Positions 1 through 64,000 of a DNA stretch of 64,000 nt are shown one piece after another. This DNA comes from Zhongshania aquatica (GTDB taxonomy: Bacteria > Pseudomonadota > Gammaproteobacteria > Pseudomonadales > Spongiibacteraceae), in contig NZ_JANZNQ010000005.1 of NCBI RefSeq assembly GCF_027257955.1, positions 124,001-188,000 on the forward strand, given 5' to 3'. The first letter of the stretch is position 1; each line of letters begins with the position of its first letter. The position numbers and the translations under genes are program-made. The notes under the pieces were generated by a model. The model did no database searches. It saw only the letters and a program-made list of their open reading frames with translations, and was not told the DNA's origin.

Positions 1-581
1 TTGAGGGTATTAAAAAGAAAGTGCGGACGGATTCTAGAATTCAGCGCATCTAAACGCGCATGCAAACTGCTTTGTTCGCGCAGGCGATACTGCAAACTTA
101 AATAGGCATAGCGCATGCCCACGCCAAGCACGACGGTGGCAACTGCCAAGGTTTCTGCCAAGGCCCAAACATCAATTAGCCAACTTTCACCCTGCAATCT
201 ACCGCTGGCAAACCACTGGCCGAACACGGTGACGCAGGCAACCCAAACAAGGCAAACGATAAAACTAACAGCGGCAGTTACCGCTGTGCTTAGCGGCAAA
301 AATAATGGTTTGAGCAACTGCAATATGGCCGCCGCCCCCAGCAGACACCAAATAGTGAACATGCCCGATAGTCCGAGGAGTACCCAATCGAAATTCTGCA
401 AACCGGATTTTAGCAGGGTAAACAAAATGGCAAGCAAGGAGGCCAATAACACAATTAATAGCAGTGATTGCGGGCTAGACAGGTTGCCAATAAATGACAC
501 CTGCTGATCCTTATGCTGAAATTGCGACTTTAGCTGCGCTTTGTTTTGCTGCCAACCCGACACGGCTTTCACCTTACACAT
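1..581 (-). CDS. algZ: AlgZ/FimS-like sensor histidine kinase, N-terminal part (cut by window edge)
   Basis: The minus strand carries an open frame that runs off the left edge. It encodes an N-terminal membrane domain of about four hydrophobic segments, then a helical stretch ending at the edge in RIRPHFLFNTLN, the phospho-accepting histidine motif of LytS/AlgZ-type kinases. AlgZ partners the response regulator AlgR, which controls alginate and twitching motility in Pseudomonas, where the pair lies beside argH; argH is also close by here. The ATG at 581 has no clear ribosome binding site. An in-frame GTG at 500 is preceded by AAGGA and gives a start closer to the Pseudomonas protein, so it may be the true start. 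The kinase family is well supported; the exact name rests on synteny. Confidence 0.78.
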   Translation of the reverse strand, partial: MCKVKAVSGWQQNKAQLKSQFQHKDQQVSFIGNLSSPQSLLLIVLLASLLAILFTLLKSGLQNFDWVLLGLSGMFTIWCLLGAAAILQLLKPLFLPLSTAVTAAVSFIVCLVWVACVTVFGQWFASGRLQGESWLIDVWALAETLAVATVVLGVGMRYAYLSLQYRLREQSSLHARLDALNSRIRPHFLFNTL

Positions 582-655
582 GTTTTGTAAAGCATAGCAG
601 GCTGGTGGCAGAGCGGATATGACTAACGCTTGGGGCTAGCCATATCCGTGGGGAT

Positions 656-2296
656 TTATTTAAGTGGAAATGCGGTCCAGCTGTCGGTCCACGTTACCAC
701 TGCGCCGGGACGGATAGCGCCGCGATAATTTGCAGCCTCATCCCAAAATTCGCCCTGCGGCACCGCTACCGCATTGTCTTTTGCTGGAGAAGAAGCCGCG
801 ACGCGATAATCCGGTTCGCTTTCACTTTGGGTCACTTTTAAAAACTGCGGGTTAATACCCAAGCTGGCGCCTTCGGATATATAAGCGGCCTCATCAAAAC
901 CGCCATCATCATTTTGGTCGCCGAATTCCTCTGCAAAAAAATGCGTGCCGTCTAGGCCTATATCCGACATCATCAGGCCCGCAAAACTCATTTTACCTTG
1001 GTCAATACGCGCCACGGTCTCAGTATCTTTAATATCTATCGCCTCGCCCGAAAATCCCGAGATGATCATATTATTAAAGTGACCGCCGGTGCCGCGACGC
1101 AGGGTCATGCCGCGCTGATACTTTTCCTGACTATTCATTCCGAGCAGAGTCACGTTATACAAGGTCGGTTCAGAGATCGGCTCGGCCTGATAATCCCCCT
1201 CGCGGTTATCGGCTTCGAAGGCGTTATCGCCCACCCCCGAATATTGCTGAATTTGTAAAAACTGCACACGCCCCGTCCAGCCCATATCCCAGTCAAGGGA
1301 GTCATCCGCCGCCCCGGTGATAAGAATATGGCGCAAATCGACAGTGCCACCAAATATCTCAATGCCATCATCTAAAGCGCGGTGAACCTGCACATGGCGA
1401 ATAATGGTTTTACTGCCACAGCCGCCCAAGGTCAGCCCGTTCAGCTCATTATTGGCATAGACTTCGTAACCAGCAAATTCGACGCGAACGTATTCCAATA
1501 CACCACAATTGTCTCGCGGGTCGCTGCCGCCAAACATGCCCCGGGTATCACCGGCATTTAAACCTTCTATTTGTGCATCCGCTGTATTTACCGGCGCATT
1601 ACCCAGCAACACGAGGCCACCCCAATCACCGGCCTTACGCTTGCCCGCCAGCGCAGAACTGGTAAACACGATTGGGGCCAGCGCCGTGCCACGGGCTTGA
1701 ATGCTGCCGTCGCGGGTCACTAACAATGCACTGCCCGGGCGTCCTTGCACAATCGTACCCGCCTCAACGACCAGCCTTGCCCCTGCCTCAACGTAAACTA
1801 TGCCGTCTAAGATCCAAGTTTTATCGCTGGTCCATATTTGCTCGCCGCGTATTGAACCACTCACTACCTGACTGCGACTTATTAACTGCGACAGATCTTT
1901 ACTGAATATCGCCGCCGCAATAACGACAAATAATACAATCACAGCAAAGCCAATCACTGCATTGCCGAGTGGACCTTGCTTTGGCTTTTCTGAAGACGTT
2001 TTGTAGCCGACGGTCTCAGCGATATCGGGATTAATTACCCCTACCGGACGATCATGACGACCCTGGGTTAAGGCGCCGCTGGTATTAATGTTCTGCAGGC
2101 CGATACCCAACTCTCGAATATCGGGATTACTGCTCACCGCCGCCTGATCTATCAACTCTTTGCGATAGGCAGGATCATTTAGCAAGGTATTAAAATGAAT
2201 ATACCTAACGCCCTTATCACCCTGCTTGTCGTAGGTTTTCTTAAGCTGCCAGAGCATTTCAACCAACTTGGCACGGGGAGACGTGACGTTACTCAT
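656..2296 (-). CDS. Membrane-anchored right-handed beta-helix protein
   Basis: A 546-residue protein. Residues 1-105 are a charged, probably cytoplasmic region, followed by one strongly hydrophobic segment near residues 111-130, then a long repetitive extracytoplasmic part. The latter has features of right-handed beta-helix proteins: an acidic, glycine-rich repeated pattern with phrases such as DDGIEIFGG and DDSLDWDMGWTG, and a start like the T-WILDG-V-V--GA-L-V--GT-I pattern of secreted surface lipoproteins. The start at 2296 is chosen over an upstream ATG at 2377 because GAGGT lies seven bases before it. It sits between algZ and argH, where Pseudomonas has no gene. No enzymatic function can be assigned; polysaccharide binding or surface structure are possibilities. 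Confidence 0.7.
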   Translation of the reverse strand: MSNVTSPRAKLVEMLWQLKKTYDKQGDKGVRYIHFNTLLNDPAYRKELIDQAAVSSNPDIRELGIGLQNINTSGALTQGRHDRPVGVINPDIAETVGYKTSSEKPKQGPLGNAVIGFAVIVLFVVIAAAIFSKDLSQLISRSQVVSGSIRGEQIWTSDKTWILDGIVYVEAGARLVVEAGTIVQGRPGSALLVTRDGSIQARGTALAPIVFTSSALAGKRKAGDWGGLVLLGNAPVNTADAQIEGLNAGDTRGMFGGSDPRDNCGVLEYVRVEFAGYEVYANNELNGLTLGGCGSKTIIRHVQVHRALDDGIEIFGGTVDLRHILITGAADDSLDWDMGWTGRVQFLQIQQYSGVGDNAFEADNREGDYQAEPISEPTLYNVTLLGMNSQEKYQRGMTLRRGTGGHFNNMIISGFSGEAIDIKDTETVARIDQGKMSFAGLMMSDIGLDGTHFFAEEFGDQNDDGGFDEAAYISEGASLGINPQFLKVTQSESEPDYRVAASSPAKDNAVAVPQGEFWDEAANYRGAIRPGAVVTWTDSWTAFPLK

Positions 2297-2492
2297 TGCT
2301 TTACCTCGGTAAACAGGCCTGTTTTTAGGCAGCGAAGTATGCGGGGAAAATATGACATTGGTATTAAGCGAAAACACCCTATCCTTTCGCCAAGCACGCT
2401 TATATCTAAAACTGATATAATGACGACCTTTTCAGCGATGGGTCGCAAACGCGCCCACGCCAGACCTATTAGTGACACGGGAACACAGCGCA

Positions 2493-3893
2493 ATGAGTGA
2501 CAAAGATCCGAGCATCAAACCCTGGGGCGGCCGCTTCAGCGAGCCTACCGACCAGTTTGTAGAACGCTTTACGGCCTCTGTCAGCTTTGATCAGCGCCTG
2601 TATCACCACGACATCAACGGCTCACTCGCCCATGCCGCCATGCTTGAAAAAGTTGGCGTATTAACCGCGCAAGAGCTGGCTGATATTCAAGGCGGACTCG
2701 AGGAAATTCGCGCCGAAATTCTCGCTGGCACCTTTGAATGGTCGATCAGCCTTGAAGACGTGCACATGAATATTGAAGCGCGCCTGACCGATAAAATCGG
2801 TATCACCGGTAAAAAACTACATACCGGCCGCTCGCGCAACGACCAAGTGGCAACCGATATTCGTCTCTACGTGCGCGATGAGCTAGCGCTGATTTGCAAA
2901 GAACTGAGCCGCCTGCAGCAGGGGCTTATCAACCTCGCCAAGCGCGAAGCCAATACTATTATGCCGGGCTTCACCCATTTGCAAACCGCCCAACCCGTTA
3001 CCTTTGGCCACCACATGCTGGCTTGGAATGAAATGTTGGAACGCGACTACAGCCGTTTTCAAGACTGTGGCGTTCGCCTAAATCAGTGTCCGCTGGGCGC
3101 CGCCGCGCTGGCCGGAACGACCTACCCAATTGATCGCCATTACAGTGCCGAGTTGCTGGGTTTCGACCGCCCCACAGAAAACTCGCTAGATTCAGTCAGT
3201 GATCGGGACTTTGCAATCGAGTTTGCCGCCGCCGCCAGCGTAATGATGACCCACCTCTCTCGCTTCAGCGAAGAACTCGTATTGTGGACGTCAGCACAAT
3301 TTAAATTTATCGAATTACCAGACCGCTTCTGCACCGGTTCATCGATTATGCCGCAGAAGAAAAACCCAGACGTGCCGGAATTAATTCGCGGCAAAGTGGG
3401 CCGAGTGAACGGCCATTTGGTTAGCCTGCTAACACTGATGAAATCTCAGCCACTCGCCTACAACAAAGATAACCAAGAAGACAAAGAGCCTATCTTCGAC
3501 ATTATCGATACCGTAAAAGACTGCTTAAAAGCCTACGCAGACATGGTACCGGCAATCACTGTGAACGAAGATGTGACTCGCGAAGCAGCGATGCGCGGCT
3601 TCTCAACCGCAACTGATTTAGCCGATTACTTGGTACGCAAAGGCTTACCCTTCCGCGACGCGCACGAAGTGGTCGGTAAGTCAGTGGCCTATGGCGTTGC
3701 CGAAAACAAAGACTTGTCAGAAATGACCATCGATGAACTGCGCACGTTCAGCAGCGACATTGAACTGGATGTCTTTGATGTTCTCACTCTCGAAGGCTCG
3801 GTAAATGCCCGTGATCACATAGGCGGCACTGCGCCCAAGCAGGTATTAGCGGCGGCAGAACGAGCAGAAAGCCGACTGAACACGCGCGTCTAA
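2493..3893 (+). CDS. argH: Argininosuccinate lyase
   Basis: The enzyme splits argininosuccinate into arginine and fumarate, the last step of arginine synthesis, in the cytosol. The 466-residue protein has the usual length. It carries the fumarase/aspartase superfamily signature [12 protein letters not shown] beginning near residue 282; the first serines of this loop are catalytic in the family. The N-terminal [12 protein letters not shown] and the [13 protein letters not shown] stretch are also typical. The start at 2493 gives the standard MSDKD-type N-terminus; an upstream in-frame codon at 2472 is less likely. It is transcribed away from the algZ side and followed by a hairpin terminator. 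Confidence 0.97.
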
Positions 3894-3927
3894 ATACTAG
3901 GCAATATGCTGCTCAAACTAGCTTAGC

Positions 3928-3948
3928 GCCGGTGCGTTTTGCACCGGC
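3928..3948 (+). terminator. Hairpin terminator after argH
   Basis: An eight-base perfect stem (GCCGGTGC with GCACCGGC) around a GTTTT loop lies 34 bases after the argH stop and is followed by GATTTT. The tail is short, so this is probably an intrinsic terminator of moderate strength. Confidence 0.65.
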
Positions 3949-4051
3949 GATTTTCACCACCAAGCCCAAAGTGAGATTAACACCACAAAAGGGTGATTCT
4001 TAGATGGTCAGCCGTTACATTAATCTGCGTAAATAGAACTGCATGAGACCG

Positions 4052-4104
4052 TTGCACAAATGTCATTTTGCCCATATTGGCGTCATAACGCCCTGCTTGT
4101 GCAA
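4052..4104. repeat. Nested inverted repeats upstream of the RND operon
   Basis: TTGCACAA (4052-4059) and TTGTGCAA (4097-4104) are perfect inverted arms. Inside lies a second hairpin, GGCGT-CATA-ACGCC (4079-4092). The element is 53 bases before the TTG start of the efflux adaptor gene, so it could be an operator or an RNA leader structure. Function is inferred from position only. Confidence 0.4.
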
Positions 4105-4156
4105 AGGACGCGACTAAACGAATGACCGCTACTTAGATTTACAACGGAGTACCGTC

Positions 4157-5194
4157 TTGAAAAGCGCAAACAACACACTGCTATTATGTACCTGTTTTGC
4201 AGCACTTCTCGCGGGCTGCAGCCCCGCTGAAAATTCAGCGTCAGCACCCAGACCTGCTCCCGCAGTGAAAATTAGCACACTAAAAACTGAGCCCGTGCAA
4301 AATCGCGTGCAGGCTTTAGGCACCTTGCTTGCGCGTGAATCCATCGATATCAGCAGCAATGTCAGCGAGAAAATCACGGCCGTACATTTTAACGATGGCG
4401 ATAACGTGACCAAGGGACAGTTGCTCGTCACTCTGCAGCAGGATGAAGAAGCGGCACAACTCAATTCAGCTCGCGCTGATTTGGCGGAACAAGAACGAGA
4501 GCTGGCGCGCCTGAAGGGTTTGATTGCCAATCAATCTGCAGCCCAAACTGAATACGATCAGCGCCAAACCGCCAAACTTCGCGCCGAAAGTAAAATTGCA
4601 GAGATACAAGCGCTGCTAGCCGAGCGCAATATTCGCGCGCCCTTCAGCGGTGTCACCGGCCTGCGGCAACTTAGCCCCGGGGCCTTGGTCAGCCCCGGCA
4701 CAAGCATTGCGACACTGGATGATATCAGCGTTATGCGCCTCGATTTTCAGTTACCCAGCCTAGGCATCAACGCAATTGCGAGCGGGCAAAGCGTCGTCGC
4801 TCATAGCGAAGCCTTAGGAAAAGACTTCACCGCCACTATTGCCAGCGTCGCCACGCGCATCAACCCCGTTGACCGAAGCATGACCGCGCGCGCTCTAATC
4901 GATAATCCCGACAACACACTTAAACCCGGCATGTTGATGCTGGTATCGCTAATTACCAATGAGCACGACGCCATTATGGCGCCGGAGTCGGCACTGCAAA
5001 GTATTCAACTTCAGCACTATGTCTGGATTATGGATAGCGAACAAAAAGCCGAGCGCCGCCAAGTTAGCCTAGGCATTCGCAAACCCGGCTTTGTCGAACT
5101 GAGCAGCGGTGTCAGCGCTGGCGAACAGCTTATTTACGAAGGCTTTACTGCACTGCAACCTGGGGCAAGCGTAGCGCCACAGGGGAGCGAATAG
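4157..5194 (+). CDS. RND efflux periplasmic adaptor lipoprotein
   Basis: A membrane fusion protein that links an inner-membrane RND pump to an outer-membrane channel. The 345-residue product starts with a lipoprotein signal peptide whose lipobox is LLAGC, so it is predicted to be lipid-anchored in the periplasm. The lipoyl-type half motifs (IDISSNVSEKITAVHFNDGD; IRAPFSGVTGL) flank a coiled coil rich in Glu, Ala and Arg near residues 90-150. The start is a TTG preceded by GGAG. The stop lies one base before the pump gene, so the two are co-translated. No TolC-type channel gene is in the window, so a channel encoded elsewhere must be used. The substrate is unknown. Confidence 0.9.
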   Translation: MKSANNTLLLCTCFAALLAGCSPAENSASAPRPAPAVKISTLKTEPVQNRVQALGTLLARESIDISSNVSEKITAVHFNDGDNVTKGQLLVTLQQDEEAAQLNSARADLAEQERELARLKGLIANQSAAQTEYDQRQTAKLRAESKIAEIQALLAERNIRAPFSGVTGLRQLSPGALVSPGTSIATLDDISVMRLDFQLPSLGINAIASGQSVVAHSEALGKDFTATIASVATRINPVDRSMTARALIDNPDNTLKPGMLMLVSLITNEHDAIMAPESALQSIQLQHYVWIMDSEQKAERRQVSLGIRKPGFVELSSGVSAGEQLIYEGFTALQPGASVAPQGSE

Positions 5195-5195
5195 A

Positions 5196-8100
5196 ATGCT
5201 GCTTTCTGATACGGCGATAAAACGTCCGGTATTTGCGACGGTTATCAGTCTGCTGCTAGTCGCTTTTGGTTTACTCGCCTTTGAACGCCTACCGCTGCGT
5301 GAATACCCCGATATTGATCCTCCGATTGTCTCTATTCGCACCGTTTACGTGGGCGCCTCTGCGGAGGTCGTCGAGTCTCGGGTTACGCAAATTATCGAAG
5401 ATCGTATTGCCGGTATCGAAGGGATCAAGACGATTGATTCAAGCAGCCGCGACGGCTTTTCGTCCATCAATATCGAGTTCAAATTGTCGCGAGACATAGA
5501 CGCCGCCGCCAACGATGTGCGCGACCGCGTCTCTGGAGCGCTAGCCGATTTACCGGAGGAAGCCGACCCACCAGAAGTACAAAAGACCGACGCCGACGAG
5601 CAGGTCATTATGTGGCTTAACTTAACGTCGGAAACCCAGAGCGTATTGGCACTGGCGGATTACGCCCAACGCTATATTGTTGATCGCTTTGCGGTGATTG
5701 ACGGCGTCGCACGAGTACGCATAAGTGGCGGCCCTGAATACGCCATGCGTATTTGGCTAAACCGCGAGTCATTAGCGGCCCGCCAACTCACCGTGGGTGA
5801 TATTGAAAATGCACTGCGTCGGGAAAACGTAGAGCTACCCGCTGGCACCTTAAAATCATTGGATCGCGATTTTGTGGTGAAGATTAATCGCCACTACCTC
5901 AGCCCCGCTGATTTCGAAGGCCTAGTAGTAAAACGTGATGAACAGGGTTATCTAACCAAATTAAGCGACGTCGCCAGAGTTGAATTGGGCGCCGCTGAAT
6001 ACCGCCAGTCATTCCAAGGCAATGGCGTACCTATGGTGGGCGTCGGCATTGTAAAACAAAGCGTGTCCAATACCCTCGCCGTGGCTGAGGCGGTGCGCGC
6101 CGAAGCTGAAAAAGTACGCAAGACCTTGCCCGGCGACATTCAGCTACACTCTAGCTACGACAGCTCGGTATTTATCGACCGCGCCATTTCCGAGGTTTAC
6201 AGCACCTTATTCATTGCCGCGGCACTGGTTGTGCTGGTGATATTTTTGTTTCTTGGCGACTTCCGCGCCATGCTAGTGCCCGCGATCACCGTACCGGTAT
6301 CACTCATCGCCACCTTCACCGTACTTTATGCGCTAGGGTACACAGTCAACTTACTCACCTTGCTAGCATTAGTCTTAGCTATCGGTCTTGTGGTTGATGA
6401 CAGCATTGTGGTGCTCGAGAATATTCACCGACGCTTACTCAACGGTGAACCGCCCTTGGTTGCGGCTTATCGCGGCAGCCGCCAAGTGGGCTTTGCGGTG
6501 ATTGCAACAACGGCGGTGCTCGTTGCTGTCTTTATTCCCATCAGTTTCCTAGAAGGCGATGTGGGCCGCTTATTTGGCGAATTTGCAGTTGCTATGGCCG
6601 TCGCGGTTATGTTCTCCAGCGTTGTTGCACTTACGCTGTCTCCCGTCATTTGCTCAAAAGTGCTGAATCGCGACGCCATGCACGGCGGTCTCGCTAACTT
6701 TGTCGAAAGTCTGCTGCACCGCATGGAAACCCGCTACGGCAAACTTCTCGCCGGGAGCATGAAACACCCAATTCTATCCGCCCTCGCACTGGTGCTCACC
6801 GTCGGCGCCTGTGTGTTTTTTCTTCAAAAAGTACCCGCGGAATTTGCCCCCAAGGAAGATCGCGGCGTTGTATTTATGATTATTCGCGGCCCAGAAGGCG
6901 CATCGTATAACTACGTCACCCGCCAATTAGCTGAAGTAGAACAACGACTGATGCCGATGGTTGACGCAGGCACGATCAACCGACTACTACTTCGCGCTCC
7001 CGGTGGACGCGGTGGTGCCGACGTCTACAATGAAGCCGTCGGAATTTTGGTGCTAACTCCGTGGGGCGAGCGCCAACCAGTCGCGCAGGTTGTCGGCGAG
7101 ATACGGCAGCGACTCGCTGGCTTTACCGGCTTAAGTGTATTTCCTATTACTCCTCAATCCTTGGGTGGCGGCTTCACTAAGCCATTGGAATTCGTACTCG
7201 GCGGGAGCAATTACGAGGAACTCGCGGAGTGGTCGGAAGAGCTGATTAAAGAAGCCAAAACCAATCCTGGCCTGCTGGGTATTGATAGTGACTTCCGGCA
7301 AACTAAACCGCAGTTAGCGGTGACCATAAATCGCGATCGCGCCGCCACCCTCGGCGTAGATGCCAGCGAGATCAATCGCAGCTTAGAAACCCTGCTCGGC
7401 TCACGACGGGTCACGACGTTTATGATGGCCGGCGAAGAGTACGATGTTATTTTGGAGGGGGAACTGGATACCCAACAAAGTCCGCAGGATCTGAATAATA
7501 TCTATGTGCGCTCTGCCACCACCGGCAATCTCATCCCCCTTGGCAACCTTGTTACCTTGCAGGAGCGTGGCGATGCCGCGGTGCTAAACCGTTACAATCG
7601 AGTAAGGGCGATCACCATCGACGCCAACCTTGCCAATGGTTACTCGCTGGGTGAGGCACTCACTTATATGGAAAATCTCGCTTCCGAGAAATTCCCGAAC
7701 GCGACCATCGATTTCAAGGGCGAGTCCTTGGATTATCGTGAGGCAGGCTATTCCGTTTATTTCACCTTCGCGCTGGCATTGCTTGTTGTTTACCTTGTGC
7801 TTGCGGCCCAATTCGAAAGCTTTATTCATCCCTTTATTATTTTATTGAGCGTACCGCTAGCGATTGCCGGTGCCTTAATTGGGCTTTATCTCACCGGTCA
7901 AAGTTTGAACATTTACAGCCAAATAGCACTGATTATGCTGGTAGGCTTAGCCGCAAAAAACGGCATTTTATTGGTGGAGTTTGCCAACCAATTGCGCGAT
8001 CAAGGGTTGGAATTTAACGAGGCGATTTTACAATCTGCGCGCCAACGTTTGCGCCCGATTGCGATGACAGCCATCACCACTATCATGGGCGCAGTGCCAC

Positions 8101-8309
8101 TGCTACTTTCATCAGGGCCGGGCAGTGAGTCGCGCTATGTAATTGGTATCGTGGTCGTATTCGGCGTCAGTTCCGCCACCATACTCACACTATTTGTCAT
8201 CCCCATGGCTTATCGTCTTCTCGCCAAAAATAGCCAATCTCCCCATGCGGTTACACGCAGACTGGAAGCTCAGTTAGCGCTGCATGAAGACAAAGAGCGG
8301 GATCAATAA
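5196..8309 (+). CDS. RND multidrug efflux pump, AcrB/MexB superfamily
   Basis: A 1037-residue proton-driven inner-membrane transporter, full length for the HAE1 family. It opens with DTAIKRPVFATVISLLL (first membrane helix) and has two large periplasmic loops after helices 1 and 7. Helix 4 carries GLVVDDSIVVLENI, which includes the conserved paired aspartates of the proton relay. The C-terminal half has GLAAKNGILLVEFANQ and the helix 10-12 block. It is directly translationally linked to the adaptor gene. HAE1 pumps usually export drugs, detergents or hydrophobic metabolites; the sequence alone does not define the substrate. No linked regulator gene is present. Confidence 0.95.
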   Translation: MLLSDTAIKRPVFATVISLLLVAFGLLAFERLPLREYPDIDPPIVSIRTVYVGASAEVVESRVTQIIEDRIAGIEGIKTIDSSSRDGFSSINIEFKLSRDIDAAANDVRDRVSGALADLPEEADPPEVQKTDADEQVIMWLNLTSETQSVLALADYAQRYIVDRFAVIDGVARVRISGGPEYAMRIWLNRESLAARQLTVGDIENALRRENVELPAGTLKSLDRDFVVKINRHYLSPADFEGLVVKRDEQGYLTKLSDVARVELGAAEYRQSFQGNGVPMVGVGIVKQSVSNTLAVAEAVRAEAEKVRKTLPGDIQLHSSYDSSVFIDRAISEVYSTLFIAAALVVLVIFLFLGDFRAMLVPAITVPVSLIATFTVLYALGYTVNLLTLLALVLAIGLVVDDSIVVLENIHRRLLNGEPPLVAAYRGSRQVGFAVIATTAVLVAVFIPISFLEGDVGRLFGEFAVAMAVAVMFSSVVALTLSPVICSKVLNRDAMHGGLANFVESLLHRMETRYGKLLAGSMKHPILSALALVLTVGACVFFLQKVPAEFAPKEDRGVVFMIIRGPEGASYNYVTRQLAEVEQRLMPMVDAGTINRLLLRAPGGRGGADVYNEAVGILVLTPWGERQPVAQVVGEIRQRLAGFTGLSVFPITPQSLGGGFTKPLEFVLGGSNYEELAEWSEELIKEAKTNPGLLGIDSDFRQTKPQLAVTINRDRAATLGVDASEINRSLETLLGSRRVTTFMMAGEEYDVILEGELDTQQSPQDLNNIYVRSATTGNLIPLGNLVTLQERGDAAVLNRYNRVRAITIDANLANGYSLGEALTYMENLASEKFPNATIDFKGESLDYREAGYSVYFTFALALLVVYLVLAAQFESFIHPFIILLSVPLAIAGALIGLYLTGQSLNIYSQIALIMLVGLAAKNGILLVEFANQLRDQGLEFNEAILQSARQRLRPIAMTAITTIMGAVPLLLSSGPGSESRYVIGIVVVFGVSSATILTLFVIPMAYRLLAKNSQSPHAVTRRLEAQLALHEDKERDQ

Positions 8310-8360
8310 GTACCTCTTTTACCGGTACTGACATAGACAGGAATACACAGAAAATAAAAA

Positions 8361-8385
8361 CGCCAGCTCTAAAACAGAGCTGGCG
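8361..8385 (-). terminator. Intrinsic terminator for the leftward LLM oxidoreductase gene
   Basis: A ten-base perfect stem (CGCCAGCTCT / AGAGCTGGCG) with a five-base loop. Read on the minus strand it is followed by TTTTTATTTT, the run expected of an intrinsic terminator, so it serves the gene ending at 8423. It may also slow transcripts leaving the RND operon. Confidence 0.85.
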
Positions 8386-8422
8386 CGATGCATCAAAATA
8401 TTGAGGCAAGAAGCCCTAAAAT

Positions 8423-9445
8423 TTACACCACTTCGTTGGCGATGAATTCCATGGTATCTATCGACGTTTCAAAATGGTCGCGATGACCAATCATGAGCGT
8501 GGTGACATCCGATTTTTTCCAGTCTTGCAGACGCTCTCGAATACGTTCTTTCGGGCCGAGCAATGAAATCTCATCAACCAGTGCGTCAGGAACAGCTTTT
8601 ATGGCCTCATCGTGCTTACCTTCATACCAGAGGTCTTGCACTTTCTCGGCTTCGTCGCCAAAGCCCATCCGGCCCATTAAATTCTTATGGAAATTATCTT
8701 GGCGCGCGCCCATGCCACCCAAGTACAGGGCCATAGTCATTTTACCTGGGTACATTGCCTCTTCGAGATTGTCGTTAACGATGCAATTTACCATCGCGTT
8801 AATTTCAAAATCATCAGACTTATTCGCCAAGCTGTCGTCAAAAATATTCATGCGGTAAGGCGAAACAAAAATGGGCATCCAACCATCGAATTTTTCAGCC
8901 GCCAGCGCGATGTTCTTCGGGCCTTCCGCACCGAGAAACACGGGGATTTTCTTGCGCAGTGGATGGGTAATACTTTTTAATGGCTTACCTAAGCCCAGAC
9001 TTTCAGGCCCTTGGTAAGGCAAATTATATTGGCTGCCGTGGAATTCTACCGGCGCCTCTCTCGATAGCGCTTGCTGGAAAATATCTAACCATTCGCGGGT
9101 ACGCTCAAGGGGACGTTTAAACTGCTGGCCATACCAGCCTTCAACCACTTGAGGGCCAGATACACCGACGCCAAGACACAAACGACCATTGGACAAATGA
9201 TCAAGTGTCATCGCCGTCATTGCCGCACACACCGGCGTCCGCGCTGAAATTTGCATCACACCGGTACAAAGGCGAATTTTATTTGTGGTAGCGGCGATAG
9301 CCGCAAGCGGCGTGAAACAGTCAGAGCCATAGGCCTCAGCGGTAAACACCGAATCGAAACCCATATTCTCAGCAGCCTGCGCCAACTCTAAGAAGCGATC
9401 AGTGGGATGCTTTTGCCAGTATCCGAGATGTAGTCCGAGTTTCAT
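8423..9445 (-). CDS. Luciferase-like (LLM) flavin/F420-dependent oxidoreductase
   Basis: A 340-residue TIM-barrel protein of the bacterial luciferase superfamily. The N-terminus MKLGLHLGYW and the GFDSVFTAEAYGSD stretch match the beta-1 and substrate-side segments of the F420-dependent subgroup (Rv3520c-like). LGVGVSGPQVVEGWYG is also typical. These enzymes use reduced F420 or FMN to oxidise or reduce organic substrates. The gene is monocistronic with its own terminator, 285 bases downstream of a P450 gene transcribed in the same direction, and a second LLM gene lies beyond the P450. The true cofactor cannot be decided from sequence alone. Confidence 0.85.
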   Translation of the reverse strand: MKLGLHLGYWQKHPTDRFLELAQAAENMGFDSVFTAEAYGSDCFTPLAAIAATTNKIRLCTGVMQISARTPVCAAMTAMTLDHLSNGRLCLGVGVSGPQVVEGWYGQQFKRPLERTREWLDIFQQALSREAPVEFHGSQYNLPYQGPESLGLGKPLKSITHPLRKKIPVFLGAEGPKNIALAAEKFDGWMPIFVSPYRMNIFDDSLANKSDDFEINAMVNCIVNDNLEEAMYPGKMTMALYLGGMGARQDNFHKNLMGRMGFGDEAEKVQDLWYEGKHDEAIKAVPDALVDEISLLGPKERIRERLQDWKKSDVTTLMIGHRDHFETSIDTMEFIANEVV

Positions 9446-9598
9446 GCGATATCCTCATTATTTTTTCGATGATGCTGCCAAGATTATACGGGGCAAGCAT
9501 GCCATAACCGATGACATCTCCGCTCAAATAGCGCCGTAAGGGGGTGACGAAAAAGATCATCGAATGATAAAGGGTAGCTGCGGGAAATGGTTCAAGAA

Positions 9599-9636
9599 TT
9601 CGCTCCGCTCACGTGGATACCCAATCGGGCTTCCCT
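9599..9636 (+). repeat. Dispersed intergenic repeat, copy A
   Basis: Contains TTCGCTCCGCTCACGTGGAT and then CCAATCGGGC. It resembles copies near 11871, 36387 and 40508, which share a C-G-C-T-C-A-C/T-x-TGG-GAT core followed by an AT-C-x-GG stretch. It lies between the P450 and LLM genes. Similarity was judged by eye. Confidence 0.45.
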
Positions 9637-9681
9637 GCGTTGCGCACGCCGCGAGAACTAAAAGCATGCAATTCGCACAAA

Positions 9682-9709
9682 GGCATATCCGATTAGAATC
9701 GGGTATGCC
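9682..9709 (-). terminator. Long hairpin downstream of the P450 gene
   Basis: A twelve-base stem (one G-T pair) with a four-base loop lies 21 bases beyond the P450 stop. There is no T run on either side. It could stabilise the 3' end or act with Rho rather than as a classical intrinsic terminator. It shares the CCGATTAG...ATCGG theme with the dispersed repeats. Confidence 0.5.
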
Positions 9710-9730
9710 TGTGCCAATGCCGCCTAAATA

Positions 9731-11098
9731 CTAGGCCTTTGCTATGCGCTTCACTACAATCGGCAAATCATCCACCGGCTTAGGGAGTGGTACGGTTTGC
9801 ATTTTGCTGCTGAAATTATCCGCCAAGCGGAATTCATATTGACGCAGGAACTGGTGCATGAAGTTTTTCACTTGCATTAACGCAAAGTGCATACCGATAC
9901 ATTTATGCGCACCGCCACCAAAACCAACAAAACTAAAGGTGTGCCGTTTGTGCTCATTACGCGGCTCTAACCAGCGATCAATATCAAACTTCTCTGGCTC
10001 GTCCCAGTATTCCGCCATACGGTGGTTATGCTGCGGGGCCAAAAACAAAATAGTATTTGGCGGTAGCTTGTAACCGCCCAGCTCGCATTCATTAATGGTA
10101 CGACGCTGCATCATCATAACTGAGGGATGCAAGCGCAGCGCTTCCTTCACCGCCACTTCCATCAATGGCATTTTTTCTAGATCTTCGTAATCCAGATAAG
10201 GTTTGTCGATAGACATCGCTTCATCACGAAGACGCTGCTGTAACTCTTGGTTTTGCCCCAAGTGGTAAAGCATGTGACTCAATGCGCTGGTAGTGGTGTC
10301 ATGCGCGGCGAACAACAAGAAACCCATGTGAGCGATGATGTCGTCATCAGAGAAGTACTCACCATCCTCGGTTTTTTCACGGCAGAAATAGCTAAAGGTG
10401 TCGGTACCATCACCAGCGCGGCGATCAGCAATTAAGCTGCCAAAAAACTGGTGCAGATAGCGTTCGCCAATTTTACCCTTGCGGTATTTAGTGCCGGGAA
10501 TTTCTTTAGTGATAATGCCCATCAAGCCGTTGGCGATATCTAAGAACGCCTTATTCAATTTGGCTGCCCGCTCGTCGCTTTCTTCTAAGCCGACAAAAAT
10601 CTTCGCAGCCACATCAAGCAAAATTTGCTTAATCGCCGGAAAGAACAGCAACTCTCCTTGCTCTCCCCAGTCAGAAATACCTTCCTCAATCATCGGCCCC
10701 ATGGTGCCAATGTAGCCCTTCATGGCGTCATTTTTAAAAGCAGACTGCATCATCCGGCGCTGAAATTTGTGATCTTCATGATCACGCAGTAGCAGTGCGC
10801 CCTTATAAAAGCGACCCAATGAGCCCATATAGCCCATTTCTGCCGAGAAATTTTTGTCTTTATCCAAATACACTTCTTTGTATAAGTCCGGACCAATCAG
10901 CAACGCACCACGAAAGCCCGCCAAGCCAAAGCGACTGACATTACCGAACTTTTTGTATTGGTTATCAATAGTGCCGTAGAGATCGGTCACCAACTGGAAG
11001 GTCTGGCCGATAATAGGCAGCCCAAATGAACCCGGAATATGGTCGAGGTTTTCATTGTTTTTGGCTAGCTTGTAGTCTGGGTTTACTGCCGTAGTCAT
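9731..11098 (-). CDS. Cytochrome P450
   Basis: A 455-residue heme monooxygenase. Diagnostic motifs are all present: the I-helix oxygen-binding AAHDTTTS, the K-helix EALRLHP (ExxR), and the heme loop FVGFGGGAHKCIG with the proximal thiolate at about Cys400. The N-terminal PGSFGLPIIGQT proline-rich segment without a membrane anchor suggests a soluble protein resembling the CYP26/CYP120-like group. The start at 11098 is preceded by GGAGG five bases upstream and is preferred to 11143. Electron partners are not adjacent, although a rubredoxin reductase and a ferredoxin lie elsewhere in the window. The divergent TetR gene and the promoter-overlapping inverted repeat suggest ligand-induced expression. 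The substrate is unknown. Confidence 0.95.
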   Translation of the reverse strand: MTTAVNPDYKLAKNNENLDHIPGSFGLPIIGQTFQLVTDLYGTIDNQYKKFGNVSRFGLAGFRGALLIGPDLYKEVYLDKDKNFSAEMGYMGSLGRFYKGALLLRDHEDHKFQRRMMQSAFKNDAMKGYIGTMGPMIEEGISDWGEQGELLFFPAIKQILLDVAAKIFVGLEESDERAAKLNKAFLDIANGLMGIITKEIPGTKYRKGKIGERYLHQFFGSLIADRRAGDGTDTFSYFCREKTEDGEYFSDDDIIAHMGFLLFAAHDTTTSALSHMLYHLGQNQELQQRLRDEAMSIDKPYLDYEDLEKMPLMEVAVKEALRLHPSVMMMQRRTINECELGGYKLPPNTILFLAPQHNHRMAEYWDEPEKFDIDRWLEPRNEHKRHTFSFVGFGGGAHKCIGMHFALMQVKNFMHQFLRQYEFRLADNFSSKMQTVPLPKPVDDLPIVVKRIAKA

Positions 11099-11142
11099 AA
11101 TCGGCCTCCAATTGGGATGCGATGAAATTGTTATTTGCGTCA

Positions 11143-11171
11143 ATCATAGGCTTGGGCATAATACATATCAA
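11143..11171 (-). promoter_or_regulatory. Sigma-70-type promoter of the P450 gene
   Basis: On the minus strand TTGATA (11171-11166) and TATGAT (11148-11143) are separated by 17 bases, a near-consensus promoter pointing at the P450 start 45 bases further on. Confidence 0.65.
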
Positions 11172-11183
11172 GCGTCCGATATG
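11164..11183. promoter_or_regulatory. Candidate TetR operator between P450 and tetR
   Basis: CATATC and GATATG form a perfect six-base inverted repeat with an eight-base spacer. It covers the -35 box of the P450 promoter and lies 38 bases before the divergent TetR start, the expected position for a repressor site. The assignment is inferred from position and symmetry. Confidence 0.5.
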
Positions 11184-11220
11184 AAATATTGGTCATCTTC
11201 GGTATATTATTCGCATATAG

Positions 11221-11856
11221 ATGGCCGAAAGCCGATGCAACCACGAATACAAGGTAAGCACATTGAGGAAAGTTGACCACGATAGCCGCCGTGAAGAAGT
11301 GGCTGGCGCCGCCGCGAGCCTTATTGCAAACAAAGGTTTGGAAGCACTAACTACCCGCGCACTGGCCAAAGAGCTGGGCTGCTCCATTGGGGTGTTGTCG
11401 CACTACTTCAGCAGCAAGGAAGAAATCGTCATCGCCGCGTTTCGCTGGGCTGACCAGCGTATTGACCTGCGCATGCAGGAAGCCATCGCCGACGATAGCC
11501 CCAATATTGAGTCATTCTTTCCGGTGATTAAAGCTGGCCTGCCCCTAGATACAGAGTCGGATCTGGAGTGGCGAGTACGCCTCAATCTACACACCTTTGC
11601 GTTAACCCATGACGCCAGCTTGCAAGCCGAGCGCGAAAAAACCAAACAATTCAGAGACTTAATGGTCATCATGATTGGTAGCATGCAAAACAAGGGGCAT
11701 GTCACCAAAGAGCTAAGTGCGGAAGACATCACCAGCATCGCCTTCGACCTCGTGAACGGCATGGCCAAAAACCTACTGATGTGCCCCTTTGAAGAACGGG
11801 AAGCGAAGGCCGAGTATCTTTTTAGAATGATAGAACTACTGAAGCCACCGGCTTAG
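11221..11856 (+). CDS. TetR/AcrR family transcriptional regulator
   Basis: A 211-residue regulator. The N-terminal helix-turn-helix is clear (LTTRALAKELGCSIGVLSHY, then FSSKEE), and the C-terminal ligand domain is of the BetI/AcrR type. It is divergent from the P450 gene across a 120-base gap holding an inverted repeat, so it probably represses the P450 and perhaps itself. The ATG at 11221 lacks a ribosome binding site; an in-frame TTG at 11263 follows AAGGTAAG and begins MRKVDHDSRREEV, a more typical N-terminus, so the true protein may be 197 residues. The ligand is unknown. Confidence 0.88.
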   Translation: MAESRCNHEYKVSTLRKVDHDSRREEVAGAAASLIANKGLEALTTRALAKELGCSIGVLSHYFSSKEEIVIAAFRWADQRIDLRMQEAIADDSPNIESFFPVIKAGLPLDTESDLEWRVRLNLHTFALTHDASLQAEREKTKQFRDLMVIMIGSMQNKGHVTKELSAEDITSIAFDLVNGMAKNLLMCPFEEREAKAEYLFRMIELLKPPA

Positions 11857-11870
11857 ACACAGTAGTCGCA

Positions 11871-11915
11871 ATCGCTTCGCGAACATGGAGATCTGATCGG
11901 AGTTCAGTATGACGA
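11871..11915 (+). repeat. Dispersed intergenic repeat, copy B
   Basis: Holds TCGCTTCGCGAACATGGAGA followed by TCTGATCGGAGTTCAGTATG and ACGA. Read on the other strand it begins CGTCATACTGAACTCCGATC, closely resembling the copy at 40431. It occupies the gap between the convergent TetR and LLM genes. Confidence 0.5.
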
Positions 11916-11940
11916 GCCCTCCAACAGGCCCGCCCCACTG

Positions 11941-12816
11941 TCAACGCGACTTCGCAATCACCTCATTCGCATACCACGTCATCATGCCCACCTTTTCTTC
12001 AACCGATTTATCGTCTGCTTCAGAGGCATACACATCACGAAAGGCAACCAGCACTTCATCAATACCAATATCTTCCAAACGCTTAATTCCGTCGGCTGAA
12101 TAGGCCTCAGCTGTCATAGCATGAAATTCAAAGGGCAAATGATCACGACCATATTCTTTGCGGAATTCATTAATCTTATCGACCATCCCTTTGATCGAAT
12201 CCAACTCGCCACCAGCAGCTATCCAACCATCGCCCAAACGCGCAGCTCGACGCAATGCGGGATTTGAATGCCCACCAACAAGAATAGGCGGCCGTACACT
12301 TGGTACTGGGCAGAGTTTAATTTCGGGCATATCAAACATTTCGCCTTTGTAGCCGAAGTACTCGCCCGTCATTAGTCCATTAATAATCTCAATCATCTCG
12401 TCCATGCGCTTGCCGCGTTTATCCCACGCCACATTCGTCACTTCAAAATCTTCTGCCCACGGGCTAATACCGACACCGTAGCCAAAGCGATTGCCAGTAA
12501 GAATTGCTAGACTAGACAAAGACTTAGCAATTAATGCTGGTTCGTGAACAGCCAACTTATGCACGGAGGTGGTAAACCGAACTTTGCTCGTCAGTGCCGC
12601 CAAATGCGCAGTGAGCAAGAATGGCTCAATAAACGGCACACCGTCTAAAAACTCGCGGCTACCGTCGCTGTTATAGGGATATTTAGAGCTGCCCTCTTTG
12701 GGATAGCAAATACTGTCTGGCATGGTAATGGTGTCAAAACCAAGATTTTCCGCCGCTAATGTTAACGGTAGATATTGTTCTGAGGGGCACATACTGTGGT
12801 GATACGCGAATTTCAT
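11941..12816 (-). CDS. Luciferase-like (LLM) oxidoreductase, second copy
   Basis: A 291-residue member of the F420/FMN-dependent LLM superfamily. MKFAYHHSMCPSEQYLPLT, GFDTITMPDSICYP and the PPILVGGHSNPALRRAARLG segment match the fold's nucleotide- and phosphate-binding loops. The C-terminal half is typical of the TIGR03619-like group. The start at 12816 is preferred over 12891 because AAAGGAC precedes it. It is not closely related to the other LLM gene at 8423, which argues against a local duplication. With the P450 it may belong to a catabolic or detoxifying set. The substrate is unknown. Confidence 0.83.
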   Translation of the reverse strand: MKFAYHHSMCPSEQYLPLTLAAENLGFDTITMPDSICYPKEGSSKYPYNSDGSREFLDGVPFIEPFLLTAHLAALTSKVRFTTSVHKLAVHEPALIAKSLSSLAILTGNRFGYGVGISPWAEDFEVTNVAWDKRGKRMDEMIEIINGLMTGEYFGYKGEMFDMPEIKLCPVPSVRPPILVGGHSNPALRRAARLGDGWIAAGGELDSIKGMVDKINEFRKEYGRDHLPFEFHAMTAEAYSADGIKRLEDIGIDEVLVAFRDVYASEADDKSVEEKVGMMTWYANEVIAKSR

Positions 12817-13200
12817 TGCTACGTCCTTTCCCGTCGTTATTGTTTTCGTGATTTTCGAGACATACGCTCGCAAACGAAGAACGGTTGACAATAATACAAA
12901 GCAAAATTCCCCGCCTCATCCGAATGGCGCAGCAGGTACAAGAAATTAGACCACGAGAAAATATCGCCCAGCTCAACGCGACTTCACTATGCTAGATGTT
13001 CGATGCCAGTTGCGCACGACATCCACTTACCCCAATCGGGCATCTGCAACTTGATCCAGAGTGCATATACCTCAATGTGAGGACAGCTATCGACAATGAT
13101 TTCGTCACAAGATAGAACTGGTACCGCGCAAAAGAAGGGTATCTATGTAAAATAGACCTAAGGATCAACATGCTAATTGCGGAGCAGACTCGATAACACT
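12817..13200. other. Intergenic region between LLM gene and rnz
   Basis: About 380 bases separating the divergent LLM and rnz genes. It contains CCCAATCGGGCATCTG near 13033, reminiscent of the dispersed repeats. No convincing gene, RNA or promoter was recognised; the promoters of both flanking genes must lie here. Confidence 0.4.
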
Positions 13201-14166
13201 ATGCGTTTTACTTTTTTAGGCACCAGTGCTGGCACGCCAACCACAAGCCGCAACGTCACCGCCCTCGCACTGGCAATTGACGAACATCGCGAGTGGTATC
13301 TATTTGATTGCGGCGAGGGCACTCAACACCGCCTGTTAAAAAGCCGATACTCTTCTGCCAAGCTTAAAACCATTTTTATTACCCACGTACACGGCGATCA
13401 TTGCTATGGCTTGCCCGGTTTAATTGCGAGCGCCAACATGAGCGGTCGCAAGGCACCGCTTACCGTTTGCGCACCCGACGGTATCGAACAATACGTGCGA
13501 AGTACTTTCGCACTAACCGATGTGCATAACCTACGCTTCCCACTAAATTTTGTGCGCTCAGATCACGACAACTTCCGCTACAACGATGGTCATATTTCGG
13601 TAAGCGCCGTCGCGATGTCACACAGAGTACCTTGCTACGCATATCACGTAAGTGAAATCCCACCCTTTCATTTAAATGAAGAAATATTAGATTCTCTTAA
13701 GGTTCCACGCGGGCCGCTATGGCACCAATTACAGCAGGGAGAAAATATTACTCTTGAAGATGGAAGGATCATAAGTGCTGATCAAGTTCGCAGCCCTGCA
13801 TGGACACCTCGCAGAGCAGTCATAGGCGGCGACAATGACAAGCCTGACTTGCTTTCAAAAGCGCTAGAAAACAGTGATTTATTAATTCATGAATCCACAT
13901 TCACCGAAGATGTCCTCGCAAGGGTAGGCCCTCAATACATGCACAGCACGGCGGAAATGGTCGCCAAAACCGCCGCAAATGCAAAGTTAAAGAACCTAAT
14001 ACTCACCCATTTTAGTCAGCGCTACCGTACCGACATAGGCGCGAAAGAACACACCGTGAATGACCTCTACAAGGAAGCGAGAAATTATTATCAGGGGAAC
14101 CTACAACTCGCAGAAGATCTTCAAAGTTTTCAATTAGAAAAAGATAAAACACTCACTAAATTGTGA
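13201..14166 (+). CDS. rnz: Ribonuclease Z (tRNA 3'-processing endonuclease)
   Basis: A metallo-beta-lactamase-fold nuclease that removes the 3' trailer of tRNA precursors. The 321-residue protein begins FTFLGTSAGTPT, the family's conserved first strand, and carries the zinc motif HVHGDHCYGLPG near residues 63-74. Further zinc ligands lie in AMSHRVPCYAY and LILTHFSQRY. Length and motif order match the short bacterial form. The ATG at 13201 is chosen because it gives the family's usual N-terminus; a TTG at 13177 is in frame. It stands alone between divergent and convergent neighbours. Confidence 0.93.
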   Translation: MRFTFLGTSAGTPTTSRNVTALALAIDEHREWYLFDCGEGTQHRLLKSRYSSAKLKTIFITHVHGDHCYGLPGLIASANMSGRKAPLTVCAPDGIEQYVRSTFALTDVHNLRFPLNFVRSDHDNFRYNDGHISVSAVAMSHRVPCYAYHVSEIPPFHLNEEILDSLKVPRGPLWHQLQQGENITLEDGRIISADQVRSPAWTPRRAVIGGDNDKPDLLSKALENSDLLIHESTFTEDVLARVGPQYMHSTAEMVAKTAANAKLKNLILTHFSQRYRTDIGAKEHTVNDLYKEARNYYQGNLQLAEDLQSFQLEKDKTLTKL

Positions 14167-14232
14167 GCCCAGCGTTCATGCTGCGCTCACAAGGATGGTC
14201 GAACGAAATCGATTATAGCTGAGGTTTTGACC

Positions 14233-15249
14233 TCATCCACCGTACCCGTCAGGATTGCCACTTTGCCAACGCCAGGTATCTGCCATCATTTGCTCTAGCG
14301 AACTACCCGCCACCCAATGTAATTCGCGCTTGGCCTTATCTGCATTCGCCCAAAACGCAGGTAAATCACCACTGCGACGTGGCGCAATTTTATAGGGCAC
14401 AGCTTGACCAGTCACTGACTCAAAAGCCCGAACCATATCCAAGACCGAAACACCCTGCCCCGTACCCAAATTGAACGCGTGCAATCCAGGCTTTTCCAAA
14501 GAGGCCAGAGATTGACAGTGACCTGCAGCCAAATCCACAACGTGAAGGTAATCCCGTAAACACGTCCCGTCAGGGGTTTCGTAGTCACCGCCAAATATCG
14601 ATAACTCAGCTAGCCTCCCAACGGCAACGCGACTTATAAACGGCATCAAATTATTTGGAATTCCAAGTGGGTCTTCACCAATTAATCCAGAACTGTGTGC
14701 GCCAATCGGATTGAAGTATCGCAAAGCAGCAATAGCCCAGCGGGAGTCAGAAATACACAGATCCGCAAGCACACGCTCAGCCATGGCTTTAGATGCACCA
14801 TAAGGACTAGAAGGCTGGCCTAATGGCATAGACTCCTCGTAGGGCACCGGCGCGTCCGGTCCATAGACCGTAGCAGACGAACTAAATACCAACTTAAAAA
14901 CACCAGCATCCGCCATCGCCTGACATAACGCCATCGTACCGCGCACATTATTGTCGTAGTAACGTAAAGGCTGTTCAACACTCTCACCAACGGCTTTTAA
15001 ACCCGCAAAATGAATAACAGCGTCGATTTCATGTGAAGAAAAAGCACCAGCCAAAGCATCGGCATCACGTATGTCTGCTCGAATGAAAGTCGGCGCGATG
15101 CCAGATATTTTCTCAATACGCTCAAGAACTGCCGGATTACTATTCACAAAGTTATCGACAATGACAACGTCATAGCCCGCAGCCTGCAACTCCACAACCG
15201 TGTGACTACCGATATACCCAGCACCACCGGTGACGAGAATAGTTTCCAT
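14233..15249 (-). CDS. galE: UDP-glucose 4-epimerase
   Basis: Interconverts UDP-glucose and UDP-galactose using bound NAD, supplying galactose units for polysaccharide and LPS. The 338-residue extended SDR has GGAGYIGSH near its N-terminus, the catalytic YGASK, and SSSATVYG before it. It lies just outside the exopolysaccharide locus but on the same strand as ugd, so both may supply UDP-sugars. A long AT-rich gap of almost 870 bases separates it from the next gene. Confidence 0.96.
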   Translation of the reverse strand: METILVTGGAGYIGSHTVVELQAAGYDVVIVDNFVNSNPAVLERIEKISGIAPTFIRADIRDADALAGAFSSHEIDAVIHFAGLKAVGESVEQPLRYYDNNVRGTMALCQAMADAGVFKLVFSSSATVYGPDAPVPYEESMPLGQPSSPYGASKAMAERVLADLCISDSRWAIAALRYFNPIGAHSSGLIGEDPLGIPNNLMPFISRVAVGRLAELSIFGGDYETPDGTCLRDYLHVVDLAAGHCQSLASLEKPGLHAFNLGTGQGVSVLDMVRAFESVTGQAVPYKIAPRRSGDLPAFWANADKAKRELHWVAGSSLEQMMADTWRWQSGNPDGYGG

Positions 15250-15379
15250 TCGTTAAATCCAATTGGTAAAACGCATATTCTAAAGCATTCACAGACAATT
15301 TATAACGGAACCTAAGCGAAATAGCGCGGTGTCTCGACAAAGCTATTATCGATAAAAGCATCCGCTTCACTAATATAAG

Positions 15380-15405
15380 TCCCCGGCCGGGATCAGAGAT
15401 GACGT
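15380..15405 (+). repeat. Dispersed repeat fragment, copy C
   Basis: CCCCGGCCGGGATCAGAGAT followed by GACGT resembles the GATCTCCGA-CCGGGGATGACG half of the dispersed repeat at 36387. The fragment is short, so confidence is low. Confidence 0.3.
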
Positions 15406-15608
15406 GAGCTTTTACATAATATACGTGGGTACAATAACATTATGTTTTGAACATCGTTGATCAAACATAACATCTGGGAGACGATGACTACCGAGTTATT
15501 TGAGTAATTCCACGATTCCGCAATATTCTTAAATAGTATCATCTCAGGTTTACTCAAGGCCTCGTAGACCACCGAATATCAGCCATGAAATAAACGTGAA
15601 AACTCAAT

Positions 15609-15633
15609 ATTTAATTTTTTTGAAAAATTAAAT
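15609..15633. repeat. Perfect AT-rich inverted repeat
   Basis: ATTTAATTTTT and AAAAATTAAAT form an eleven-base perfect inverted repeat around a TTG loop. It could be a terminator or a protein-binding site; neither flank identifies its role. Confidence 0.45.
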
Positions 15634-15734
15634 AAAAACGTAACGCGCACAAACTCGTAACAATTAATATTTTACTAAGAGAGGGGATATAAAATAACTA
15701 AGGACACCCGATGTAAACATCAGGAAAAAAGAAT

Positions 15735-15807
15735 GGCAGGGAGCCGGTCATCCATTCCGAAAGTACACATCCTATGTACACGACCAACCTTGGTCAGCGT
15801 CCCTGCC
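15735..15807 (-). ncRNA. Candidate structured small RNA
   Basis: An outer eight-base perfect stem (GGCAGGGA at 15735-15742, TCCCTGCC at 15800-15807) encloses two hairpins: GTACA/TGTAC (15763-15779) and GACCA/TGGTC (15782-15795). On the minus strand the outer stem is followed by ATTCTTTTTT, so it could end in an intrinsic terminator. The first hairpin then shows GUACA-UAGGAUG-UGUAC, with AGGA in the loop, close to the preferred CsrA-binding sequence RUACARGGAUGU. No protein gene overlaps. The strand, ends and function are inferred; it could also be a mobile or palindromic repeat. Confidence 0.4.
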
Positions 15808-16117
15808 AAGTGCCCATCCAGAGCAAACTTAAGTCTACTCGCGGCCAAAATAAAAGCAATGAAAAATCTGAAATTTATCCTGCGACTCAATTAAGCGTAT
15901 TGTAAGTAACAATGCATTAACTAAAGGCAATAGACTGTAAACTAACACAGAAATATACAATCTAATAATATCGTGCATTAGAATGCCAAATTACAAACGA
16001 GCACAATAAAAATCATGGATGATAAATATTGACTAAACAGCAACTCAAAGAATGAAAGGAAAACTTGCTTAACATGAACGTCACCTTGTTTAGACACACG
16101 CAAACTATGAAATCACT

Positions 16118-16372
16118 ATGAGCGCGTCAAAATCTGCCTACCTAACTGCCTTATCTGAACACATCGATCAATGTGAGTACGACCTTAAATCATTGCGTGA
16201 GATGCTCAGTAAGGGCAAGTTTAGTCGACTAAAACAACACACCACCAAACGAACACTACAGATGCTCATTGAAAGTGCTATAGGGCTTGCCAAACACTAG
16301 GCCAAAGCTGAACTAAAAATCACTCACAGCGAAGCACTTAGCTCATTCAATAATTTGGCCGAAACGCCATAA
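16118..16372 (+). pseudogene. hepT: Decayed HepT-family (DUF86) RNase toxin gene
   Basis: The first 60 codons encode a HepT-like N-terminus ending in LQMLIESAIGLAKH, the characteristic helix of this toxin family. A TAG follows exactly where the family usually has tryptophan (AKHW). Reading on in the same frame continues the family-like AKAELKITHSEALSSFNNLA for 23 codons to a TAA at 16370. The C-terminal half with the RX4-6H catalytic motif is absent. HepT normally works with the MntA nucleotidyltransferase antitoxin, of which no trace was seen. Best read as a remnant of a toxin-antitoxin locus, disrupted by a nonsense change and truncation near a dispersed repeat. Confidence 0.6.
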
Positions 16373-16392
16373 CCGCGTTAGACGCAAAAGTA

Positions 16393-16460
16393 GATACCTG
16401 ATAGGGGACGGAAATGACGAAGGATTTACGCCGTCATTCGCCCTACCTGACCGGGGATCA
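16393..16460. repeat. Back-to-back dispersed repeat copies, D
   Basis: GATACCTGATAGGGGACGGA plus AATGACG on one side faces CGTCATTCGCCCTACCTGAC plus CGGGGATC on the other, giving an imperfect inverted pair around AAGGATTTACGC. Both halves resemble the ATGACG-ended dispersed repeat. It begins about 20 bases after the end of the hepT remnant. Confidence 0.45.
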
Positions 16461-16488
16461 ATTCATACTGAACTGCAGCAAAACACCA

Positions 16489-17832
16489 TTAGGCGAACCC
16501 AAGCACACTGCGACCACGCCCAATCCCGTAATAGGCTATCCCCTGCTCTTCAAGCATCGCAGGATCATATAAATTTCGGCCATCAAAAATGACCGCATGG
16601 CTTAAACGCTCTTTCACCAGATCAAAATCCGGTGCCTTAAACGCATTCCATTCTGTACAGACAACCAAGGCATCTGCAGTATTCAATGCCGACTCCTTTG
16701 TCCCCATCAACGTCAAATCAGAGCGCGTACCATATATACGCTGGGCCTCATTCATCGCCTCGGGGTCATAAGCCTGCACCACCGCACCGGCTTCCCACAA
16801 ACTTTCCATCAACACACGGCTTGACGCATCTCGCATGTCATCCGTATTTGGCTTAAACGACAAGCCCCAAAGCGCAATCCGCTTTCCCTTTAAATCGCCA
16901 TCAAAAAACGCATGAATATGCGTAAACAGCTTCTCTTTCTGGCGACGATTCACCGCCTCGATTGACTTTAACAACTCAGGCACATAACCCACTTTCTCAG
17001 CGGTACGCACCAAGGCCTGCACGTCTTTAGGGAAACAAGAACCACCGTAGCCACAACCAGGATAGATAAAGTGATAGCCAATACGTGGATCAGAACCAAT
17101 CCCTTGGCGCACTTTCTCAATATCAGCGCCCAACTTTTCAGCCAAATTAGCCATCTCATTCATAAAGCTGATTTTAGTGGCCAACATACAGTTAGCAGCG
17201 TACTTGGTTAACTCCGCAGAACGCACATCCATCACAATCAACTTTTCATGATTACGATTAAAGGGCGCGTACAACTCACGCATCTTACTTTCAACAGACG
17301 GACTATTGGTGCCAATAACAATTCGATCTGGACGCTGGCAATCAGCTACCGCCGCCCCTTCCTTTAAAAACTCGGGGTTCGAGACCACATCAAACCCCAA
17401 AGTCACTCCACGCTCAGCCAAGACCGCTGCCATACAATCGACGACCTTATCAGCGGTTCCCACTGGCACAGTGGACTTATCAACAACAATCTTGGGGGAC
17501 TCCATATACGTCGCAATAGTAGTGGCCACCGCCAGGACATATTGCAAATCCGCAGAACCATCTTCATCTGGGGGGGTCCCCACAGCAATGAACTGAATCT
17601 TGCCGTGTTTAACACCCATAGCAGCATCAGTAGTGAACTGCAGGCGGCCAGCGTCGAAATTGCGCTGAACCAAAGGCGTCAAACCCGGCTCATATATTGG
17701 AATAATGCCCTTTTTTAAGTTCTCGACACGCTCAGCATTCACATCGACGCAGACTACCTCATGCCCGACTTCTGCCAATACCGCAGCCTGCACCAAGCCA
17801 ACATACCCAATACCGAACACCGTGACTTTCAT
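16489..17832 (-). CDS. ugd: UDP-glucose 6-dehydrogenase
   Basis: Oxidises UDP-glucose twice to UDP-glucuronate with NAD. The 447-residue protein has the N-terminal dinucleotide fold [20 protein letters not shown], the catalytic-cysteine segment [14 protein letters not shown], and the C-terminal [14 protein letters not shown]. This is the usual length and domain order. It is encoded near the exopolysaccharide operon and probably supplies uronic acid for that polymer. It stands alone, with about 390 bases upstream without a gene. Confidence 0.96.
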
Positions 17833-18228
17833 TCACTTGACCTACATATCGAATTATCTACCGATAGGATTCTAGCATGCGAAAAAGAGAGTTCGTGAAA
17901 AAACAAAGGCATTCGCATCGCTCGGAAGAATTTCCAACTGCGGCTCGGTACGAACGGAAATGAAATTAAGTGTGGGATCAACAACGAATCTCCGGCCTTA
18001 TATAAGGACATAAATCCAAAGGAATTACTTACCACGCCTTGATTCTACAGACCAACTAACGACACCCTCGGGTTACCCAGGGTAACTATATGGAATAGGC
18101 TATGAGCAGTACAGCAACGTGCTAAAATCAAAGACGGAGCAAGCTCACGAAGTAATCAAAATTACATGCAATAAAATAGAAGAAGTGCGAGACTAGGTGA
18201 AAATTTCAAACTCAGACTTTTCCAATTT
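17833..18228. other. Intergenic region between ugd and sulfatase genes
   Basis: Divergent intergenic space of about 390 bases. The one notable element is the perfect inverted repeat GTTACCC-A-GGGTAAC at 18072-18086, a possible operator. No other gene, RNA or repeat was recognised. Confidence 0.45.
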
Positions 18229-19905
18229 ATGAACACTATTACCTCGACTAAAAATAAGCAGCTAATTGTCTCAATTTTAACCTTACTCATAACTGCTTGT
18301 GGCGGTGGATCGAGCTCCTCATCACCTGCAGAAGATAGGCCAAATATCATTTTTGTCCTAACTGATGATCAACGATGGGATACTGTCGCAGACATGGCAT
18401 ATGTGAATGAGATTTTTAAACAAAAAGGTGCGTATTTCACGAACGCGTATGTTACTGACCCGGAGTGCTGCCCAGCTAGGGCAACAATATTGAGTGGTGG
18501 CTATTACCCAGAAAATACTGGCGTACTAGAAAATAATGCAAAAAATGGAAGTATTTCTCATTTTAATGAAAATGATACTCTCGCGACAAACCTGAAAGAA
18601 CTAGGTTACAACACAGGGTTCATAGGAAAATATTTACACGGCTATAAAAAAGGGCACGTCCCACCGGGCTGGACTGTTTTTATCAGCAATGCTGAAGGTG
18701 GCCAAGTTTTAGATTGGTATAATTACGGTCCATACACTATTGGATCATCAGGGCAAAATACTGAGGCAATTTTAGAACAAGACAAATCTCACCTAACGGT
18801 CTCTCAAAAAGCGAGAGCGTTTGACGCCCTTGAAAACCTCTCAAATAGCTCTAAACCATTTTTCTTAATGATTTCCACTTTTTCGCCACATCCTCCTTCT
18901 ACTCCAGAACCACAGGATGAAAATTACTACACAGATTTCTTCTATAACGATAGAGCTGTTAATGAGTCGGATCTCAGCGATAAGCCATCTTGGGTCACAA
19001 CCGGCCCACTGAACGCGGGTGGTTGTGGAAACAAAAATCCCCAGAAACAACTTAGAGCAATTCGTTCACTCGACAGGCTCATGGAGGAGCTTGACAGCAA
19101 TTTAGTAAGATTAGGACTGCAAGACAACACAATTGTTATTTTTAGCTCTGACAACGGCGTATTGTGGGGTGAACATGGGCTTTGCGATAAAGGATGGGCA
19201 TATGAGGAATCTGTACGCGTTCCGCTACTTATAAAAGGTCCCGGCGTTATAACACAGACACTCGAAGATTTGATTGCGATGAATCTCGACATACCTCAAA
19301 CGATCTTAGAAATTGCCGGATACAAATTTACCGGAGATGGTGTAAGCCTAAAAAACTTATTATTTAAAGGTCAACCAATTACAAGAAAGCATATCTCAAT
19401 TCAGAATTATGGTTACACCTCGTATAGATTCGATACTGACGGGATATGGCGCGGAATAATTTATAAAGACAGCGACAACTTTTTAAAGTACGTAATGCAC
19501 AGTACAGGTGAACAAGAGCTTTACGACTTACTTGAAGATCCTTATGAAAAAGAAAGTCTTCACGAAACGTCACCTATTAAATTTTCTAATCTCAAAGAAT
19601 TAGTATTCGAGAACAACGGCTTAGTCATAACCAGCTCATCAATTCCAAACGCAATCGCCTCTAAATATTACTCATATAAACTGACGCACTGGGGGTCGAT
19701 AACTACGGGAATGGTTCGTTGGAATCTGCGATCGGGGAGATTGCCAGAAGGTATTACACTTGATACTACATCTGGGGAAATATCTGGTATCAGTACAGAA
19801 GTTGGAGAATACGAAGTAGATATGGAAATAATATCAGACATAAAAGGAAGTCAATCCAAACGAGTAAAATCCTATTCTAGAAAATATACTTTTTCAGTTC
19901 TGTAG
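18229..19905 (+). CDS. Secreted sulfatase lipoprotein with C-terminal putative Ig domain
   Basis: A 558-residue type I sulfatase predicted to hydrolyse sulfate esters outside the cytoplasm. The signal peptide ends in the lipobox ITAC followed by GGGSSSSS, so it is lipid-anchored. RPNIIFVLTDDQRWD supplies metal-binding aspartates. DPECCPARATILSG contains the formylglycine motif C-x-P-x-R at about Cys80, so an FGE-type maturase encoded elsewhere is required. IFSSDNGVLWGEHG is the second metal site. The last 90 residues (LPEGITLDTTSGEISG) resemble a putative Ig (He_PIG) domain. It converges on the exopolysaccharide operon that also encodes a sulfotransferase, suggesting remodelling or reuse of a sulfated polymer. 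Confidence 0.88.
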   Translation: MNTITSTKNKQLIVSILTLLITACGGGSSSSSPAEDRPNIIFVLTDDQRWDTVADMAYVNEIFKQKGAYFTNAYVTDPECCPARATILSGGYYPENTGVLENNAKNGSISHFNENDTLATNLKELGYNTGFIGKYLHGYKKGHVPPGWTVFISNAEGGQVLDWYNYGPYTIGSSGQNTEAILEQDKSHLTVSQKARAFDALENLSNSSKPFFLMISTFSPHPPSTPEPQDENYYTDFFYNDRAVNESDLSDKPSWVTTGPLNAGGCGNKNPQKQLRAIRSLDRLMEELDSNLVRLGLQDNTIVIFSSDNGVLWGEHGLCDKGWAYEESVRVPLLIKGPGVITQTLEDLIAMNLDIPQTILEIAGYKFTGDGVSLKNLLFKGQPITRKHISIQNYGYTSYRFDTDGIWRGIIYKDSDNFLKYVMHSTGEQELYDLLEDPYEKESLHETSPIKFSNLKELVFENNGLVITSSSIPNAIASKYYSYKLTHWGSITTGMVRWNLRSGRLPEGITLDTTSGEISGISTEVGEYEVDMEIISDIKGSQSKRVKSYSRKYTFSVL

Positions 19906-20008
19906 TTAGAATTCGAAAGGATATAAAAAGCAGTTAAATCGTGGCATTACGATTCAATAACACTTATTCAGCAGACATGCACCAGAACAATAGGCTTTCT
20001 AATAGTTT

Positions 20009-21331
20009 TTAGCGCCAGACTAGCAGGGTATTGAACCCAAGGCGCTTTTTCACAAAATACACAGCCATTAGGTTTTGCGCAGAAACTGCTATAGCCGTTG
20101 CTAAAGCCGCGCCTAAAACACCAAAAGCCACAGTCATACCCCAGGTCAGTACCATAGCTAGCGAACCGGAAATCAAAGTAACCGTACGCATATCACGTTC
20201 ATTACCTGACATAATAAGTAAAAACCCGACAGATCCTGTAACGGCGTTCACAAACTGACCAATCGCCAATATTTGTAACAAATAAGCTCCGGTTACAAAT
20301 TCTTCGCCGAAGATGCCCATCAATTTTTCAGGAAAAATCAACATCCCGCCGACAACAGGTAGCGCAAGTACACATATTATCTTTACAGACTTTATTGCTA
20401 ATATTTCCAATCCACGGGAATCGTCTTGGCGGTACAATGCTGCAAACCGAGGAGCAACAACTAAATTTACTGCGATTAAAACAAAACTTGTTAACATCGC
20501 GGTTCTTTGCGCTACCGCAAACTGCGCCACTAAATCACTAGAAACATATGCGCCGGCTACAAATTGACCGGACCACTGAACCATCTGCGCCATTACCACG
20601 ACTATCCATAACGGCCAACAACTAGCAAATAATTCCTTCCAAGGAATTGAAGACTTTTCAGTGCGAGGAGCAAAACAAAGGAAAAACGAAATACCAATAG
20701 CCGCAATGAGAATTGAACATAGCGTATAGAACGCACCCAACTCAGTAGCATTGGTAATTCCAAAAGTGAAAATACTGCCTATAAGCAACGTATTTACTGC
20801 AATATTTAAAACAAAAATTGATGCGGAAACTCGCCGCAAGCCTTGAAGCGCCATCGAGGAAATTGTAACGACAGATAGGGCTAGAATACCAAACGACATT
20901 TTCTGCAGTATCGGCTTTAGCTCTACTTTCCCAAATATTTCCAACGAAATGTAACCAGCCGAAAAATAAGCCACACTAGAAAACACCAAGCCCAATATTG
21001 TGACAACCATCAATGCTTTCGCCATCACATTAATTGCTAACTCAGGGGTACCTCCGACAAAGCGCAATACGGTATTGTCTAATCCGGCACGAGATACAGA
21101 GGACAACACCATGACTATTGAGAGAGCTAGAAAGTAACGACCCGACTCCGCCGCGCCAAGACTCTTAGCAACAAAATATGTTACCAAAAAGCCACTAAAT
21201 GCTCCGAGCACTCTAACAACGAATGCAAACGCAGCACTTAAAATTAACTCACGATTATCACCATCAGTAAAAACACGCTTAATTTTTGAAACAATCACAG
21301 TACTTACTCGAAGGTACAATTTGGTGTGCAA
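20009..21331 (-). CDS. wzx: Polysaccharide repeat-unit flippase (Wzx-like)
   Basis: A 440-residue membrane protein with about 12-14 hydrophobic helices of the MATE/MOP exporter superfamily, polysaccharide-synthesis branch. Wzx moves lipid-linked oligosaccharide units across the inner membrane for Wzy to polymerise. LLTYFVAKSLGAAESG-like text near the N-terminus (VTYFVAKSLGAAESGRYFLA) is typical. It is the last gene of the leftward exopolysaccharide operon. The start is uncertain: 21331 is a TTG and a GTG at 21298 would remove eleven residues. Function is inferred from fold and locus. Confidence 0.85.
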   Translation of the reverse strand: MHTKLYLRVSTVIVSKIKRVFTDGDNRELILSAAFAFVVRVLGAFSGFLVTYFVAKSLGAAESGRYFLALSIVMVLSSVSRAGLDNTVLRFVGGTPELAINVMAKALMVVTILGLVFSSVAYFSAGYISLEIFGKVELKPILQKMSFGILALSVVTISSMALQGLRRVSASIFVLNIAVNTLLIGSIFTFGITNATELGAFYTLCSILIAAIGISFFLCFAPRTEKSSIPWKELFASCWPLWIVVVMAQMVQWSGQFVAGAYVSSDLVAQFAVAQRTAMLTSFVLIAVNLVVAPRFAALYRQDDSRGLEILAIKSVKIICVLALPVVGGMLIFPEKLMGIFGEEFVTGAYLLQILAIGQFVNAVTGSVGFLLIMSGNERDMRTVTLISGSLAMVLTWGMTVAFGVLGAALATAIAVSAQNLMAVYFVKKRLGFNTLLVWR

Positions 21332-21363
21332 GCATGATCATGATCGCCAACATGCTCTCTCAA

Positions 21364-22578
21364 TCAAAGTTCTAGCAAATTTTTCTCGAATGCGCTAATC
21401 ACTTGATGATAATCAATTTTTTCCTTCGCGTAATTCGCGGCGATAAGATTAGGCCTGTCACCATATAGTGCTTTTTCAATGCCAGTAATTAAAGCGTCAA
21501 CATTTTCAGGTTCAACTAATTCAGCTATACCAGCATATTTTTCACAGAGTAATCCGAGCTCGGTATTACTCTCCGCGGTAATAACGACGTTCCCGCCAAC
21601 TGCGAGAATATTAGTTAATTTGGACGGTAAAACAACATCTGCGACACCGCGCTTTTGAATAACCAAATGACAATCTGCAGAAGCCAACAAAATCGGCAAC
21701 TGCTCAATTGGTAACAATGGAGAGAAATGGACATTTGTTAACTGCTTGCCTACTGCAAGCGAAATGAGTTTCTCTCTCCCCCCTCCATCGCCGACTATTA
21801 CAAAATCATATGGTTTATCTTTCAATATATCGGCCGCTTCAATAAGCTGTTCCAAACCTTGCTTTTCACCTATATTTCCGGAATATAAAATTAGCTTATT
21901 GCTACCACTAACACCTAACTCAACACGCAAAGCGTTAGAGGGTTTAACGTCGGCAAAGCGCGACGTATCAGACCAGTTCGGGAAAAAGAGGATATTTTTT
22001 TCCGAAACCCCTTTCTCTTTCGCCTTATCCATCATTGAATGCGATATGGTCGACACTTTATCGAAACTTGTTAAAACCAATCTCTCAAAGGTACGCGCCA
22101 ATTTACCAACCAAACCAGATTCTGCCATACCCAATCCCAGCATCGCGTCTACTTCATAGTCTTGAATATGTAAGACACTTTTTCCACCACTCAGCTTCGC
22201 AACTAAAGCCGCCATAGGCGATGAAAACAACGAGGGCACAGGATTAATAACAATATCAGGCCGCCAAAATAATTGCCGTATGAGTACTGGAAATGAAGAA
22301 AGAGCGAAACTGAACAAGTGTATAATTCGTGTCAGGGTAGTAATGTTTTTCGGAACATACAGCGGGCATCGATATACTAACACGCCATTATGGACTTCCA
22401 TTTTGTATAGATAACTTTTATAGGGCTTTTGTATATTCCACTGCGGATAGTATGGCGGCGCAGTGACCACTCGAACCTCGTGGCCCCGTGCAGCAAGCCA
22501 CTCAGCCATTTCGCCCGTATACTTACCGATACCGGTTAACTCAGGTGAATAATTCAATCCTACAACAAGTATTTTCAC
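21364..22578 (-). CDS. wcaI: WcaI-like GT4 glycosyltransferase
   Basis: A 404-residue GT-B glycosyltransferase resembling WcaI/WbuB, the putative fucosyltransferase of colanic acid synthesis. The N-terminal LNYSPELTGIGKYTGEMAEW and the RVVTAPPYYPQW segments are characteristic, as is the C-terminal donor site LPSKLTNILAVGG. It lies next to the GDP-mannose/GDP-fucose genes in the order seen in colanic acid loci, supporting GDP-fucose as donor. The start codon is GTG. The acceptor is unknown. Confidence 0.87.
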   Translation of the reverse strand: MKILVVGLNYSPELTGIGKYTGEMAEWLAARGHEVRVVTAPPYYPQWNIQKPYKSYLYKMEVHNGVLVYRCPLYVPKNITTLTRIIHLFSFALSSFPVLIRQLFWRPDIVINPVPSLFSSPMAALVAKLSGGKSVLHIQDYEVDAMLGLGMAESGLVGKLARTFERLVLTSFDKVSTISHSMMDKAKEKGVSEKNILFFPNWSDTSRFADVKPSNALRVELGVSGSNKLILYSGNIGEKQGLEQLIEAADILKDKPYDFVIVGDGGGREKLISLAVGKQLTNVHFSPLLPIEQLPILLASADCHLVIQKRGVADVVLPSKLTNILAVGGNVVITAESNTELGLLCEKYAGIAELVEPENVDALITGIEKALYGDRPNLIAANYAKEKIDYHQVISAFEKNLLEL

Positions 22579-22584
22579 TAAGAA

Positions 22585-24012
22585 TTACGCCCGCCCATAT
22601 CGATCTTCAAAACGAACTATATCGTCCTCACCCAAATATGAACCTGACTGCACTTCGATTAATTCCAGCGGGATTACACCGGGATTTTCCAAAGCATGTA
22701 CAACACCAACAGGGATATACGTCGACTGATTTTCCGTCAACATTAACTCCTTATCGCCATTGGTTACTTTTGCAGTGCCAGACACTACAATCCAATGTTC
22801 AGCACGATGATGGTGCATCTGAACAGAAAGCTTTGCGCCCGGCTTCACTGTAATACGTTTAACTTGGTAGCGCTCGCCATTATCAATTGAGTCAAAAACA
22901 CCCCACGGCCGATAAACGTGACGATGTTGCATAAACTCACTGCGGCCTTGCCACTTCAATAACTCAACAATCTTCTTAACGTCCTGAACCTGATCCTTAG
23001 CAGCAACTAAAATGGCATCATTGGTTTCGACCACAACAATATTATCTAATCCAACCGTTGCCACTAAGCGATGCTCAGCGCGGATATAAGAGTTTGACGT
23101 ATTGTGGCTCAACACATCGCCACTACTCACATTTCCATAGGCATCTTGATCACCGATCTCCCATAGCGAAGACCACGCACCAACATCACTCCAACCAGCA
23201 GCCAAAGGTACGACCACCGCCTTATCTGTTTTTTCCATCACCGCATAGTCAATAGATTCATCAGGGCACGCATTAAACGCGTCAGCATCAACGCGCAAAA
23301 AATCTACGTCACGAGTTTTACCTAAATAAGCCTTTTGACAAGCATCATAAATATCTGGGCGGAAAGCTTTTAATTCAGCTAAATACACATCAGCGGCAAA
23401 CAAAAACATACCGCTATTCCAATAATAGCCACCGTCCTCTAGATAAGACTGAGCGGTTTTAGCGTCAGGCTTTTCTACAAACCGAGAAACAGAAAATGAG
23501 CCTATACCAAACTCATCTCCGCGCTGAATATAACCATAACCTGTGTGAGCTGACTCAGGCACAATGCCAAAGGTCACTATTTTACCGCTTTCAGCTTGCA
23601 CCTTTGCGACGCCGACTGCTTGAATGAAAGCGTCAACATCCTCTATGACATGATCCGCGGCCATAACCAGCAACAACGGCGCTGCCGACGTTTCCACGGT
23701 AGATTCCATCGCTTCGAATGCGGCAAGCGCAACCGCTGGCGCGGTATTACGACCAACCGGCTCTAAAATAATGGAGGTTAAATGGTGCTTAGACTCATGA
23801 GACTGCTGAGCAACAATAAAGCGATGCTCCTCATTACAAATAACCGATGTACTGCAATCTAAAATACCTGATACACGAGACAATGTTGCCTGTAACATTG
23901 TCTCTTCGCCGGCAATGGATAAAAACTGCTTAGGAAACAAACCTCGACTAGACGGCCATAATCGACTTCCGCTTCCACCCGCCATTACAACAGCTTGAAA
24001 TTTCGCACTCAT
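22585..24012 (-). CDS. manC: Mannose-1-phosphate guanylyltransferase / mannose-6-phosphate isomerase
   Basis: A bifunctional 475-residue enzyme making GDP-mannose. The N-terminal nucleotidyltransferase domain has [20 protein letters not shown] and the family's FVEKPD segment. The C-terminal cupin isomerase domain contains [20 protein letters not shown] and the metal-binding [15 protein letters not shown]. Length matches AlgA/ManC enzymes. It overlaps the gmm gene by four bases, so they are translated together. It feeds Gmd and Fcl, encoded immediately upstream in the operon. Confidence 0.96.
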
Positions 24013-24467
24013 CTAAAATAATCCTTGCTGTATTGGTGCACCAAGTTAGACCCACCAATTTCATCTTTAGTCATCCACTGATATTTACTATGTTGTTCCG
24101 TCGGTAAATTCAGCGCTCCAATGTTAACAACTATCTCGTATGCCAAAACAATATAATGGGTAGAGATGCCTTCGCCAAAAACACAATCTTCGTAAAAATG
24201 TTGATAAACACCAAGCCACTGAGCTGTAGATCTGGATTTCCCCGCCCCGAGTTCCGCCTTGGTTAGTCGCGCAAATGCATCATCCAAAGTTTCATTTTTT
24301 TGGACTCGCCCACCAGGTACAAACCAGTGGTCAGCGGCGGGCCTATTTCGTCGCCATCCAAACAAATATTGTCCACTAGTTTTATCTCTAACAACTAAAT
24401 CAATAGACACTAGAGGAAGCGACGCAATACCGCTGGAAAATACCTTGTCATCAAGCCAGCCACTCAT
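24009..24467 (-). CDS. gmm: GDP-mannose mannosyl hydrolase (Nudix)
   Basis: Hydrolyses GDP-mannose and GDP-glucose to GDP and the free sugar. The 152-residue protein has the modified Nudix segment [20 protein letters not shown], which lacks the usual paired glutamates of the Nudix box as is normal for this family (WcaH/Gmm). [19 protein letters not shown] also matches. It is overlapped by four bases at both ends with manC and fcl, showing it belongs in the GDP-fucose set, where it may adjust the GDP-mannose pool. Confidence 0.92.
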
Positions 24468-25423
24468 AAACGAATATCAGACTGATGCTCTAAAAACCAA
24501 GCATAGGTTGTACGCAGTCCCTCTTCCAGTGTGGTTTGAGCTTGCCACCCCATATCCCTCAAGCGTGATACGTCCATAAGCTTTCGCGGCGCGCCGTCGG
24601 GTTTAGTCGTGTCAAAAATAACGTTACCTTTAAACTCGACTACTTTCGCCAAGGTATGAGCCAATTCTGCAATAGTACAATCTATGCCTGTACCGACGTT
24701 AATGTGCGACAACATTGCTTGGGTATTAGCGTCGTAGGTCTCTTTGTCTAGATTCATGACAAAAACAGATGCTTCCGCCATGTCATCTACGTGCAAGAAC
24801 TCACGCATCGGCTTTCCTGTACCCCAAACCACCACCTCGGGGGCATCGCTCGCTGCGGCCTCATGAAAACGTCTCATCATTGCTGGAATAACATGGCTAT
24901 TCTGTGGATGGAAATTATCATTTTCCCCATAAAGATTTGTTGGCATCACGCTACGATAATCAACGCCATACTGGCGATTGTACGATTCACATAATTTAAT
25001 ACCGGCAATCTTAGCGATCGCATAGGGTTCATTGGTTGGCTCCAAGGTACCCGTCAGCAACGCAGTTTCCTGCATAGGCTGTTCTGCTAACTTAGGATAT
25101 ATGCAAGACGAACCCAAAAAGAGTAAGCGCTTAACACCTGATTTAAACGCCGAGTGAATAATATTGCACTCAATCATTAGGTTTTCATAAATAAAATCAG
25201 CCGGATAGCTATTGTTTGCCACAATACCGCCCACTTTAGCTGCCGCTAGATATACTTCATCAAGCTTCTGAGTAGCAAAAAAATCCGCCACCATCTTTTG
25301 ATCCAGTAAGTTCAAAGAAGCACGATCAGCTGTGATTACTTCATAACCACCTAAACGCTCTAAACGACGAACAATAGCAGAGCCAACCATGCCTCGATGA
25401 CCGGCAACAAAAACGCGTTTCAT
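24464..25423 (-). CDS. fcl: GDP-L-fucose synthase
   Basis: Epimerase-reductase that converts GDP-4-keto-6-deoxymannose to GDP-L-fucose with NADPH. The 319-residue extended SDR has [16 protein letters not shown] at the N-terminus, [19 protein letters not shown], and the catalytic [13 protein letters not shown]. This is the standard size. It follows gmd after ten bases and overlaps gmm by four, forming the colanic-acid-like gmd-fcl-gmm-manC-wcaI order. This implies fucose in the polymer. Confidence 0.97.
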
Positions 25424-25433
25424 ATATGTACCC

Positions 25434-26555
25434 TTAGTTCTCTCGAGCTACCGACACATCAAACCCATGGTCTTTTAACAATGCATGGCGCTTAGCTTTA
25501 TCAAGATCAGACGCAACCATCTCCGCACACATTTCTTCAACCGTGATTTCCGGAACCCAACCCAACTTAGCCTTCGCTTTACTTGGGTCGCCTAACAAAG
25601 TTTCTACTTCTGCGGGACGGAAGTAACGAGGGTCAACACGGACTATTACATCACCCACTTTTACACCAGGCGCCAAGTCCACATCTACGCTTAAGACAGT
25701 CGCTTTTTCATCTATCCCGTTCCCAGAAAACTCTAGCTCGATACCCGCCTCTTTAGCGGACATACGAACAAACTCTCTAACGGAGATTTGTTTTCCTGTT
25801 GCTATTACGAAATCCTCCGCTTGCTCCTGCTGTAGCATCATCCACTGCATACGTACATAGTCTTTCGCATGCCCCCAATCACGTAAAGCGTCCATATTAC
25901 CAAGGTATAAACACTCCTCTAAACCGTGAGCTATATTGGCTATACCCCGAGTAATTTTACGTGTCACAAATGTCTCACCACGACGAGGAGATTCGTGGTT
26001 AAACAAAATACCATTGCAGGCATACATACCGTAGGACTCGCGGTAATTTACGGTAATCCAATATGCATATAGCTTTGCCGCGGCGTAAGGAGAACGCGGA
26101 TAGAAGGGAGTTGTTTCCTTTTGAGGAATCTCTTGCACTTCACCATAAAGCTCTGAGGTCGACGCTTGATAAAAACGCGTTTTCTTTTCTAAGCCCAATA
26201 AGCGAATCGCCTCTAAAATCCGTAAAGTACCTAACGCATCAACGTCAGCGGTATATTCAGGGCTTTCAAATGACACGGCAACATGAGACTGAGCACCTAA
26301 ATTATAAACCTCATCAGGCTGCACTTCTTTCAGAATACGTGTCAAATTCGACGAGTCAGACAAATCTCCATAATGAAGTATGAAATTCTTGTTGTCCGTA
26401 TGAGGGTCTTGATAGATATGATCGACGCGCTCCGTATTAAAAGAGGAGGCGCGGCGCTTGATACCGTGAACTTGATACCCCTTATCCAAAAGAAATTCGG
26501 CAAGATATGAGCCATCCTGCCCAGTAATACCCGTAATTAAAGCAACCTTCGCCAT
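25434..26555 (-). CDS. gmd: GDP-mannose 4,6-dehydratase
   Basis: Turns GDP-mannose into GDP-4-keto-6-deoxy-D-mannose, the first committed step to GDP-fucose. The 373-residue protein carries [20 protein letters not shown], the QASTSELYG segment and the catalytic [13 protein letters not shown]. The N-terminus [20 protein letters not shown] is the conserved NADP-binding arginine loop. The ATG is preceded by GGAG. It sits mid-operon, 20 bases after the DUF115 gene end region on the same strand. Confidence 0.97.
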
Positions 26556-26574
26556 ACTTTACTCCATAAATATT

Positions 26575-27354
26575 TTATTTAGTGATATTAAAAATCATTC
26601 GAGCGTCGTCAATTGATATTTTCTCAAATACTTCTAGTTTTCCACCGATTGTAGCATCGAGCACTTTTCTACCATCTCGTTCAAAGACTTCCCTAGCCAT
26701 ACTATATTCAACCTCACTTTGATCCAAATTAGGAACCCCCCAAAACTGGCCTTTCGCAAAATAATTTGGATCAAAATGATTTACATCGTCTGACGTTCTT
26801 TTCTGGATATCGTGGGGCTTACCTTCTGTTTTAAAAGAATGATCAACTCCAAACAAAACAACAGGGTTTGCTCCCGTGTAATACGCAAATTGCAAAGCAA
26901 TATAAGTAACCGTAGCGGAAGAACCCAAGCCATTAACGATATCGTGGCTGAAGTCATTTCCAGAGTTGGCTAAAAAATAGTTAAATGAACTTCTTTCATT
27001 TCTAGGCAAAAAATGCCGACACTTCCATCCAATAAATACAGGCATGGCTGAAGATTTAAATACTTTCCAATTCTGCTGAACCACAAGATTATTAAGACAC
27101 ACCACCAATGATGGGCGCCAATTCGTCTTGGAGAACATCAGATCAATCTTATTCATGCCAATTGAAGGCATACCAGTAAACTCATCAAGGGGTGTCTGAT
27201 TCAGGCTAGGGCCATTACCAACAATCAGTAAAGGTTTTCCTTTATAAATATCTTTCCAAGATTCAATCCTCGGCGTCATACGTGAAGCTGGATAAGTAAA
27301 TCGATCCCACGCATATCTAAAGGGCTTTGTTGCGAAAATTAAAAACCTTAACAT
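26575..27354 (-). CDS. DUF115/MptE-like protein of the exopolysaccharide locus
   Basis: A 259-residue cytosolic protein with the DUF115 (MAF_flag10/MptE-like) signature: GKPLLIVGNGPSLNQTPLDE near residues 38-57, then a Rossmann-like arrangement with NKIDLMF, and VLFGVDHSFK further on. Related domains occur in flagellin-modifying Maf proteins and in capsule loci, where they are thought to handle nucleotide-activated sugars. Its position between a glycosyltransferase and gmd supports a transferase or modifying role here. The exact reaction is not known. Confidence 0.7.
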   Translation of the reverse strand: MLRFLIFATKPFRYAWDRFTYPASRMTPRIESWKDIYKGKPLLIVGNGPSLNQTPLDEFTGMPSIGMNKIDLMFSKTNWRPSLVVCLNNLVVQQNWKVFKSSAMPVFIGWKCRHFLPRNERSSFNYFLANSGNDFSHDIVNGLGSSATVTYIALQFAYYTGANPVVLFGVDHSFKTEGKPHDIQKRTSDDVNHFDPNYFAKGQFWGVPNLDQSEVEYSMAREVFERDGRKVLDATIGGKLEVFEKISIDDARMIFNITK

Positions 27355-27391
27355 TACAATTTACCTAAAATCATTAATAATGAAATTTAAC

Positions 27392-28327
27392 TTACAAATA
27401 GCTTCTCAAGATTTCGCTGTGATCAAAAGTTTCACATCCGTCCAAACCCAAAAAACCAATATCCGAACTCTTAAGAATATGTTTTAAATCACTAATCGCA
27501 CTAATTGAAATCGTCTTCGCAAAGTGCCCATATTGATCATCTAAGTACCCCCCCGAACGAACGATCACCGGACAGTTATTCTGAATCGCGCGACCAAAAA
27601 TGCCAGATGGACGCATAACAGAGGCGTCGTAAAACGCATAAACTGCCCCGGCGCGCTTATACAAGCCAAGAATTTCGGCATCTGAAACATAGCGATTTAT
27701 AGAAACAATATTTTTAAAACGAGTTATCTTACATTCATCTTCTTCACTCATTTTTCCCGCGAAAACAATATCAATCTCTGTTAATTCAGGTAGTGCGTCT
27801 ATAAGCTCATCTTTACATCGCTTATCATTTAAAGTGCCAAGTACTAACAGATATCCAGGCGAGACCTGTAACTCGGGAGGGAAATCTACACTCTGATCAA
27901 TAAACGGCAAATCCCACAGTTGGGGATCATAAATGCACCGGCTGACAAGCTTACCCTCGTAAATATTGAAACTTGGGTAGTGTATAGATATAAACTTTAC
28001 CCGATGAAATCGAATCAGTAATCTGACCAACGTCTTCTTTATTCTCGATTTGATTCTAGACTCAAGAAAATCTTCAGTTCTAACCGATAAAAAAACCGTA
28101 GACCTTCCCATTAACGCCCTAAGCACAACAACTGGAAAGAGCAGTAAATGGCGAGAATCACCATCAATAAGAACTAATTTTTTACAGGCGAATATTGTCG
28201 ACAGAGGAGCGGAAGGGAGAACTTCTCCACGCCCCCTTAAAGAGCGGCATAACTCACCGTAGCTTTTATAGTGGCCAGGTTTATCAGTAGTTAAAATTAA
28301 CAAGTCTCTTTTCATGTGAAATTTCAT
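27392..28327 (-). CDS. Putative GT-B glycosyltransferase
   Basis: A 311-residue protein with weak but recognisable features of a GT4-type C-terminal half: LLVLGTLNDKRCKDELIDAL, DIVFAGKMSEEDE, and a donor-site region SVMRPSGIFGRAIQNNCPVI with a conserved Pro-Ser-Gly. The N-terminal half is poorly conserved. The start at 28327 is chosen because its ATG shares one base with the wzy stop (TAATG), the same coupling seen between the sulfotransferase and wzy genes. The donor and acceptor are unknown. Confidence 0.7.
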   Translation of the reverse strand: MKFHMKRDLLILTTDKPGHYKSYGELCRSLRGRGEVLPSAPLSTIFACKKLVLIDGDSRHLLLFPVVVLRALMGRSTVFLSVRTEDFLESRIKSRIKKTLVRLLIRFHRVKFISIHYPSFNIYEGKLVSRCIYDPQLWDLPFIDQSVDFPPELQVSPGYLLVLGTLNDKRCKDELIDALPELTEIDIVFAGKMSEEDECKITRFKNIVSINRYVSDAEILGLYKRAGAVYAFYDASVMRPSGIFGRAIQNNCPVIVRSGGYLDDQYGHFAKTISISAISDLKHILKSSDIGFLGLDGCETFDHSEILRSYL

Positions 28328-29574
28328 TAGAGCTTCAGCGCCCAAAGGCTCCTATTTAATATCACACCCATGCCCAAACCGCTGGCTATAGCAAGCTCCG
28401 GGACCAATAGAGCCTCTGTAGTTACAAAAAAATACAAAGAAACAAGAAGAACAATCGAAAAAAACTGGTTCTTTTCAGATTGCCCTATTACTTTAGAAAA
28501 ATTTAGTAGTCGCGAAGCTAACATATATACCATTAGAAGAAAAAGTATGAGCCCAAAATGTAAAAGCCCATATAGAATACCACTATCAGTTGTATTAAAT
28601 TCCGGGAAGTCAGAGTAAATATTTTCACCAATAGCTGAAGCCCCAAGCCCCAATGGAAAGAGGAAGTAATAGAAATGGCTAATGGCATATGTCAAAAACT
28701 CAAATCGCTGGGTTAGAGATTGCTCAGAAGAAAGATTATTACTGCCGGAGATTACACCCCAAAGAGCTTCGGTTTTCACTATCAATTGAGAATACCGAGC
28801 TTCATCGCCAAAAACGAATTCATAAAACTGATCACCGAAATTTAACAGCTGCCACAACAACATGAACAGCCATCCAAAAATTAAAATAGTAACAGCGTTT
28901 TTGAAAGTGGTGTAACCATTCCGCTTGCCAGCGTACCAAATCGGCAAAACGGAAAGGACAACAAGCAATACATTAATTCTATAATTTGAAAGAACTGATA
29001 AGTATAGACACAGAATAAAAACTGAAATTGATACCAACGTCATTCTTGCTTTTGATGCACCTAACATTAAAGATAACATCAATAGAAAGGGTACTCTAAA
29101 TTTATTCGAATACTCCTCCGTTAAAATCGTATCTTTATAATTAAGGTAGAAGTATAAATATGCTATCAGAAGTAGAGCCCCTGAAAAAATAAACATCTTT
29201 AAGGCAGTAATACTAAGGTTTACATTTTTCGCCAGAATAAAAATACAAAAAAAGTATGAAACCGCGCGAAGATGGGACATCTGTTCTTTTAAGGGCAGCC
29301 CATAAAAGCTGCCAAGAAAAATAGCAAGTATAGGCGCAATAAAGAAAATCAAATAAGGGCCTCTTCGCATACAAGAAAGAATGTCCGCGGCATTCTTGCC
29401 AAAATTAAAAAATAGAGCTCCTATAAGCAGAGGAATCACAAGCAAATCAAGAAAATACACCCCACCTATATTAAGAAATAGCCGAGGGAAATAATTGCCA
29501 GCAGACAACACCGCCAACAACAGAAAAGCATACGAAATACCAGCATGTCTGACGCCAGAAATGTTAAGACCCAT
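28327..29574 (-). CDS. wzy: Putative polysaccharide polymerase (Wzy-like)
   Basis: A 415-residue integral membrane protein with about ten to twelve hydrophobic helices and a large hydrophilic loop around residues 240-300 (QLLNFGDQFYEFVFGDEARY). This layout, the locus position between transferases, and the lack of any other polymerase candidate point to the Wzy O-antigen/exopolysaccharide polymerase. Wzy proteins share little sequence, so the call rests on topology and context. Its ATG overlaps the sulfotransferase stop by one base. Confidence 0.72.
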   Translation of the reverse strand: MGLNISGVRHAGISYAFLLLAVLSAGNYFPRLFLNIGGVYFLDLLVIPLLIGALFFNFGKNAADILSCMRRGPYLIFFIAPILAIFLGSFYGLPLKEQMSHLRAVSYFFCIFILAKNVNLSITALKMFIFSGALLLIAYLYFYLNYKDTILTEEYSNKFRVPFLLMLSLMLGASKARMTLVSISVFILCLYLSVLSNYRINVLLVVLSVLPIWYAGKRNGYTTFKNAVTILIFGWLFMLLWQLLNFGDQFYEFVFGDEARYSQLIVKTEALWGVISGSNNLSSEQSLTQRFEFLTYAISHFYYFLFPLGLGASAIGENIYSDFPEFNTTDSGILYGLLHFGLILFLLMVYMLASRLLNFSKVIGQSEKNQFFSIVLLVSLYFFVTTEALLVPELAIASGLGMGVILNRSLWALKL

Positions 29575-30371
29575 TAAATATACCCATGTTCGCGCATTTC
29601 CTCGCTAAATACGCGCTCTATTAATTCTACACTTTCTTCGGATAGCATATCTTTCCATTCCCCGCTTTCTCCTTTCCTCATAAACATGATATCTTTGCGA
29701 GTATTAGAAGTTTCACGCCACTTCTCTGCCCCCTTCTTTTCGGCCTCTTGCATAGATTTAAAAGATATATCTTTAGCTATCCGTACAACATCTTCTTCGC
29801 AGCATTGTATCTCTAAAAAATTCGATACATCGCAGATTAGTTTCTCGGGAATTTCACGTATATCCTCATATTTAATCAACAAATACCGCTTACTTTCCCT
29901 ATTTACTGAAGACCAACCACCAACGTGCTCAGACCAACTAGAGAAATTATCAATATTACCAGCAACGAATTGGCATGCGAACGCATCGATACTTAGCTCA
30001 TCAGGTATGGCGAAATTCTTCTTTAAGTAATAATAGTATGATACACAGACGTCACGAGGATCTCTCACAACGTTAATAATATTTTTATACCTATTATCAA
30101 AATATTCATGGCTTTTTATGTATCGCCTACTAGCCATTTTCTCTAACTTGTATTTCCTGGTTTTATAAACATCAGGAACATACTCATCCACTGTTTGAAT
30201 CCCCGTTATTCGGTCTGGATAAACAAGATTAACAACTAAGTTTCTTAGCCAGGTATTCCCTGACTTTGGATATGAAACTAAAAATACGTCGTCATCTCTA
30301 AAATCTAAACCGTCTCGAGCAACCAACTGAAGATTAAACAATTGTTTCCAATTTTCCACACCCAAACTCAT
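29574..30371 (-). CDS. Sulfotransferase
   Basis: A 265-residue PAPS-dependent sulfotransferase. FLVSYPKSGNTWLRNLVVNL near residues 32-51 is the 5'-phosphosulfate-binding P-loop, and NVVRDPRDVCVSYYY near residues 99-115 is the 3'-phosphate-binding segment. The C-terminal FMRKGESGEWKDMLSEE matches the conserved RKG-x-x-GDWK-type closing motif. It is encoded mid-operon, coupled to wzy, so the lipid-linked repeat unit or a sugar in it is the likely acceptor. This is the main evidence that the polymer is sulfated. Confidence 0.92.
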   Translation of the reverse strand: MSLGVENWKQLFNLQLVARDGLDFRDDDVFLVSYPKSGNTWLRNLVVNLVYPDRITGIQTVDEYVPDVYKTRKYKLEKMASRRYIKSHEYFDNRYKNIINVVRDPRDVCVSYYYYLKKNFAIPDELSIDAFACQFVAGNIDNFSSWSEHVGGWSSVNRESKRYLLIKYEDIREIPEKLICDVSNFLEIQCCEEDVVRIAKDISFKSMQEAEKKGAEKWRETSNTRKDIMFMRKGESGEWKDMLSEESVELIERVFSEEMREHGYI

Positions 30372-30382
30372 TACACTGACAC

Positions 30383-31129
30383 CTAATTATATTCAGCTGG
30401 ATCACATAGTTTAGCGGAAATACCACCAGTCAAATCGATAACCGCCCCGTTCAAAAATGGAGTTGAACCATTTATAAGATAAAACGCTATATTTGCAACT
30501 TCCTCAGGCTGACCGATTGACCCCGTTGGGTGGCAATCCTTTAGCTGAGTATATTTTTCGGGGCAAGCCTTAAATCCATCAACGAGCATTTCAGTCTCTA
30601 TTGCAGCAGGTGCGATTAAATTCACTCTAACCTTAGAGCCAACATCTACTGCCATTGCTTTAGTCATTGTCTCTAGTGCTCCCTTAGAAGTAGCGTAAGC
30701 AACAAACGTTTTCTTTGTTAGTTTCGCGTGAATACTTCCTATATTTACTATTGATCCTTTGTTTTCTTGTAAAAACTCTAAACAAATTTTCGACAAAATA
30801 AAGGGCACGATTAAATTTACGCTTAAGGTCGACTGAAAGTCGTTCAGCGTTAAGCTTTTAGTGTCTGCCAAAATTTGAAGCGCAGAGTTGTTAATCAATC
30901 CTGCGAGCGAATATTTTTTAAAAAGTGGTAGTATTTCTTCGCAAAAGCACTTTAGCACCTCTTCGCTACGGGCCAATTCTATAAAATCGACTTGTATATA
31001 AGCATCACAATTTTTTTGATCCGGACTTTTTCCAATACCGATAACGGCATACCCTTCTTCTGAAAATTTTTCCTTTAGGGCCGCTCCGATACCTCCGTTG
31101 GTTCCCGTTATAACCACCGCCTTTTTCAT
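30383..31129 (-). CDS. Short-chain dehydrogenase/reductase
   Basis: A 248-residue classical SDR. TGTNGGIGAALKEKF is the NAD(P)-binding glycine loop, LINNSAL is the NNAG-type stretch, and SIHAKLTKKTFVAYATSKGA carries the catalytic serine, tyrosine and lysine. The C-terminal PFLNGAVIDLTGG is typical of FabG-like proteins. It overlaps the 2-hydroxyacid dehydrogenase gene by four bases and lies beside the cytidylyltransferase, so it probably acts on a sugar acid precursor rather than in fatty acid synthesis. The substrate is inferred from context only. Confidence 0.85.
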   Translation of the reverse strand: MKKAVVITGTNGGIGAALKEKFSEEGYAVIGIGKSPDQKNCDAYIQVDFIELARSEEVLKCFCEEILPLFKKYSLAGLINNSALQILADTKSLTLNDFQSTLSVNLIVPFILSKICLEFLQENKGSIVNIGSIHAKLTKKTFVAYATSKGALETMTKAMAVDVGSKVRVNLIAPAAIETEMLVDGFKACPEKYTQLKDCHPTGSIGQPEEVANIAFYLINGSTPFLNGAVIDLTGGISAKLCDPAEYN

Positions 31130-32058
31130 CGACAGGCGCTCAGGAAAGCGGAAATCTCATTAATTGCCCGAATATTTGTTTTAATGACCGCGTCTTCTGT
31201 ATTTGAGCTATTGTGCGAACCAAAAATACATAAAGGATGGTTTCGCAAATAACTATTCGCTGGCAACGGCTCAACTTCAAATACGTCGAGCGCTGCCGAA
31301 TGTACTTTTTCAGTCATCAATGCTTCACAAAGTGCTTCTTCGTCGATAAGAGGGCCTCTCGCGACATTAACAATTCGAACCCCAGCTTTGCATTGCGCTA
31401 ACACTTCCGCATTCAACATATGATAGTTGTGCTTATTTAGGGCACAGGTAAATACTAAGAAATCGCACTCGTGCGTACGCTCGGGCCACATTGCGAGCTG
31501 ACCATTTTTAGAATCAAGCTCTTTAAACCCTGGATCAAATATAATTGGCTGCATACCTAATGCGACGGCACGTGTAGCGAAACTCTTCCCTATATCGCCA
31601 TAGCCGATAACGCCGATAGTTTTACCTGACAAAGATATGCCGCGATTTTTCGGCCAATTGCCGCTACGAATCTCTCTGTCTATGAAAAATGTTTGTCTTG
31701 CTAGAGCAATAACATAACCAAGTGCAACATCGGCCACTTCTGCCCCAAACATATTTGGGGTATTTATGATTGGTATCCCTAAATCTGCGCAAGCAGAAAA
31801 GTCTACATTATCAACACCAATACCCCACTTTACGGCCGCTTTTAGCTTCCCGGCTTTTCCCGCCTCAAACACTTCTCTGGTAGCTGGGTCATCACCTATA
31901 ATCCACCCATCATATTGAGGTACAAGGCTAATTAATTCCTCTACCGATAGCGTTTGTACAACATCTGCACATACACCTTCCAAACCCTTCTCTTTCATGT
32001 AGGGTAAAAACTGATCTTTCATCCCCAACATGGGCGGGCATGTTACTAATACTCGCAT
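31126..32058 (-). CDS. D-2-hydroxyacid dehydrogenase (phosphoglycerate dehydrogenase-like)
   Basis: A 310-residue NAD-dependent enzyme. TIGVIGYGDIGKSFATRAVA near the middle is the nucleotide fold. NVARGPLIDEEAL holds the catalytic arginine, DVFEVEPLP the glutamate region, and FGSHNSSNTE the catalytic histidine. The start at 32058 yields MRVLVTCPPML; an upstream codon at 32118 would overlap the cytidylyltransferase. Related enzymes occur in capsule loci beside cytidylyltransferases. It may oxidise or form a 2-oxo/2-hydroxy acid for the polymer. The substrate is unknown. Confidence 0.83.
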   Translation of the reverse strand: MRVLVTCPPMLGMKDQFLPYMKEKGLEGVCADVVQTLSVEELISLVPQYDGWIIGDDPATREVFEAGKAGKLKAAVKWGIGVDNVDFSACADLGIPIINTPNMFGAEVADVALGYVIALARQTFFIDREIRSGNWPKNRGISLSGKTIGVIGYGDIGKSFATRAVALGMQPIIFDPGFKELDSKNGQLAMWPERTHECDFLVFTCALNKHNYHMLNAEVLAQCKAGVRIVNVARGPLIDEEALCEALMTEKVHSAALDVFEVEPLPANSYLRNHPLCIFGSHNSSNTEDAVIKTNIRAINEISAFLSACR

Positions 32059-32075
32059 CGAATGTATTCCTCTTA

Positions 32076-32750
32076 CTAATTTGATAAATTCATTGCTAAG
32101 GCTTCTGCCATTACCCAATCTTCCGGTTCATCAATATCAACGGACTCTAGTGCTGGAGTAATAAACATCATTGGGGACTTGCCAATACGAGCATTGGTTT
32201 TTGAAAAAGACTCACGGGTAAATAAATATAAGCATGAATTCTCCTCAAACCACGGCTCTAGATCTTGAGTTCTAACCAACTCGGCTGGATTATGATTTAC
32301 AGGCGTCATATCTTCTCGATAAAACCGCGTTTGAACCTTGTTGACACTAAACAAGGAGTCATGGGTCGCCTCACATGACTTAAACCTCTTCAACGCATTC
32401 TTAATCGTATCGCTAGAGATCAATGGGTTAGTCGTATGCGTCATCAAGTAAAGCTCAGAATCAACTTCGGATATATCATCCTCCAAAATCAAGTTCATCG
32501 ACACAAAGTCGCCGCATAACCCAGCCTTTCTTTCACGTATGATTACGCGATCAGATGGAACCAAGCCATTCTCTAATAAAATATGTTTTGCGTCAGTATT
32601 AATCACCACACAATCAATATCAGGAACAGCTAATAGCGCATCTAATATCCATTGAAACAGAGGCTTTCCCGCAAGTATTCTAAAATTTTTACCTTTGACC
32701 CGGTCACTATTTGCCTTCATTGGTAACAATGCGACTACTTTCCTTTTCAT
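32076..32750 (-). CDS. CMP-sugar synthetase-like cytidylyltransferase
   Basis: A 224-residue GT-A-fold nucleotidyltransferase of the acylneuraminate/KDO cytidylyltransferase family (PF02348). ALLPMKANSDRVKGKNFR is the CTP-binding segment and VDIDEPEDWVMAE the C-terminal metal-binding aspartate motif. No NeuB-type synthase, which would make a nine-carbon acid, is in the window, so the acid it activates is unclear. It lies between a GT2 gene, which it overlaps by 44 bases, and the hydroxyacid dehydrogenase. The start at 32750 gives MKRKVVALLPM. Confidence 0.82.
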   Translation of the reverse strand: MKRKVVALLPMKANSDRVKGKNFRILAGKPLFQWILDALLAVPDIDCVVINTDAKHILLENGLVPSDRVIIRERKAGLCGDFVSMNLILEDDISEVDSELYLMTHTTNPLISSDTIKNALKRFKSCEATHDSLFSVNKVQTRFYREDMTPVNHNPAELVRTQDLEPWFEENSCLYLFTRESFSKTNARIGKSPMMFITPALESVDIDEPEDWVMAEALAMNLSN

Positions 32751-33657
32751 ACTCTTCTCTTTCAATATCTTTAGGATAAAAATAACGGTACTTCATTTCT
32801 TGAGACGCTTTTCTATGCTCGTGATGACCTCTATACGTGCCCCAATATTGCATCAATCTAAATAAAATGATGGACGGGAGTTCTTTTATAAGCACCCCTT
32901 TGTTGATAGCGGACGCCATATCTTGAAGAACACCAGCAAAATAAAACCGAAACAAATCTGCAAGATTGAAATGCATGCCCGGCATTATCTTTTGGAGCGC
33001 ATAGGCTTCACGCTCATAGCGAATTCTAACCTGTCGCCAGCTCTCATCATGTATATGAAAAACCGGAGCATCAGCTTTGTATGCAACATGACCTTCGGAC
33101 TCTTCGACTATACGACGCGCAAGATACATATCTTCCAAGCCGGTCAGCTCTTCATTAAATTTAAATTTTGACCACGCCGAACGGATTACCGCTGCATTCG
33201 CGTTATTGCAAAAATACCCCTCCTGAGGCTGCTTGGAATACTCCGGGTAAAATTTATTAAATAACTCGTTCTCAGAGAATTTTGTGGTGTCTCGTGCAAC
33301 CTGACGACCGTACGAATATTCGGCAAGACCATCCCTTAACGGCCGGATTAGATTTTGCAGCCAATTTTCCGTCGCGGGAATACAGTGCCCACTAACAAAT
33401 ATTAAATAATCACCATTAGAAAAATCACAACCGACATTTAAAGAGCGTCCAAATGTGAAATCTTCTTTTTTAATATGTGTAATTCGGCATCCAAATGATT
33501 GAGCTATTTCAAGCGTTCTGTCTGTAGAACCTGAATCCACCAAAACAACTTCAATATCGAAACCGTCCACCGACTGATTGCGAATACTTGTCAATAACTC
33601 TGGAAGATAGCTCTCTTCATTTAAGGTGCGAATAACTACACTTGCAATTTCAGTCAT
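32707..33657 (-). CDS. GT2 family glycosyltransferase
   Basis: A 316-residue GT-A glycosyltransferase. ASVVIRTLNEESYLPELLTS and VVLVDSGSTDRTLEIA are the nucleotide-binding start, and the metal-binding acidic region follows. NNANAAVIRSAW and LTGLEDMYLARRI carry the catalytic-base ED motif typical of rhamnosyl/GT2 enzymes. It transfers a sugar to the growing lipid-linked repeat unit in the cytoplasm. Its 3' end overlaps the cytidylyltransferase start by 44 bases. Donor specificity is not visible. Confidence 0.9.
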   Translation of the reverse strand: MTEIASVVIRTLNEESYLPELLTSIRNQSVDGFDIEVVLVDSGSTDRTLEIAQSFGCRITHIKKEDFTFGRSLNVGCDFSNGDYLIFVSGHCIPATENWLQNLIRPLRDGLAEYSYGRQVARDTTKFSENELFNKFYPEYSKQPQEGYFCNNANAAVIRSAWSKFKFNEELTGLEDMYLARRIVEESEGHVAYKADAPVFHIHDESWRQVRIRYEREAYALQKIMPGMHFNLADLFRFYFAGVLQDMASAINKGVLIKELPSIILFRLMQYWGTYRGHHEHRKASQEMKYRYFYPKDIEREEYEKESSRIVTNEGK

Positions 33658-33662
33658 ATTAT

Positions 33663-34505
33663 TTAGACCACCGCAAAATCATTTAAACTTGCTATAAACG
33701 TCTTCCCAGAATGTGGGGACTTCATCAACGCTTCTTTATTCAAATCGGTTTTAGCAGTTGTTATCACTATTTGAGCGCCAACCACAACACAACTTGTCGG
33801 CTGAGAAATGGGTAATTGTATTCTTTCAAGCACTTGGCCTGACGACAAAGACCTTTTCGTAACTCTCCAGCCACCCCATTCAGCGTTATATAAATATCCC
33901 CCTGCAAGGTCTGACCCATCTGGCGTAGCGTCACTATCTGAAAGCACAAACAAATCCCGACGAGTGTTGCCTATGTCAAAATAACTTGCTTGGAACATCG
34001 TTTTAACAAAAGAATCTGCAAAGTAAATGACCTTGCCATCATCAGACCAGGCAAACGTATTAGGAATACCTACACTATCAATCAAAATTTCTAGATTTCC
34101 ATCTAGGTCAATTCGTGATATCCACCCATTGAGCCCAGAAGGCTCCCATTCCATAACACCGAACACAATGTAGCCATGGGGGTCTAACCCTGCATCATTA
34201 GTACGATGTGTCGCAGGTAAACTGTAGGAAAACTTAAGGCGTGACGTACCGGTATCTATATTAAATTCAAACACCCCTACATCTGAGACAAGTAATAGTG
34301 TAGCCGGGGATAACGTCTTGTTTACCAAGATTGCAGAGGCAGTGTATTCTAAATCATAACTAACCGTTCGTGCCGAGCCATGAATAGGTTTAACATATAG
34401 CTTTCGCGAGAGAATATCGAGCCAAGCAATAGATTGCCTACCAGGAATCCAAACAACTCCCTCACCCAAGTCACAACAGGTATTATCAAAAATTGAAAGC
34501 GCCAT
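33663..34505 (-). CDS. SMP-30/gluconolactonase-like protein
   Basis: A 280-residue six-bladed beta-propeller. CDLGEGVVWIPGRQSIAWLD carries the metal-binding glutamate, IPNTFAWSDDGKVIYFADS the asparagine and DSDATPDGSDLAGG the aspartate found in the SMP-30/lactonase active site. Family members hydrolyse sugar lactones. It is unusual inside an exopolysaccharide operon and lies one base after the wcaJ stop, so it is co-expressed. It may open or form an aldonolactone used by the neighbouring dehydrogenase and cytidylyltransferase. The start at 34505 is preferred to 34526. Confidence 0.85.
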   Translation of the reverse strand: MALSIFDNTCCDLGEGVVWIPGRQSIAWLDILSRKLYVKPIHGSARTVSYDLEYTASAILVNKTLSPATLLLVSDVGVFEFNIDTGTSRLKFSYSLPATHRTNDAGLDPHGYIVFGVMEWEPSGLNGWISRIDLDGNLEILIDSVGIPNTFAWSDDGKVIYFADSFVKTMFQASYFDIGNTRRDLFVLSDSDATPDGSDLAGGYLYNAEWGGWRVTKRSLSSGQVLERIQLPISQPTSCVVVGAQIVITTAKTDLNKEALMKSPHSGKTFIASLNDFAVV

Positions 34506-34506
34506 C

Positions 34507-35946
34507 TTAATATGCGCTATTGCCACTAAATCCTTTAAAAATCGTTTTAATCACAATTTTTAAATCAAACCAAATCGACCAATTCCGAATATAGTAAAGA
34601 TCAAATTCAATCCTCTTTTCCATTTTACGGATTGTGTCAGTTTCGCCACGCCATCCATTCACTTGGGCCCAACCAGTGATGCCCGGCTTAACTAAATGAC
34701 GCTGCATATAGCCACTGATTTGATCGCGGTATAGCTCATTATGAGCTACCGCATGGGGGCGGGGGCCAACAATACTCATTTTACCCTGTAACACGTTGAT
34801 GAATTGTGGGAGTTCATCAAGCGAGGTTCTTCTGATAAAGGCACCTACTTTAGTAATACGAGCATCGCCTTTAGTGGCTTGCACTACCACATCGCCGTTG
34901 TCGCAGCTTGTCATTGAGCGGAACTTCCACACCATGATTTCTTCGCCATTAATGCCATAACGCCGCTGTTTGAAAATGACGGGGCCTTTTGAGGTAAATT
35001 TTACTGCCGCTGCGATAAATAGCATTGGGATTGCGATGAGGCATAAAATGATCGAGCTAAGTACTACATCCTCTGTGCGTTTTACCACCGCATCAAAAGA
35101 ATCAAATGGGGTGTCGTAAACGCTTACGACGGGTAAGCCGCCAATTTCTCTGCTGCGCGCATTGAGCATTTTAAAGGTAAATACATCAGGTACGATGTGT
35201 ACGCAACAGGAACTATTGGCAAGATACTCGACGAGGTCTTTGATGGTTTCCTCTTCACGCATCGGTAATGCGATATAGATGTCGTCGAATTCACCCGATC
35301 TTGCTTGAGTTTTTAAAAATTCGATATCCCCCAATACTTGAAGTTTTTCGCCCTCAAGCGGTCTGCCACCCACAGTAACGCGGTTGTCGTAAAAGCCCAC
35401 GATATTCATCCCCATCCATGGGCTTTGTAGAATGCTTCGTGCAAGAGTAAGTCCGGGTTCTTTGGCGCCCACAATAGCGACCTTGCGGGTGTTTACGCCG
35501 GTACGTCGCATTTCTCTGAGAGCGATGCGTGCAGACACACGATAAAAGCTAATCGTCACAGGCACCGCTAAAGACCACGCGACCATTACTCCGCCGCCAT
35601 AGGATTCATTCAGCTCAAAGAAAAAAACGACTGTTAACAAGGCGCCCAGCACAATCAACCATGTCAAAAAAACAGTTTTTACTTCTTGAAAAATTGACTG
35701 GCCACGCCAAGAGAAATAAAGGCCATTTTTGTGGGCTAATATGTGGTAACAAAGTGAGCTGACGAAGGCCGCTACCTGATAGCAGACTTCCCATCCGTAG
35801 CCAGCTAAATTTACTAGCAGTGTAAGCAAGCCCCAGATTAGTAGTACGTCTGTCAGTTGGTGCATGCCAATGAGCATAGAATGGTGCTGCTTAATAAAGC
35901 CACCTGACTGTATTGTATTACTGACTTTCAACCGCTCTGTGTTCAC
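34507..35946 (-). CDS. wcaJ: Undecaprenyl-phosphate sugar phosphotransferase (WcaJ-like initiating enzyme)
   Basis: A 479-residue polyprenyl-phosphate hexose-1-phosphate transferase that loads the first sugar, probably glucose, on undecaprenyl phosphate. It has four N-terminal hydrophobic helices, a central CoA-binding-like Rossmann domain ([19 protein letters not shown]), a fifth membrane segment, and the catalytic C-terminal domain: [44 protein letters not shown], and [19 protein letters not shown]. It starts with GTG after GGGAG and is the first gene of the long leftward operon. It is divergent from wza. Confidence 0.95.
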
Positions 35947-36083
35947 AGCAACTCCCTCGCTTAGGAATTTGGTCTTTAACTATAGGTAGAAAGCGGGCAA
36001 TCCGTTGACGGCCTTCAGTTTGTTTCGAGCTAACGGCTCAGAAACGCCATACCAATCGAACATTAACATTCGGGGCATTAAAG

Positions 36084-36113
36084 TTTAGTTGCAAAATTGA
36101 GTTTTGCACTAAA
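36084..36113. repeat. Bulged hairpin upstream of wcaJ
   Basis: TGCAAAA and TTTTGCA (7 bases) around a TTGAG loop extend, past a one-base bulge, with TTTAG and CTAAA. It lies about 140 bases upstream of wcaJ, so it could be a 5' leader structure or an operator. Confidence 0.45.
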
Positions 36114-36137
36114 TCTGCTCCACTGTTCGCACCAAGC

Positions 36138-36151
36138 GCGCAATTTTGCGC
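36138..36151. repeat. Perfect palindrome upstream of wcaJ
   Basis: GCGCAA-TT-TTGCGC is a perfect 14-base inverted repeat 25 bases from the larger hairpin and shares its GCAAAA/TTTTGC theme. It may be part of the same regulatory site. Confidence 0.4.
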
Positions 36152-36386
36152 TAATTAAGGGCGAATTCCAAGTCCTGCAACGCGTATTTGCGCACCTTTG
36201 ACCGTGAATAAGTCATTTTGCAGCGCATACTACTGAGCCTTTGTTACAGGTAGACATTCGTTATAGTCGGTACCATATTGGCTCGCAGATACCGTAGCTG
36301 ACTGGTTAATGCAATTAATAGGCCAAGGCTATGATGGTTCGTCGTTAAAAGTGTGTAGCTTATAGCATTTTGGGAGGATGTAAGGC

Positions 36387-36432
36387 ATTCGCTGCGCTCA
36401 TATGGGATCTCCGACTAGGGCCGGGGATGACG
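36387..36432 (+). repeat. Dispersed intergenic repeat, copy E
   Basis: ATTCGCTGCGCTCATATGGG followed by ATCTCCGACTAGGGCCGGGG and ATGACGA is the most complete copy of the repeat family in the window. Other copies match its left half (9599, 40508), its right half (15380, 16393), or a diverged whole (11871). Confidence 0.5.
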
Positions 36433-36503
36433 AAATCCGCGCAAACTGGAGATGACAGCATTTAAAATGTGAGCATTCACCAGCTTACAGACCAGCGACA
36501 AAC

Positions 36504-36698
36504 ATGAAAACCGATAAACAATCCATAATTGTCATGCTTTTAATGATAGCGTGGCTCGGTTTGTGCTTTAGTGCACGAAAAGAGAGCTGGCAGGAATTAG
36601 GCTATGCCGATATGATTAGCACCCGTGCGCAGGTGGGTAAGCTTTACATACAAATTCAAAGAAATGTTTCAGGGATGTTGATATATGTCGCGACATAA
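36504..36698 (+). CDS. Doubtful small membrane protein
   Basis: A 64-residue open frame with one hydrophobic segment (IIVMLLMIAWLGLCF) followed by a charged tail. There is no clear ribosome binding site and no recognised family. It lies in the wcaJ-wza regulatory region. It may be a real small gene or a chance frame. Confidence 0.25.
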   Translation: MKTDKQSIIVMLLMIAWLGLCFSARKESWQELGYADMISTRAQVGKLYIQIQRNVSGMLIYVAT

Positions 36699-36797
36699 AA
36701 CAGGGATGGGGTGTCATCGGCATAGGCCGCTCGCCAAGTATTTCGTTCGATTTCATCAAGGCGTGCTGATTAGCCACCTCGCCTTCTTTACCAGCTA

Positions 36798-36803
36798 TAT
36801 AAT
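36798..36803 (+). promoter_or_regulatory. Candidate -10 box for wza
   Basis: A perfect TATAAT lies 24 bases upstream of the wza start. No good -35 hexamer stands 16-18 bases before it, so an activator may be needed. The call is tentative. Confidence 0.3.
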
Positions 36804-36827
36804 GACTGTTGTAATGGGTTTTTCTGC

Positions 36828-37964
36828 ATGAATATGATCAAAACATCTGCGTTAGCACTTCTAATTGCTAGTACCACTGCCTGCACTATTGTACCGGGCA
36901 GTAATATGAGCTCTTTCAACTCGAGATGGTTTGACGACACGCCAGAGAATTACACTCCGGCAACCACCGTAACGAATTACATTCCTATTGATGCAACCGT
37001 TTTAAGTCATTTGAATACCTTCACACCGCAAAAGCCGTCACTAAACTTAGCCTTGCAACAAGCCCTAACAGACTACGAGTACCGTATTGGGCCAGGCGAC
37101 GTGCTGACCATTACTGTGTGGGAGCATCCCGAACTAACCATTCCGGCGGGTTCTTTTAGAACTGCAGCTGAAGGCGGTAACGAAGTTAAGGCCGACGGCA
37201 CCGTGTTTTATCCCTACGCCGGCAACTTTGCCGTCGCAGGATTAACGACCAATGAGGTTAAGACGTTACTTGAGAACAGGTTAAGCTCTGTTATCAAAAA
37301 GCCCCAGTTAGATGTGCGCGTTGCCTCTTTTAACAGCCAAAAGGTCTACGTAAGTGGCTCTGTTAAGCAACCAGGAATTATTCCGATCACCGCTACGCCA
37401 CTTACGCTGGTAGACGCTATTGAAAGCCTTGGTGGATTGACAGAAACCGCGTCTTGGGGCTCCGTCACGCTTACGCGTAACGGTATTGCTAGTAATATAT
37501 CACTACGCTCCCTGTATGAAGATGGTCGCTGGGCAGAGAATTTATTGCTGCAGGACGGCGACTTAATTCATGTACCACGTAATGACGCCGACAAAATCTT
37601 TGTGCTGGGTGAGGTTAATCGGCCACAAAGCTTAAATATGTCTCGTAACGGTACGAGCTTGGCAGAAGCACTAGCAGATGCAAACGGTATAAACGAAAAT
37701 CGCGCCGATGGCCGCGGAATTTATGTTTTGCGCAATGCAGGAATCAGTAAAGACGCTGAAGGGTTGCCAGTGTATCAGGCAACAATTTATCACTTAAATG
37801 CGGCGTCTGCCGTTGGCTTTATGCTTGCCGACAAATTCCCGCTTGAAGCACGTGACGTGGTTTATGTTTCCCCGGCACCAATTACGCGCTGGAATCGCTT
37901 TTTAAGCCAACTACTGCCTTCTATCATCGCCACCGACACTATAGGCGATGTTGAAAATAATTAA
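36828..37964 (+). CDS. wza: Polysaccharide export outer-membrane lipoprotein (Wza)
   Basis: A 378-residue lipoprotein forming the outer-membrane export channel. The signal peptide ends in the lipobox TTAC. The polysaccharide export domain (YRIGPGDVLTITVWEHPELT) is followed by SLBB domains (KVYVSGSVKQPGIIPIT and KIFVLGEVNRPQSLNMS), and the C-terminus is amphipathic, as expected for the helical barrel (WNRFLSQLLPSIIATD). It is paired with wzc after 94 bases and divergent from the biosynthetic operon. It should work with Wzc to export the polymer. Confidence 0.95.
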   Translation: MNMIKTSALALLIASTTACTIVPGSNMSSFNSRWFDDTPENYTPATTVTNYIPIDATVLSHLNTFTPQKPSLNLALQQALTDYEYRIGPGDVLTITVWEHPELTIPAGSFRTAAEGGNEVKADGTVFYPYAGNFAVAGLTTNEVKTLLENRLSSVIKKPQLDVRVASFNSQKVYVSGSVKQPGIIPITATPLTLVDAIESLGGLTETASWGSVTLTRNGIASNISLRSLYEDGRWAENLLLQDGDLIHVPRNDADKIFVLGEVNRPQSLNMSRNGTSLAEALADANGINENRADGRGIYVLRNAGISKDAEGLPVYQATIYHLNAASAVGFMLADKFPLEARDVVYVSPAPITRWNRFLSQLLPSIIATDTIGDVENN

Positions 37965-38058
37965 CTTTGTGCAACTAAAAGCTCCCGCAGAGAGACCTTA
38001 AACGTATTCGGCCAGCAATAAACGGCCGCTATCGACATCATTTCCGGTACTAGATTTT

Positions 38059-40323
38059 ATGACAACACCAGTGCAAAGCAACACTTCAGATCGAACAAGC
38101 CCTAGGCAACAGCAAGATGACGAAATAGACCTATTGGCACTATTTGGCACGTTGTGGAATCAAAAACTCATTATTGCCGCCAGTACCGCCATTTTTATGG
38201 TCATTGGCGTAAGCTATGCCTTGTTAGCGACGCCGGTATTTCGCGCAAATGCGATCGTTCAAGTGGAGGAGAAGTCACCCAGCCTGCCAGGCATGAGCGA
38301 TGTGACTGAAATGTTTGGCGGTGAATCCGCCGCAGTCACTGAAATCGAACTACTTAAAAGCCGCAAGGTGATTGGTACGGCGGTTGACGACCTGAATTTA
38401 GATATTTTAGTTGAACCTCACTATTTCCCGATTATTGGCCAAGCTATTGCGCGTCGTTTCGCGGCCGAGGCGGACGAGGTCAATACCCCATTGCTGGGTT
38501 TTGATAGTTATGCGTGGGGCGGTGAAGATATTGAGGTTACTGAGTTCAATGTTCCTGCGTCACTTTTCAATGAAGGGCATACCATCATTGCAGGCAATGG
38601 TGGTAGTTACACTTTGTTGTCGCCCGATGGCGATGAAATTCTTAGCGGTCAACAAGGTGTTACCGCTACTGCATCGGGCTACTCTATTTACATAGGCACG
38701 TTAAAGGCTCGCGAGGGCACCGAGTTTTCTATTAGCCGTCAGCGTCGCTTAAGCGCAATAATTGATCTGCAAGAGCTTTTAGGCGCATCCGAGCGTGGTA
38801 AAGATTCGGGCATTATTGCGTTGTCCTTAGAAGATACCGACCCAAGTCACGCAGAAAATATTCTAAACGTAGTGGCCAAAACCTATCTGCGCCAAAATGT
38901 AGAGCGTCAATCTGCTGAGGCAGCAAAAAGTTTAGATTTTTTAAAAGAGCAGTTGCCTACCATTAAAAAGGATTTAGAAGAGGCCGAACGTAAATTTAAC
39001 GAATACCAAGTTCAAGCTGGCTCGGTAAACATAAGCGCAGAAGCTGAAGCTTTGCTTGAGCAGGTTGTTGAGATTGAATCCGGTATTGCTGAACTTCAAC
39101 TTAAAAAAGCAGAGTTAGATCGCCTGTACACACGCGACCACCCTGCCTACCAAGCTTGGCGTGAACAAATGGCTGAGCAGCGATCAAGAAAAGAAGAGTT
39201 CAGTGAGCGCATAAAAGGCTTACCTGCCACTCAACAAGAGCTTTTAGGTTTAAAGCGTGACCTAGAAGTCGGCACCGAAATTTACACCCAAATGTTAAAC
39301 AATATTCAAGAGCTGGATATTGTCCGTGCTGGGACTGTGGGTAACGTTCGTATTGTTGATGATGCGGCAGTGAATGTTGAAGAGCCAGTGAAACCTAAGA
39401 AAGCCTTAATTGCCGTTATTGCTACGCTACTAGGTGGATTTTTAGGTGTCGCCATAGTGCTTGTGCGCGCAGCGCTGAATCGTGGCATTGAAAACCCAGA
39501 TGATCTAGAGGCGATTGGTTTGCCCGTTTATGCTTCTATTCCACTGTCTGACGAACAGCGTAAATTAGACTTTGGTAGCCGTCGTTCTGCCAGACATTTA
39601 AGGAAGATAAAGAACCAGCACCCGACTGTATTATTGGCACATCGGAATCCTACCGACATTACCATAGAGGCATTGCGGAGCCTGCGCACTAGCTTGCACT
39701 TCGCGATGTTGGAAGCCAGCAATAATATCATGATGATTTCTGGCCCAAGTCCGAACGTAGGTAAATCGTTTGTTTCAGGTAACTTGGCTGCGGTTATCGC
39801 GCAAGCCGGACAGCGTGTTTTACTTATCGATATGGACTTACGCAAAGGCTATATGCACAAAATGTTCGATATGGGTCCAGAGGATGGCGTATCAGATGTT
39901 TTGAGTAAGCGAGTTGATTTGGCAAAGGCTATAAAACCGACAAAAATTAATGAGTTGTTTGTATTGCCCCGTGGCGCGATTCCACCCAATCCCTCGGAAT
40001 TATTGATGAGTAAGGGATTAACTGAGCTATTAGAAACGGTTAGCGGTCAGTACGATTTAGTTATTGTTGATACGCCGCCGATTATGGCGGTTACTGATGC
40101 TGCAATTGTGGGGCGTCAGTGTGGTGTAACAATGATTGTGGCGCGTTTTGGTTTGAACCCGATTAAAGAGCTAGAAGTTACCAAGCAGCGCTTTGAGCAA
40201 AATGGTATTACGGTTAAAGGTGTTGTATTGAATGCCGTTGAGCGCCGTGCTTCTGGTTACGGCTATGGCTACGGTTATGGTTACGGGTATTACCAATACG
40301 AGTACAAATCTGATAAGTCGTAA
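38059..40323 (+). CDS. wzc: Tyrosine-protein kinase / chain-length regulator (Wzc)
   Basis: A 754-residue inner-membrane BY-kinase. The N-terminal Wzz domain lies between two membrane helices (about residues 33-55 and 449-470), with a coiled coil in the periplasmic part. The cytosolic kinase has Walker A GPSPNVGKS at residues 562-570, Walker A' LLIDMDLRKG, and Walker B LVIVDTPPI. The C-terminus is a tyrosine cluster, the autophosphorylation tail, built from GY repeats. No Wzb phosphatase gene is in the window, although Wzc cycling normally needs one. It controls polymer length and export with Wza. Confidence 0.95.
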   Translation: MTTPVQSNTSDRTSPRQQQDDEIDLLALFGTLWNQKLIIAASTAIFMVIGVSYALLATPVFRANAIVQVEEKSPSLPGMSDVTEMFGGESAAVTEIELLKSRKVIGTAVDDLNLDILVEPHYFPIIGQAIARRFAAEADEVNTPLLGFDSYAWGGEDIEVTEFNVPASLFNEGHTIIAGNGGSYTLLSPDGDEILSGQQGVTATASGYSIYIGTLKAREGTEFSISRQRRLSAIIDLQELLGASERGKDSGIIALSLEDTDPSHAENILNVVAKTYLRQNVERQSAEAAKSLDFLKEQLPTIKKDLEEAERKFNEYQVQAGSVNISAEAEALLEQVVEIESGIAELQLKKAELDRLYTRDHPAYQAWREQMAEQRSRKEEFSERIKGLPATQQELLGLKRDLEVGTEIYTQMLNNIQELDIVRAGTVGNVRIVDDAAVNVEEPVKPKKALIAVIATLLGGFLGVAIVLVRAALNRGIENPDDLEAIGLPVYASIPLSDEQRKLDFGSRRSARHLRKIKNQHPTVLLAHRNPTDITIEALRSLRTSLHFAMLEASNNIMMISGPSPNVGKSFVSGNLAAVIAQAGQRVLLIDMDLRKGYMHKMFDMGPEDGVSDVLSKRVDLAKAIKPTKINELFVLPRGAIPPNPSELLMSKGLTELLETVSGQYDLVIVDTPPIMAVTDAAIVGRQCGVTMIVARFGLNPIKELEVTKQRFEQNGITVKGVVLNAVERRASGYGYGYGYGYGYYQYEYKSDKS
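40255..40290 (+). repeat. Hexanucleotide GGN-TAY repeat encoding the Wzc tyrosine tail
   Basis: Six consecutive GGN-TAY units encode (Gly-Tyr)6, followed by three more tyrosines in YQYEY. The units differ at third positions. Unit gain or loss would change the number of phosphorylatable tyrosines without a frameshift. Confidence 0.75.
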
Positions 40324-40335
40324 TACCTTCCTCCG

Positions 40336-40368
40336 AACGGATACCTAGTGTAATTCTGGGTATCCGTT
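40336..40368 (+). terminator. Hairpin after wzc
   Basis: A ten-base stem, AACGGATACC (40336-40345) with GGTATCCGTT (40359-40368), lies 12 bases after the wzc stop. No T run follows, so termination may depend on Rho. Confidence 0.5.
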
Positions 40369-40430
40369 GATATTCCTTCTTGACGATACTTCCTGCTTTT
40401 TGCCGATAGGGCAGACACGCCACCTCGCCT

Positions 40431-40464
40431 ATGTCATTCCGAACTTGATTTGTGATCCATGTTC
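40431..40464 (-). repeat. Dispersed repeat, copy F
   Basis: ATGTCATTCCGAACTTGATT followed by TGTGATCCATGTTC matches the reverse strand of copy B at 11871 (CGTCATACTGAACTCCGATC and following). It lies in the 410-base gap between wzc and coaD, which holds no gene. Confidence 0.5.
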
Positions 40465-40507
40465 TTGAAATTTTGAGTTTATGCATATTCCCCGAAGGAT
40501 CAATGGT

Positions 40508-40551
40508 ATTCGCGCCGCTCACGTGGATGGTCAATCAGGGGCGGTAATGAG
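40508..40551 (+). repeat. Dispersed repeat, copy G
   Basis: ATTCGCGCCGCTCACGTGGA followed by TGGTCAATCAGGGGCGGTAA resembles copies A and E. Two copies of opposite orientation within 80 bases may form a larger fold in the wzc-coaD gap. Confidence 0.5.
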
Positions 40552-40734
40552 GAGTTTTGGAGCTTGTACATTTTGGATAGCAAGTGACTGACTTCACAAT
40601 TAGTATCGTTTACAGAGATGACAGCCTCTTAATTCTCGTTGCAAGATTAGTCATATTGTCTCCTAGCCAGTATAACCTTGTTACCCCCGCCTATTTTCGC
40701 TACCATTTCCGGCCCACAGACCCAGCGGTGATTT

Positions 40735-41479
<745 letters not shown>

Positions 41480-41549
41480 GCAAACAATTCAAATCACGCC
41501 GCCAAGAATAGTATTGCTAACGCGAACGAATCATTTGCCAATTTTGGTT

Positions 41550-42170
41550 TTAGTTTTTTACCGCTTCGCCGTAGTACATATAGCCCGCGATTTTAGGTAC
41601 GCCATCGGCATAGCAGGTTTCGAGTTTACTAATGGTAAACCCACAGCTGGCAATCGATTCTGCAATGGGACGATTGAGATGGCAGCCGCCAACTAACTTC
41701 TTCCACACGGGCGTTACTCTATTTTGCCAATTTTGCACCGAGTGATTTTCAGCTAGGCCGTGCTCACAAAACAATAATTTGCCAGTCGGTTTTAAGACCC
41801 GGTGCATTTGTTCTAACGCGCGCTGCCAATCGGGAATGGTGCAAAGGGTATAGGTAAGTAAAACAGTATCGACACTATTATCTTCAAGCGGAATTTCTTC
41901 CCCGGGCAAGTCTAACCACTTTACTTCGACGGGTGACTTGTCGAGATTGCGCTGCGCTTTCTGGCGCATACCAATAGAGGGCTCTAAGCCCCAAACGAAA
42001 TCGATATTATTCGGGTTATATAGGGCTAAATTAATGCCACTTCCCATACCCACTTCTAAAACAACACCCTTCGCGAGGGGTACAACTTTCTCGCGCAAGC
42101 TCATAATCGACGCCATTGAGCAGGCCTTGTCGATGATCACAGGCAATATTTTATTATCGTAAAAGCCCAT
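41550..42170 (-). CDS. Class I SAM-dependent methyltransferase
   Basis: A 206-residue soluble methyltransferase. VVLEVGMGSGINLALYNPNN is motif I and WGLEPSIGMRQKAQRNL motif II; TVLLTYTLCTIPDWQRALEQ is motif IV and GKLLFCEHG motif V. The overall sequence resembles the METTL7/UbiE-like group of phospholipid or small-molecule methyltransferases. It stands alone, convergent with the ferredoxin gene. The substrate is unknown. Confidence 0.88.
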   Translation of the reverse strand: MGFYDNKILPVIIDKACSMASIMSLREKVVPLAKGVVLEVGMGSGINLALYNPNNIDFVWGLEPSIGMRQKAQRNLDKSPVEVKWLDLPGEEIPLEDNSVDTVLLTYTLCTIPDWQRALEQMHRVLKPTGKLLFCEHGLAENHSVQNWQNRVTPVWKKLVGGCHLNRPIAESIASCGFTISKLETCYADGVPKIAGYMYYGEAVKN

Positions 42171-42273
42171 TACACATTCCTATTTTGGCGAGTTCGCCGG
42201 CAAGATCTCGCCAGCAATGTGCCCGAAGGTTAGCACAGTGCGGGCAAGTCGCAAAGACGGCGAAGGCCCAAAA

Positions 42274-42735
42274 TTACGCGCGCAAGGCGGCAAGGCTATT
42301 CAATGTACCGATGCAAGCTGATGCAGCTTCTTCGCCTTTAACAAGAAAGTGCTCGCGAAAGAAGCTGATGTGCTCTTCGCTGTTGTGAAAATTGTGTGGC
42401 GTAAGCACCACTGAAAATACCGGCGTGCAGGTTTCAAGCTGAACTTGCATAAGGCCTGAAACAACGGCTTGCGCAACGTATTCGTGCTTGTATATGCCGC
42501 TGTTGGTAACTAAGCCTGCGCCGACGATAGCAGCGTACTTGCCAGTTTGAGCGAGGAGCTTGGCGTGTAAAGGAATCTCAAACGCGCCTGGCACTTCAAA
42601 ACATTCCACATTAACGTCACTACGCGAGGACATGTCTTTGAGAAAAGATTCTTTACAGCGGTCGACAATGTCGCGGTGCCAACAGGCTTGAATAAAAGCT
42701 ACGGTTTGTTTGGAAGATGTGTCTGTCGATGTCAT
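42274..42735 (-). CDS. ribH2: 6,7-dimethyl-8-ribityllumazine synthase, type II (RibH2-like)
   Basis: Makes the riboflavin precursor ribityllumazine. The 153-residue protein, with AFIQACWHRDIVDRCKESF and FEVPGAFEIPLHAKLLA, matches the decameric type II enzymes (Brucella RibH2) rather than the icosahedral RibE found in rib operons. VVLTPHNFHNSEEHISFFRE carries the catalytic histidine and the type II-specific C-terminal region. An FMN riboswitch lies directly upstream, so it is regulated alone by flavin supply. The start at 42735 is preferred to 42792, which would run into the leader. Confidence 0.92.
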   Translation of the reverse strand: MTSTDTSSKQTVAFIQACWHRDIVDRCKESFLKDMSSRSDVNVECFEVPGAFEIPLHAKLLAQTGKYAAIVGAGLVTNSGIYKHEYVAQAVVSGLMQVQLETCTPVFSVVLTPHNFHNSEEHISFFREHFLVKGEEAASACIGTLNSLAALRA

Positions 42736-42837
42736 GTTTTTGTCCCAAATGAATACGGCAGGGCAAAGATGAGCTGACAGACCAGACGGCACATAGTGAT
42801 GGAAACCAAGCGCTGCGGCGTGTAACGATCTTTTCTC

Positions 42838-42990
42838 ATAACCGGACTCTAACCGTCGGCTCCGGAATCACACCGGATCTGCTGTCCTTGTTGGCGTCAT
42901 CGCTCTGCGATGCTCAACAAGCGCCCGCGGGCTACATGCATACACATGATTACCGCCGGTGGGGACTTTCACCCCGCCCTGAGAACCCTC
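42838..42990 (-). promoter_or_regulatory. FMN riboswitch (RFN element)
   Basis: On the minus strand the conserved RFN blocks appear in order: GGGCGGGGTGAAAGTCCCCA, CCGGCGGTA, AGCCCGCGGGCGC, a variable hairpin, GGACAGCAGATCCGGTG, TTCCGGAGCCGACGGTTAGA and GTCCGGT. It precedes the ribH2-like gene by about 100 bases. RFN aptamers bind FMN and shut off riboflavin genes; in gammaproteobacteria they usually block translation initiation. The leader between aptamer and gene holds no obvious T-run terminator, fitting translational control. Confidence 0.97.
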
Positions 42991-43010
42991 AATAGGCATA
43001 GGCGCTATCG

Positions 43011-43337
43011 GGGCGCGCGAATATTAGCAATCTGCAGATGATTTGTATACTCACGGCCAACATTCAGGCATTGCGCTAATCTATTAAACGTTAAAGGTAT
43101 GGCGCGAGGAGTCTATTTGTCGTGCTCGACCACGACCGAGTATCGATGTGAAAGTAAGGAATGCCTTTGGTTTAGGTAAAGTCTGCCGCAATTCAAAACC
43201 AAAGGTCGATGGCTTCTCAATAGGGTTCGAGGATGACGGTTAGAGAATTTGATGTCAGTTACTATTGCTGAAATTAAAAAGGATGGGGGTTTTATAGCCC
43301 CATCCTTTATTTATCGACTGCTGTTCCGCCATGCCAG
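43011..43337. other. Intergenic region between riboswitch and rubredoxin reductase genes
   Basis: About 330 bases holding the promoter region of the riboswitch transcript on the minus strand and the terminator at 43278-43308. No gene was recognised. Confidence 0.5.
43278..43308 (-). terminator. Intrinsic terminator for the rubredoxin reductase gene
   Basis: AAAGGATGGGG pairs with CCCCATCCTTT around an eight- to nine-base loop. Read leftward it is followed by TTTTTAATTT, the expected T run for the gene ending at 43338. Confidence 0.85.
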
Positions 43338-44708
43338 TTAAGGCATGATCGCCGGCAATAGTTTTTGTAGCGCCATTTTTTGCTTGGTGCCTTCGCCGGT
43401 TAGGGCAAAACCCAGCAATTCGCCGTCGGTGCCAACAAAGCGCGCAACAACATTGATGCCATCTTGCTCAATTTCCCACGTGCCTTTAGCGTCACGGGGC
43501 GCAGGGCTAACCGTTACCGGGCACGCAGGGGTTTTGATGGTGACCGGCATAGCAGGGTAGCTCACTTCGGTCGCTTCACCGGTAAGGGTTTTTGCCAAGG
43601 CGCGAGCCTGAGCCATGAGCGGCGCAACATAGACCAAAACATGCCCCGCCACTTCAGCACAGTCACCCATCGCGTAAACATTTGGCGCGCTGGTTTCCAA
43701 CAATCGGTTAGTGGCGATGCCCCGATTCACGGTTAAACCTGCCTCTTGTGCCAATTTGATTTGTGGACGCACGCCAACAGCAGACAAAACCAAATCACAG
43801 TTGATGGTGTCGCCATTATTGAGACTAACCACCAAACCGTCGCCTGACTTGTTTACCTCGGTAACGAGCGGGCCAAAATGGAATTTAGCACCCTTGGCTT
43901 CAAGCCCTGCCTGAACCGCTTTACCTGCAGCTTCTGGCAACAACGTTGGCAAGCAATAGCCAAGGGGATCAACCGTTTCAGTCTCAATGCCACCATTAAG
44001 TAAATCATTGGTGAATTCGCAGCCGATCAGACCGCCGCCGATGATGCAGACCTTTTTCACATTGTTTTTGGCCACCGCAGTGCGGAAGTCATGGTAGTCC
44101 AGCAAGTCATTCACTGAGTAGACGTATTCCAGCGCATTACCTTGAATGGGCGGACGAATCACATCAGCGCCCAAGGCCAACACCAACTTCTTGTAGTGAA
44201 CCTGGGTTTCTTTGTCGCCAATAGTGATAATTTGCGCAGCGGTGTCGATGGCGGTGACCTTGGTCAGCGTCCATACGCTAGCATTCAAGTCTTCACCCAT
44301 ACCACCAGCGTCTTTTTGTGCCAGCGCGTCAGCATCAGTGTTTTTGGTAAAGCCCGTCGATAACATCGGCTTAGAGTAGGCGCGGCCATCATCTGAGGTA
44401 ATCATAATGACTGGGCTGTCTTTGTCGTGTTTACGCAGCTCGCGAACCAAGCCATAGCCTGCCAAACCGGTACCAATCACCACAATGGCCGCGTCGCTAC
44501 CAGCCGATGCGGGTTCCTCATGATGGGGGAGGTCACTTTCTTCAGACTTCTCAATCATCTCGAAGTCTTCTTTACCTACACCACAGTCTGGGCAAAGCCA
44601 GTCATCAGGAATATCTTCCCAGCGTGTTCCCGGCGCTATGCCAGAATCCGGATCACCCACTTTTTCATCGTAAACCCAACCGCAAACAATACATTCCCAC
44701 TTACTCAT
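43338..44708 (-). CDS. Rubredoxin-rubredoxin reductase fusion
   Basis: A 456-residue electron-transfer protein. Residues 1-53 form a complete rubredoxin with both iron-binding pairs, CIVCG and CPDCG. A linker rich in Glu, Ser and His follows, then an NAD(P)H/FAD-dependent reductase with FAD loop [17 protein letters not shown] loop [16 protein letters not shown] and the C-terminal FAD motif [13 protein letters not shown]. In Pseudomonas the two parts are separate proteins serving alkane hydroxylase. Fusion would channel electrons inside one chain. Possible users include alkane monooxygenases or oxygen and peroxide reductases; none is in the window. Confidence 0.93.
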
Positions 44709-44915
44709 TTACCCAATTCCTCATAAACCTTATGCTTCTATTGGCGAAGCTTAATGTAATATTTTGATTGATATCATCGCCTATTTGGCCGATACCATCG
44801 CTTGCAAGTCGCAGGTGATTCGCGCATTCTGCCGCCACACATTTGTTTTGATTGCTGCGCGTTTATTGTGTGGCAACGCTTATGTTCAGTGACCCTCAAC
44901 ACTGGAAGCCGAGTA

Positions 44916-45476
44916 TTGTACGCTTTTCAAACATCACGATTCCACTCGCAAGAGCCAAGGTGGCTTGATTGTAAGAAATTTCCACGCTCCGCCTTGTCTG
45001 CTGCGGATGCACGCTGGTTGCTAGATACGGGTTCACTCACCGCACATTTACGGCGCGTGTCCGACGGCCATTTTCATGTTGAGGTGCTGTTTCAACGCTG
45101 GCAAATCCCGCGCCTGTCAGAACGCCGCCTGCTAGGCATGGGCGACAGGGACTGGGGTTTAGTAAGGGAAGTGCGCTTGCATTGTCGCAATGAACCCTGG
45201 GTATATGCCCGCAGCGTGCTCCCGGCTACATCACTGGTTGGCCGCCTAGACCGCTTGCGAACCCTAGATAATCGGCCCCTAGGCCATTTGCTTTTCACCG
45301 ATCCCCACATGTCCCGCGATCGCTATGAAATATGTCGCGTGCCCGCAACGTCACTCGGGGACTCTGTTTCTGAACGGAGCGAGGAAAGCCTGTGGGGGCG
45401 GCGATCACGGTTTTTACTCAGCGAACATCCCATTATGGTGAGCGAAATATTTTTACCCGCTTTTCGACCTTGGTAG
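44916..45476 (+). CDS. ubiC: Chorismate pyruvate-lyase
   Basis: Converts chorismate to 4-hydroxybenzoate and pyruvate, the first step of ubiquinone synthesis. EVRLHCRNEPWVYARSVLPA, LDNRPLGHLLFTDPHMSRDR and LWGRRSRFLLSEHPIMVSEI match E. coli UbiC through the product-binding Arg and the C-terminal Glu-containing segment. The start is uncertain: TTG at 44916 follows GGAAG and gives about 186 residues, close to the family length; an upstream ATG-type frame opens at 44802. It is followed by ubiA after 60 bases. Confidence 0.9.
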   Translation: MYAFQTSRFHSQEPRWLDCKKFPRSALSAADARWLLDTGSLTAHLRRVSDGHFHVEVLFQRWQIPRLSERRLLGMGDRDWGLVREVRLHCRNEPWVYARSVLPATSLVGRLDRLRTLDNRPLGHLLFTDPHMSRDRYEICRVPATSLGDSVSERSEESLWGRRSRFLLSEHPIMVSEIFLPAFRPW

Positions 45477-45536
45477 TTTTCCTTCCACCTTGGCCGTGCT
45501 GATATACTTTTGCCAGAATATTTTAATGGCTGCCTT

Positions 45537-46421
45537 ATGAACGCATTACTCCAGCATATAAAAAAGCAAACCCCCCAGTATCTCGCTCTCATGCGCGTAG
45601 ATCGGCCGATTGGCACCTACTTGGTGTTATGGCCAACATTGTGGGCGCTGTGGTTTGCGGCGAAGGGGCTGCCAGACTGGCACATTCTCATTATTTTTGT
45701 GCTTGGCACATTTTTAATGCGCTCTGCAGGCTGCGTAATTAATGACTTTGCCGACCGAAAAATAGACGCCCACGTGAGCCGCACCAAGCAACGCCCCTTT
45801 GCCACTGGTGCAGTCAGCGAAAAGGACGCATTGTTGTTATTTGCCGTGCTTTGCTTGCTGGCCTTTGTGCTCGTCTTATTCACCAATTTACTAACCGTAT
45901 TATTTGCCTTTGGCGCCGTGGCTTTAGCCGCTACCTACCCCTTTATGAAGCGCTACACCCATTTACCTCAATTGGTGCTGGGGGCTGCGTTTGCCTGGGG
46001 AATTCCGATGGCGTTCACCGCACAAACCGGCGAACTTCCACCGCCAGCGGCATGGCTGCTCTATATTGGCGTATTGATATGGACAGTCGCTTACGACACC
46101 TTTTACGCCATGGTTGATCGCGAAGACGATTTAAAAATTGGCGTGAAATCGACCGCAATATTGTTCGGTGACGACGACAAAGTGATTACTGCCATGCTGC
46201 AATTCTGCGTGGTCGTCGTGATGCTCATGGCCGGCCCGCGCTTTGACATGAGCTTTATCTACTACGCGGGCATCATTGCCGCCAGCGGACTATTTATTTA
46301 TCAGCAGCAATTGATTCGCTACCGGCAAACTGAGAAATGCTTTAAAGCATTTCTAAATAATAACTGGGTAGGTGCCGTTATTTTTGTCGGTATTGCTCTG
46401 CACTTTCTGATGGAGACATAA
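45537..46421 (+). CDS. ubiA: 4-hydroxybenzoate octaprenyltransferase
   Basis: Joins the polyprenyl tail to 4-hydroxybenzoate at the inner membrane. The 294-residue protein has eight to nine hydrophobic helices and both aspartate-rich sites: [19 protein letters not shown] and the second, [40 protein letters not shown] is the conserved N-terminus and supports the ATG at 45537. It forms a unit with ubiC. The next gene starts four bases after its stop. Confidence 0.97.
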
Positions 46422-46424
46422 ACA

Positions 46425-47576
46425 TTGAGCAAACTTGAGTTAGAGTTTGTCAGTGCCATTGCTGAAATTGGTGCCGAGGCGTGGAATAGCGCCGCTGGCT
46501 GCGACTACCCCTTTACCCGCTATGAGTTTTTACACGCGCTTGAAGCGAGCGGCGCGGTCGCGAAAGACAAGGGCTGGCAAGCCCATCATCTTATTATTCG
46601 CCGTGATGATGAACTTCTTGGCGTCATGCCGTTTTATATCAAAACCCATAGCTATGGCGAGTATGTCTTTGACTGGTCGTGGGCCGACGCTTACCAGCGT
46701 CATGGACGCCCGTACTATCCAAAATTACTGTCCGCTATTCCGTTTACGCCGGCGACCGGGCCACGCCTGTGCTTGGTCGATGAAAACGATCGTAGCGACG
46801 TCATGGCCGCACTCGCAAAAGCACTGCCGATACACGCGAGCGAACTCGGCTTCTCATCAGTGCATATCCTTTTTTCCCGCGCTGAAATGGCGAGCATATG
46901 GTCGCAGGAGGGTCTGATGCAGCGCATCGGCCCTCAATATCATTGGTACGACCGAAACTATGGGGATTTCGAGGGCTTTTTAGCGGAGTTTAGCTCTCGC
47001 AAGCGCAAAGGGCTACGCAAAGAGCGCCGCGTGGTGGCGGAGCAGGGTTTGAGTTTACAGCTTATTTCGGGAGCTAAGGTAAGCGCCGAACAATGGCGTT
47101 TCTTCTTTCACTGCTATCAACTAACCTACGCAAAACGAAGCGGTCACGGCGGCTATTTGCCAGAATCATTCTTTACTCAGTTAGCGGCAACCATGCCAGA
47201 ACACTTGGTAATGGTACTTGCCAGTCATGGCGATGAACCGGTGGCCGTGGCGCTAAACTTTCGCGACAAACACACACTCTACGGTCGCTACTGGGGCTGT
47301 ATTCGCGAGTATGAATTTCTGCACTTCGAAACCTGTTACTACCAAGGCATTGAGTATTGTCTGAGGGAGGGTTTGCGGCATTTTGACCCTGGCGCGCAGG
47401 GCGAGCACAAGATTCAACGCGGCTTTACGCCCATCTTGACCTACTCAAATCACTGGCTGGCCGACGCTGATTTTTCCGCCGCCGTTGAGCGGTTTTTAGA
47501 TGATGAGCAGATCCATATTGGCAACTATCTGCGGGAAGCCAGCGAGATGCTGCCGTTTAAAAAGACCGACGACTAA
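46425..47576 (+). CDS. GNAT-fold acyltransferase of the COG3146 family
   Basis: A 383-residue cytosolic protein of the peptidogalycan biosynthesis/recognition family (formerly DUF482), which has two GNAT-like halves related to FemAB aminoacyltransferases. HDHL-type HYRWYDRNYGDFEGFL (here HWYDRNYGDFEGFLAEFSSR) and KRKGLRKERR precede GRYWGCIREYEFLHFETCYY and FDPGAQGEHKIQRGFTP, its hallmark blocks. The start is TTG preceded by GGAG, three bases after the ubiA stop. The natural substrate is unproven. Confidence 0.85.
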   Translation: MSKLELEFVSAIAEIGAEAWNSAAGCDYPFTRYEFLHALEASGAVAKDKGWQAHHLIIRRDDELLGVMPFYIKTHSYGEYVFDWSWADAYQRHGRPYYPKLLSAIPFTPATGPRLCLVDENDRSDVMAALAKALPIHASELGFSSVHILFSRAEMASIWSQEGLMQRIGPQYHWYDRNYGDFEGFLAEFSSRKRKGLRKERRVVAEQGLSLQLISGAKVSAEQWRFFFHCYQLTYAKRSGHGGYLPESFFTQLAATMPEHLVMVLASHGDEPVAVALNFRDKHTLYGRYWGCIREYEFLHFETCYYQGIEYCLREGLRHFDPGAQGEHKIQRGFTPILTYSNHWLADADFSAAVERFLDDEQIHIGNYLREASEMLPFKKTDD

Positions 47577-47591
47577 GCCGGTCATCCCCTG

Positions 47592-47975
47592 TTACTGTTG
47601 GGCGTTTTTTAAAACTCGCTCAACGTAAAGTAGGCAGATGATCGGCAATATAAAGCTACAGGCGATCTGCACGGTTTGAATGATGTCTTCTAGCGTCCAC
47701 GGCGCATCGCGGCTAGTCCAATACACCACGATCGGCATGGCAATAAATATCACCGTAGGTAAATAGCGCCAGAGATAATAACTCATGCTTGACGCTGCTT
47801 CGGCATCAGCGCGGCGGTAACAATAAAAGGTGATTAACACCACCAAGAATCCGATAATCAACACATAATAGCTGCCTAAAATACCGGCGAGTAAATTCAA
47901 AATAGCGCCCAATACCAAGCTAATTAAACTAACATTAACCAGTCCGCGAAGTATGCGTAGTTTACGTCGTTCCAT
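47592..47975 (-). CDS. Small integral membrane protein, unknown function
   Basis: A 127-residue protein with four hydrophobic segments, two near the N-terminus (VSLISLVLGAILNLLAG and YYVLIIGFLVVLITFYCY) and two in the second half. The short loops are charged (RRADAEAASS). The start at 47975 follows GGAG by five bases. No family was recognised. It lies convergent with the acyltransferase gene and 20 bases beyond the trhP-side spacer on the minus strand, possibly cotranscribed with trhP. Confidence 0.6.
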   Translation of the reverse strand: MERRKLRILRGLVNVSLISLVLGAILNLLAGILGSYYVLIIGFLVVLITFYCYRRADAEAASSMSYYLWRYLPTVIFIAMPIVVYWTSRDAPWTLEDIIQTVQIACSFILPIICLLYVERVLKNAQQ

Positions 47976-48001
47976 GTTCACTCCTACTATTATTTGAGTG
48001 C

Positions 48002-49321
48002 TTAAGCGTGAATGTCTTTGACCAGTAGACCGTATTTAAGTGCCGTTTCGGCCAGCGGTTGATCTAAGGGGATTTGCACCCGATGACCCGACCCCGGCGC
48101 CGCACTGATTGATTTACCGTGTTTGTCACTCAGGGTCTTTAGAGTAAACCGAGTATTCCCACCCGGCATCATCAACTCTAGGGTATCACCTGTTTCAAAT
48201 CGATTTTTAACATCAACGGTAATGACAGAATCCCGGGCATCCACAATCTCACCCACAAATTGTTGCTGCTGCGCATTGTTTACACCCATTTCGTAATTTT
48301 GGTATTCCTTAGGGGGATGCCGACGATAAAAGCCCTCGGTATAACCTCGATTGGCGAGTGTTTCCAGTTCGTCCATAAGATGCATGTCGAAGGGCTTACC
48401 GTGGGCAGCGTCATCTATGGCGCGGCGATACACCTGCGCAGTTCTGGCAACATAGTAGTGCGACTTGGTCCGGCCTTCTATCTTTAGGGAGTGCACACCC
48501 ATCGCCGCCAACCGTTCCACATGCTGCACCGCGCGCAGGTCTTTAGAGTTCATAATATAGGTGCCATGCTCATCTTCGTAAGCGGGCATAAATTCACCGG
48601 GACGCTGAGCTTGTTGCAGTAGTACCGCTTCTTCCATTGGCTGCGGTGCCGGCTCAGGAATATAGGTTTGCACCGCAACAAGATCACCTGTTTCATCTTC
48701 TTTGGCTTCGTGGGCCTGATATTTCCAACGACAGGCATTGGTACACGCACCTTGATTGGGATCGCGGTGATTCATATAGCCAGACAGCAGACAGCGACCT
48801 GAATACGCAATACACAGCGCGCCGTGAACAAAGACTTCAATCTCCATCTCGGGCACCCGCTGGCGGATTTCTTCAATTTCATCAAGCGCCAATTCCCGAG
48901 ACAGTATGACCCGTTGAATACCGTTCTGATGCCAAAATTTTACCGCCGCCCAGTTCACCGCATTGGCCTGCACGGATAAATGAATCGGCATATCAGGCCA
49001 GTTTTCACGCACCAACATCATCAAGCCGGGATCTGCCATGATTAATGCGTCCGGCTTCATTTCTATCACGGGGCCCAGATCACGAAGGTAGCTGCGAATT
49101 TTGTCATTATGGGGCGAAATATTAGACGCTAGATAAAATTTCTTGTTCTGCCTATGAGCTTCTTCAATGCCGCTGCCCAAGGTCTCTAAATCTTTGAACT
49201 CGTTATTTCGCACCCGCAGGCTGTAGCGTGGCTGACCCGCATAGACAGCATCTGCGCCATAGGCGAAGGCATAGTGCATATTGCGGAGACTACCAGCGGG
49301 AGAAAGAAGTTCGGGAATCAT
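48002..49321 (-). CDS. trhP: tRNA uridine 5-hydroxylation protein TrhP (U32 peptidase family)
   Basis: A 439-residue YegQ-type member of the U32 family, needed for 5-hydroxyuridine at tRNA position 34 using prephenate-derived chemistry. The N-terminus PELLSPAGSLRNMHYAFAYG is conserved. EVFVHGALCIAYSGRCLLSG plus the cysteine-rich GACTNACRWKYQA supplies the U32 cysteine cluster; SLKIEGRTKSHYYVARTAQV is another family block. Length fits YegQ (about 450) rather than UbiU/UbiV. It is not tied to a U32 ubiquinone pair, although ubiCA lies nearby. Confidence 0.9.
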   Translation of the reverse strand: MIPELLSPAGSLRNMHYAFAYGADAVYAGQPRYSLRVRNNEFKDLETLGSGIEEAHRQNKKFYLASNISPHNDKIRSYLRDLGPVIEMKPDALIMADPGLMMLVRENWPDMPIHLSVQANAVNWAAVKFWHQNGIQRVILSRELALDEIEEIRQRVPEMEIEVFVHGALCIAYSGRCLLSGYMNHRDPNQGACTNACRWKYQAHEAKEDETGDLVAVQTYIPEPAPQPMEEAVLLQQAQRPGEFMPAYEDEHGTYIMNSKDLRAVQHVERLAAMGVHSLKIEGRTKSHYYVARTAQVYRRAIDDAAHGKPFDMHLMDELETLANRGYTEGFYRRHPPKEYQNYEMGVNNAQQQQFVGEIVDARDSVITVDVKNRFETGDTLELMMPGGNTRFTLKTLSDKHGKSISAAPGSGHRVQIPLDQPLAETALKYGLLVKDIHA

Positions 49322-49465
49322 GGTGCTAAAACCTTGAAATCAGATTAAGTGATGGGGTGCCTATGGTAGCGTAAACCTAGGTATTCTGCGCTATTGGTGA
49401 CTAGACTGACGTTAGTTACACTCTGCATGAGCTGCATTAGACATATAAGACCGGGAAAGACGATA

Positions 49466-50179
49466 TTGAACATTTGCTTCACACGATTGCTACTAAGCCA
49501 GCTCTTAATAGTATTGCTGGCGTCTTCATATTGCGCTGCGGCAACATCTCGACCAAAGGATAGCGACGGCGATGGCATAGCAGATAGCGATGATCGTTGC
49601 CCAGAAACATTAGCAGCAGCCGTCGTTGATAGCTATGGCTGCGCAGATAGCGATAACGACGGTATCATCGACACCATTGATCACTGCCCTAAAACCCCAC
49701 CGGGTGAAAATGTTGACCAGTTCGGCTGTGTAGACAGCGACAATGACGGCGTAAAAAATGGCGACGATCAATGTCCGCGCACCGCGGCTGGCGCCCGGGT
49801 AATGCGAAACGGGTGCTCGGCAAAACAAAGTGTCGGTCTAGAAAGCATTTGGTTTGACTACGGCACCGCCGATATCAGCAATGAAGCCCATGAACAACTT
49901 GCACATGTCGCCGAGGTATTGATGCTGAAACCGAAGTATCGGCTAGCACTTCAAGGCCACAGCGACAGCAGCGGCTCATCTGACGTGAACTACCGGTTGT
50001 CACGAATTAGAGCGAATGCGGTTAAAAACCAATTAATGGCACTGGGAGTCACATCAGACCGTATTGATATTGAGGCCTATGGCGACACCATGCCCATTGC
50101 AGACAATAATACCGACGAAGGCAGGGCTAAAAATCGTCGCGTCGCCCTAAGAGTGATTCGAGCCTCACCGTCGAAGTAA
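49466..50179 (+). CDS. OmpA-family protein with thrombospondin type 3 repeats
   Basis: A secreted envelope protein of about 237 residues. A hydrophobic signal peptide (LLLSQLLIVLLASSYCAAA) leads to three calcium-binding-type repeats (DSDGDGIADSDDRCPE, DSDNDGIIDTIDHCP, DSDNDGVKNGDDQCP) and then an OmpA C-terminal peptidoglycan-binding domain (LQGHSDSSGSSDVNYRLSRI; NRRVALRVI). There is no beta-barrel. The start is uncertain: TTG at 49466 gives a standard signal peptide; an ATG lies at 49427 and another TTG at 49394. A larger OmpA paralogue follows. Confidence 0.83.
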   Translation: MNICFTRLLLSQLLIVLLASSYCAAATSRPKDSDGDGIADSDDRCPETLAAAVVDSYGCADSDNDGIIDTIDHCPKTPPGENVDQFGCVDSDNDGVKNGDDQCPRTAAGARVMRNGCSAKQSVGLESIWFDYGTADISNEAHEQLAHVAEVLMLKPKYRLALQGHSDSSGSSDVNYRLSRIRANAVKNQLMALGVTSDRIDIEAYGDTMPIADNNTDEGRAKNRRVALRVIRASPSK

Positions 50180-50414
50180 ATACGCATTACTATATCGATC
50201 AATTTAATATCAGCTAGAATATCATCTGCTACTTTACTGTTTTTATCAGAGAGTTTAGGATTTCTGCGCACTCAAACGTTAAGTTGCACGCATTTTTAAT
50301 AATTTATTTACGCTATTATGGAACACTATGCCTTAAAGTATGTATTAAGCCTCGCGATGACGTGGTAATTTGCGACTTATAAAAGGTATAACTTTAATGA
50401 TTCAGGGGATGTTT

Positions 50415-51935
50415 ATGAGCAAGCAATGGAAAACTGCTCTTGCGGCCGGTGTGATTTTAGCATCGGCGGCGAGTGCGGCTATGGCTGAGGCCGAAAAGGA
50501 GAAGGGTTTCTACCTTGGTGGTAACGCCTTTTATAATCAAGTATTTGACGCAGACGGCACAGTAAGCACCTCTAGCGCTGGCGGCGTTGGCGCGCTAGGC
50601 GCGATTCCCGTTCTGGGTGATCTTCTCAATGGCTTGCTGGGCGGTGGCGCAGCTGCCAATGCCAATTTTGAAGCAAGCTACGATGATGACTATAGCTACG
50701 GCGTCACCTTCGGTTATAAATTCGAAAGCCCTTACCGACTGGAATTTGAATACCGTCAAGGCGAAAATGATATTGATAGCTTAAGCGGCCCCGGCGGATC
50801 TCTTGCTAGCGACGGCACACTGGAAGTGACCTCTATGATGGGTAACTTGTGGTATGACTTCTCAGCTGGAGAGCGCCTGCGTCCCTACATTGGTTTCGGT
50901 TTGGGTCAAGCAAACCTAGATTTCGGCGATGGCGACGATGACGTCCTTATCGGCCAATTGGGTGCTGGTATCACTTACTATATGACACCTCGTCTAGCCG
51001 TAGATGCGGGTTACCGCTACAGCATGTCTGAAGATGCGAGCTTTGAGTCTGCCGCAACTAAAACGGAAATTGAATACAGCGCGCAAAGCGTGATGGTTGG
51101 TTTGCGTTATAACTTCTTCGACGCGCAATACGGCGTAAAAGATGCAGATGGTGACGGTGTTTCTGATGAAATGGATCAGTGCCCAGGCACACCAAGCGGC
51201 GTACAAGTTGACAGCGTTGGTTGCCCACTTGACGGCGATAACGACGGTGTTGCTGACTACCTAGATCAGTGCCCGAACACACCTGCTGGCGCAGAAGTAA
51301 ACGCGGTTGGTTGCCCTTTAGACGGTGACAACGATGGTGTTGTAGATGCCGACGACGCTTGCCCTGATACTCCAGCTGGCCAAGCTGTTATGTCTAACGG
51401 CTGCGCAAAAGATCAGGCTGTGATTCTACGCGGTGTAAACTTTGAACTTAACAGCGCTAAGTTAACCATGAACGCTGAAACTATCCTGAATGATGTTGCG
51501 GCAACATTGACTAGTTCACCTGGTTTCAATGTTGAGCTACAAGGTCACACAGATAGCAGCGGCAGCGACAGCTACAACATGAACCTGTCTCAGAACCGTG
51601 CCAAATCAGTGAAGAACTACTTGGTTGGCAGTGGCGTTGAAAGCAGCCGCTTGACTGCAACTGGCTACGGCGAAGAACAGCCTATTGCTAGCAACGAGAC
51701 CAGTGAAGGACGCGCTGAAAACCGCCGTGTTGAGCTGAAAGTATTGGGTAGCGAAGACGCAATGGTTGCTGCGCCTATGTCATACGATGAGCCAATGGTT
51801 GAAGATGAGCCGATGCTAGACGAGCCCATGGTTGAAGAAGCTCCAATGACCGTCGAAGAGCCAATGCTTGAAGACGAGCCTGTAGAAGAAGAATATCAGT
51901 CATACGAAATGTCTGAGGATGAGCTAGATTACTAA
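50415..51935 (+). CDS. OmpA-family outer-membrane porin with thrombospondin type 3 repeats
   Basis: A 506-residue outer-membrane protein. The signal peptide ends at about AMA-EAEK. Residues about 30-245 form an OmpA-like beta-barrel (KGFYLGGNAFYN; PYIGFGLGQANLDFG; YNFF). Three Asp-rich repeats follow (DADGDGVSDEMDQCPGTPSG and two LDGDNDGV units), then an OmpA/MotB domain (LQGHTDSSGSDSYNMNLSQN) and an acidic Pro-Met-rich tail built from repeated EP-M-E-E units. The start at 50415 is preceded by AGGGG. It links the outer membrane to peptidoglycan and may bind calcium. Confidence 0.92.
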   Translation: MSKQWKTALAAGVILASAASAAMAEAEKEKGFYLGGNAFYNQVFDADGTVSTSSAGGVGALGAIPVLGDLLNGLLGGGAAANANFEASYDDDYSYGVTFGYKFESPYRLEFEYRQGENDIDSLSGPGGSLASDGTLEVTSMMGNLWYDFSAGERLRPYIGFGLGQANLDFGDGDDDVLIGQLGAGITYYMTPRLAVDAGYRYSMSEDASFESAATKTEIEYSAQSVMVGLRYNFFDAQYGVKDADGDGVSDEMDQCPGTPSGVQVDSVGCPLDGDNDGVADYLDQCPNTPAGAEVNAVGCPLDGDNDGVVDADDACPDTPAGQAVMSNGCAKDQAVILRGVNFELNSAKLTMNAETILNDVAATLTSSPGFNVELQGHTDSSGSDSYNMNLSQNRAKSVKNYLVGSGVESSRLTATGYGEEQPIASNETSEGRAENRRVELKVLGSEDAMVAAPMSYDEPMVEDEPMLDEPMVEEAPMTVEEPMLEDEPVEEEYQSYEMSEDELDY

Positions 51936-51966
51936 TATGCCTCTTGGCAGTTAGTTTTAGCTTAGG

Positions 51967-51994
51967 AAAAACCCGGCTCTGGCCGGGTTTTTTT
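51967..51994 (+). terminator. Intrinsic terminator after the OmpA porin gene
   Basis: CCCGGC and GCCGGG pair around TCTG, extended by A-T pairs, followed by a seven-T run: a classical intrinsic terminator 31 bases beyond the stop. Confidence 0.95.
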
Positions 51995-52030
51995 ATGCAC
52001 TCAATGTAGCGATAACGTTGATATTAGATA

Positions 52031-52624
52031 CTAGCGACGGCGCTGCCAGACAAGTAGCTGATTATTCGCCGGCATGTTGTGGTCTGCCAGCAGACTAAAA
52101 CTCGCATTGTGAGCAAGCCTTTCAATGGCCTCAAAATCACGTATGCCGCTAACTGGATTATTGCCCTTTAACCAAAGATCGAAGTCCGCATTACTGGGCG
52201 ACGTGAACTCACCTCGATATTTAAATGGGCCGTAAATACACAATAAGGCCGTCGCCTTTAGGTGCTTATCCGCCTTAGCGAAAAACAACTCCACCTCTGG
52301 CCAGCCCATTATATGGAGCGTATTAGCAGTAAAAATGGCATCGTACTGCTCTGCTGGCCACACCTCATCTCGAATATCTAAACTCAACGGCGCAGGCAGC
52401 GAGGTTTCCGCCAACCAGCTACGTATGCCCGAAATATTTTCAAACCGATCACTACACTGCCATAGTAGCCATGGCATATGGGCAGAAAAATACACAGCGT
52501 GCTGGCCAGTGCCACTGCCGACTTCCAGCACATCATGGGAATCCTGCAGCACCGCTTTTAAGTGATTCAAAATCGGCTGTTTATTATTTTCGCAGGCTTG
52601 CGAGAATGGCTTAATTTCACTCAT
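52031..52624 (-). CDS. DUF938 SAM-dependent methyltransferase
   Basis: A 197-residue methyltransferase-fold protein of the DUF938 family. FSQACENNKQPILNHLKAVL is its conserved N-terminus, VLEVGSGTGQHAVYFSAHMP the SAM-binding loop, and AIFTANTLHIMGWPEVELFF the catalytic region; GPFKYRGEFTSPSNADFDLW is a family hallmark. Human METTL26 is related. The substrate is unknown. The start at 52624 is standard. It is divergent from the EVE-domain gene. Confidence 0.9.
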   Translation of the reverse strand: MSEIKPFSQACENNKQPILNHLKAVLQDSHDVLEVGSGTGQHAVYFSAHMPWLLWQCSDRFENISGIRSWLAETSLPAPLSLDIRDEVWPAEQYDAIFTANTLHIMGWPEVELFFAKADKHLKATALLCIYGPFKYRGEFTSPSNADFDLWLKGNNPVSGIRDFEAIERLAHNASFSLLADHNMPANNQLLVWQRRR

Positions 52625-52714
52625 AGTAGGGTTATCGCCGTAACACACCATCAACGCGACGGTGGTAGAGAAGTAATAATAATCCAGTTTAGCGTTTTGG
52701 AGGCGCAGTCAACA

Positions 52715-53173
52715 ATGACCTATTGGTTAATGAAGTCAGAACCGGACACCTTCAGCTTAGATGATTTACGCAGCCGCCCAGATAGCACCGAGCATTGGGA
52801 CGGCGTGCGCAACTACCAAGCAAGAAATATGATGCGCGACCAAATGAAGTGCGGTGACAAGGTCTTTTTTTACCACTCCTCTTGTCCTGTGCCGGGCATA
52901 GCCGGTATCGCCAAGGTAGTTAAGGAGGCCTACCCAGACGGCAGCGCGCAAAACCCCGAGTCTCGTTATTACGATCCTAAAGCGAGCGCCGACAACCCAC
53001 GCTGGTTTATGGTAGACGTAAAATTCGAACGGAAATTTAAACGCTTGATTCCCTTGTCAGAGTTAAAAGCCGAACCGGCATTAGGCGAGATGAGACTGCT
53101 CAAGAAGGGCAGCCGCCTGTCTATAATGCCGGTGAGCAAAGCAGAGTGGCAGCAAATACTGTCTATGGTCTGA
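52715..53173 (+). CDS. EVE domain protein (modified-base reader-like)
   Basis: A 152-residue single-domain protein. YWLMKSEPDTFSLDDLRSRP, HWDGVRNYQARNMMRDQMKC and VFFYHSSCPVPGIAGIAKVV are diagnostic for the EVE (PUA-like) fold, which binds modified bases in nucleic acid; bacterial stand-alone copies are thought to act on modified tRNA or other modified nucleotides. The start at 52715 follows GGAGG. It is convergent with yaaA. Confidence 0.93.
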   Translation: MTYWLMKSEPDTFSLDDLRSRPDSTEHWDGVRNYQARNMMRDQMKCGDKVFFYHSSCPVPGIAGIAKVVKEAYPDGSAQNPESRYYDPKASADNPRWFMVDVKFERKFKRLIPLSELKAEPALGEMRLLKKGSRLSIMPVSKAEWQQILSMV

Positions 53174-53192
53174 GCGCTAAGAGCAATGCAAA

Positions 53193-53969
53193 CTAAACTG
53201 GGGCGTCCCTTAAGAATACCCACTCACGCGCGGTAGAGTGTTCTGGGCTGAAGTAATATCCATCGCTATCAAAGGCTTTCAGCTGCTCAACGTCAGAGAT
53301 ACGCTGCTGAATAATATAGGCCGCCATCAGCCCCCGCGCTTTTTTCGCATAGAAACTGATAATTTTATATTTGTCGTTTTTAAAATCTTTAAATACCGGT
53401 GTGATGATGTCAGCTTTCAGGGCCTTAGGCTTAACCGCGCTAAAGTATTCGTTTGAAGCAAGATTGACCAAAACCTGGGAATTGATTTCAGCCAGCTGGG
53501 TGTTAAGCGCCTTGGTTATTTTCTCGCCCCAAAACTCATACAAATTCTTGCCGTCGTTATTTTCAAACTGAGTCCCCATTTCCAGACGATAGGCTTGTAT
53601 TAAATCTAAGGGTCTGAGCAAGCCATAAAGCCCAGACAAAATACGCAAATGCTGTTGGGCGAACTCGAAATCATCGTCAGTAAAACTGTCTGCATTTAAT
53701 CCCGTGTAAACGTCGCCGCGAAACGCCAGCACCGCCGCCTTGGCATTATCCGGCGTGAAGGGGCGCGCCCAATTCATAAAGCGATGATGATTTAATTCGC
53801 CTAACTTGGGACTAATTTTCATCAGTGCCGAAATATCATCGGGGCTGAGCTTTTGCAATTGCGAAATCAGCTTTTGCGAGCGCGGCAAAAAATCACCTTG
53901 CGTGAATTTCGCGGTGTGCGACGGACTATCAAAATCTAAGGTTTTCGCCGGAGATATTACAAGTAACAT
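53193..53969 (-). CDS. yaaA: Peroxide stress protein YaaA
   Basis: A 258-residue DUF328 protein that lowers free iron during hydrogen peroxide stress. [51 protein letters not shown] and [20 protein letters not shown] are the family's conserved blocks. The start at 53969 follows AGGAC. The upstream DUF4265 gene ends 11 bases before it on the same strand, so they likely share a transcript. Confidence 0.95.
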
Positions 53970-53980
53970 GGTCTGTCCTT

Positions 53981-54484
53981 TCAGGCCTGCAACAAGGCTT
54001 GCCACCAATTTAGTGGCTCGCCGCTATCCGCATCATATACATTGCCATAGAGCCAAGTAGCCGTGTCGCCGTTAATCCATTTATTCATGAGTTCTTCGAT
54101 GCTGCTGAATCCTACGCCAAAATGGATGCTATAGACCAAGGCGCGTTCCGTTTTAATATCAAGGCACCCCCCCAGTTTTTCAAATTCAGCCGTGAGCTGC
54201 ATTTCCAGTACCTCATTGGGCTCCCGAAAAAACACCCTGACACAGAGATTCCCTCCGCGCTCGACCACAATAAACCGCCCACGAGAATCGGGGTTTAGAT
54301 TGATCGTATCCATGGCAGCTACTCCGCGCACAAACAGCGGTGACTTGAGCAGTCGATAATCACCGCTGTTCTGCAGCGGGATCGCGAGTACCTTTTCAAA
54401 AATTGGTTGTTTATTAACCGGATGAGTGCCCGCGTATAACTCCAGCAGCGTTTCCTGATCGGCAAAAGGTGCGTTATCTGTCAT
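53981..54484 (-). CDS. DUF4265 domain protein
   Basis: A 167-residue soluble protein. [20 protein letters not shown] and [20 protein letters not shown] resemble DUF4265, a small domain in bacteria with no known function (some members are near immunity genes). The start at 54484 is selected over 54529. It precedes yaaA by 11 bases. No catalytic motif is visible. Confidence 0.7.
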
Positions 54485-54598
54485 AGGATTTAGTGTGTTA
54501 CTTAATGATTCGGTATCTCGGAGGCACAATGATACCGATTTTACTCGCTCACCGCACGGTGACGCAGGGCAGGCGGGCGCTATTACTGCTATAGAAAA

Positions 54599-55237
54599 TT
54601 ACTGACCGGGAAATTGAATACCAATCGGCGGCGGCGTGTAGTAATTTGCCGGACGCGCTTGCTGCTCAATAGCAATTAATTTAAAGCCACCTTCAACCTG
54701 AAGAACACCACGATCCTGCTGATCTTTAAACGCGCTCTCGAGAGCAATCAACTTGTTACCGCGTTCATTCTTCATTGAGCTGGCAAAGCGTCGAAAAAAC
54801 TGACGCAGGCCATCGCTGGCGGCAATAACCTCCGCGTTGTCAGTGAGCACAGCAAGGTATTTAGCGCGACCGTCGCTAGCAGTGTAAACTCGACCTTTAA
54901 TACCAGCGACGTCGCTGAACTGGCCCGTAGGTGTCAGACTTACCTCATGGGTATCTGGTACTACGATAGCTTGGCCTTCTTGCGCACTATTGATCATGTC
55001 ACCGACATCATCAACATTCATGACCACGCGCGCGCCGCTTTGTGTAAGTACGGCAATGGCTTGCTGGCCATTGATAATAGAATAACCAAGCTGGCCGCGA
55101 TCCACGCGAATATGTTGGTCATCTCGGTAACTTAGGGTAAGAGTTTCTTTACCCATGGCATAACGGGCAACAATGTCTGCCTGTACGCTGCCCGCGTAGG
55201 CAAAGCCAAGCAATGTAAGAATAATAATAGAACGCAT
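54599..55237 (-). CDS. Secreted protein, unknown function
   Basis: A 212-residue protein with a cleavable signal peptide (ILTLLGFAYAGSVQA-D). The mature part, with YAMGKETLTLSYRDDQHIRV and VVMNVDDVGDM, resembles in outline the DUF4412-type small periplasmic proteins that carry an edge-strand sheet, but no family match can be claimed. The C-terminus is proline-rich (NYYTPPPIGIQFPGQ). It is divergent from the TRAP operon. Confidence 0.7.
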   Translation of the reverse strand: MRSIIILTLLGFAYAGSVQADIVARYAMGKETLTLSYRDDQHIRVDRGQLGYSIINGQQAIAVLTQSGARVVMNVDDVGDMINSAQEGQAIVVPDTHEVSLTPTGQFSDVAGIKGRVYTASDGRAKYLAVLTDNAEVIAASDGLRQFFRRFASSMKNERGNKLIALESAFKDQQDRGVLQVEGGFKLIAIEQQARPANYYTPPPIGIQFPGQ

Positions 55238-55305
55238 GGTGTCTCCTTGGCATCTGTGCCCACAGAATAGCTATAATAAGCAGCTAATTTAGGGATACCC
55301 GAATA

Positions 55306-55824
55306 GTGAAGCAGTGTGTTTATTTAATAGATTACCTTACTGAGCGACTTGGACGTCTGCTAGCGTGGTTAATTCCCTTAATGATGTTAGGCACAGCCGC
55401 AGTGGTGATCATGCGCTACGGCTTTGGCGAAGGGATGACCGCGCTACAAGAATCTGTAACCTACTTACACGGCACCGTGTTTATGCTCGGCGCGGCCTAT
55501 ACGTTAAAGCACGGCGGCCATGTCCGCGTAGATATCTTCTATCATCGCTTTTCACCACGCACTAAGGCATGGATCGACAGCATTGGCTGCATCCTATTTT
55601 TATTGCCGCTCTGCGGATTAATATTGATCACCAGTTGGGATTTTAGCGCGAACGCTTGGGAGATACGTGAGGCATCAGTAGAACCCGGCGGACTGCCCTT
55701 TGTTTACCTGTTAAAAAGCCTGCTTCCCTTGATGGCGATCAATCTCGCGATGCAAGGAATTGCCGAATTATTACGCAATGCCATCATCCTGAGCGGCGGG
55801 GAGCTAATTAGCCATGCTGATTGA
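55306..55824 (+). CDS. dctQ: TRAP transporter small membrane subunit (DctQ)
   Basis: A 172-residue protein with four hydrophobic helices, the small membrane subunit of a tripartite ATP-independent periplasmic transporter. RYGFGEGMTALQESVTYLHG and GGHVRVDIFYHRFSPRTKAW match the family. Start is GTG. It overlaps dctM by eleven bases. The solute-binding protein gene lies 3 kb away on the opposite strand. Confidence 0.93.
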   Translation: MKQCVYLIDYLTERLGRLLAWLIPLMMLGTAAVVIMRYGFGEGMTALQESVTYLHGTVFMLGAAYTLKHGGHVRVDIFYHRFSPRTKAWIDSIGCILFLLPLCGLILITSWDFSANAWEIREASVEPGGLPFVYLLKSLLPLMAINLAMQGIAELLRNAIILSGGELISHAD

Positions 55825-57187
55825 GTTTCTACCGCTGTTAATGTTTGCCGTAATTTGCTTAGTGTTAATGCTCGGCTACCCCGTGGCCTTTAGTCTTGCA
55901 GGAACCGCCATGCTATTTGCGGGTATTGGTATTAGCATCGGCCATTTTGATGCTTCCTTTCTATCGGCACTGTCTGGCCGTTTATATGGCACGATAAGCA
56001 ATGTGACCTTAATCGCCGTACCCTTATTTGTATTAATGGGCGTACTTCTTGAAAAGAGCCGCCTAGCCGAAGAACTGCTCAGCAATATGGCAGCGCTATT
56101 TGGTCGTCGCAGAGGTGGTTTGGGGTTTTCAGTCATATTGGTAGGTATGCTGCTCGCGGCCAGCACCGGCATTGTTGGCGCAACGGTCGTCACTATGGGC
56201 TTAATGTCACTGCCGACTATGCTAAAACGGGGCTACGATCCGAGCTTAGCAACCGGCACCATCTGCGCCACAGGCACCCTCGGGCAAATTATTCCGCCGT
56301 CTATCGCTCTCGTTCTACTCGGCGACACTCTGTCTAGCGCCTACCAACAGGCGCAATTAGATTTAGGGGTATTCAGCCCAAAAACCCTGTCTGTCGGCGA
56401 TTTATTTATTGGTGCACTCGTACCAGGCCTGATGTTGGTCGTTCTTTACTTGTTATACATGGGCTACATTGCCATCACACAACCGGAGAAAGCCCCCGCC
56501 GCCAGCGATCTCGATCCACCGCCAATAAGCGCGCTACTCAAAGGACTACTTCCTCCAGTTGCCTTAATCCTAACCGTACTGGGCTCTATTTTAATGGGGG
56601 CTGCCACGCCTACCGAAGCAGCGGGTGTAGGCGCCTTAGGCGCGGCACTCATGGCAGTCGCTAAAGGACAGTTAAGTTGGACACGGATGGGAGAGGTCGG
56701 TCGAGAAACCCTAAAAGTGACCTGCATGGTCTTTATGATTCTGATCGGCGCAGCCGTATTTTCATTAGTATTTCGCGGCTTTGGTGGCGATGACCTCATT
56801 CAACATTTTTTCGCACAGCTACCCGGCGGCGTCATCACCGCAACCTTCATCGTGATGTTAGTGATATTTCTACTAGGCTTCATTCTCGATTTTATTGAAA
56901 TCACCTTTGTGGTGGTGCCAATTGTGGGGCCAATATTGCTGGCGATGGGAGTAGACCCGATCTGGCTTGGCATTATGATCGCCCTCAACCTACAAACGTC
57001 TTTTTTAACCCCGCCATTTGGTTTTGCGCTATTTTATCTGCGCGGTGTTGCACCACCATCGGTCAGCACATCAGAAATTTATCGAGGTGTTGCACCGTAT
57101 ATTGCACTGCAATTACTCATGCTTACTTTGCTGGCACTTTGGCCTTCTTTAGCGACGTGGCTGCCGTCTTTCGTTCGAGGTGAATAA
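55814..57187 (+). CDS. dctM: TRAP transporter large membrane subunit (DctM)
   Basis: A 457-residue, roughly twelve-helix sodium-coupled permease of the DctM/SiaM family. GYPVAFSLAGTAMLFAGIGI, SLPTMLKRGYDPSLATGTIC, GTLGQIIPPSIALVLLGD and the C-terminal LNLQTSFLTPPFGFALFYLR are highly typical. It would import an organic acid driven by sodium, taking it from DctP. The length and gene overlap with dctQ support a functional pair. Confidence 0.95.
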   Translation: MLIEFLPLLMFAVICLVLMLGYPVAFSLAGTAMLFAGIGISIGHFDASFLSALSGRLYGTISNVTLIAVPLFVLMGVLLEKSRLAEELLSNMAALFGRRRGGLGFSVILVGMLLAASTGIVGATVVTMGLMSLPTMLKRGYDPSLATGTICATGTLGQIIPPSIALVLLGDTLSSAYQQAQLDLGVFSPKTLSVGDLFIGALVPGLMLVVLYLLYMGYIAITQPEKAPAASDLDPPPISALLKGLLPPVALILTVLGSILMGAATPTEAAGVGALGAALMAVAKGQLSWTRMGEVGRETLKVTCMVFMILIGAAVFSLVFRGFGGDDLIQHFFAQLPGGVITATFIVMLVIFLLGFILDFIEITFVVVPIVGPILLAMGVDPIWLGIMIALNLQTSFLTPPFGFALFYLRGVAPPSVSTSEIYRGVAPYIALQLLMLTLLALWPSLATWLPSFVRGE

Positions 57188-57268
57188 TGATAAGTGTGAC
57201 ATTGACAATTCATCTGGGCACACGTTAACTGTGCGTCTTTAATATTTTCTACCAAGAGATTACAAATT

Positions 57269-57658
57269 ATGCGTGACATCGACGACACGCCAAAACCCAC
57301 AGGCGAATTAGCCTTACAAACTGTTGCAATGCCCGCCGACACCAACCCTAGCGGCGATATTTTTGGCGGCTGGTTAATGTCACAAATGGATCTTGCAGGA
57401 AGCGTTACCGCTTCACGGCGAGCCGGAGGACGAGTCGCAACTGTTGCCGTCGATGGTATGGCATTCATGACCCCTGTCAGGGTCGGCGCAGTTGTAAGCT
57501 GTTATACAGAAATCTTAGATGTTGGCCGCAGCTCGATTCGCGTTCGTGTAGAGGTCTGGATTACCAGCCTACATCAAGACGAACCCGCCAAAGTCACCGA
57601 AGGTGAATTTGTCTTTGTCGCAATCGATGGCAATGGTCGCACCCGCATCGTCGACTGA
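57269..57658 (+). CDS. yciA: Acyl-CoA thioesterase YciA
   Basis: A 129-residue hotdog-fold enzyme that hydrolyses acyl-CoAs. The active-site segment NPSGDIFGGWLMSQMDLAG carries the catalytic aspartate and the N-S-x-G-D type start; DGMAFMTPVRVGAVVSCYTE matches the family's acyl-binding loop. It is located downstream of dctM but after an 81-base gap, so cotranscription is possible but not certain. Confidence 0.92.
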   Translation: MRDIDDTPKPTGELALQTVAMPADTNPSGDIFGGWLMSQMDLAGSVTASRRAGGRVATVAVDGMAFMTPVRVGAVVSCYTEILDVGRSSIRVRVEVWITSLHQDEPAKVTEGEFVFVAIDGNGRTRIVD

Positions 57659-57741
57659 GTTACTCCTGCTACAGAAAGACGATGTAAACCTGCCGTAAAA
57701 CAAGGCAGACTCTGCGCTGACGACAATAATGGAGAATAACA

Positions 57742-58596
57742 ATGTCGATGCATAATAGAGTCTGCTTGATCACCGGTGCAACAAATGGAATTGGTAAAGC
57801 GACAGCCCTCGCATTGGCCGCACAAGGTGCGGAGCTATTTGTTGTATGCCGAAACCAAGCAAAAGGCGAGGCACTACTGGCGGAAATTAACGAACAATCG
57901 CCGGAATGTCACAGCACACTTCTACTCGGCGATCTCGGCAAATTCTCTGACATTAGACGCGTCGCAACACAATTTTTAGATACCGGAAAACCACTTCATT
58001 TGCTGATGAATAACGCCGGTGTCGTCAACACCCACCGCAAGCTCAGTAGCGATGGCATTGAAGAAACCTTTGCGGTGAATCACCTCGCGTATTTTTTAAT
58101 GACCGAACTACTCCGCGATCGCTTAATACAAAGTGCCCCGGCGCGCATCGTCAGTGTGGCGTCCGCAGCGTATAGCTTCGCCAATGGCGTCCAGTTCGAC
58201 GACCTAGAGTTTAAGACCACACCCTACAAAACTTTTAAGGTCTACGGACATTCAAAATTGTGCAATATTTTGTGGACGCGACAACTCGCGAAACAACTAG
58301 AAGGCACCGGCGTCACGGTAAATTGTGTGCACCCCGGCGCGGTTAGCACCGGCCTAGGCCATCAAGATCACGTAGTGATAGGAAAAATCATCGGGCTGTT
58401 AATGAAGCCCTTTTTTCGAAGTCCCGCATCTGGCGCAAAAACGTCTATCTTTGTCGCAACATCGCCAAGCTTAGCTAATATTAGCGGCGAGTATTTTTCA
58501 GACTGCAAACCCAAACGACTAAAATCTTGGGCGAAAGATGACCGCGCGGCGGAACGTCTATGGCAGGTAAGTGAAGCCTATTTAAAACGCGCCTAG
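57742..58596 (+). CDS. Retinol-dehydrogenase-like short-chain dehydrogenase
   Basis: A 284-residue SDR. CLITGATNGIGKATALALAA binds NAD(P), LLMNNAGVV is the sheet motif, and the catalytic block is VSVASAAYSF ... YGHSKLCNILWTRQL, with the invariant Ser, Tyr and Lys. CVHPGAVSTGL follows. Similar bacterial proteins oxidise lipids or alcohols. It lies after yciA and converges on dctP. The substrate is unknown. Confidence 0.9.
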   Translation: MSMHNRVCLITGATNGIGKATALALAAQGAELFVVCRNQAKGEALLAEINEQSPECHSTLLLGDLGKFSDIRRVATQFLDTGKPLHLLMNNAGVVNTHRKLSSDGIEETFAVNHLAYFLMTELLRDRLIQSAPARIVSVASAAYSFANGVQFDDLEFKTTPYKTFKVYGHSKLCNILWTRQLAKQLEGTGVTVNCVHPGAVSTGLGHQDHVVIGKIIGLLMKPFFRSPASGAKTSIFVATSPSLANISGEYFSDCKPKRLKSWAKDDRAAERLWQVSEAYLKRA

Positions 58597-58632
58597 CGGT
58601 ATTTTTACAGTAAAGAGTAACTTGGCTAACAA

Positions 58633-58665
58633 CCCTAAAGCATATTTTACGAATGCGCTTTAGGG
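58633..58665. terminator. Bidirectional hairpin between SDR and dctP genes
   Basis: CCCTAAAGC (58633-58641) and GCTTTAGGG (58657-58665) form a nine-base stem between convergent genes. The flanks are AT-rich, but only the rightward side has an AT tail. Likely a shared terminator. Confidence 0.6.
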
Positions 58666-58696
58666 CATAATTTAATAAAAAAATGATTTAATTAAA

Positions 58697-59833
58697 TTAC
58701 AAATCCCGCGAATTGATATAAGACTGCTCAGAAATATGATGATAAGCCTTGGCGCCTTCCATAAAGTTTTTCCAGCTTGTGTAGACCTTTTTAGTAAGCG
58801 GATCACTATTGCCAAGCTCTTCTAAATACTCATCAGACGCCTTGTGCAACTCGCGAATAACATCGTCTGGCAGTTTCCGTAGCTGCACGTGATGAACGTC
58901 AACTAGCTCGCGCAGCGCAGCGTTATTTCGCGCCGTGTACTCATCGAGCATATCGGCATTGGCGTAGCGTGCAGCAGTTTCAACAATCGCTTTTAAGTCT
59001 TCTGGTAAAGCCTCAAACGCCTGTTTGTTAATAATTAATTCCAGTGTCGAACCAGGCTCATGCCAGCCCGGATAGTAATAGTATTTGGCCACTTCGTGAA
59101 AACCGAAGGCGAGGTCATTGTAGGGTGCCACCCATTCTGTCGCGTCAATCACACCGGTCTGTAAAGAGGTATATAGCTCACCGCCAGGCAGGGTAACCGA
59201 TGTGCCCCCAAGGCGATTCCAAACTTCGCCGCCAGAACCAGGGATGCGCATTTTCAGGCCTTTAACATCAGCGACAGAATTAATTTCTTTATTAAACCAG
59301 CCCGCCATTTGCACGCCAGTATTGCCGCCTGCCATCGGAATCAAATTAAATGGTGCATAGGCTTCGCGCCATAATTCCAAGCCACCACCGTGGTATAACC
59401 AGCCATTCATTTCCTGCGCGGTCATGCCAAAGGGAACCGCGGTGAAAAAGATAGACGACGATAATTTCCCTTTCCAGTAATACGCCGCGCCGTGACCTGC
59501 TTCGGCGCTGCCGGTAGACACCGCGTCGAAAACCCCTAGCGCAGGCACAAGTTCGCCAGCGCCATACACTTTTATTTGCAGACGACCGTTGCTCATTTTA
59601 TTCACGATGCTCGCAAATTTTTCAGGCGCGGTGCCAAGCCCAGGAAAATTCTTAGGCCATGTGGTTACCAGCTTCCAGTGAAAAACCTGCTGACCGCTCG
59701 CGCTACTCTCTTGGCGTTGAGTGCTGTGATCTTTACTTCGCTCACCAACATATAGCCAACTCATAGCAACTAAAGCTGCAAGCAAGGCTAAAATAACCAG
59801 CGGTGAATAATTGGTTTTTACGGCCTTATTCAT
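58697..59833 (-). CDS. dctP: TRAP transporter substrate-binding protein (DctP/TakP-like)
   Basis: A 378-residue periplasmic binding protein. After a membrane-type N-terminus (LVILALLAALVAMSWLY), the mature domain opens FHWKLVTTWPKNFPGLGTAP, similar to TakP-like alpha-keto-acid-binding TRAP proteins. LKMRIPGSGGEVWNRLGGTS carries the conserved arginine that pairs with the carboxylate, and DATEWVAPYNDLAFGFHEVA lines the pocket. It is likely the partner of the dctQM genes despite opposite orientation and 1.5 kb of separation by yciA and an SDR. Substrate is inferred as a carboxylate. Confidence 0.9.
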   Translation of the reverse strand: MNKAVKTNYSPLVILALLAALVAMSWLYVGERSKDHSTQRQESSASGQQVFHWKLVTTWPKNFPGLGTAPEKFASIVNKMSNGRLQIKVYGAGELVPALGVFDAVSTGSAEAGHGAAYYWKGKLSSSIFFTAVPFGMTAQEMNGWLYHGGGLELWREAYAPFNLIPMAGGNTGVQMAGWFNKEINSVADVKGLKMRIPGSGGEVWNRLGGTSVTLPGGELYTSLQTGVIDATEWVAPYNDLAFGFHEVAKYYYYPGWHEPGSTLELIINKQAFEALPEDLKAIVETAARYANADMLDEYTARNNAALRELVDVHHVQLRKLPDDVIRELHKASDEYLEELGNSDPLTKKVYTSWKNFMEGAKAYHHISEQSYINSRDL

Positions 59834-59849
59834 TGTTATTATTCCTGTC

Positions 59850-62021
59850 TTACAGTAACTGCAAATTCGCGTATTGAAGCACTAACCACTTACTGCCTTC
59901 GTCTTCAAAATTCACCTGCACCCGCGCGCTGGCGCCTTGGCCTTCAAAGCTAAGCACGACACCAGCGCCAAAAATACTGTGTAAAACCCGCTGACCCAAA
60001 CCAAAGCCAATAGACGCCGCCGCTGCCTGTTGGGCACTGGTGGTACTTTGTGCGTAGCTACTTGGACGAGTGACGGTATTATTGATTCGGACTTCATCAA
60101 TGAGTTCGTTGGGGATTTCACGCACAAAACGCGACAGGCTATTAAAGCTCTCTTGGCCGTGCAAACGCCGAGATTCTGCATAACTTAAATATAATTTTTT
60201 CTCTGCGCGGGTAATACCTACGTAAGCAAGGCGACGCTCTTCTTCAAGTCGCTCTGGGTCTTCCATCGACATTTTATGGGGGAAGAGATTTTCTTCCACG
60301 CCGACCATAAACACCGCCGGAAACTCCAGCCCCTTGGCCGAGTGCAAGGTCATAAGCTGCACGCTGTCTTCATGTTCATCAGCTTGCTGATCACCGGCAT
60401 CCAAGGCAGCCTGATCAAGGAAGGCGCGCAGCGGTTCGGCTTCCTCGTCTTCCGGGGTATAGCCCCGCGCGGCGGTAATCAGTTCCTGTAAGTTCTCGAC
60501 TCGCGCCTGAGCTTTCTCACCCTTTTCTTTTTCATGAAAGGCAATTAGGCCAGACTTATCAATGGCGATACTGACTTGTTCATCTAAGGGTACATCTTGG
60601 CACTGGGTCGCAAGATCTTCGATGAGTGACAAAAACCCGCGCAAGGCATTACCCGCTCTAGCAGGCAGCAAGCCATTTTCAATAATGGCGACCGCAGCCC
60701 GCCACAAAGACGTTTGATGCTCTCGAGCGTATTCACGCAATATTTCCACGGTGCGGTTACCGATACCACGGGTGGGCGTATTAATAACCCGCTCGATGGC
60801 AGTGTCGTCATCGCGCAGAGCAATAATCCGCAAATAGGCGAGGGCGTTTTTAATTTCGAGCCGATCATAAAAGCGTTGGCCGCCATAAATCCGGTAGGGC
60901 ACGCCAGCGCGAATCAAATACTCTTCCAGCACCCTCGACTGAGCGTTGCTGCGGTAGAGGACGCCAATATCGCCGCGGCGATAATCATCGCGCAGGAGTT
61001 CATCAATGCGATCAGTAACAAAACGCGCTTCGTCTTGCTCATTAAACGCAGCAAACAACGCGATTTTGTCGCCATCTTCACCCTTGGTCCACAGCTCCTT
61101 TCCTAGCCGCTGGCTGTTATTGGCGATGAGGGCATTGGCGGCTTTGAGTATGGTGCCGGTGGAGCGGTAGTTTTGTTCTAGGCGAACTACCTGAGTATTT
61201 GGAATATCTTTGGAGAACTGCTGAATGTTTTCAATCCGCGCGCCACGCCAGCCGTAAATAGACTGGTCATCATCGCCCACGGCGGTCATCGCCATGCCTT
61301 TACTGGTCAATAATCGCAACCACGCGTACTGCACGGCGTTGGTGTCTTGAAACTCATCCACTAGAACGTGCTTAAAGCGCTGTTGGTAATGATCAAGAAT
61401 CGCGGGATTGTCTCGCCATAATTCCAGCGCCCGCAGCAGTAACTCGGCAAAATCGATAACGCCTTGCTGACGACAGACTTCTTCGTAACGGCGGTAAACC
61501 TTGAGCATGGTGCTCAAATGGTGATCGCCACCAAAATCGTCAATATGCGCTGCGCGACGACCTTCGTCCTTGTGCCCATTAATAAAATACTGGGATTGAC
61601 GCGGCGGCCAACGGGCATCGTCAAGTTCTAATTCACGATGAATACGCTTGAGCTGCCGAAGTTGATCGTCGCTATCCAAAATTTGAAAGTTGTCGGGCAA
61701 GCCGGCTTCACGGGCATGCGCTTTAAGTAAGCGATGAGCTAGACCATGAAAGGTGCCCACCCACATGCCGTGATTAAGATTACCGCCTAAAAGCGCCTCT
61801 ATCCGGCCACGCATTTCGCGAGCGGCTTTATTGGTAAAGGTGACCGCCAAAATACTGTAGGTAGACAGGCCTTCGACCTTAATCTTCCAGGCTATACGGT
61901 GCACCAAGACTCTGGTTTTACCACTACCGGCACCCGCCAGTACTAGCGTGCCGATGCTATCGGCAGTTACCGCGTCACGCTGCGCGTCGTTGAGATCATC
62001 AAGAATATAAGATACGTCCAT
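59850..62021 (-). CDS. uvrD: DNA helicase II (UvrD)
   Basis: A 723-residue SF1 helicase in nucleotide excision and mismatch repair. LVLAGAGSGKTRVLVHRIAW is Walker A, VDEFQDTNAVQYAWLRLL Walker B, GDDDQSIYGWRGARIENIQQ motif III, and EEERRLAYVGITRAEKKLYL motif VI. The C-terminal RVQVNFEDEGSKWLVLQYAN segment is typical of UvrD and distinguishes it from Rep. Length matches E. coli UvrD (720). Divergent from hexR. Confidence 0.96.
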   Translation of the reverse strand: MDVSYILDDLNDAQRDAVTADSIGTLVLAGAGSGKTRVLVHRIAWKIKVEGLSTYSILAVTFTNKAAREMRGRIEALLGGNLNHGMWVGTFHGLAHRLLKAHAREAGLPDNFQILDSDDQLRQLKRIHRELELDDARWPPRQSQYFINGHKDEGRRAAHIDDFGGDHHLSTMLKVYRRYEEVCRQQGVIDFAELLLRALELWRDNPAILDHYQQRFKHVLVDEFQDTNAVQYAWLRLLTSKGMAMTAVGDDDQSIYGWRGARIENIQQFSKDIPNTQVVRLEQNYRSTGTILKAANALIANNSQRLGKELWTKGEDGDKIALFAAFNEQDEARFVTDRIDELLRDDYRRGDIGVLYRSNAQSRVLEEYLIRAGVPYRIYGGQRFYDRLEIKNALAYLRIIALRDDDTAIERVINTPTRGIGNRTVEILREYAREHQTSLWRAAVAIIENGLLPARAGNALRGFLSLIEDLATQCQDVPLDEQVSIAIDKSGLIAFHEKEKGEKAQARVENLQELITAARGYTPEDEEAEPLRAFLDQAALDAGDQQADEHEDSVQLMTLHSAKGLEFPAVFMVGVEENLFPHKMSMEDPERLEEERRLAYVGITRAEKKLYLSYAESRRLHGQESFNSLSRFVREIPNELIDEVRINNTVTRPSSYAQSTTSAQQAAAASIGFGLGQRVLHSIFGAGVVLSFEGQGASARVQVNFEDEGSKWLVLQYANLQLL

Positions 62022-62082
62022 GGCGGCATATTCTACTGGGATTACGCGGCGCTGGCACCGCTAATCTCGGATCCGGATCAAT

Positions 62083-63021
62083 TTGATGACTGACAACGCC
62101 AATATCCCCGTCCTGCGTTACAATAAAGCCAGCCAAACCAATAACAGCAAGCCGGTGGACACCACGTTGAGACCCAGAAATATCATTCGCGCGATGGAAA
62201 GCAGCCGAGAGCAAATGCGCCGCTCTGAGCGCAAGGTCGCTGACTATATTCTGGCAAACCGCAAAGAAGTCATTCACATGCGGATTGTTGACCTCGCCCA
62301 AGAGGCCCACGTTAGTGAACCCACCGTGGTGCGCTTTTGCCGCGCCATTGGCTGCGACGGTTTCCAAAACTTTAAAGTCGCGCTGGCTCAGCACATTGCC
62401 CACAGCCCGGAGTATGAAGAATTTAGCTTTGGCGACGAGGACTCTGCCCGTCAATACACCTTCAAAGTCTTTGACTCCACCATGGAGACCTTAAAGAAAG
62501 TTCGCGATAGCGTCGACGTCACCGCTATCGAAAAAGCCGTGGAGCTGCTCAGCAATGCTCGTCGTGTAGAATTTTACGGCTTTGGTGCTTCTGCGGCCGT
62601 GGCCACCGATGCCCAGCACAATCTGTTTCGCCTTCAGATTTCTGCCAGCGTGTATTCCGACCCCCATGTACAAGCCATGTCGGCCATGTCCTTAGACCCC
62701 AACGATGTCGTGGTGGTCATATCCCAGTCTGGCCGAACCAAGGCCTTGCTAGACGCTATCAATTTAGCCCAGCAAAATGGCGCCCCCGTCATCGCATTAG
62801 CACCAACAGGCTCACCGGTAACAAGCGCCGCCGACCTCGCCATTTATATCGACGTCGATACCGATGATGGCGACTACACACCCTTGCCATCCCGTCTTGC
62901 TCATATGGCGGTGTTAGATATTCTCGCAGTGGGTATTTCCCGCAGCAAAGCCGGTGTACGCGAACATTTAATCGCCATAGAAAAAGGCCTGCAGGTACTG
63001 CGTACAGATATTAAGGAGTAA
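62083..63021 (+). CDS. hexR: HexR-like RpiR-family regulator
   Basis: A 312-residue regulator. The N-terminal HTH (RIVDLAQEAHVSEPTVVRFC with RAIGCDGFQNFKVALAQHIA) is RpiR-type, and the C-terminal SIS domain (FYGFGASAAVATDAQHNLFR; VVVISQSGRTKALLDAINLA) binds sugar phosphates. In proteobacteria HexR senses 2-keto-3-deoxy-6-phosphogluconate and represses glycolytic and Entner-Doudoroff genes. It is not beside zwf here. The starting region has two adjacent ATGs. It is the last core-like gene before the cassette region. Confidence 0.93.
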   Translation: MMTDNANIPVLRYNKASQTNNSKPVDTTLRPRNIIRAMESSREQMRRSERKVADYILANRKEVIHMRIVDLAQEAHVSEPTVVRFCRAIGCDGFQNFKVALAQHIAHSPEYEEFSFGDEDSARQYTFKVFDSTMETLKKVRDSVDVTAIEKAVELLSNARRVEFYGFGASAAVATDAQHNLFRLQISASVYSDPHVQAMSAMSLDPNDVVVVISQSGRTKALLDAINLAQQNGAPVIALAPTGSPVTSAADLAIYIDVDTDDGDYTPLPSRLAHMAVLDILAVGISRSKAGVREHLIAIEKGLQVLRTDIKE

Positions 63022-63157
63022 GTGCTTTTTTACGTCGTTGATTACTCTGCTTATAGTTATAAACGAGCAGTGCAAAAGTAGTGCGCTATAGTGATATATT
63101 TCAGCGAAGGCATTTTCAGTAACCGCTAGGGAAAGAACTTACTAAAGAAAAGGATAG

Positions 63158-63245
63158 GGTATGAAGGTAAAAAATACGTTTGGGGATAGTAGTCAGAGCG
63201 GCGTGTTTAAACACGTCGCATCAACGTATATTTAGCTGTTATACC
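63158..63245 (+). other. Degenerate attC-like recombination site
   Basis: The right end TTTAGCTGTTATAC resembles the L'-R' half of an integron attC site. Its reverse complement aligns without gaps, with several mismatches, to GGTATGAAGGTAAAAAATAC at the left end. Between them GCGGCGTGTTTAAACACGTC plus GC forms a 22-base hairpin (63198-63219). So the 88-base stretch folds as an attC-like hairpin, but the left R'' box is degenerate (GTATGAA instead of GTATAAC). It lies directly before a cassette-like gene. A tiny frame inside it is probably accidental. Confidence 0.5.
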
Positions 63246-63257
63246 TAGGGTTAAGCA

Positions 63258-63761
63258 ATGGACTATGTAAGTGTATTTGCAGGCTTTGTTAGTGGTGTAT
63301 TGCTTGCCCTAGCGGGGGCCTGGATAAATATCTCATTAAGTAAGAGGTCACAAGATAAATCAGCATTGAAGGCAGCCGAGTACGAGATGTATCTAAAGCT
63401 CAATGACCTTTACAATTGGTATTTTTGGTACTCAACGAACGAGCTTCATAAGAGAGATACGCCTCAAGATATAACAGATGCGTGTCACAAAATTGCCGTC
63501 GAACTAGCTAAGCTCCTACATGAAAATGAAGAAACAGAGTTCGCACAAGAGCTGATGAAAACCCTCTATGATGAAAGCTATGAAACATACGATCAGCGTT
63601 GGAAGCACATGTCAGCCTTATCAGAAAAAATGGGCAGTAAAGTTGTCCCTGTACATCGCCAGCGCCTAGGCCAAATAAGTGAGGCCAATATACATTTGAT
63701 GGCGCAAGAGAAATTTGTAGCTAAAGCTCCTGCTTCAAGCCGGTTTAAGATGGGGATATAA
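63258..63761 (+). CDS. Integron cassette-like gene: membrane-anchored hypothetical protein
   Basis: A 167-residue protein with one N-terminal hydrophobic helix (VFAGFVSGVLLALAGAWINI), then a charged, helical cytosolic part rich in Glu, Lys, Leu and Tyr (LYNWYFWYSTNEL; YDQRWKHMSALSEKMG). No known domain was recognised. The stop codon overlaps the R'' box of the attC-like site that follows and the gene starts 12 bases after the preceding one, an arrangement typical of gene cassettes. Function is unknown. Confidence 0.75.
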   Translation: MDYVSVFAGFVSGVLLALAGAWINISLSKRSQDKSALKAAEYEMYLKLNDLYNWYFWYSTNELHKRDTPQDITDACHKIAVELAKLLHENEETEFAQELMKTLYDESYETYDQRWKHMSALSEKMGSKVVPVHRQRLGQISEANIHLMAQEKFVAKAPASSRFKMGI

Positions 63762-63854
63762 CAAATTGCTCAAACATCGCTCCGGCGCAAAAACACGCGC
63801 CTCCACTGAACAGCCTGCGCTGCGCTTCGGCTGCTGTTTAGCAAAGCGTTATGT
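63756..63854 (+). other. Integron attC site
   Basis: R'' TATAAC and L'' AAATTGCTCAAACA on the left match the reverse complement of the right arm TGTTTAGCAAAGCGTTATGT: CATAAC and TTGCT-AAACA, with the one-base gap after TTGCT that corresponds to the extrahelical base of attC sites. GCGTTATG is the usual R' crossover core (G|TT). The spacing of about 95 bases and the position after a cassette gene's stop fit attC. The central part is variable, as in natural sites. The alignment is read by eye and needs folding software to confirm. Confidence 0.82.
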
Positions 63855-63876
63855 TCCAATAATCAGGACTTCCTAA

Positions 63877-64000
63877 ATGAAATCGGTATTCGACAGCGTT
63901 CCTTCTGACTTTCGGCTTTTGTCGATACTTGCAACCATCATAGGCATTACGGTCCTGGCGAATTGGGCTGTGATTGCGATAATAAATCGACTGGAGTCGT
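63877..64000 (+). CDS. Second cassette gene, N-terminal part (cut by window edge)
   Basis: A frame opens at ATG 63877 after AGGA and runs off the right edge (41 codons). It encodes one hydrophobic helix, LLSILATIIGITVLANWAVI, after a short polar start, so it is probably a membrane protein. It begins 22 bases past the attC site, as expected for the next cassette. No family can be assigned. Confidence 0.5.
   Translation, partial: MKSVFDSVPSDFRLLSILATIIGITVLANWAVIAIINRLES

Follow-up and report, generated by a model that had tools for sequence, protein, structure and literature searches.

The window analyzed here, a stretch of 64,000 nucleotides, spans positions 124001-188000 of contig C63 in a 4.49 Mb genome of 107 contigs from the same genus as Zhongshania marina, a marine gammaproteobacterium whose HexR, at 91% identity, was the nearest of nine named records retrieved with the HexR of this genome. 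Toward its right end lies the core regulator gene hexR (62083..63021, + strand), whose product matches Pfam HTH_6 (1.9e-24) and SIS (4.9e-19) and scores 277 bits against the NCBIfam HexR profile, slightly below the cut-off of 296. Directly downstream of hexR, and on the same strand, are two genes, one at 63258-63761 encoding 167 aa and one starting at 63877, both as described in the original prediction. The claim that this core gene immediately precedes the array, with no integrase between them, also held, as the hexR stop (63021) and the GTT of the attI core (63238) are only 217 bases apart, leaving no room for intI. The array does not lie at a contig edge, since C63 is 282,167 bases long and extends past base 188,000, where the window stops. 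Downstream of the second gene are a DUF6500 gene, an RDD gene and, on the other strand, a molybdopterin oxidoreductase gene (MopB). PADLOC matches the RDD-family protein just beyond the array (L012:3310-3804) weakly to PD-T4-6 (E 1.8e-5, 21.9 bits), probably by way of the common RDD domain. An Rfam scan of 60000-64000 (E <= 1) returned nothing integron-related, its one match being well under the gathering score, and a search for direct repeats flanking the array gave nothing useful. The search for sigma-70 promoters upstream of the first gene yielded one match in the region, not above shuffled sequences (mean 1.9).

The first cassette gene (63258..63761, + strand) encodes a protein of unknown family, as had been proposed: its two Pfam matches are both far under the cut-off, there was no match in NCBIfam or PADLOC, and searches of 17 further genomes from the genus, of PLSDB plasmids, and of viral and GTDB contigs, the last two by scans that reach close relatives only, yielded no relative. 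Overlapping the stop of this gene is its attC (63756..63854, + strand), with R'' ATATAAC and R' GTTATGT. This site was detected using a covariance model built from 28 attC of this genome and the genus with R and L box pairs; the window site was excluded from training, though the 28 sites were chosen by a TAACAA...GTTA pattern that the window attC fits too. The match scored 31.7 bits (E 3e-5 in 208 kb, by a rough calibration) and is the sole one in the 64-kb window at E <= 1. When a covariance model was applied to both sites named in the original prediction, the well-formed attC after the first cassette was recovered and nothing matched elsewhere in the window at that threshold. The single-strand fold of the attC is modest (z -2.25, with 6 of 200 shuffles equally good). 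At score 13, a home-made scan for attC pairing matched shuffled DNA 79 times per 100 kb; being too noisy, it was replaced by the covariance model.

The second cassette gene (63877..64000 and on to window-equivalent 64779, + strand; ORF L012:1877-2779) encodes an MscS-type mechanosensitive channel of 300 aa (Pfam MS_channel_2nd, 2.1e-20), as the continuation of the contig shows. Its 3´ side carries a degenerate attC-like stretch followed by an array-end motif, GCGTTGAGGTTGGAGAA (C63:188864-188880, window-equivalent 64864-64880), which differs by two mismatches from the form GCGTTGAGGCTGTAGAA. Running the covariance model without filters over L012:1000-4000 gave no true match to a second attC, and the attC of the second cassette is accordingly degenerate or absent; the candidate, located only by its position and the array-end motif with two mismatches, folds weakly (z -1.5, 16 of 200 shuffles equally good). 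With up to two mismatches allowed, GCGTTGAGGCTGTAGAA has 97 matches in the 18 genomes compared with 10 for the reversed control, and eight compared with none in this genome. A 15-base form of the motif was found 18 times (in 17 places) in the fetched loci, where 1.6 matches are expected by chance, and nine of the 17 places, the end of the window array not being among them, coincide with the 3´ end of a model attC match. On this reading, the array would end at about base 188,880 of C63, roughly 0.9 kb beyond the window, and hold two cassettes rather than being the edge of a longer CALIN array, as had been suggested. The cassettes face one direction, with the attC at 63756-63854 and a candidate second attC without a model match, and the cluster has no integrase, as in a CALIN. 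With one clear attC, it falls below the default IntegronFinder threshold of two.

Upstream of the first cassette is an attI-like site, here called type A (63143..63242 up to the core, + strand), recognized by homology to sites beside intI remnants. It contains the inverted repeat GGCGTG TTTAAA CACGTC (63200-63217), conserved among copies, and the core GTTATAC (63238..63244, + strand), defined by alignment of eight copies; the crossover is presumed to fall between the G and TT. The eight aligned copies share an invariant TTAGCTGTT at the core, after which there is no similarity. Besides the window site, these copies comprise C19:172902-172944 of the same genome (88% identity, E 1.2e-8), five places in the same-genus genome G012 (70-74% identity, best E 4.1e-10) and one in G005. 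Integrase fragments facing away from the cassettes follow the C19 site after ~220 bases, and of the five copies in G012, two adjoin intI fragments. By tblastn of the fetched flanks, the other five of the eight (the window, three in G012 and one in G005) are without an integrase. No match to type A was found in plasmids at E <= 1e-5. The repeat, in the form GACGTG-TTTAAA-CACGTC, shows a paired change to GCCGTG...CACGGC in one G012 copy (G012d), hinting that the inverted repeat matters. Two integrase-less type A copies in G012 (L103:3050-4890) are 1.6 kb apart, with GGGGACAG.TTTATTTT motifs in the DNA at their left borders, which we take to recall REP/RAYT elements.

Most of this site overlaps the stretch (63158-63245) that the original prediction had called an 88-base degenerate attC. 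The location stands, as the top strand of 63158-63245 folds strongly (z -5.0, with none of 200 shuffles as good), but the identity as attC does not. The strong full-length hairpin is specific to the window copy and absent from the seven homologues, which keep the central inverted repeat instead, and the homology is to attI-like sites. Judged by these alignments, 63143-63242 is better read as a putative attI than as a degenerate attC, and the array would thereby be headed by an attI homologous to sites adjoining intI remnants. That reading leaves the fold of the window copy, which is better than that of the accepted attC, unexplained.

A profile search detected no integron integrase on C63 at E <= 0.001, in agreement with the predicted lack of an integrase near the array, and there is no intact intI beside the attI. 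Elsewhere in this genome, the profile identified a single near-complete gene, interrupted by an in-frame TGA (C33), and, in C19 and C39, fragments; no other match exceeds 43 bits, where the cut-off is 265. As for the suggestion that the integrase might lie elsewhere, the intI neighboring the other type A site of this genome, in C19, is broken, and there is no working one of that kind in the assembly. Across the group, intI above the family cut-off is present in 14 of the 18 genomes, including the C33 copy with its stop. The cassette array adjoining the C33 integrase gene (L015:457-8590) is longer and of the ordinary kind, with 13 attC matches.

The site adjoining the C39 integrase remnant (~257 bases) defines a second, more frequent attI type, type B, for which we found 27 matches in 7 of the 18 genomes and none in plasmids or phages at E <= 1e-5. 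Excluding two partial matches in G006 and a third at a contig edge in G003 left 24 full copies, all of which end at GTTA followed by differing sequence. Based on tblastn of the fetched flanks with four integrase queries, four of the 24 have intI in the flank, broken in C39 and G001 and open in G006 and G009, and 20 do not. The copies with intI match the query to base 291-297, whereas among the 20 lacking it the match ends at query base 254-266 in 19 and at 286 in one (G005); two G005 copies retain homology to the intI leader without intI. For 18 of the 20, an attC match lies downstream on the expected strand (E <= 0.1, the nearest match at three of these loci being merely E 0.05-0.09); the exceptions are one copy in G006 at 912 kb and one in G005:C9. 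Some attC of type B loci served in model training, and each of the 18 loci has at least one attC outside the training set. Because six of the 20 copies lie inside contigs of 3.5-4.2 Mb (G006 and G001), the lack of intI is not due to broken contigs. The attI copies on C14 and C35 of this genome are on short or end-of-contig stretches.

One pair of orthologous type B loci without intI, C96 in this genome and C7 in G005, allowed the cassettes themselves to be compared. In 100-base windows, the left 2 kb are 90-100% identical up to the attI core, to the right of which the sequences are unrelated (29% ungapped). C96 contains an HNH protein and one attC, and C7 contains FRG and PhyH proteins and two attC matches (E 0.05 and 0.0055). 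From the GTTGAGA of the last attC onward, the two loci are homologous again (score 92 compared with a maximum of 66 in 1000 shuffles), while on the attC side of GTTGAGA the score is 47 and shuffles reach 69; the first 100 bases of resumed homology are 69% identical and later windows 88-100%. In G009, G003, G006 and G002, the flanks of the C96 site are 67-177 bases apart, with no type B match and no attC match. Since the site is empty in these four relatives and attI is present in C96 and C7, a unit with attI arrived there. intI is seen in neither species, and the cassettes differ between both crossover points; differing cassettes at an orthologous attI without intI point to an integrase acting in trans. 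Sequence also differs after the core, not resolved to the base, at two more locus pairs, whose left flanks are 84% and 82% identical; by sequence comparison, the case for action in trans rests on one well-resolved pair. In G013, the left flank of an intI-less attI (locus C106, L173) is duplicated, one copy being without attI; we do not treat this locus as main evidence because of the duplication and because the genome is 7% contaminated.

We also compared the place downstream of hexR among relatives. In G009 it is empty, with hexR and MopB ~90 bases apart. G002 has a type B-like attI there (score 76 compared with a shuffled maximum of 38 in 500), together with two attC matches and a perfect array end. 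The closest orthologous case is G013, with a weak type A match (score 41 compared with a shuffled maximum of 40 in 500), one different gene and an apparently truncated attC. In G003, G006, G005 and G001, 2.7-9.6 kb separate hexR from the next recognized neighborhood gene, without a model attC. Considering the arrays in the window and G002, cassette arrays headed by different attI types have occupied this place in at least two genomes. An apparent exchange of cassettes without a local intI is seen by comparison at C96/C7; no comparison shows exchange at the window attI, the closest case being the weak G013 match. In a more distant genome (G010), a full integron with intI and seven attC matches (L063, G010:C1:3986700-4002700) lies within ~4 kb of hexR.

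Another element recurring near the attI copies is a repeat of ~100 bases, repeat X (GTCCGCTTATTACCAGATCAGGA ... GGCTCTAGCGTCACATTAGCGGTC), whose right part has 40 matches in 10 of the 18 genomes and one in the control. It occurs at L128, L163, L180, L183 and other loci and at C63:116903 and 117447 of this genome (G000), sometimes as a series of like-oriented copies spaced 0.5-1.8 kb apart, between which lie one or a few ORFs. Repeat X is found to the left of 10 of the 20 intI-less type B copies and, in G006 and G001, also just past the integrase; several array ends are followed by pieces resembling its start. Integron mobilization units bracketed by MITEs have matching terminal repeats on both sides and a target-site duplication; no such duplication was established here, and repeat X was not seen at the window array. 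A role for repeat X in mobility is a guess, as X also occurs alone.

In integrons generally, IntI inserts circular cassettes at attI. By the reading we prefer, cassettes, each a gene with its attC, would have been inserted at the window attI core by an integron integrase encoded elsewhere, acting as a helper in trans, after an attI unit with or without cassettes had reached the site downstream of hexR, this being the most likely history. The feature is probably a small chromosomal integron array with its own attI and no integrase, on which an integrase acted from elsewhere. We infer both the use of the window attI in trans, by extension from the type B loci, and the manner in which attI units move; the window case rests on analogy because its attI type differs and the integrase beside that type in C19 is broken. 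The helper appears broken in the present genome, and the window array is therefore probably frozen; since the search of this genome yielded no intact intI, activity in trans today is not supported here. More broadly, and tentatively, as we would put it at somewhat short of an even chance, the genus may have a "distributed integron", in which many intI-free attI platforms with their cassettes are discrete units spread across the chromosome, on which one integrase, or a few, would act in trans, the window platform having been orphaned when its integrase was lost.

A substantial competing possibility, to which we assign roughly one chance in three, is decay in place, whereby each site had a complete integron from which intI was deleted, leaving attI and cassettes without any action in trans. 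Such decay would fit the broken intI found next to each attI type in this genome (C19 and C39), the in-frame stop in C33 and the leader homology kept by two G005 copies, and also the finding that intI loss is common in Xanthomonas (PMC12444791). Independent deletions are unlikely, however, to yield the common border seen in 19 of the 20 intI-less type B copies, and decay does not account well for a C96 site that is empty in four relatives or for cassettes that differ at an orthologous site lacking intI in both species, though the C96/C7 difference may stem from a longer array in the ancestor that was shortened in different ways prior to the loss of the integrase. At the other extreme, it is scarcely credible that these are unrelated genes in an ordinary operon after hexR with a chance attC-like hairpin. 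hexR and both genes do share a direction and the attC fold alone is merely z -2.25, but the covariance match is the only one in 64 kb, the site upstream is homologous to attI, an array end follows, the interval is empty in G009 and cassette 1 is absent from the 17 other genomes.

Two further readings retain recombination and assign the attI-like DNA a different origin. An off-target integrase could have placed cassettes into attG sites to give a CALIN, the resemblance to attI being secondary; insertion of this kind has been reported (cited in PMC12901181 and PMC12444791), but it would not carry along the 100-257 bases of conserved attI DNA that are shared by eight type A and 24 full type B copies, and we regard this origin as improbable. 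Less improbable, though still unlikely, is that 63143-63242 is the recombination site of a non-coding, delta-attI-like cassette, so that the platform itself moves as a cassette. Such cassettes exist and recombine (PMC12901181), attI copies occur in tandem in G012 and G006, with attC between those in G012, and the window copy folds like an attC; against this, no GTT crossover was recognized at the left border of the copies, where the sequence differs from copy to copy.

Relative to known systems, a small array with attI and without an integrase of its own is CALIN-like and already known in kind from a Shewanella prophage. CALINs are known and common (PMC9024848, PMC12444791, PMC9229058), and attC sites were kept after intI loss in Treponema phagedenis (PMC3607928). 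IntegronFinder 2.0 reports CALINs from two attC by default, leaving single-attC cases to the user, and attI sites outside class 1 integrons are poorly described and not detected by the program (PMC9024848), so that attI copies such as these would go unseen. Compared with a CALIN as defined there, the window array likewise lacks intI but keeps an attI at its head. The CALIN of the Shewanella prophage M16-3 (PMC9892861) is similarly an intI-less array headed by the attI type of the prophage's complete integron. The account of M16-3 concerns one prophage case, whereas the present sites, of two attI types, are found at many places in one genus, have core genes of the chromosome as neighbors and, at an orthologous site, carry differing cassettes in two species. 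Like the present sites, the delta-attI-type cassettes of class 1 and 2 integrons place attI DNA away from the integrase, and theirs recombine; the attI piece described for them is mostly 14-18 bases and stands in the place of attC behind the gene (PMC12901181), unlike the ~100-257 bases of attI ahead of the cassettes here. In the chromosomal integrons of Xanthomonas, intI is likewise broken in many lineages and CALINs occupy fixed distant loci, with the available text describing no attI copies at those other CALIN loci (PMC12444791). In the literature we searched, with most subscription journals outside our reach, no genus-wide dispersal of intI-less attI with cassette turnover was described, and no integron study of Zhongshania or Spongiibacter was found by title.

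Integrons are usually described as one integrase and one attI. If attI sites multiply without an integrase yet remain able to acquire cassettes, a genome would not have as many cassette landing sites as intI genes. Finders that seek intI and attC would then overlook these array heads, and CALINs need not all be dead, as some may still be active. Cassette uptake at an attI without intI is directly testable with the orthologous loci C96 and C7.
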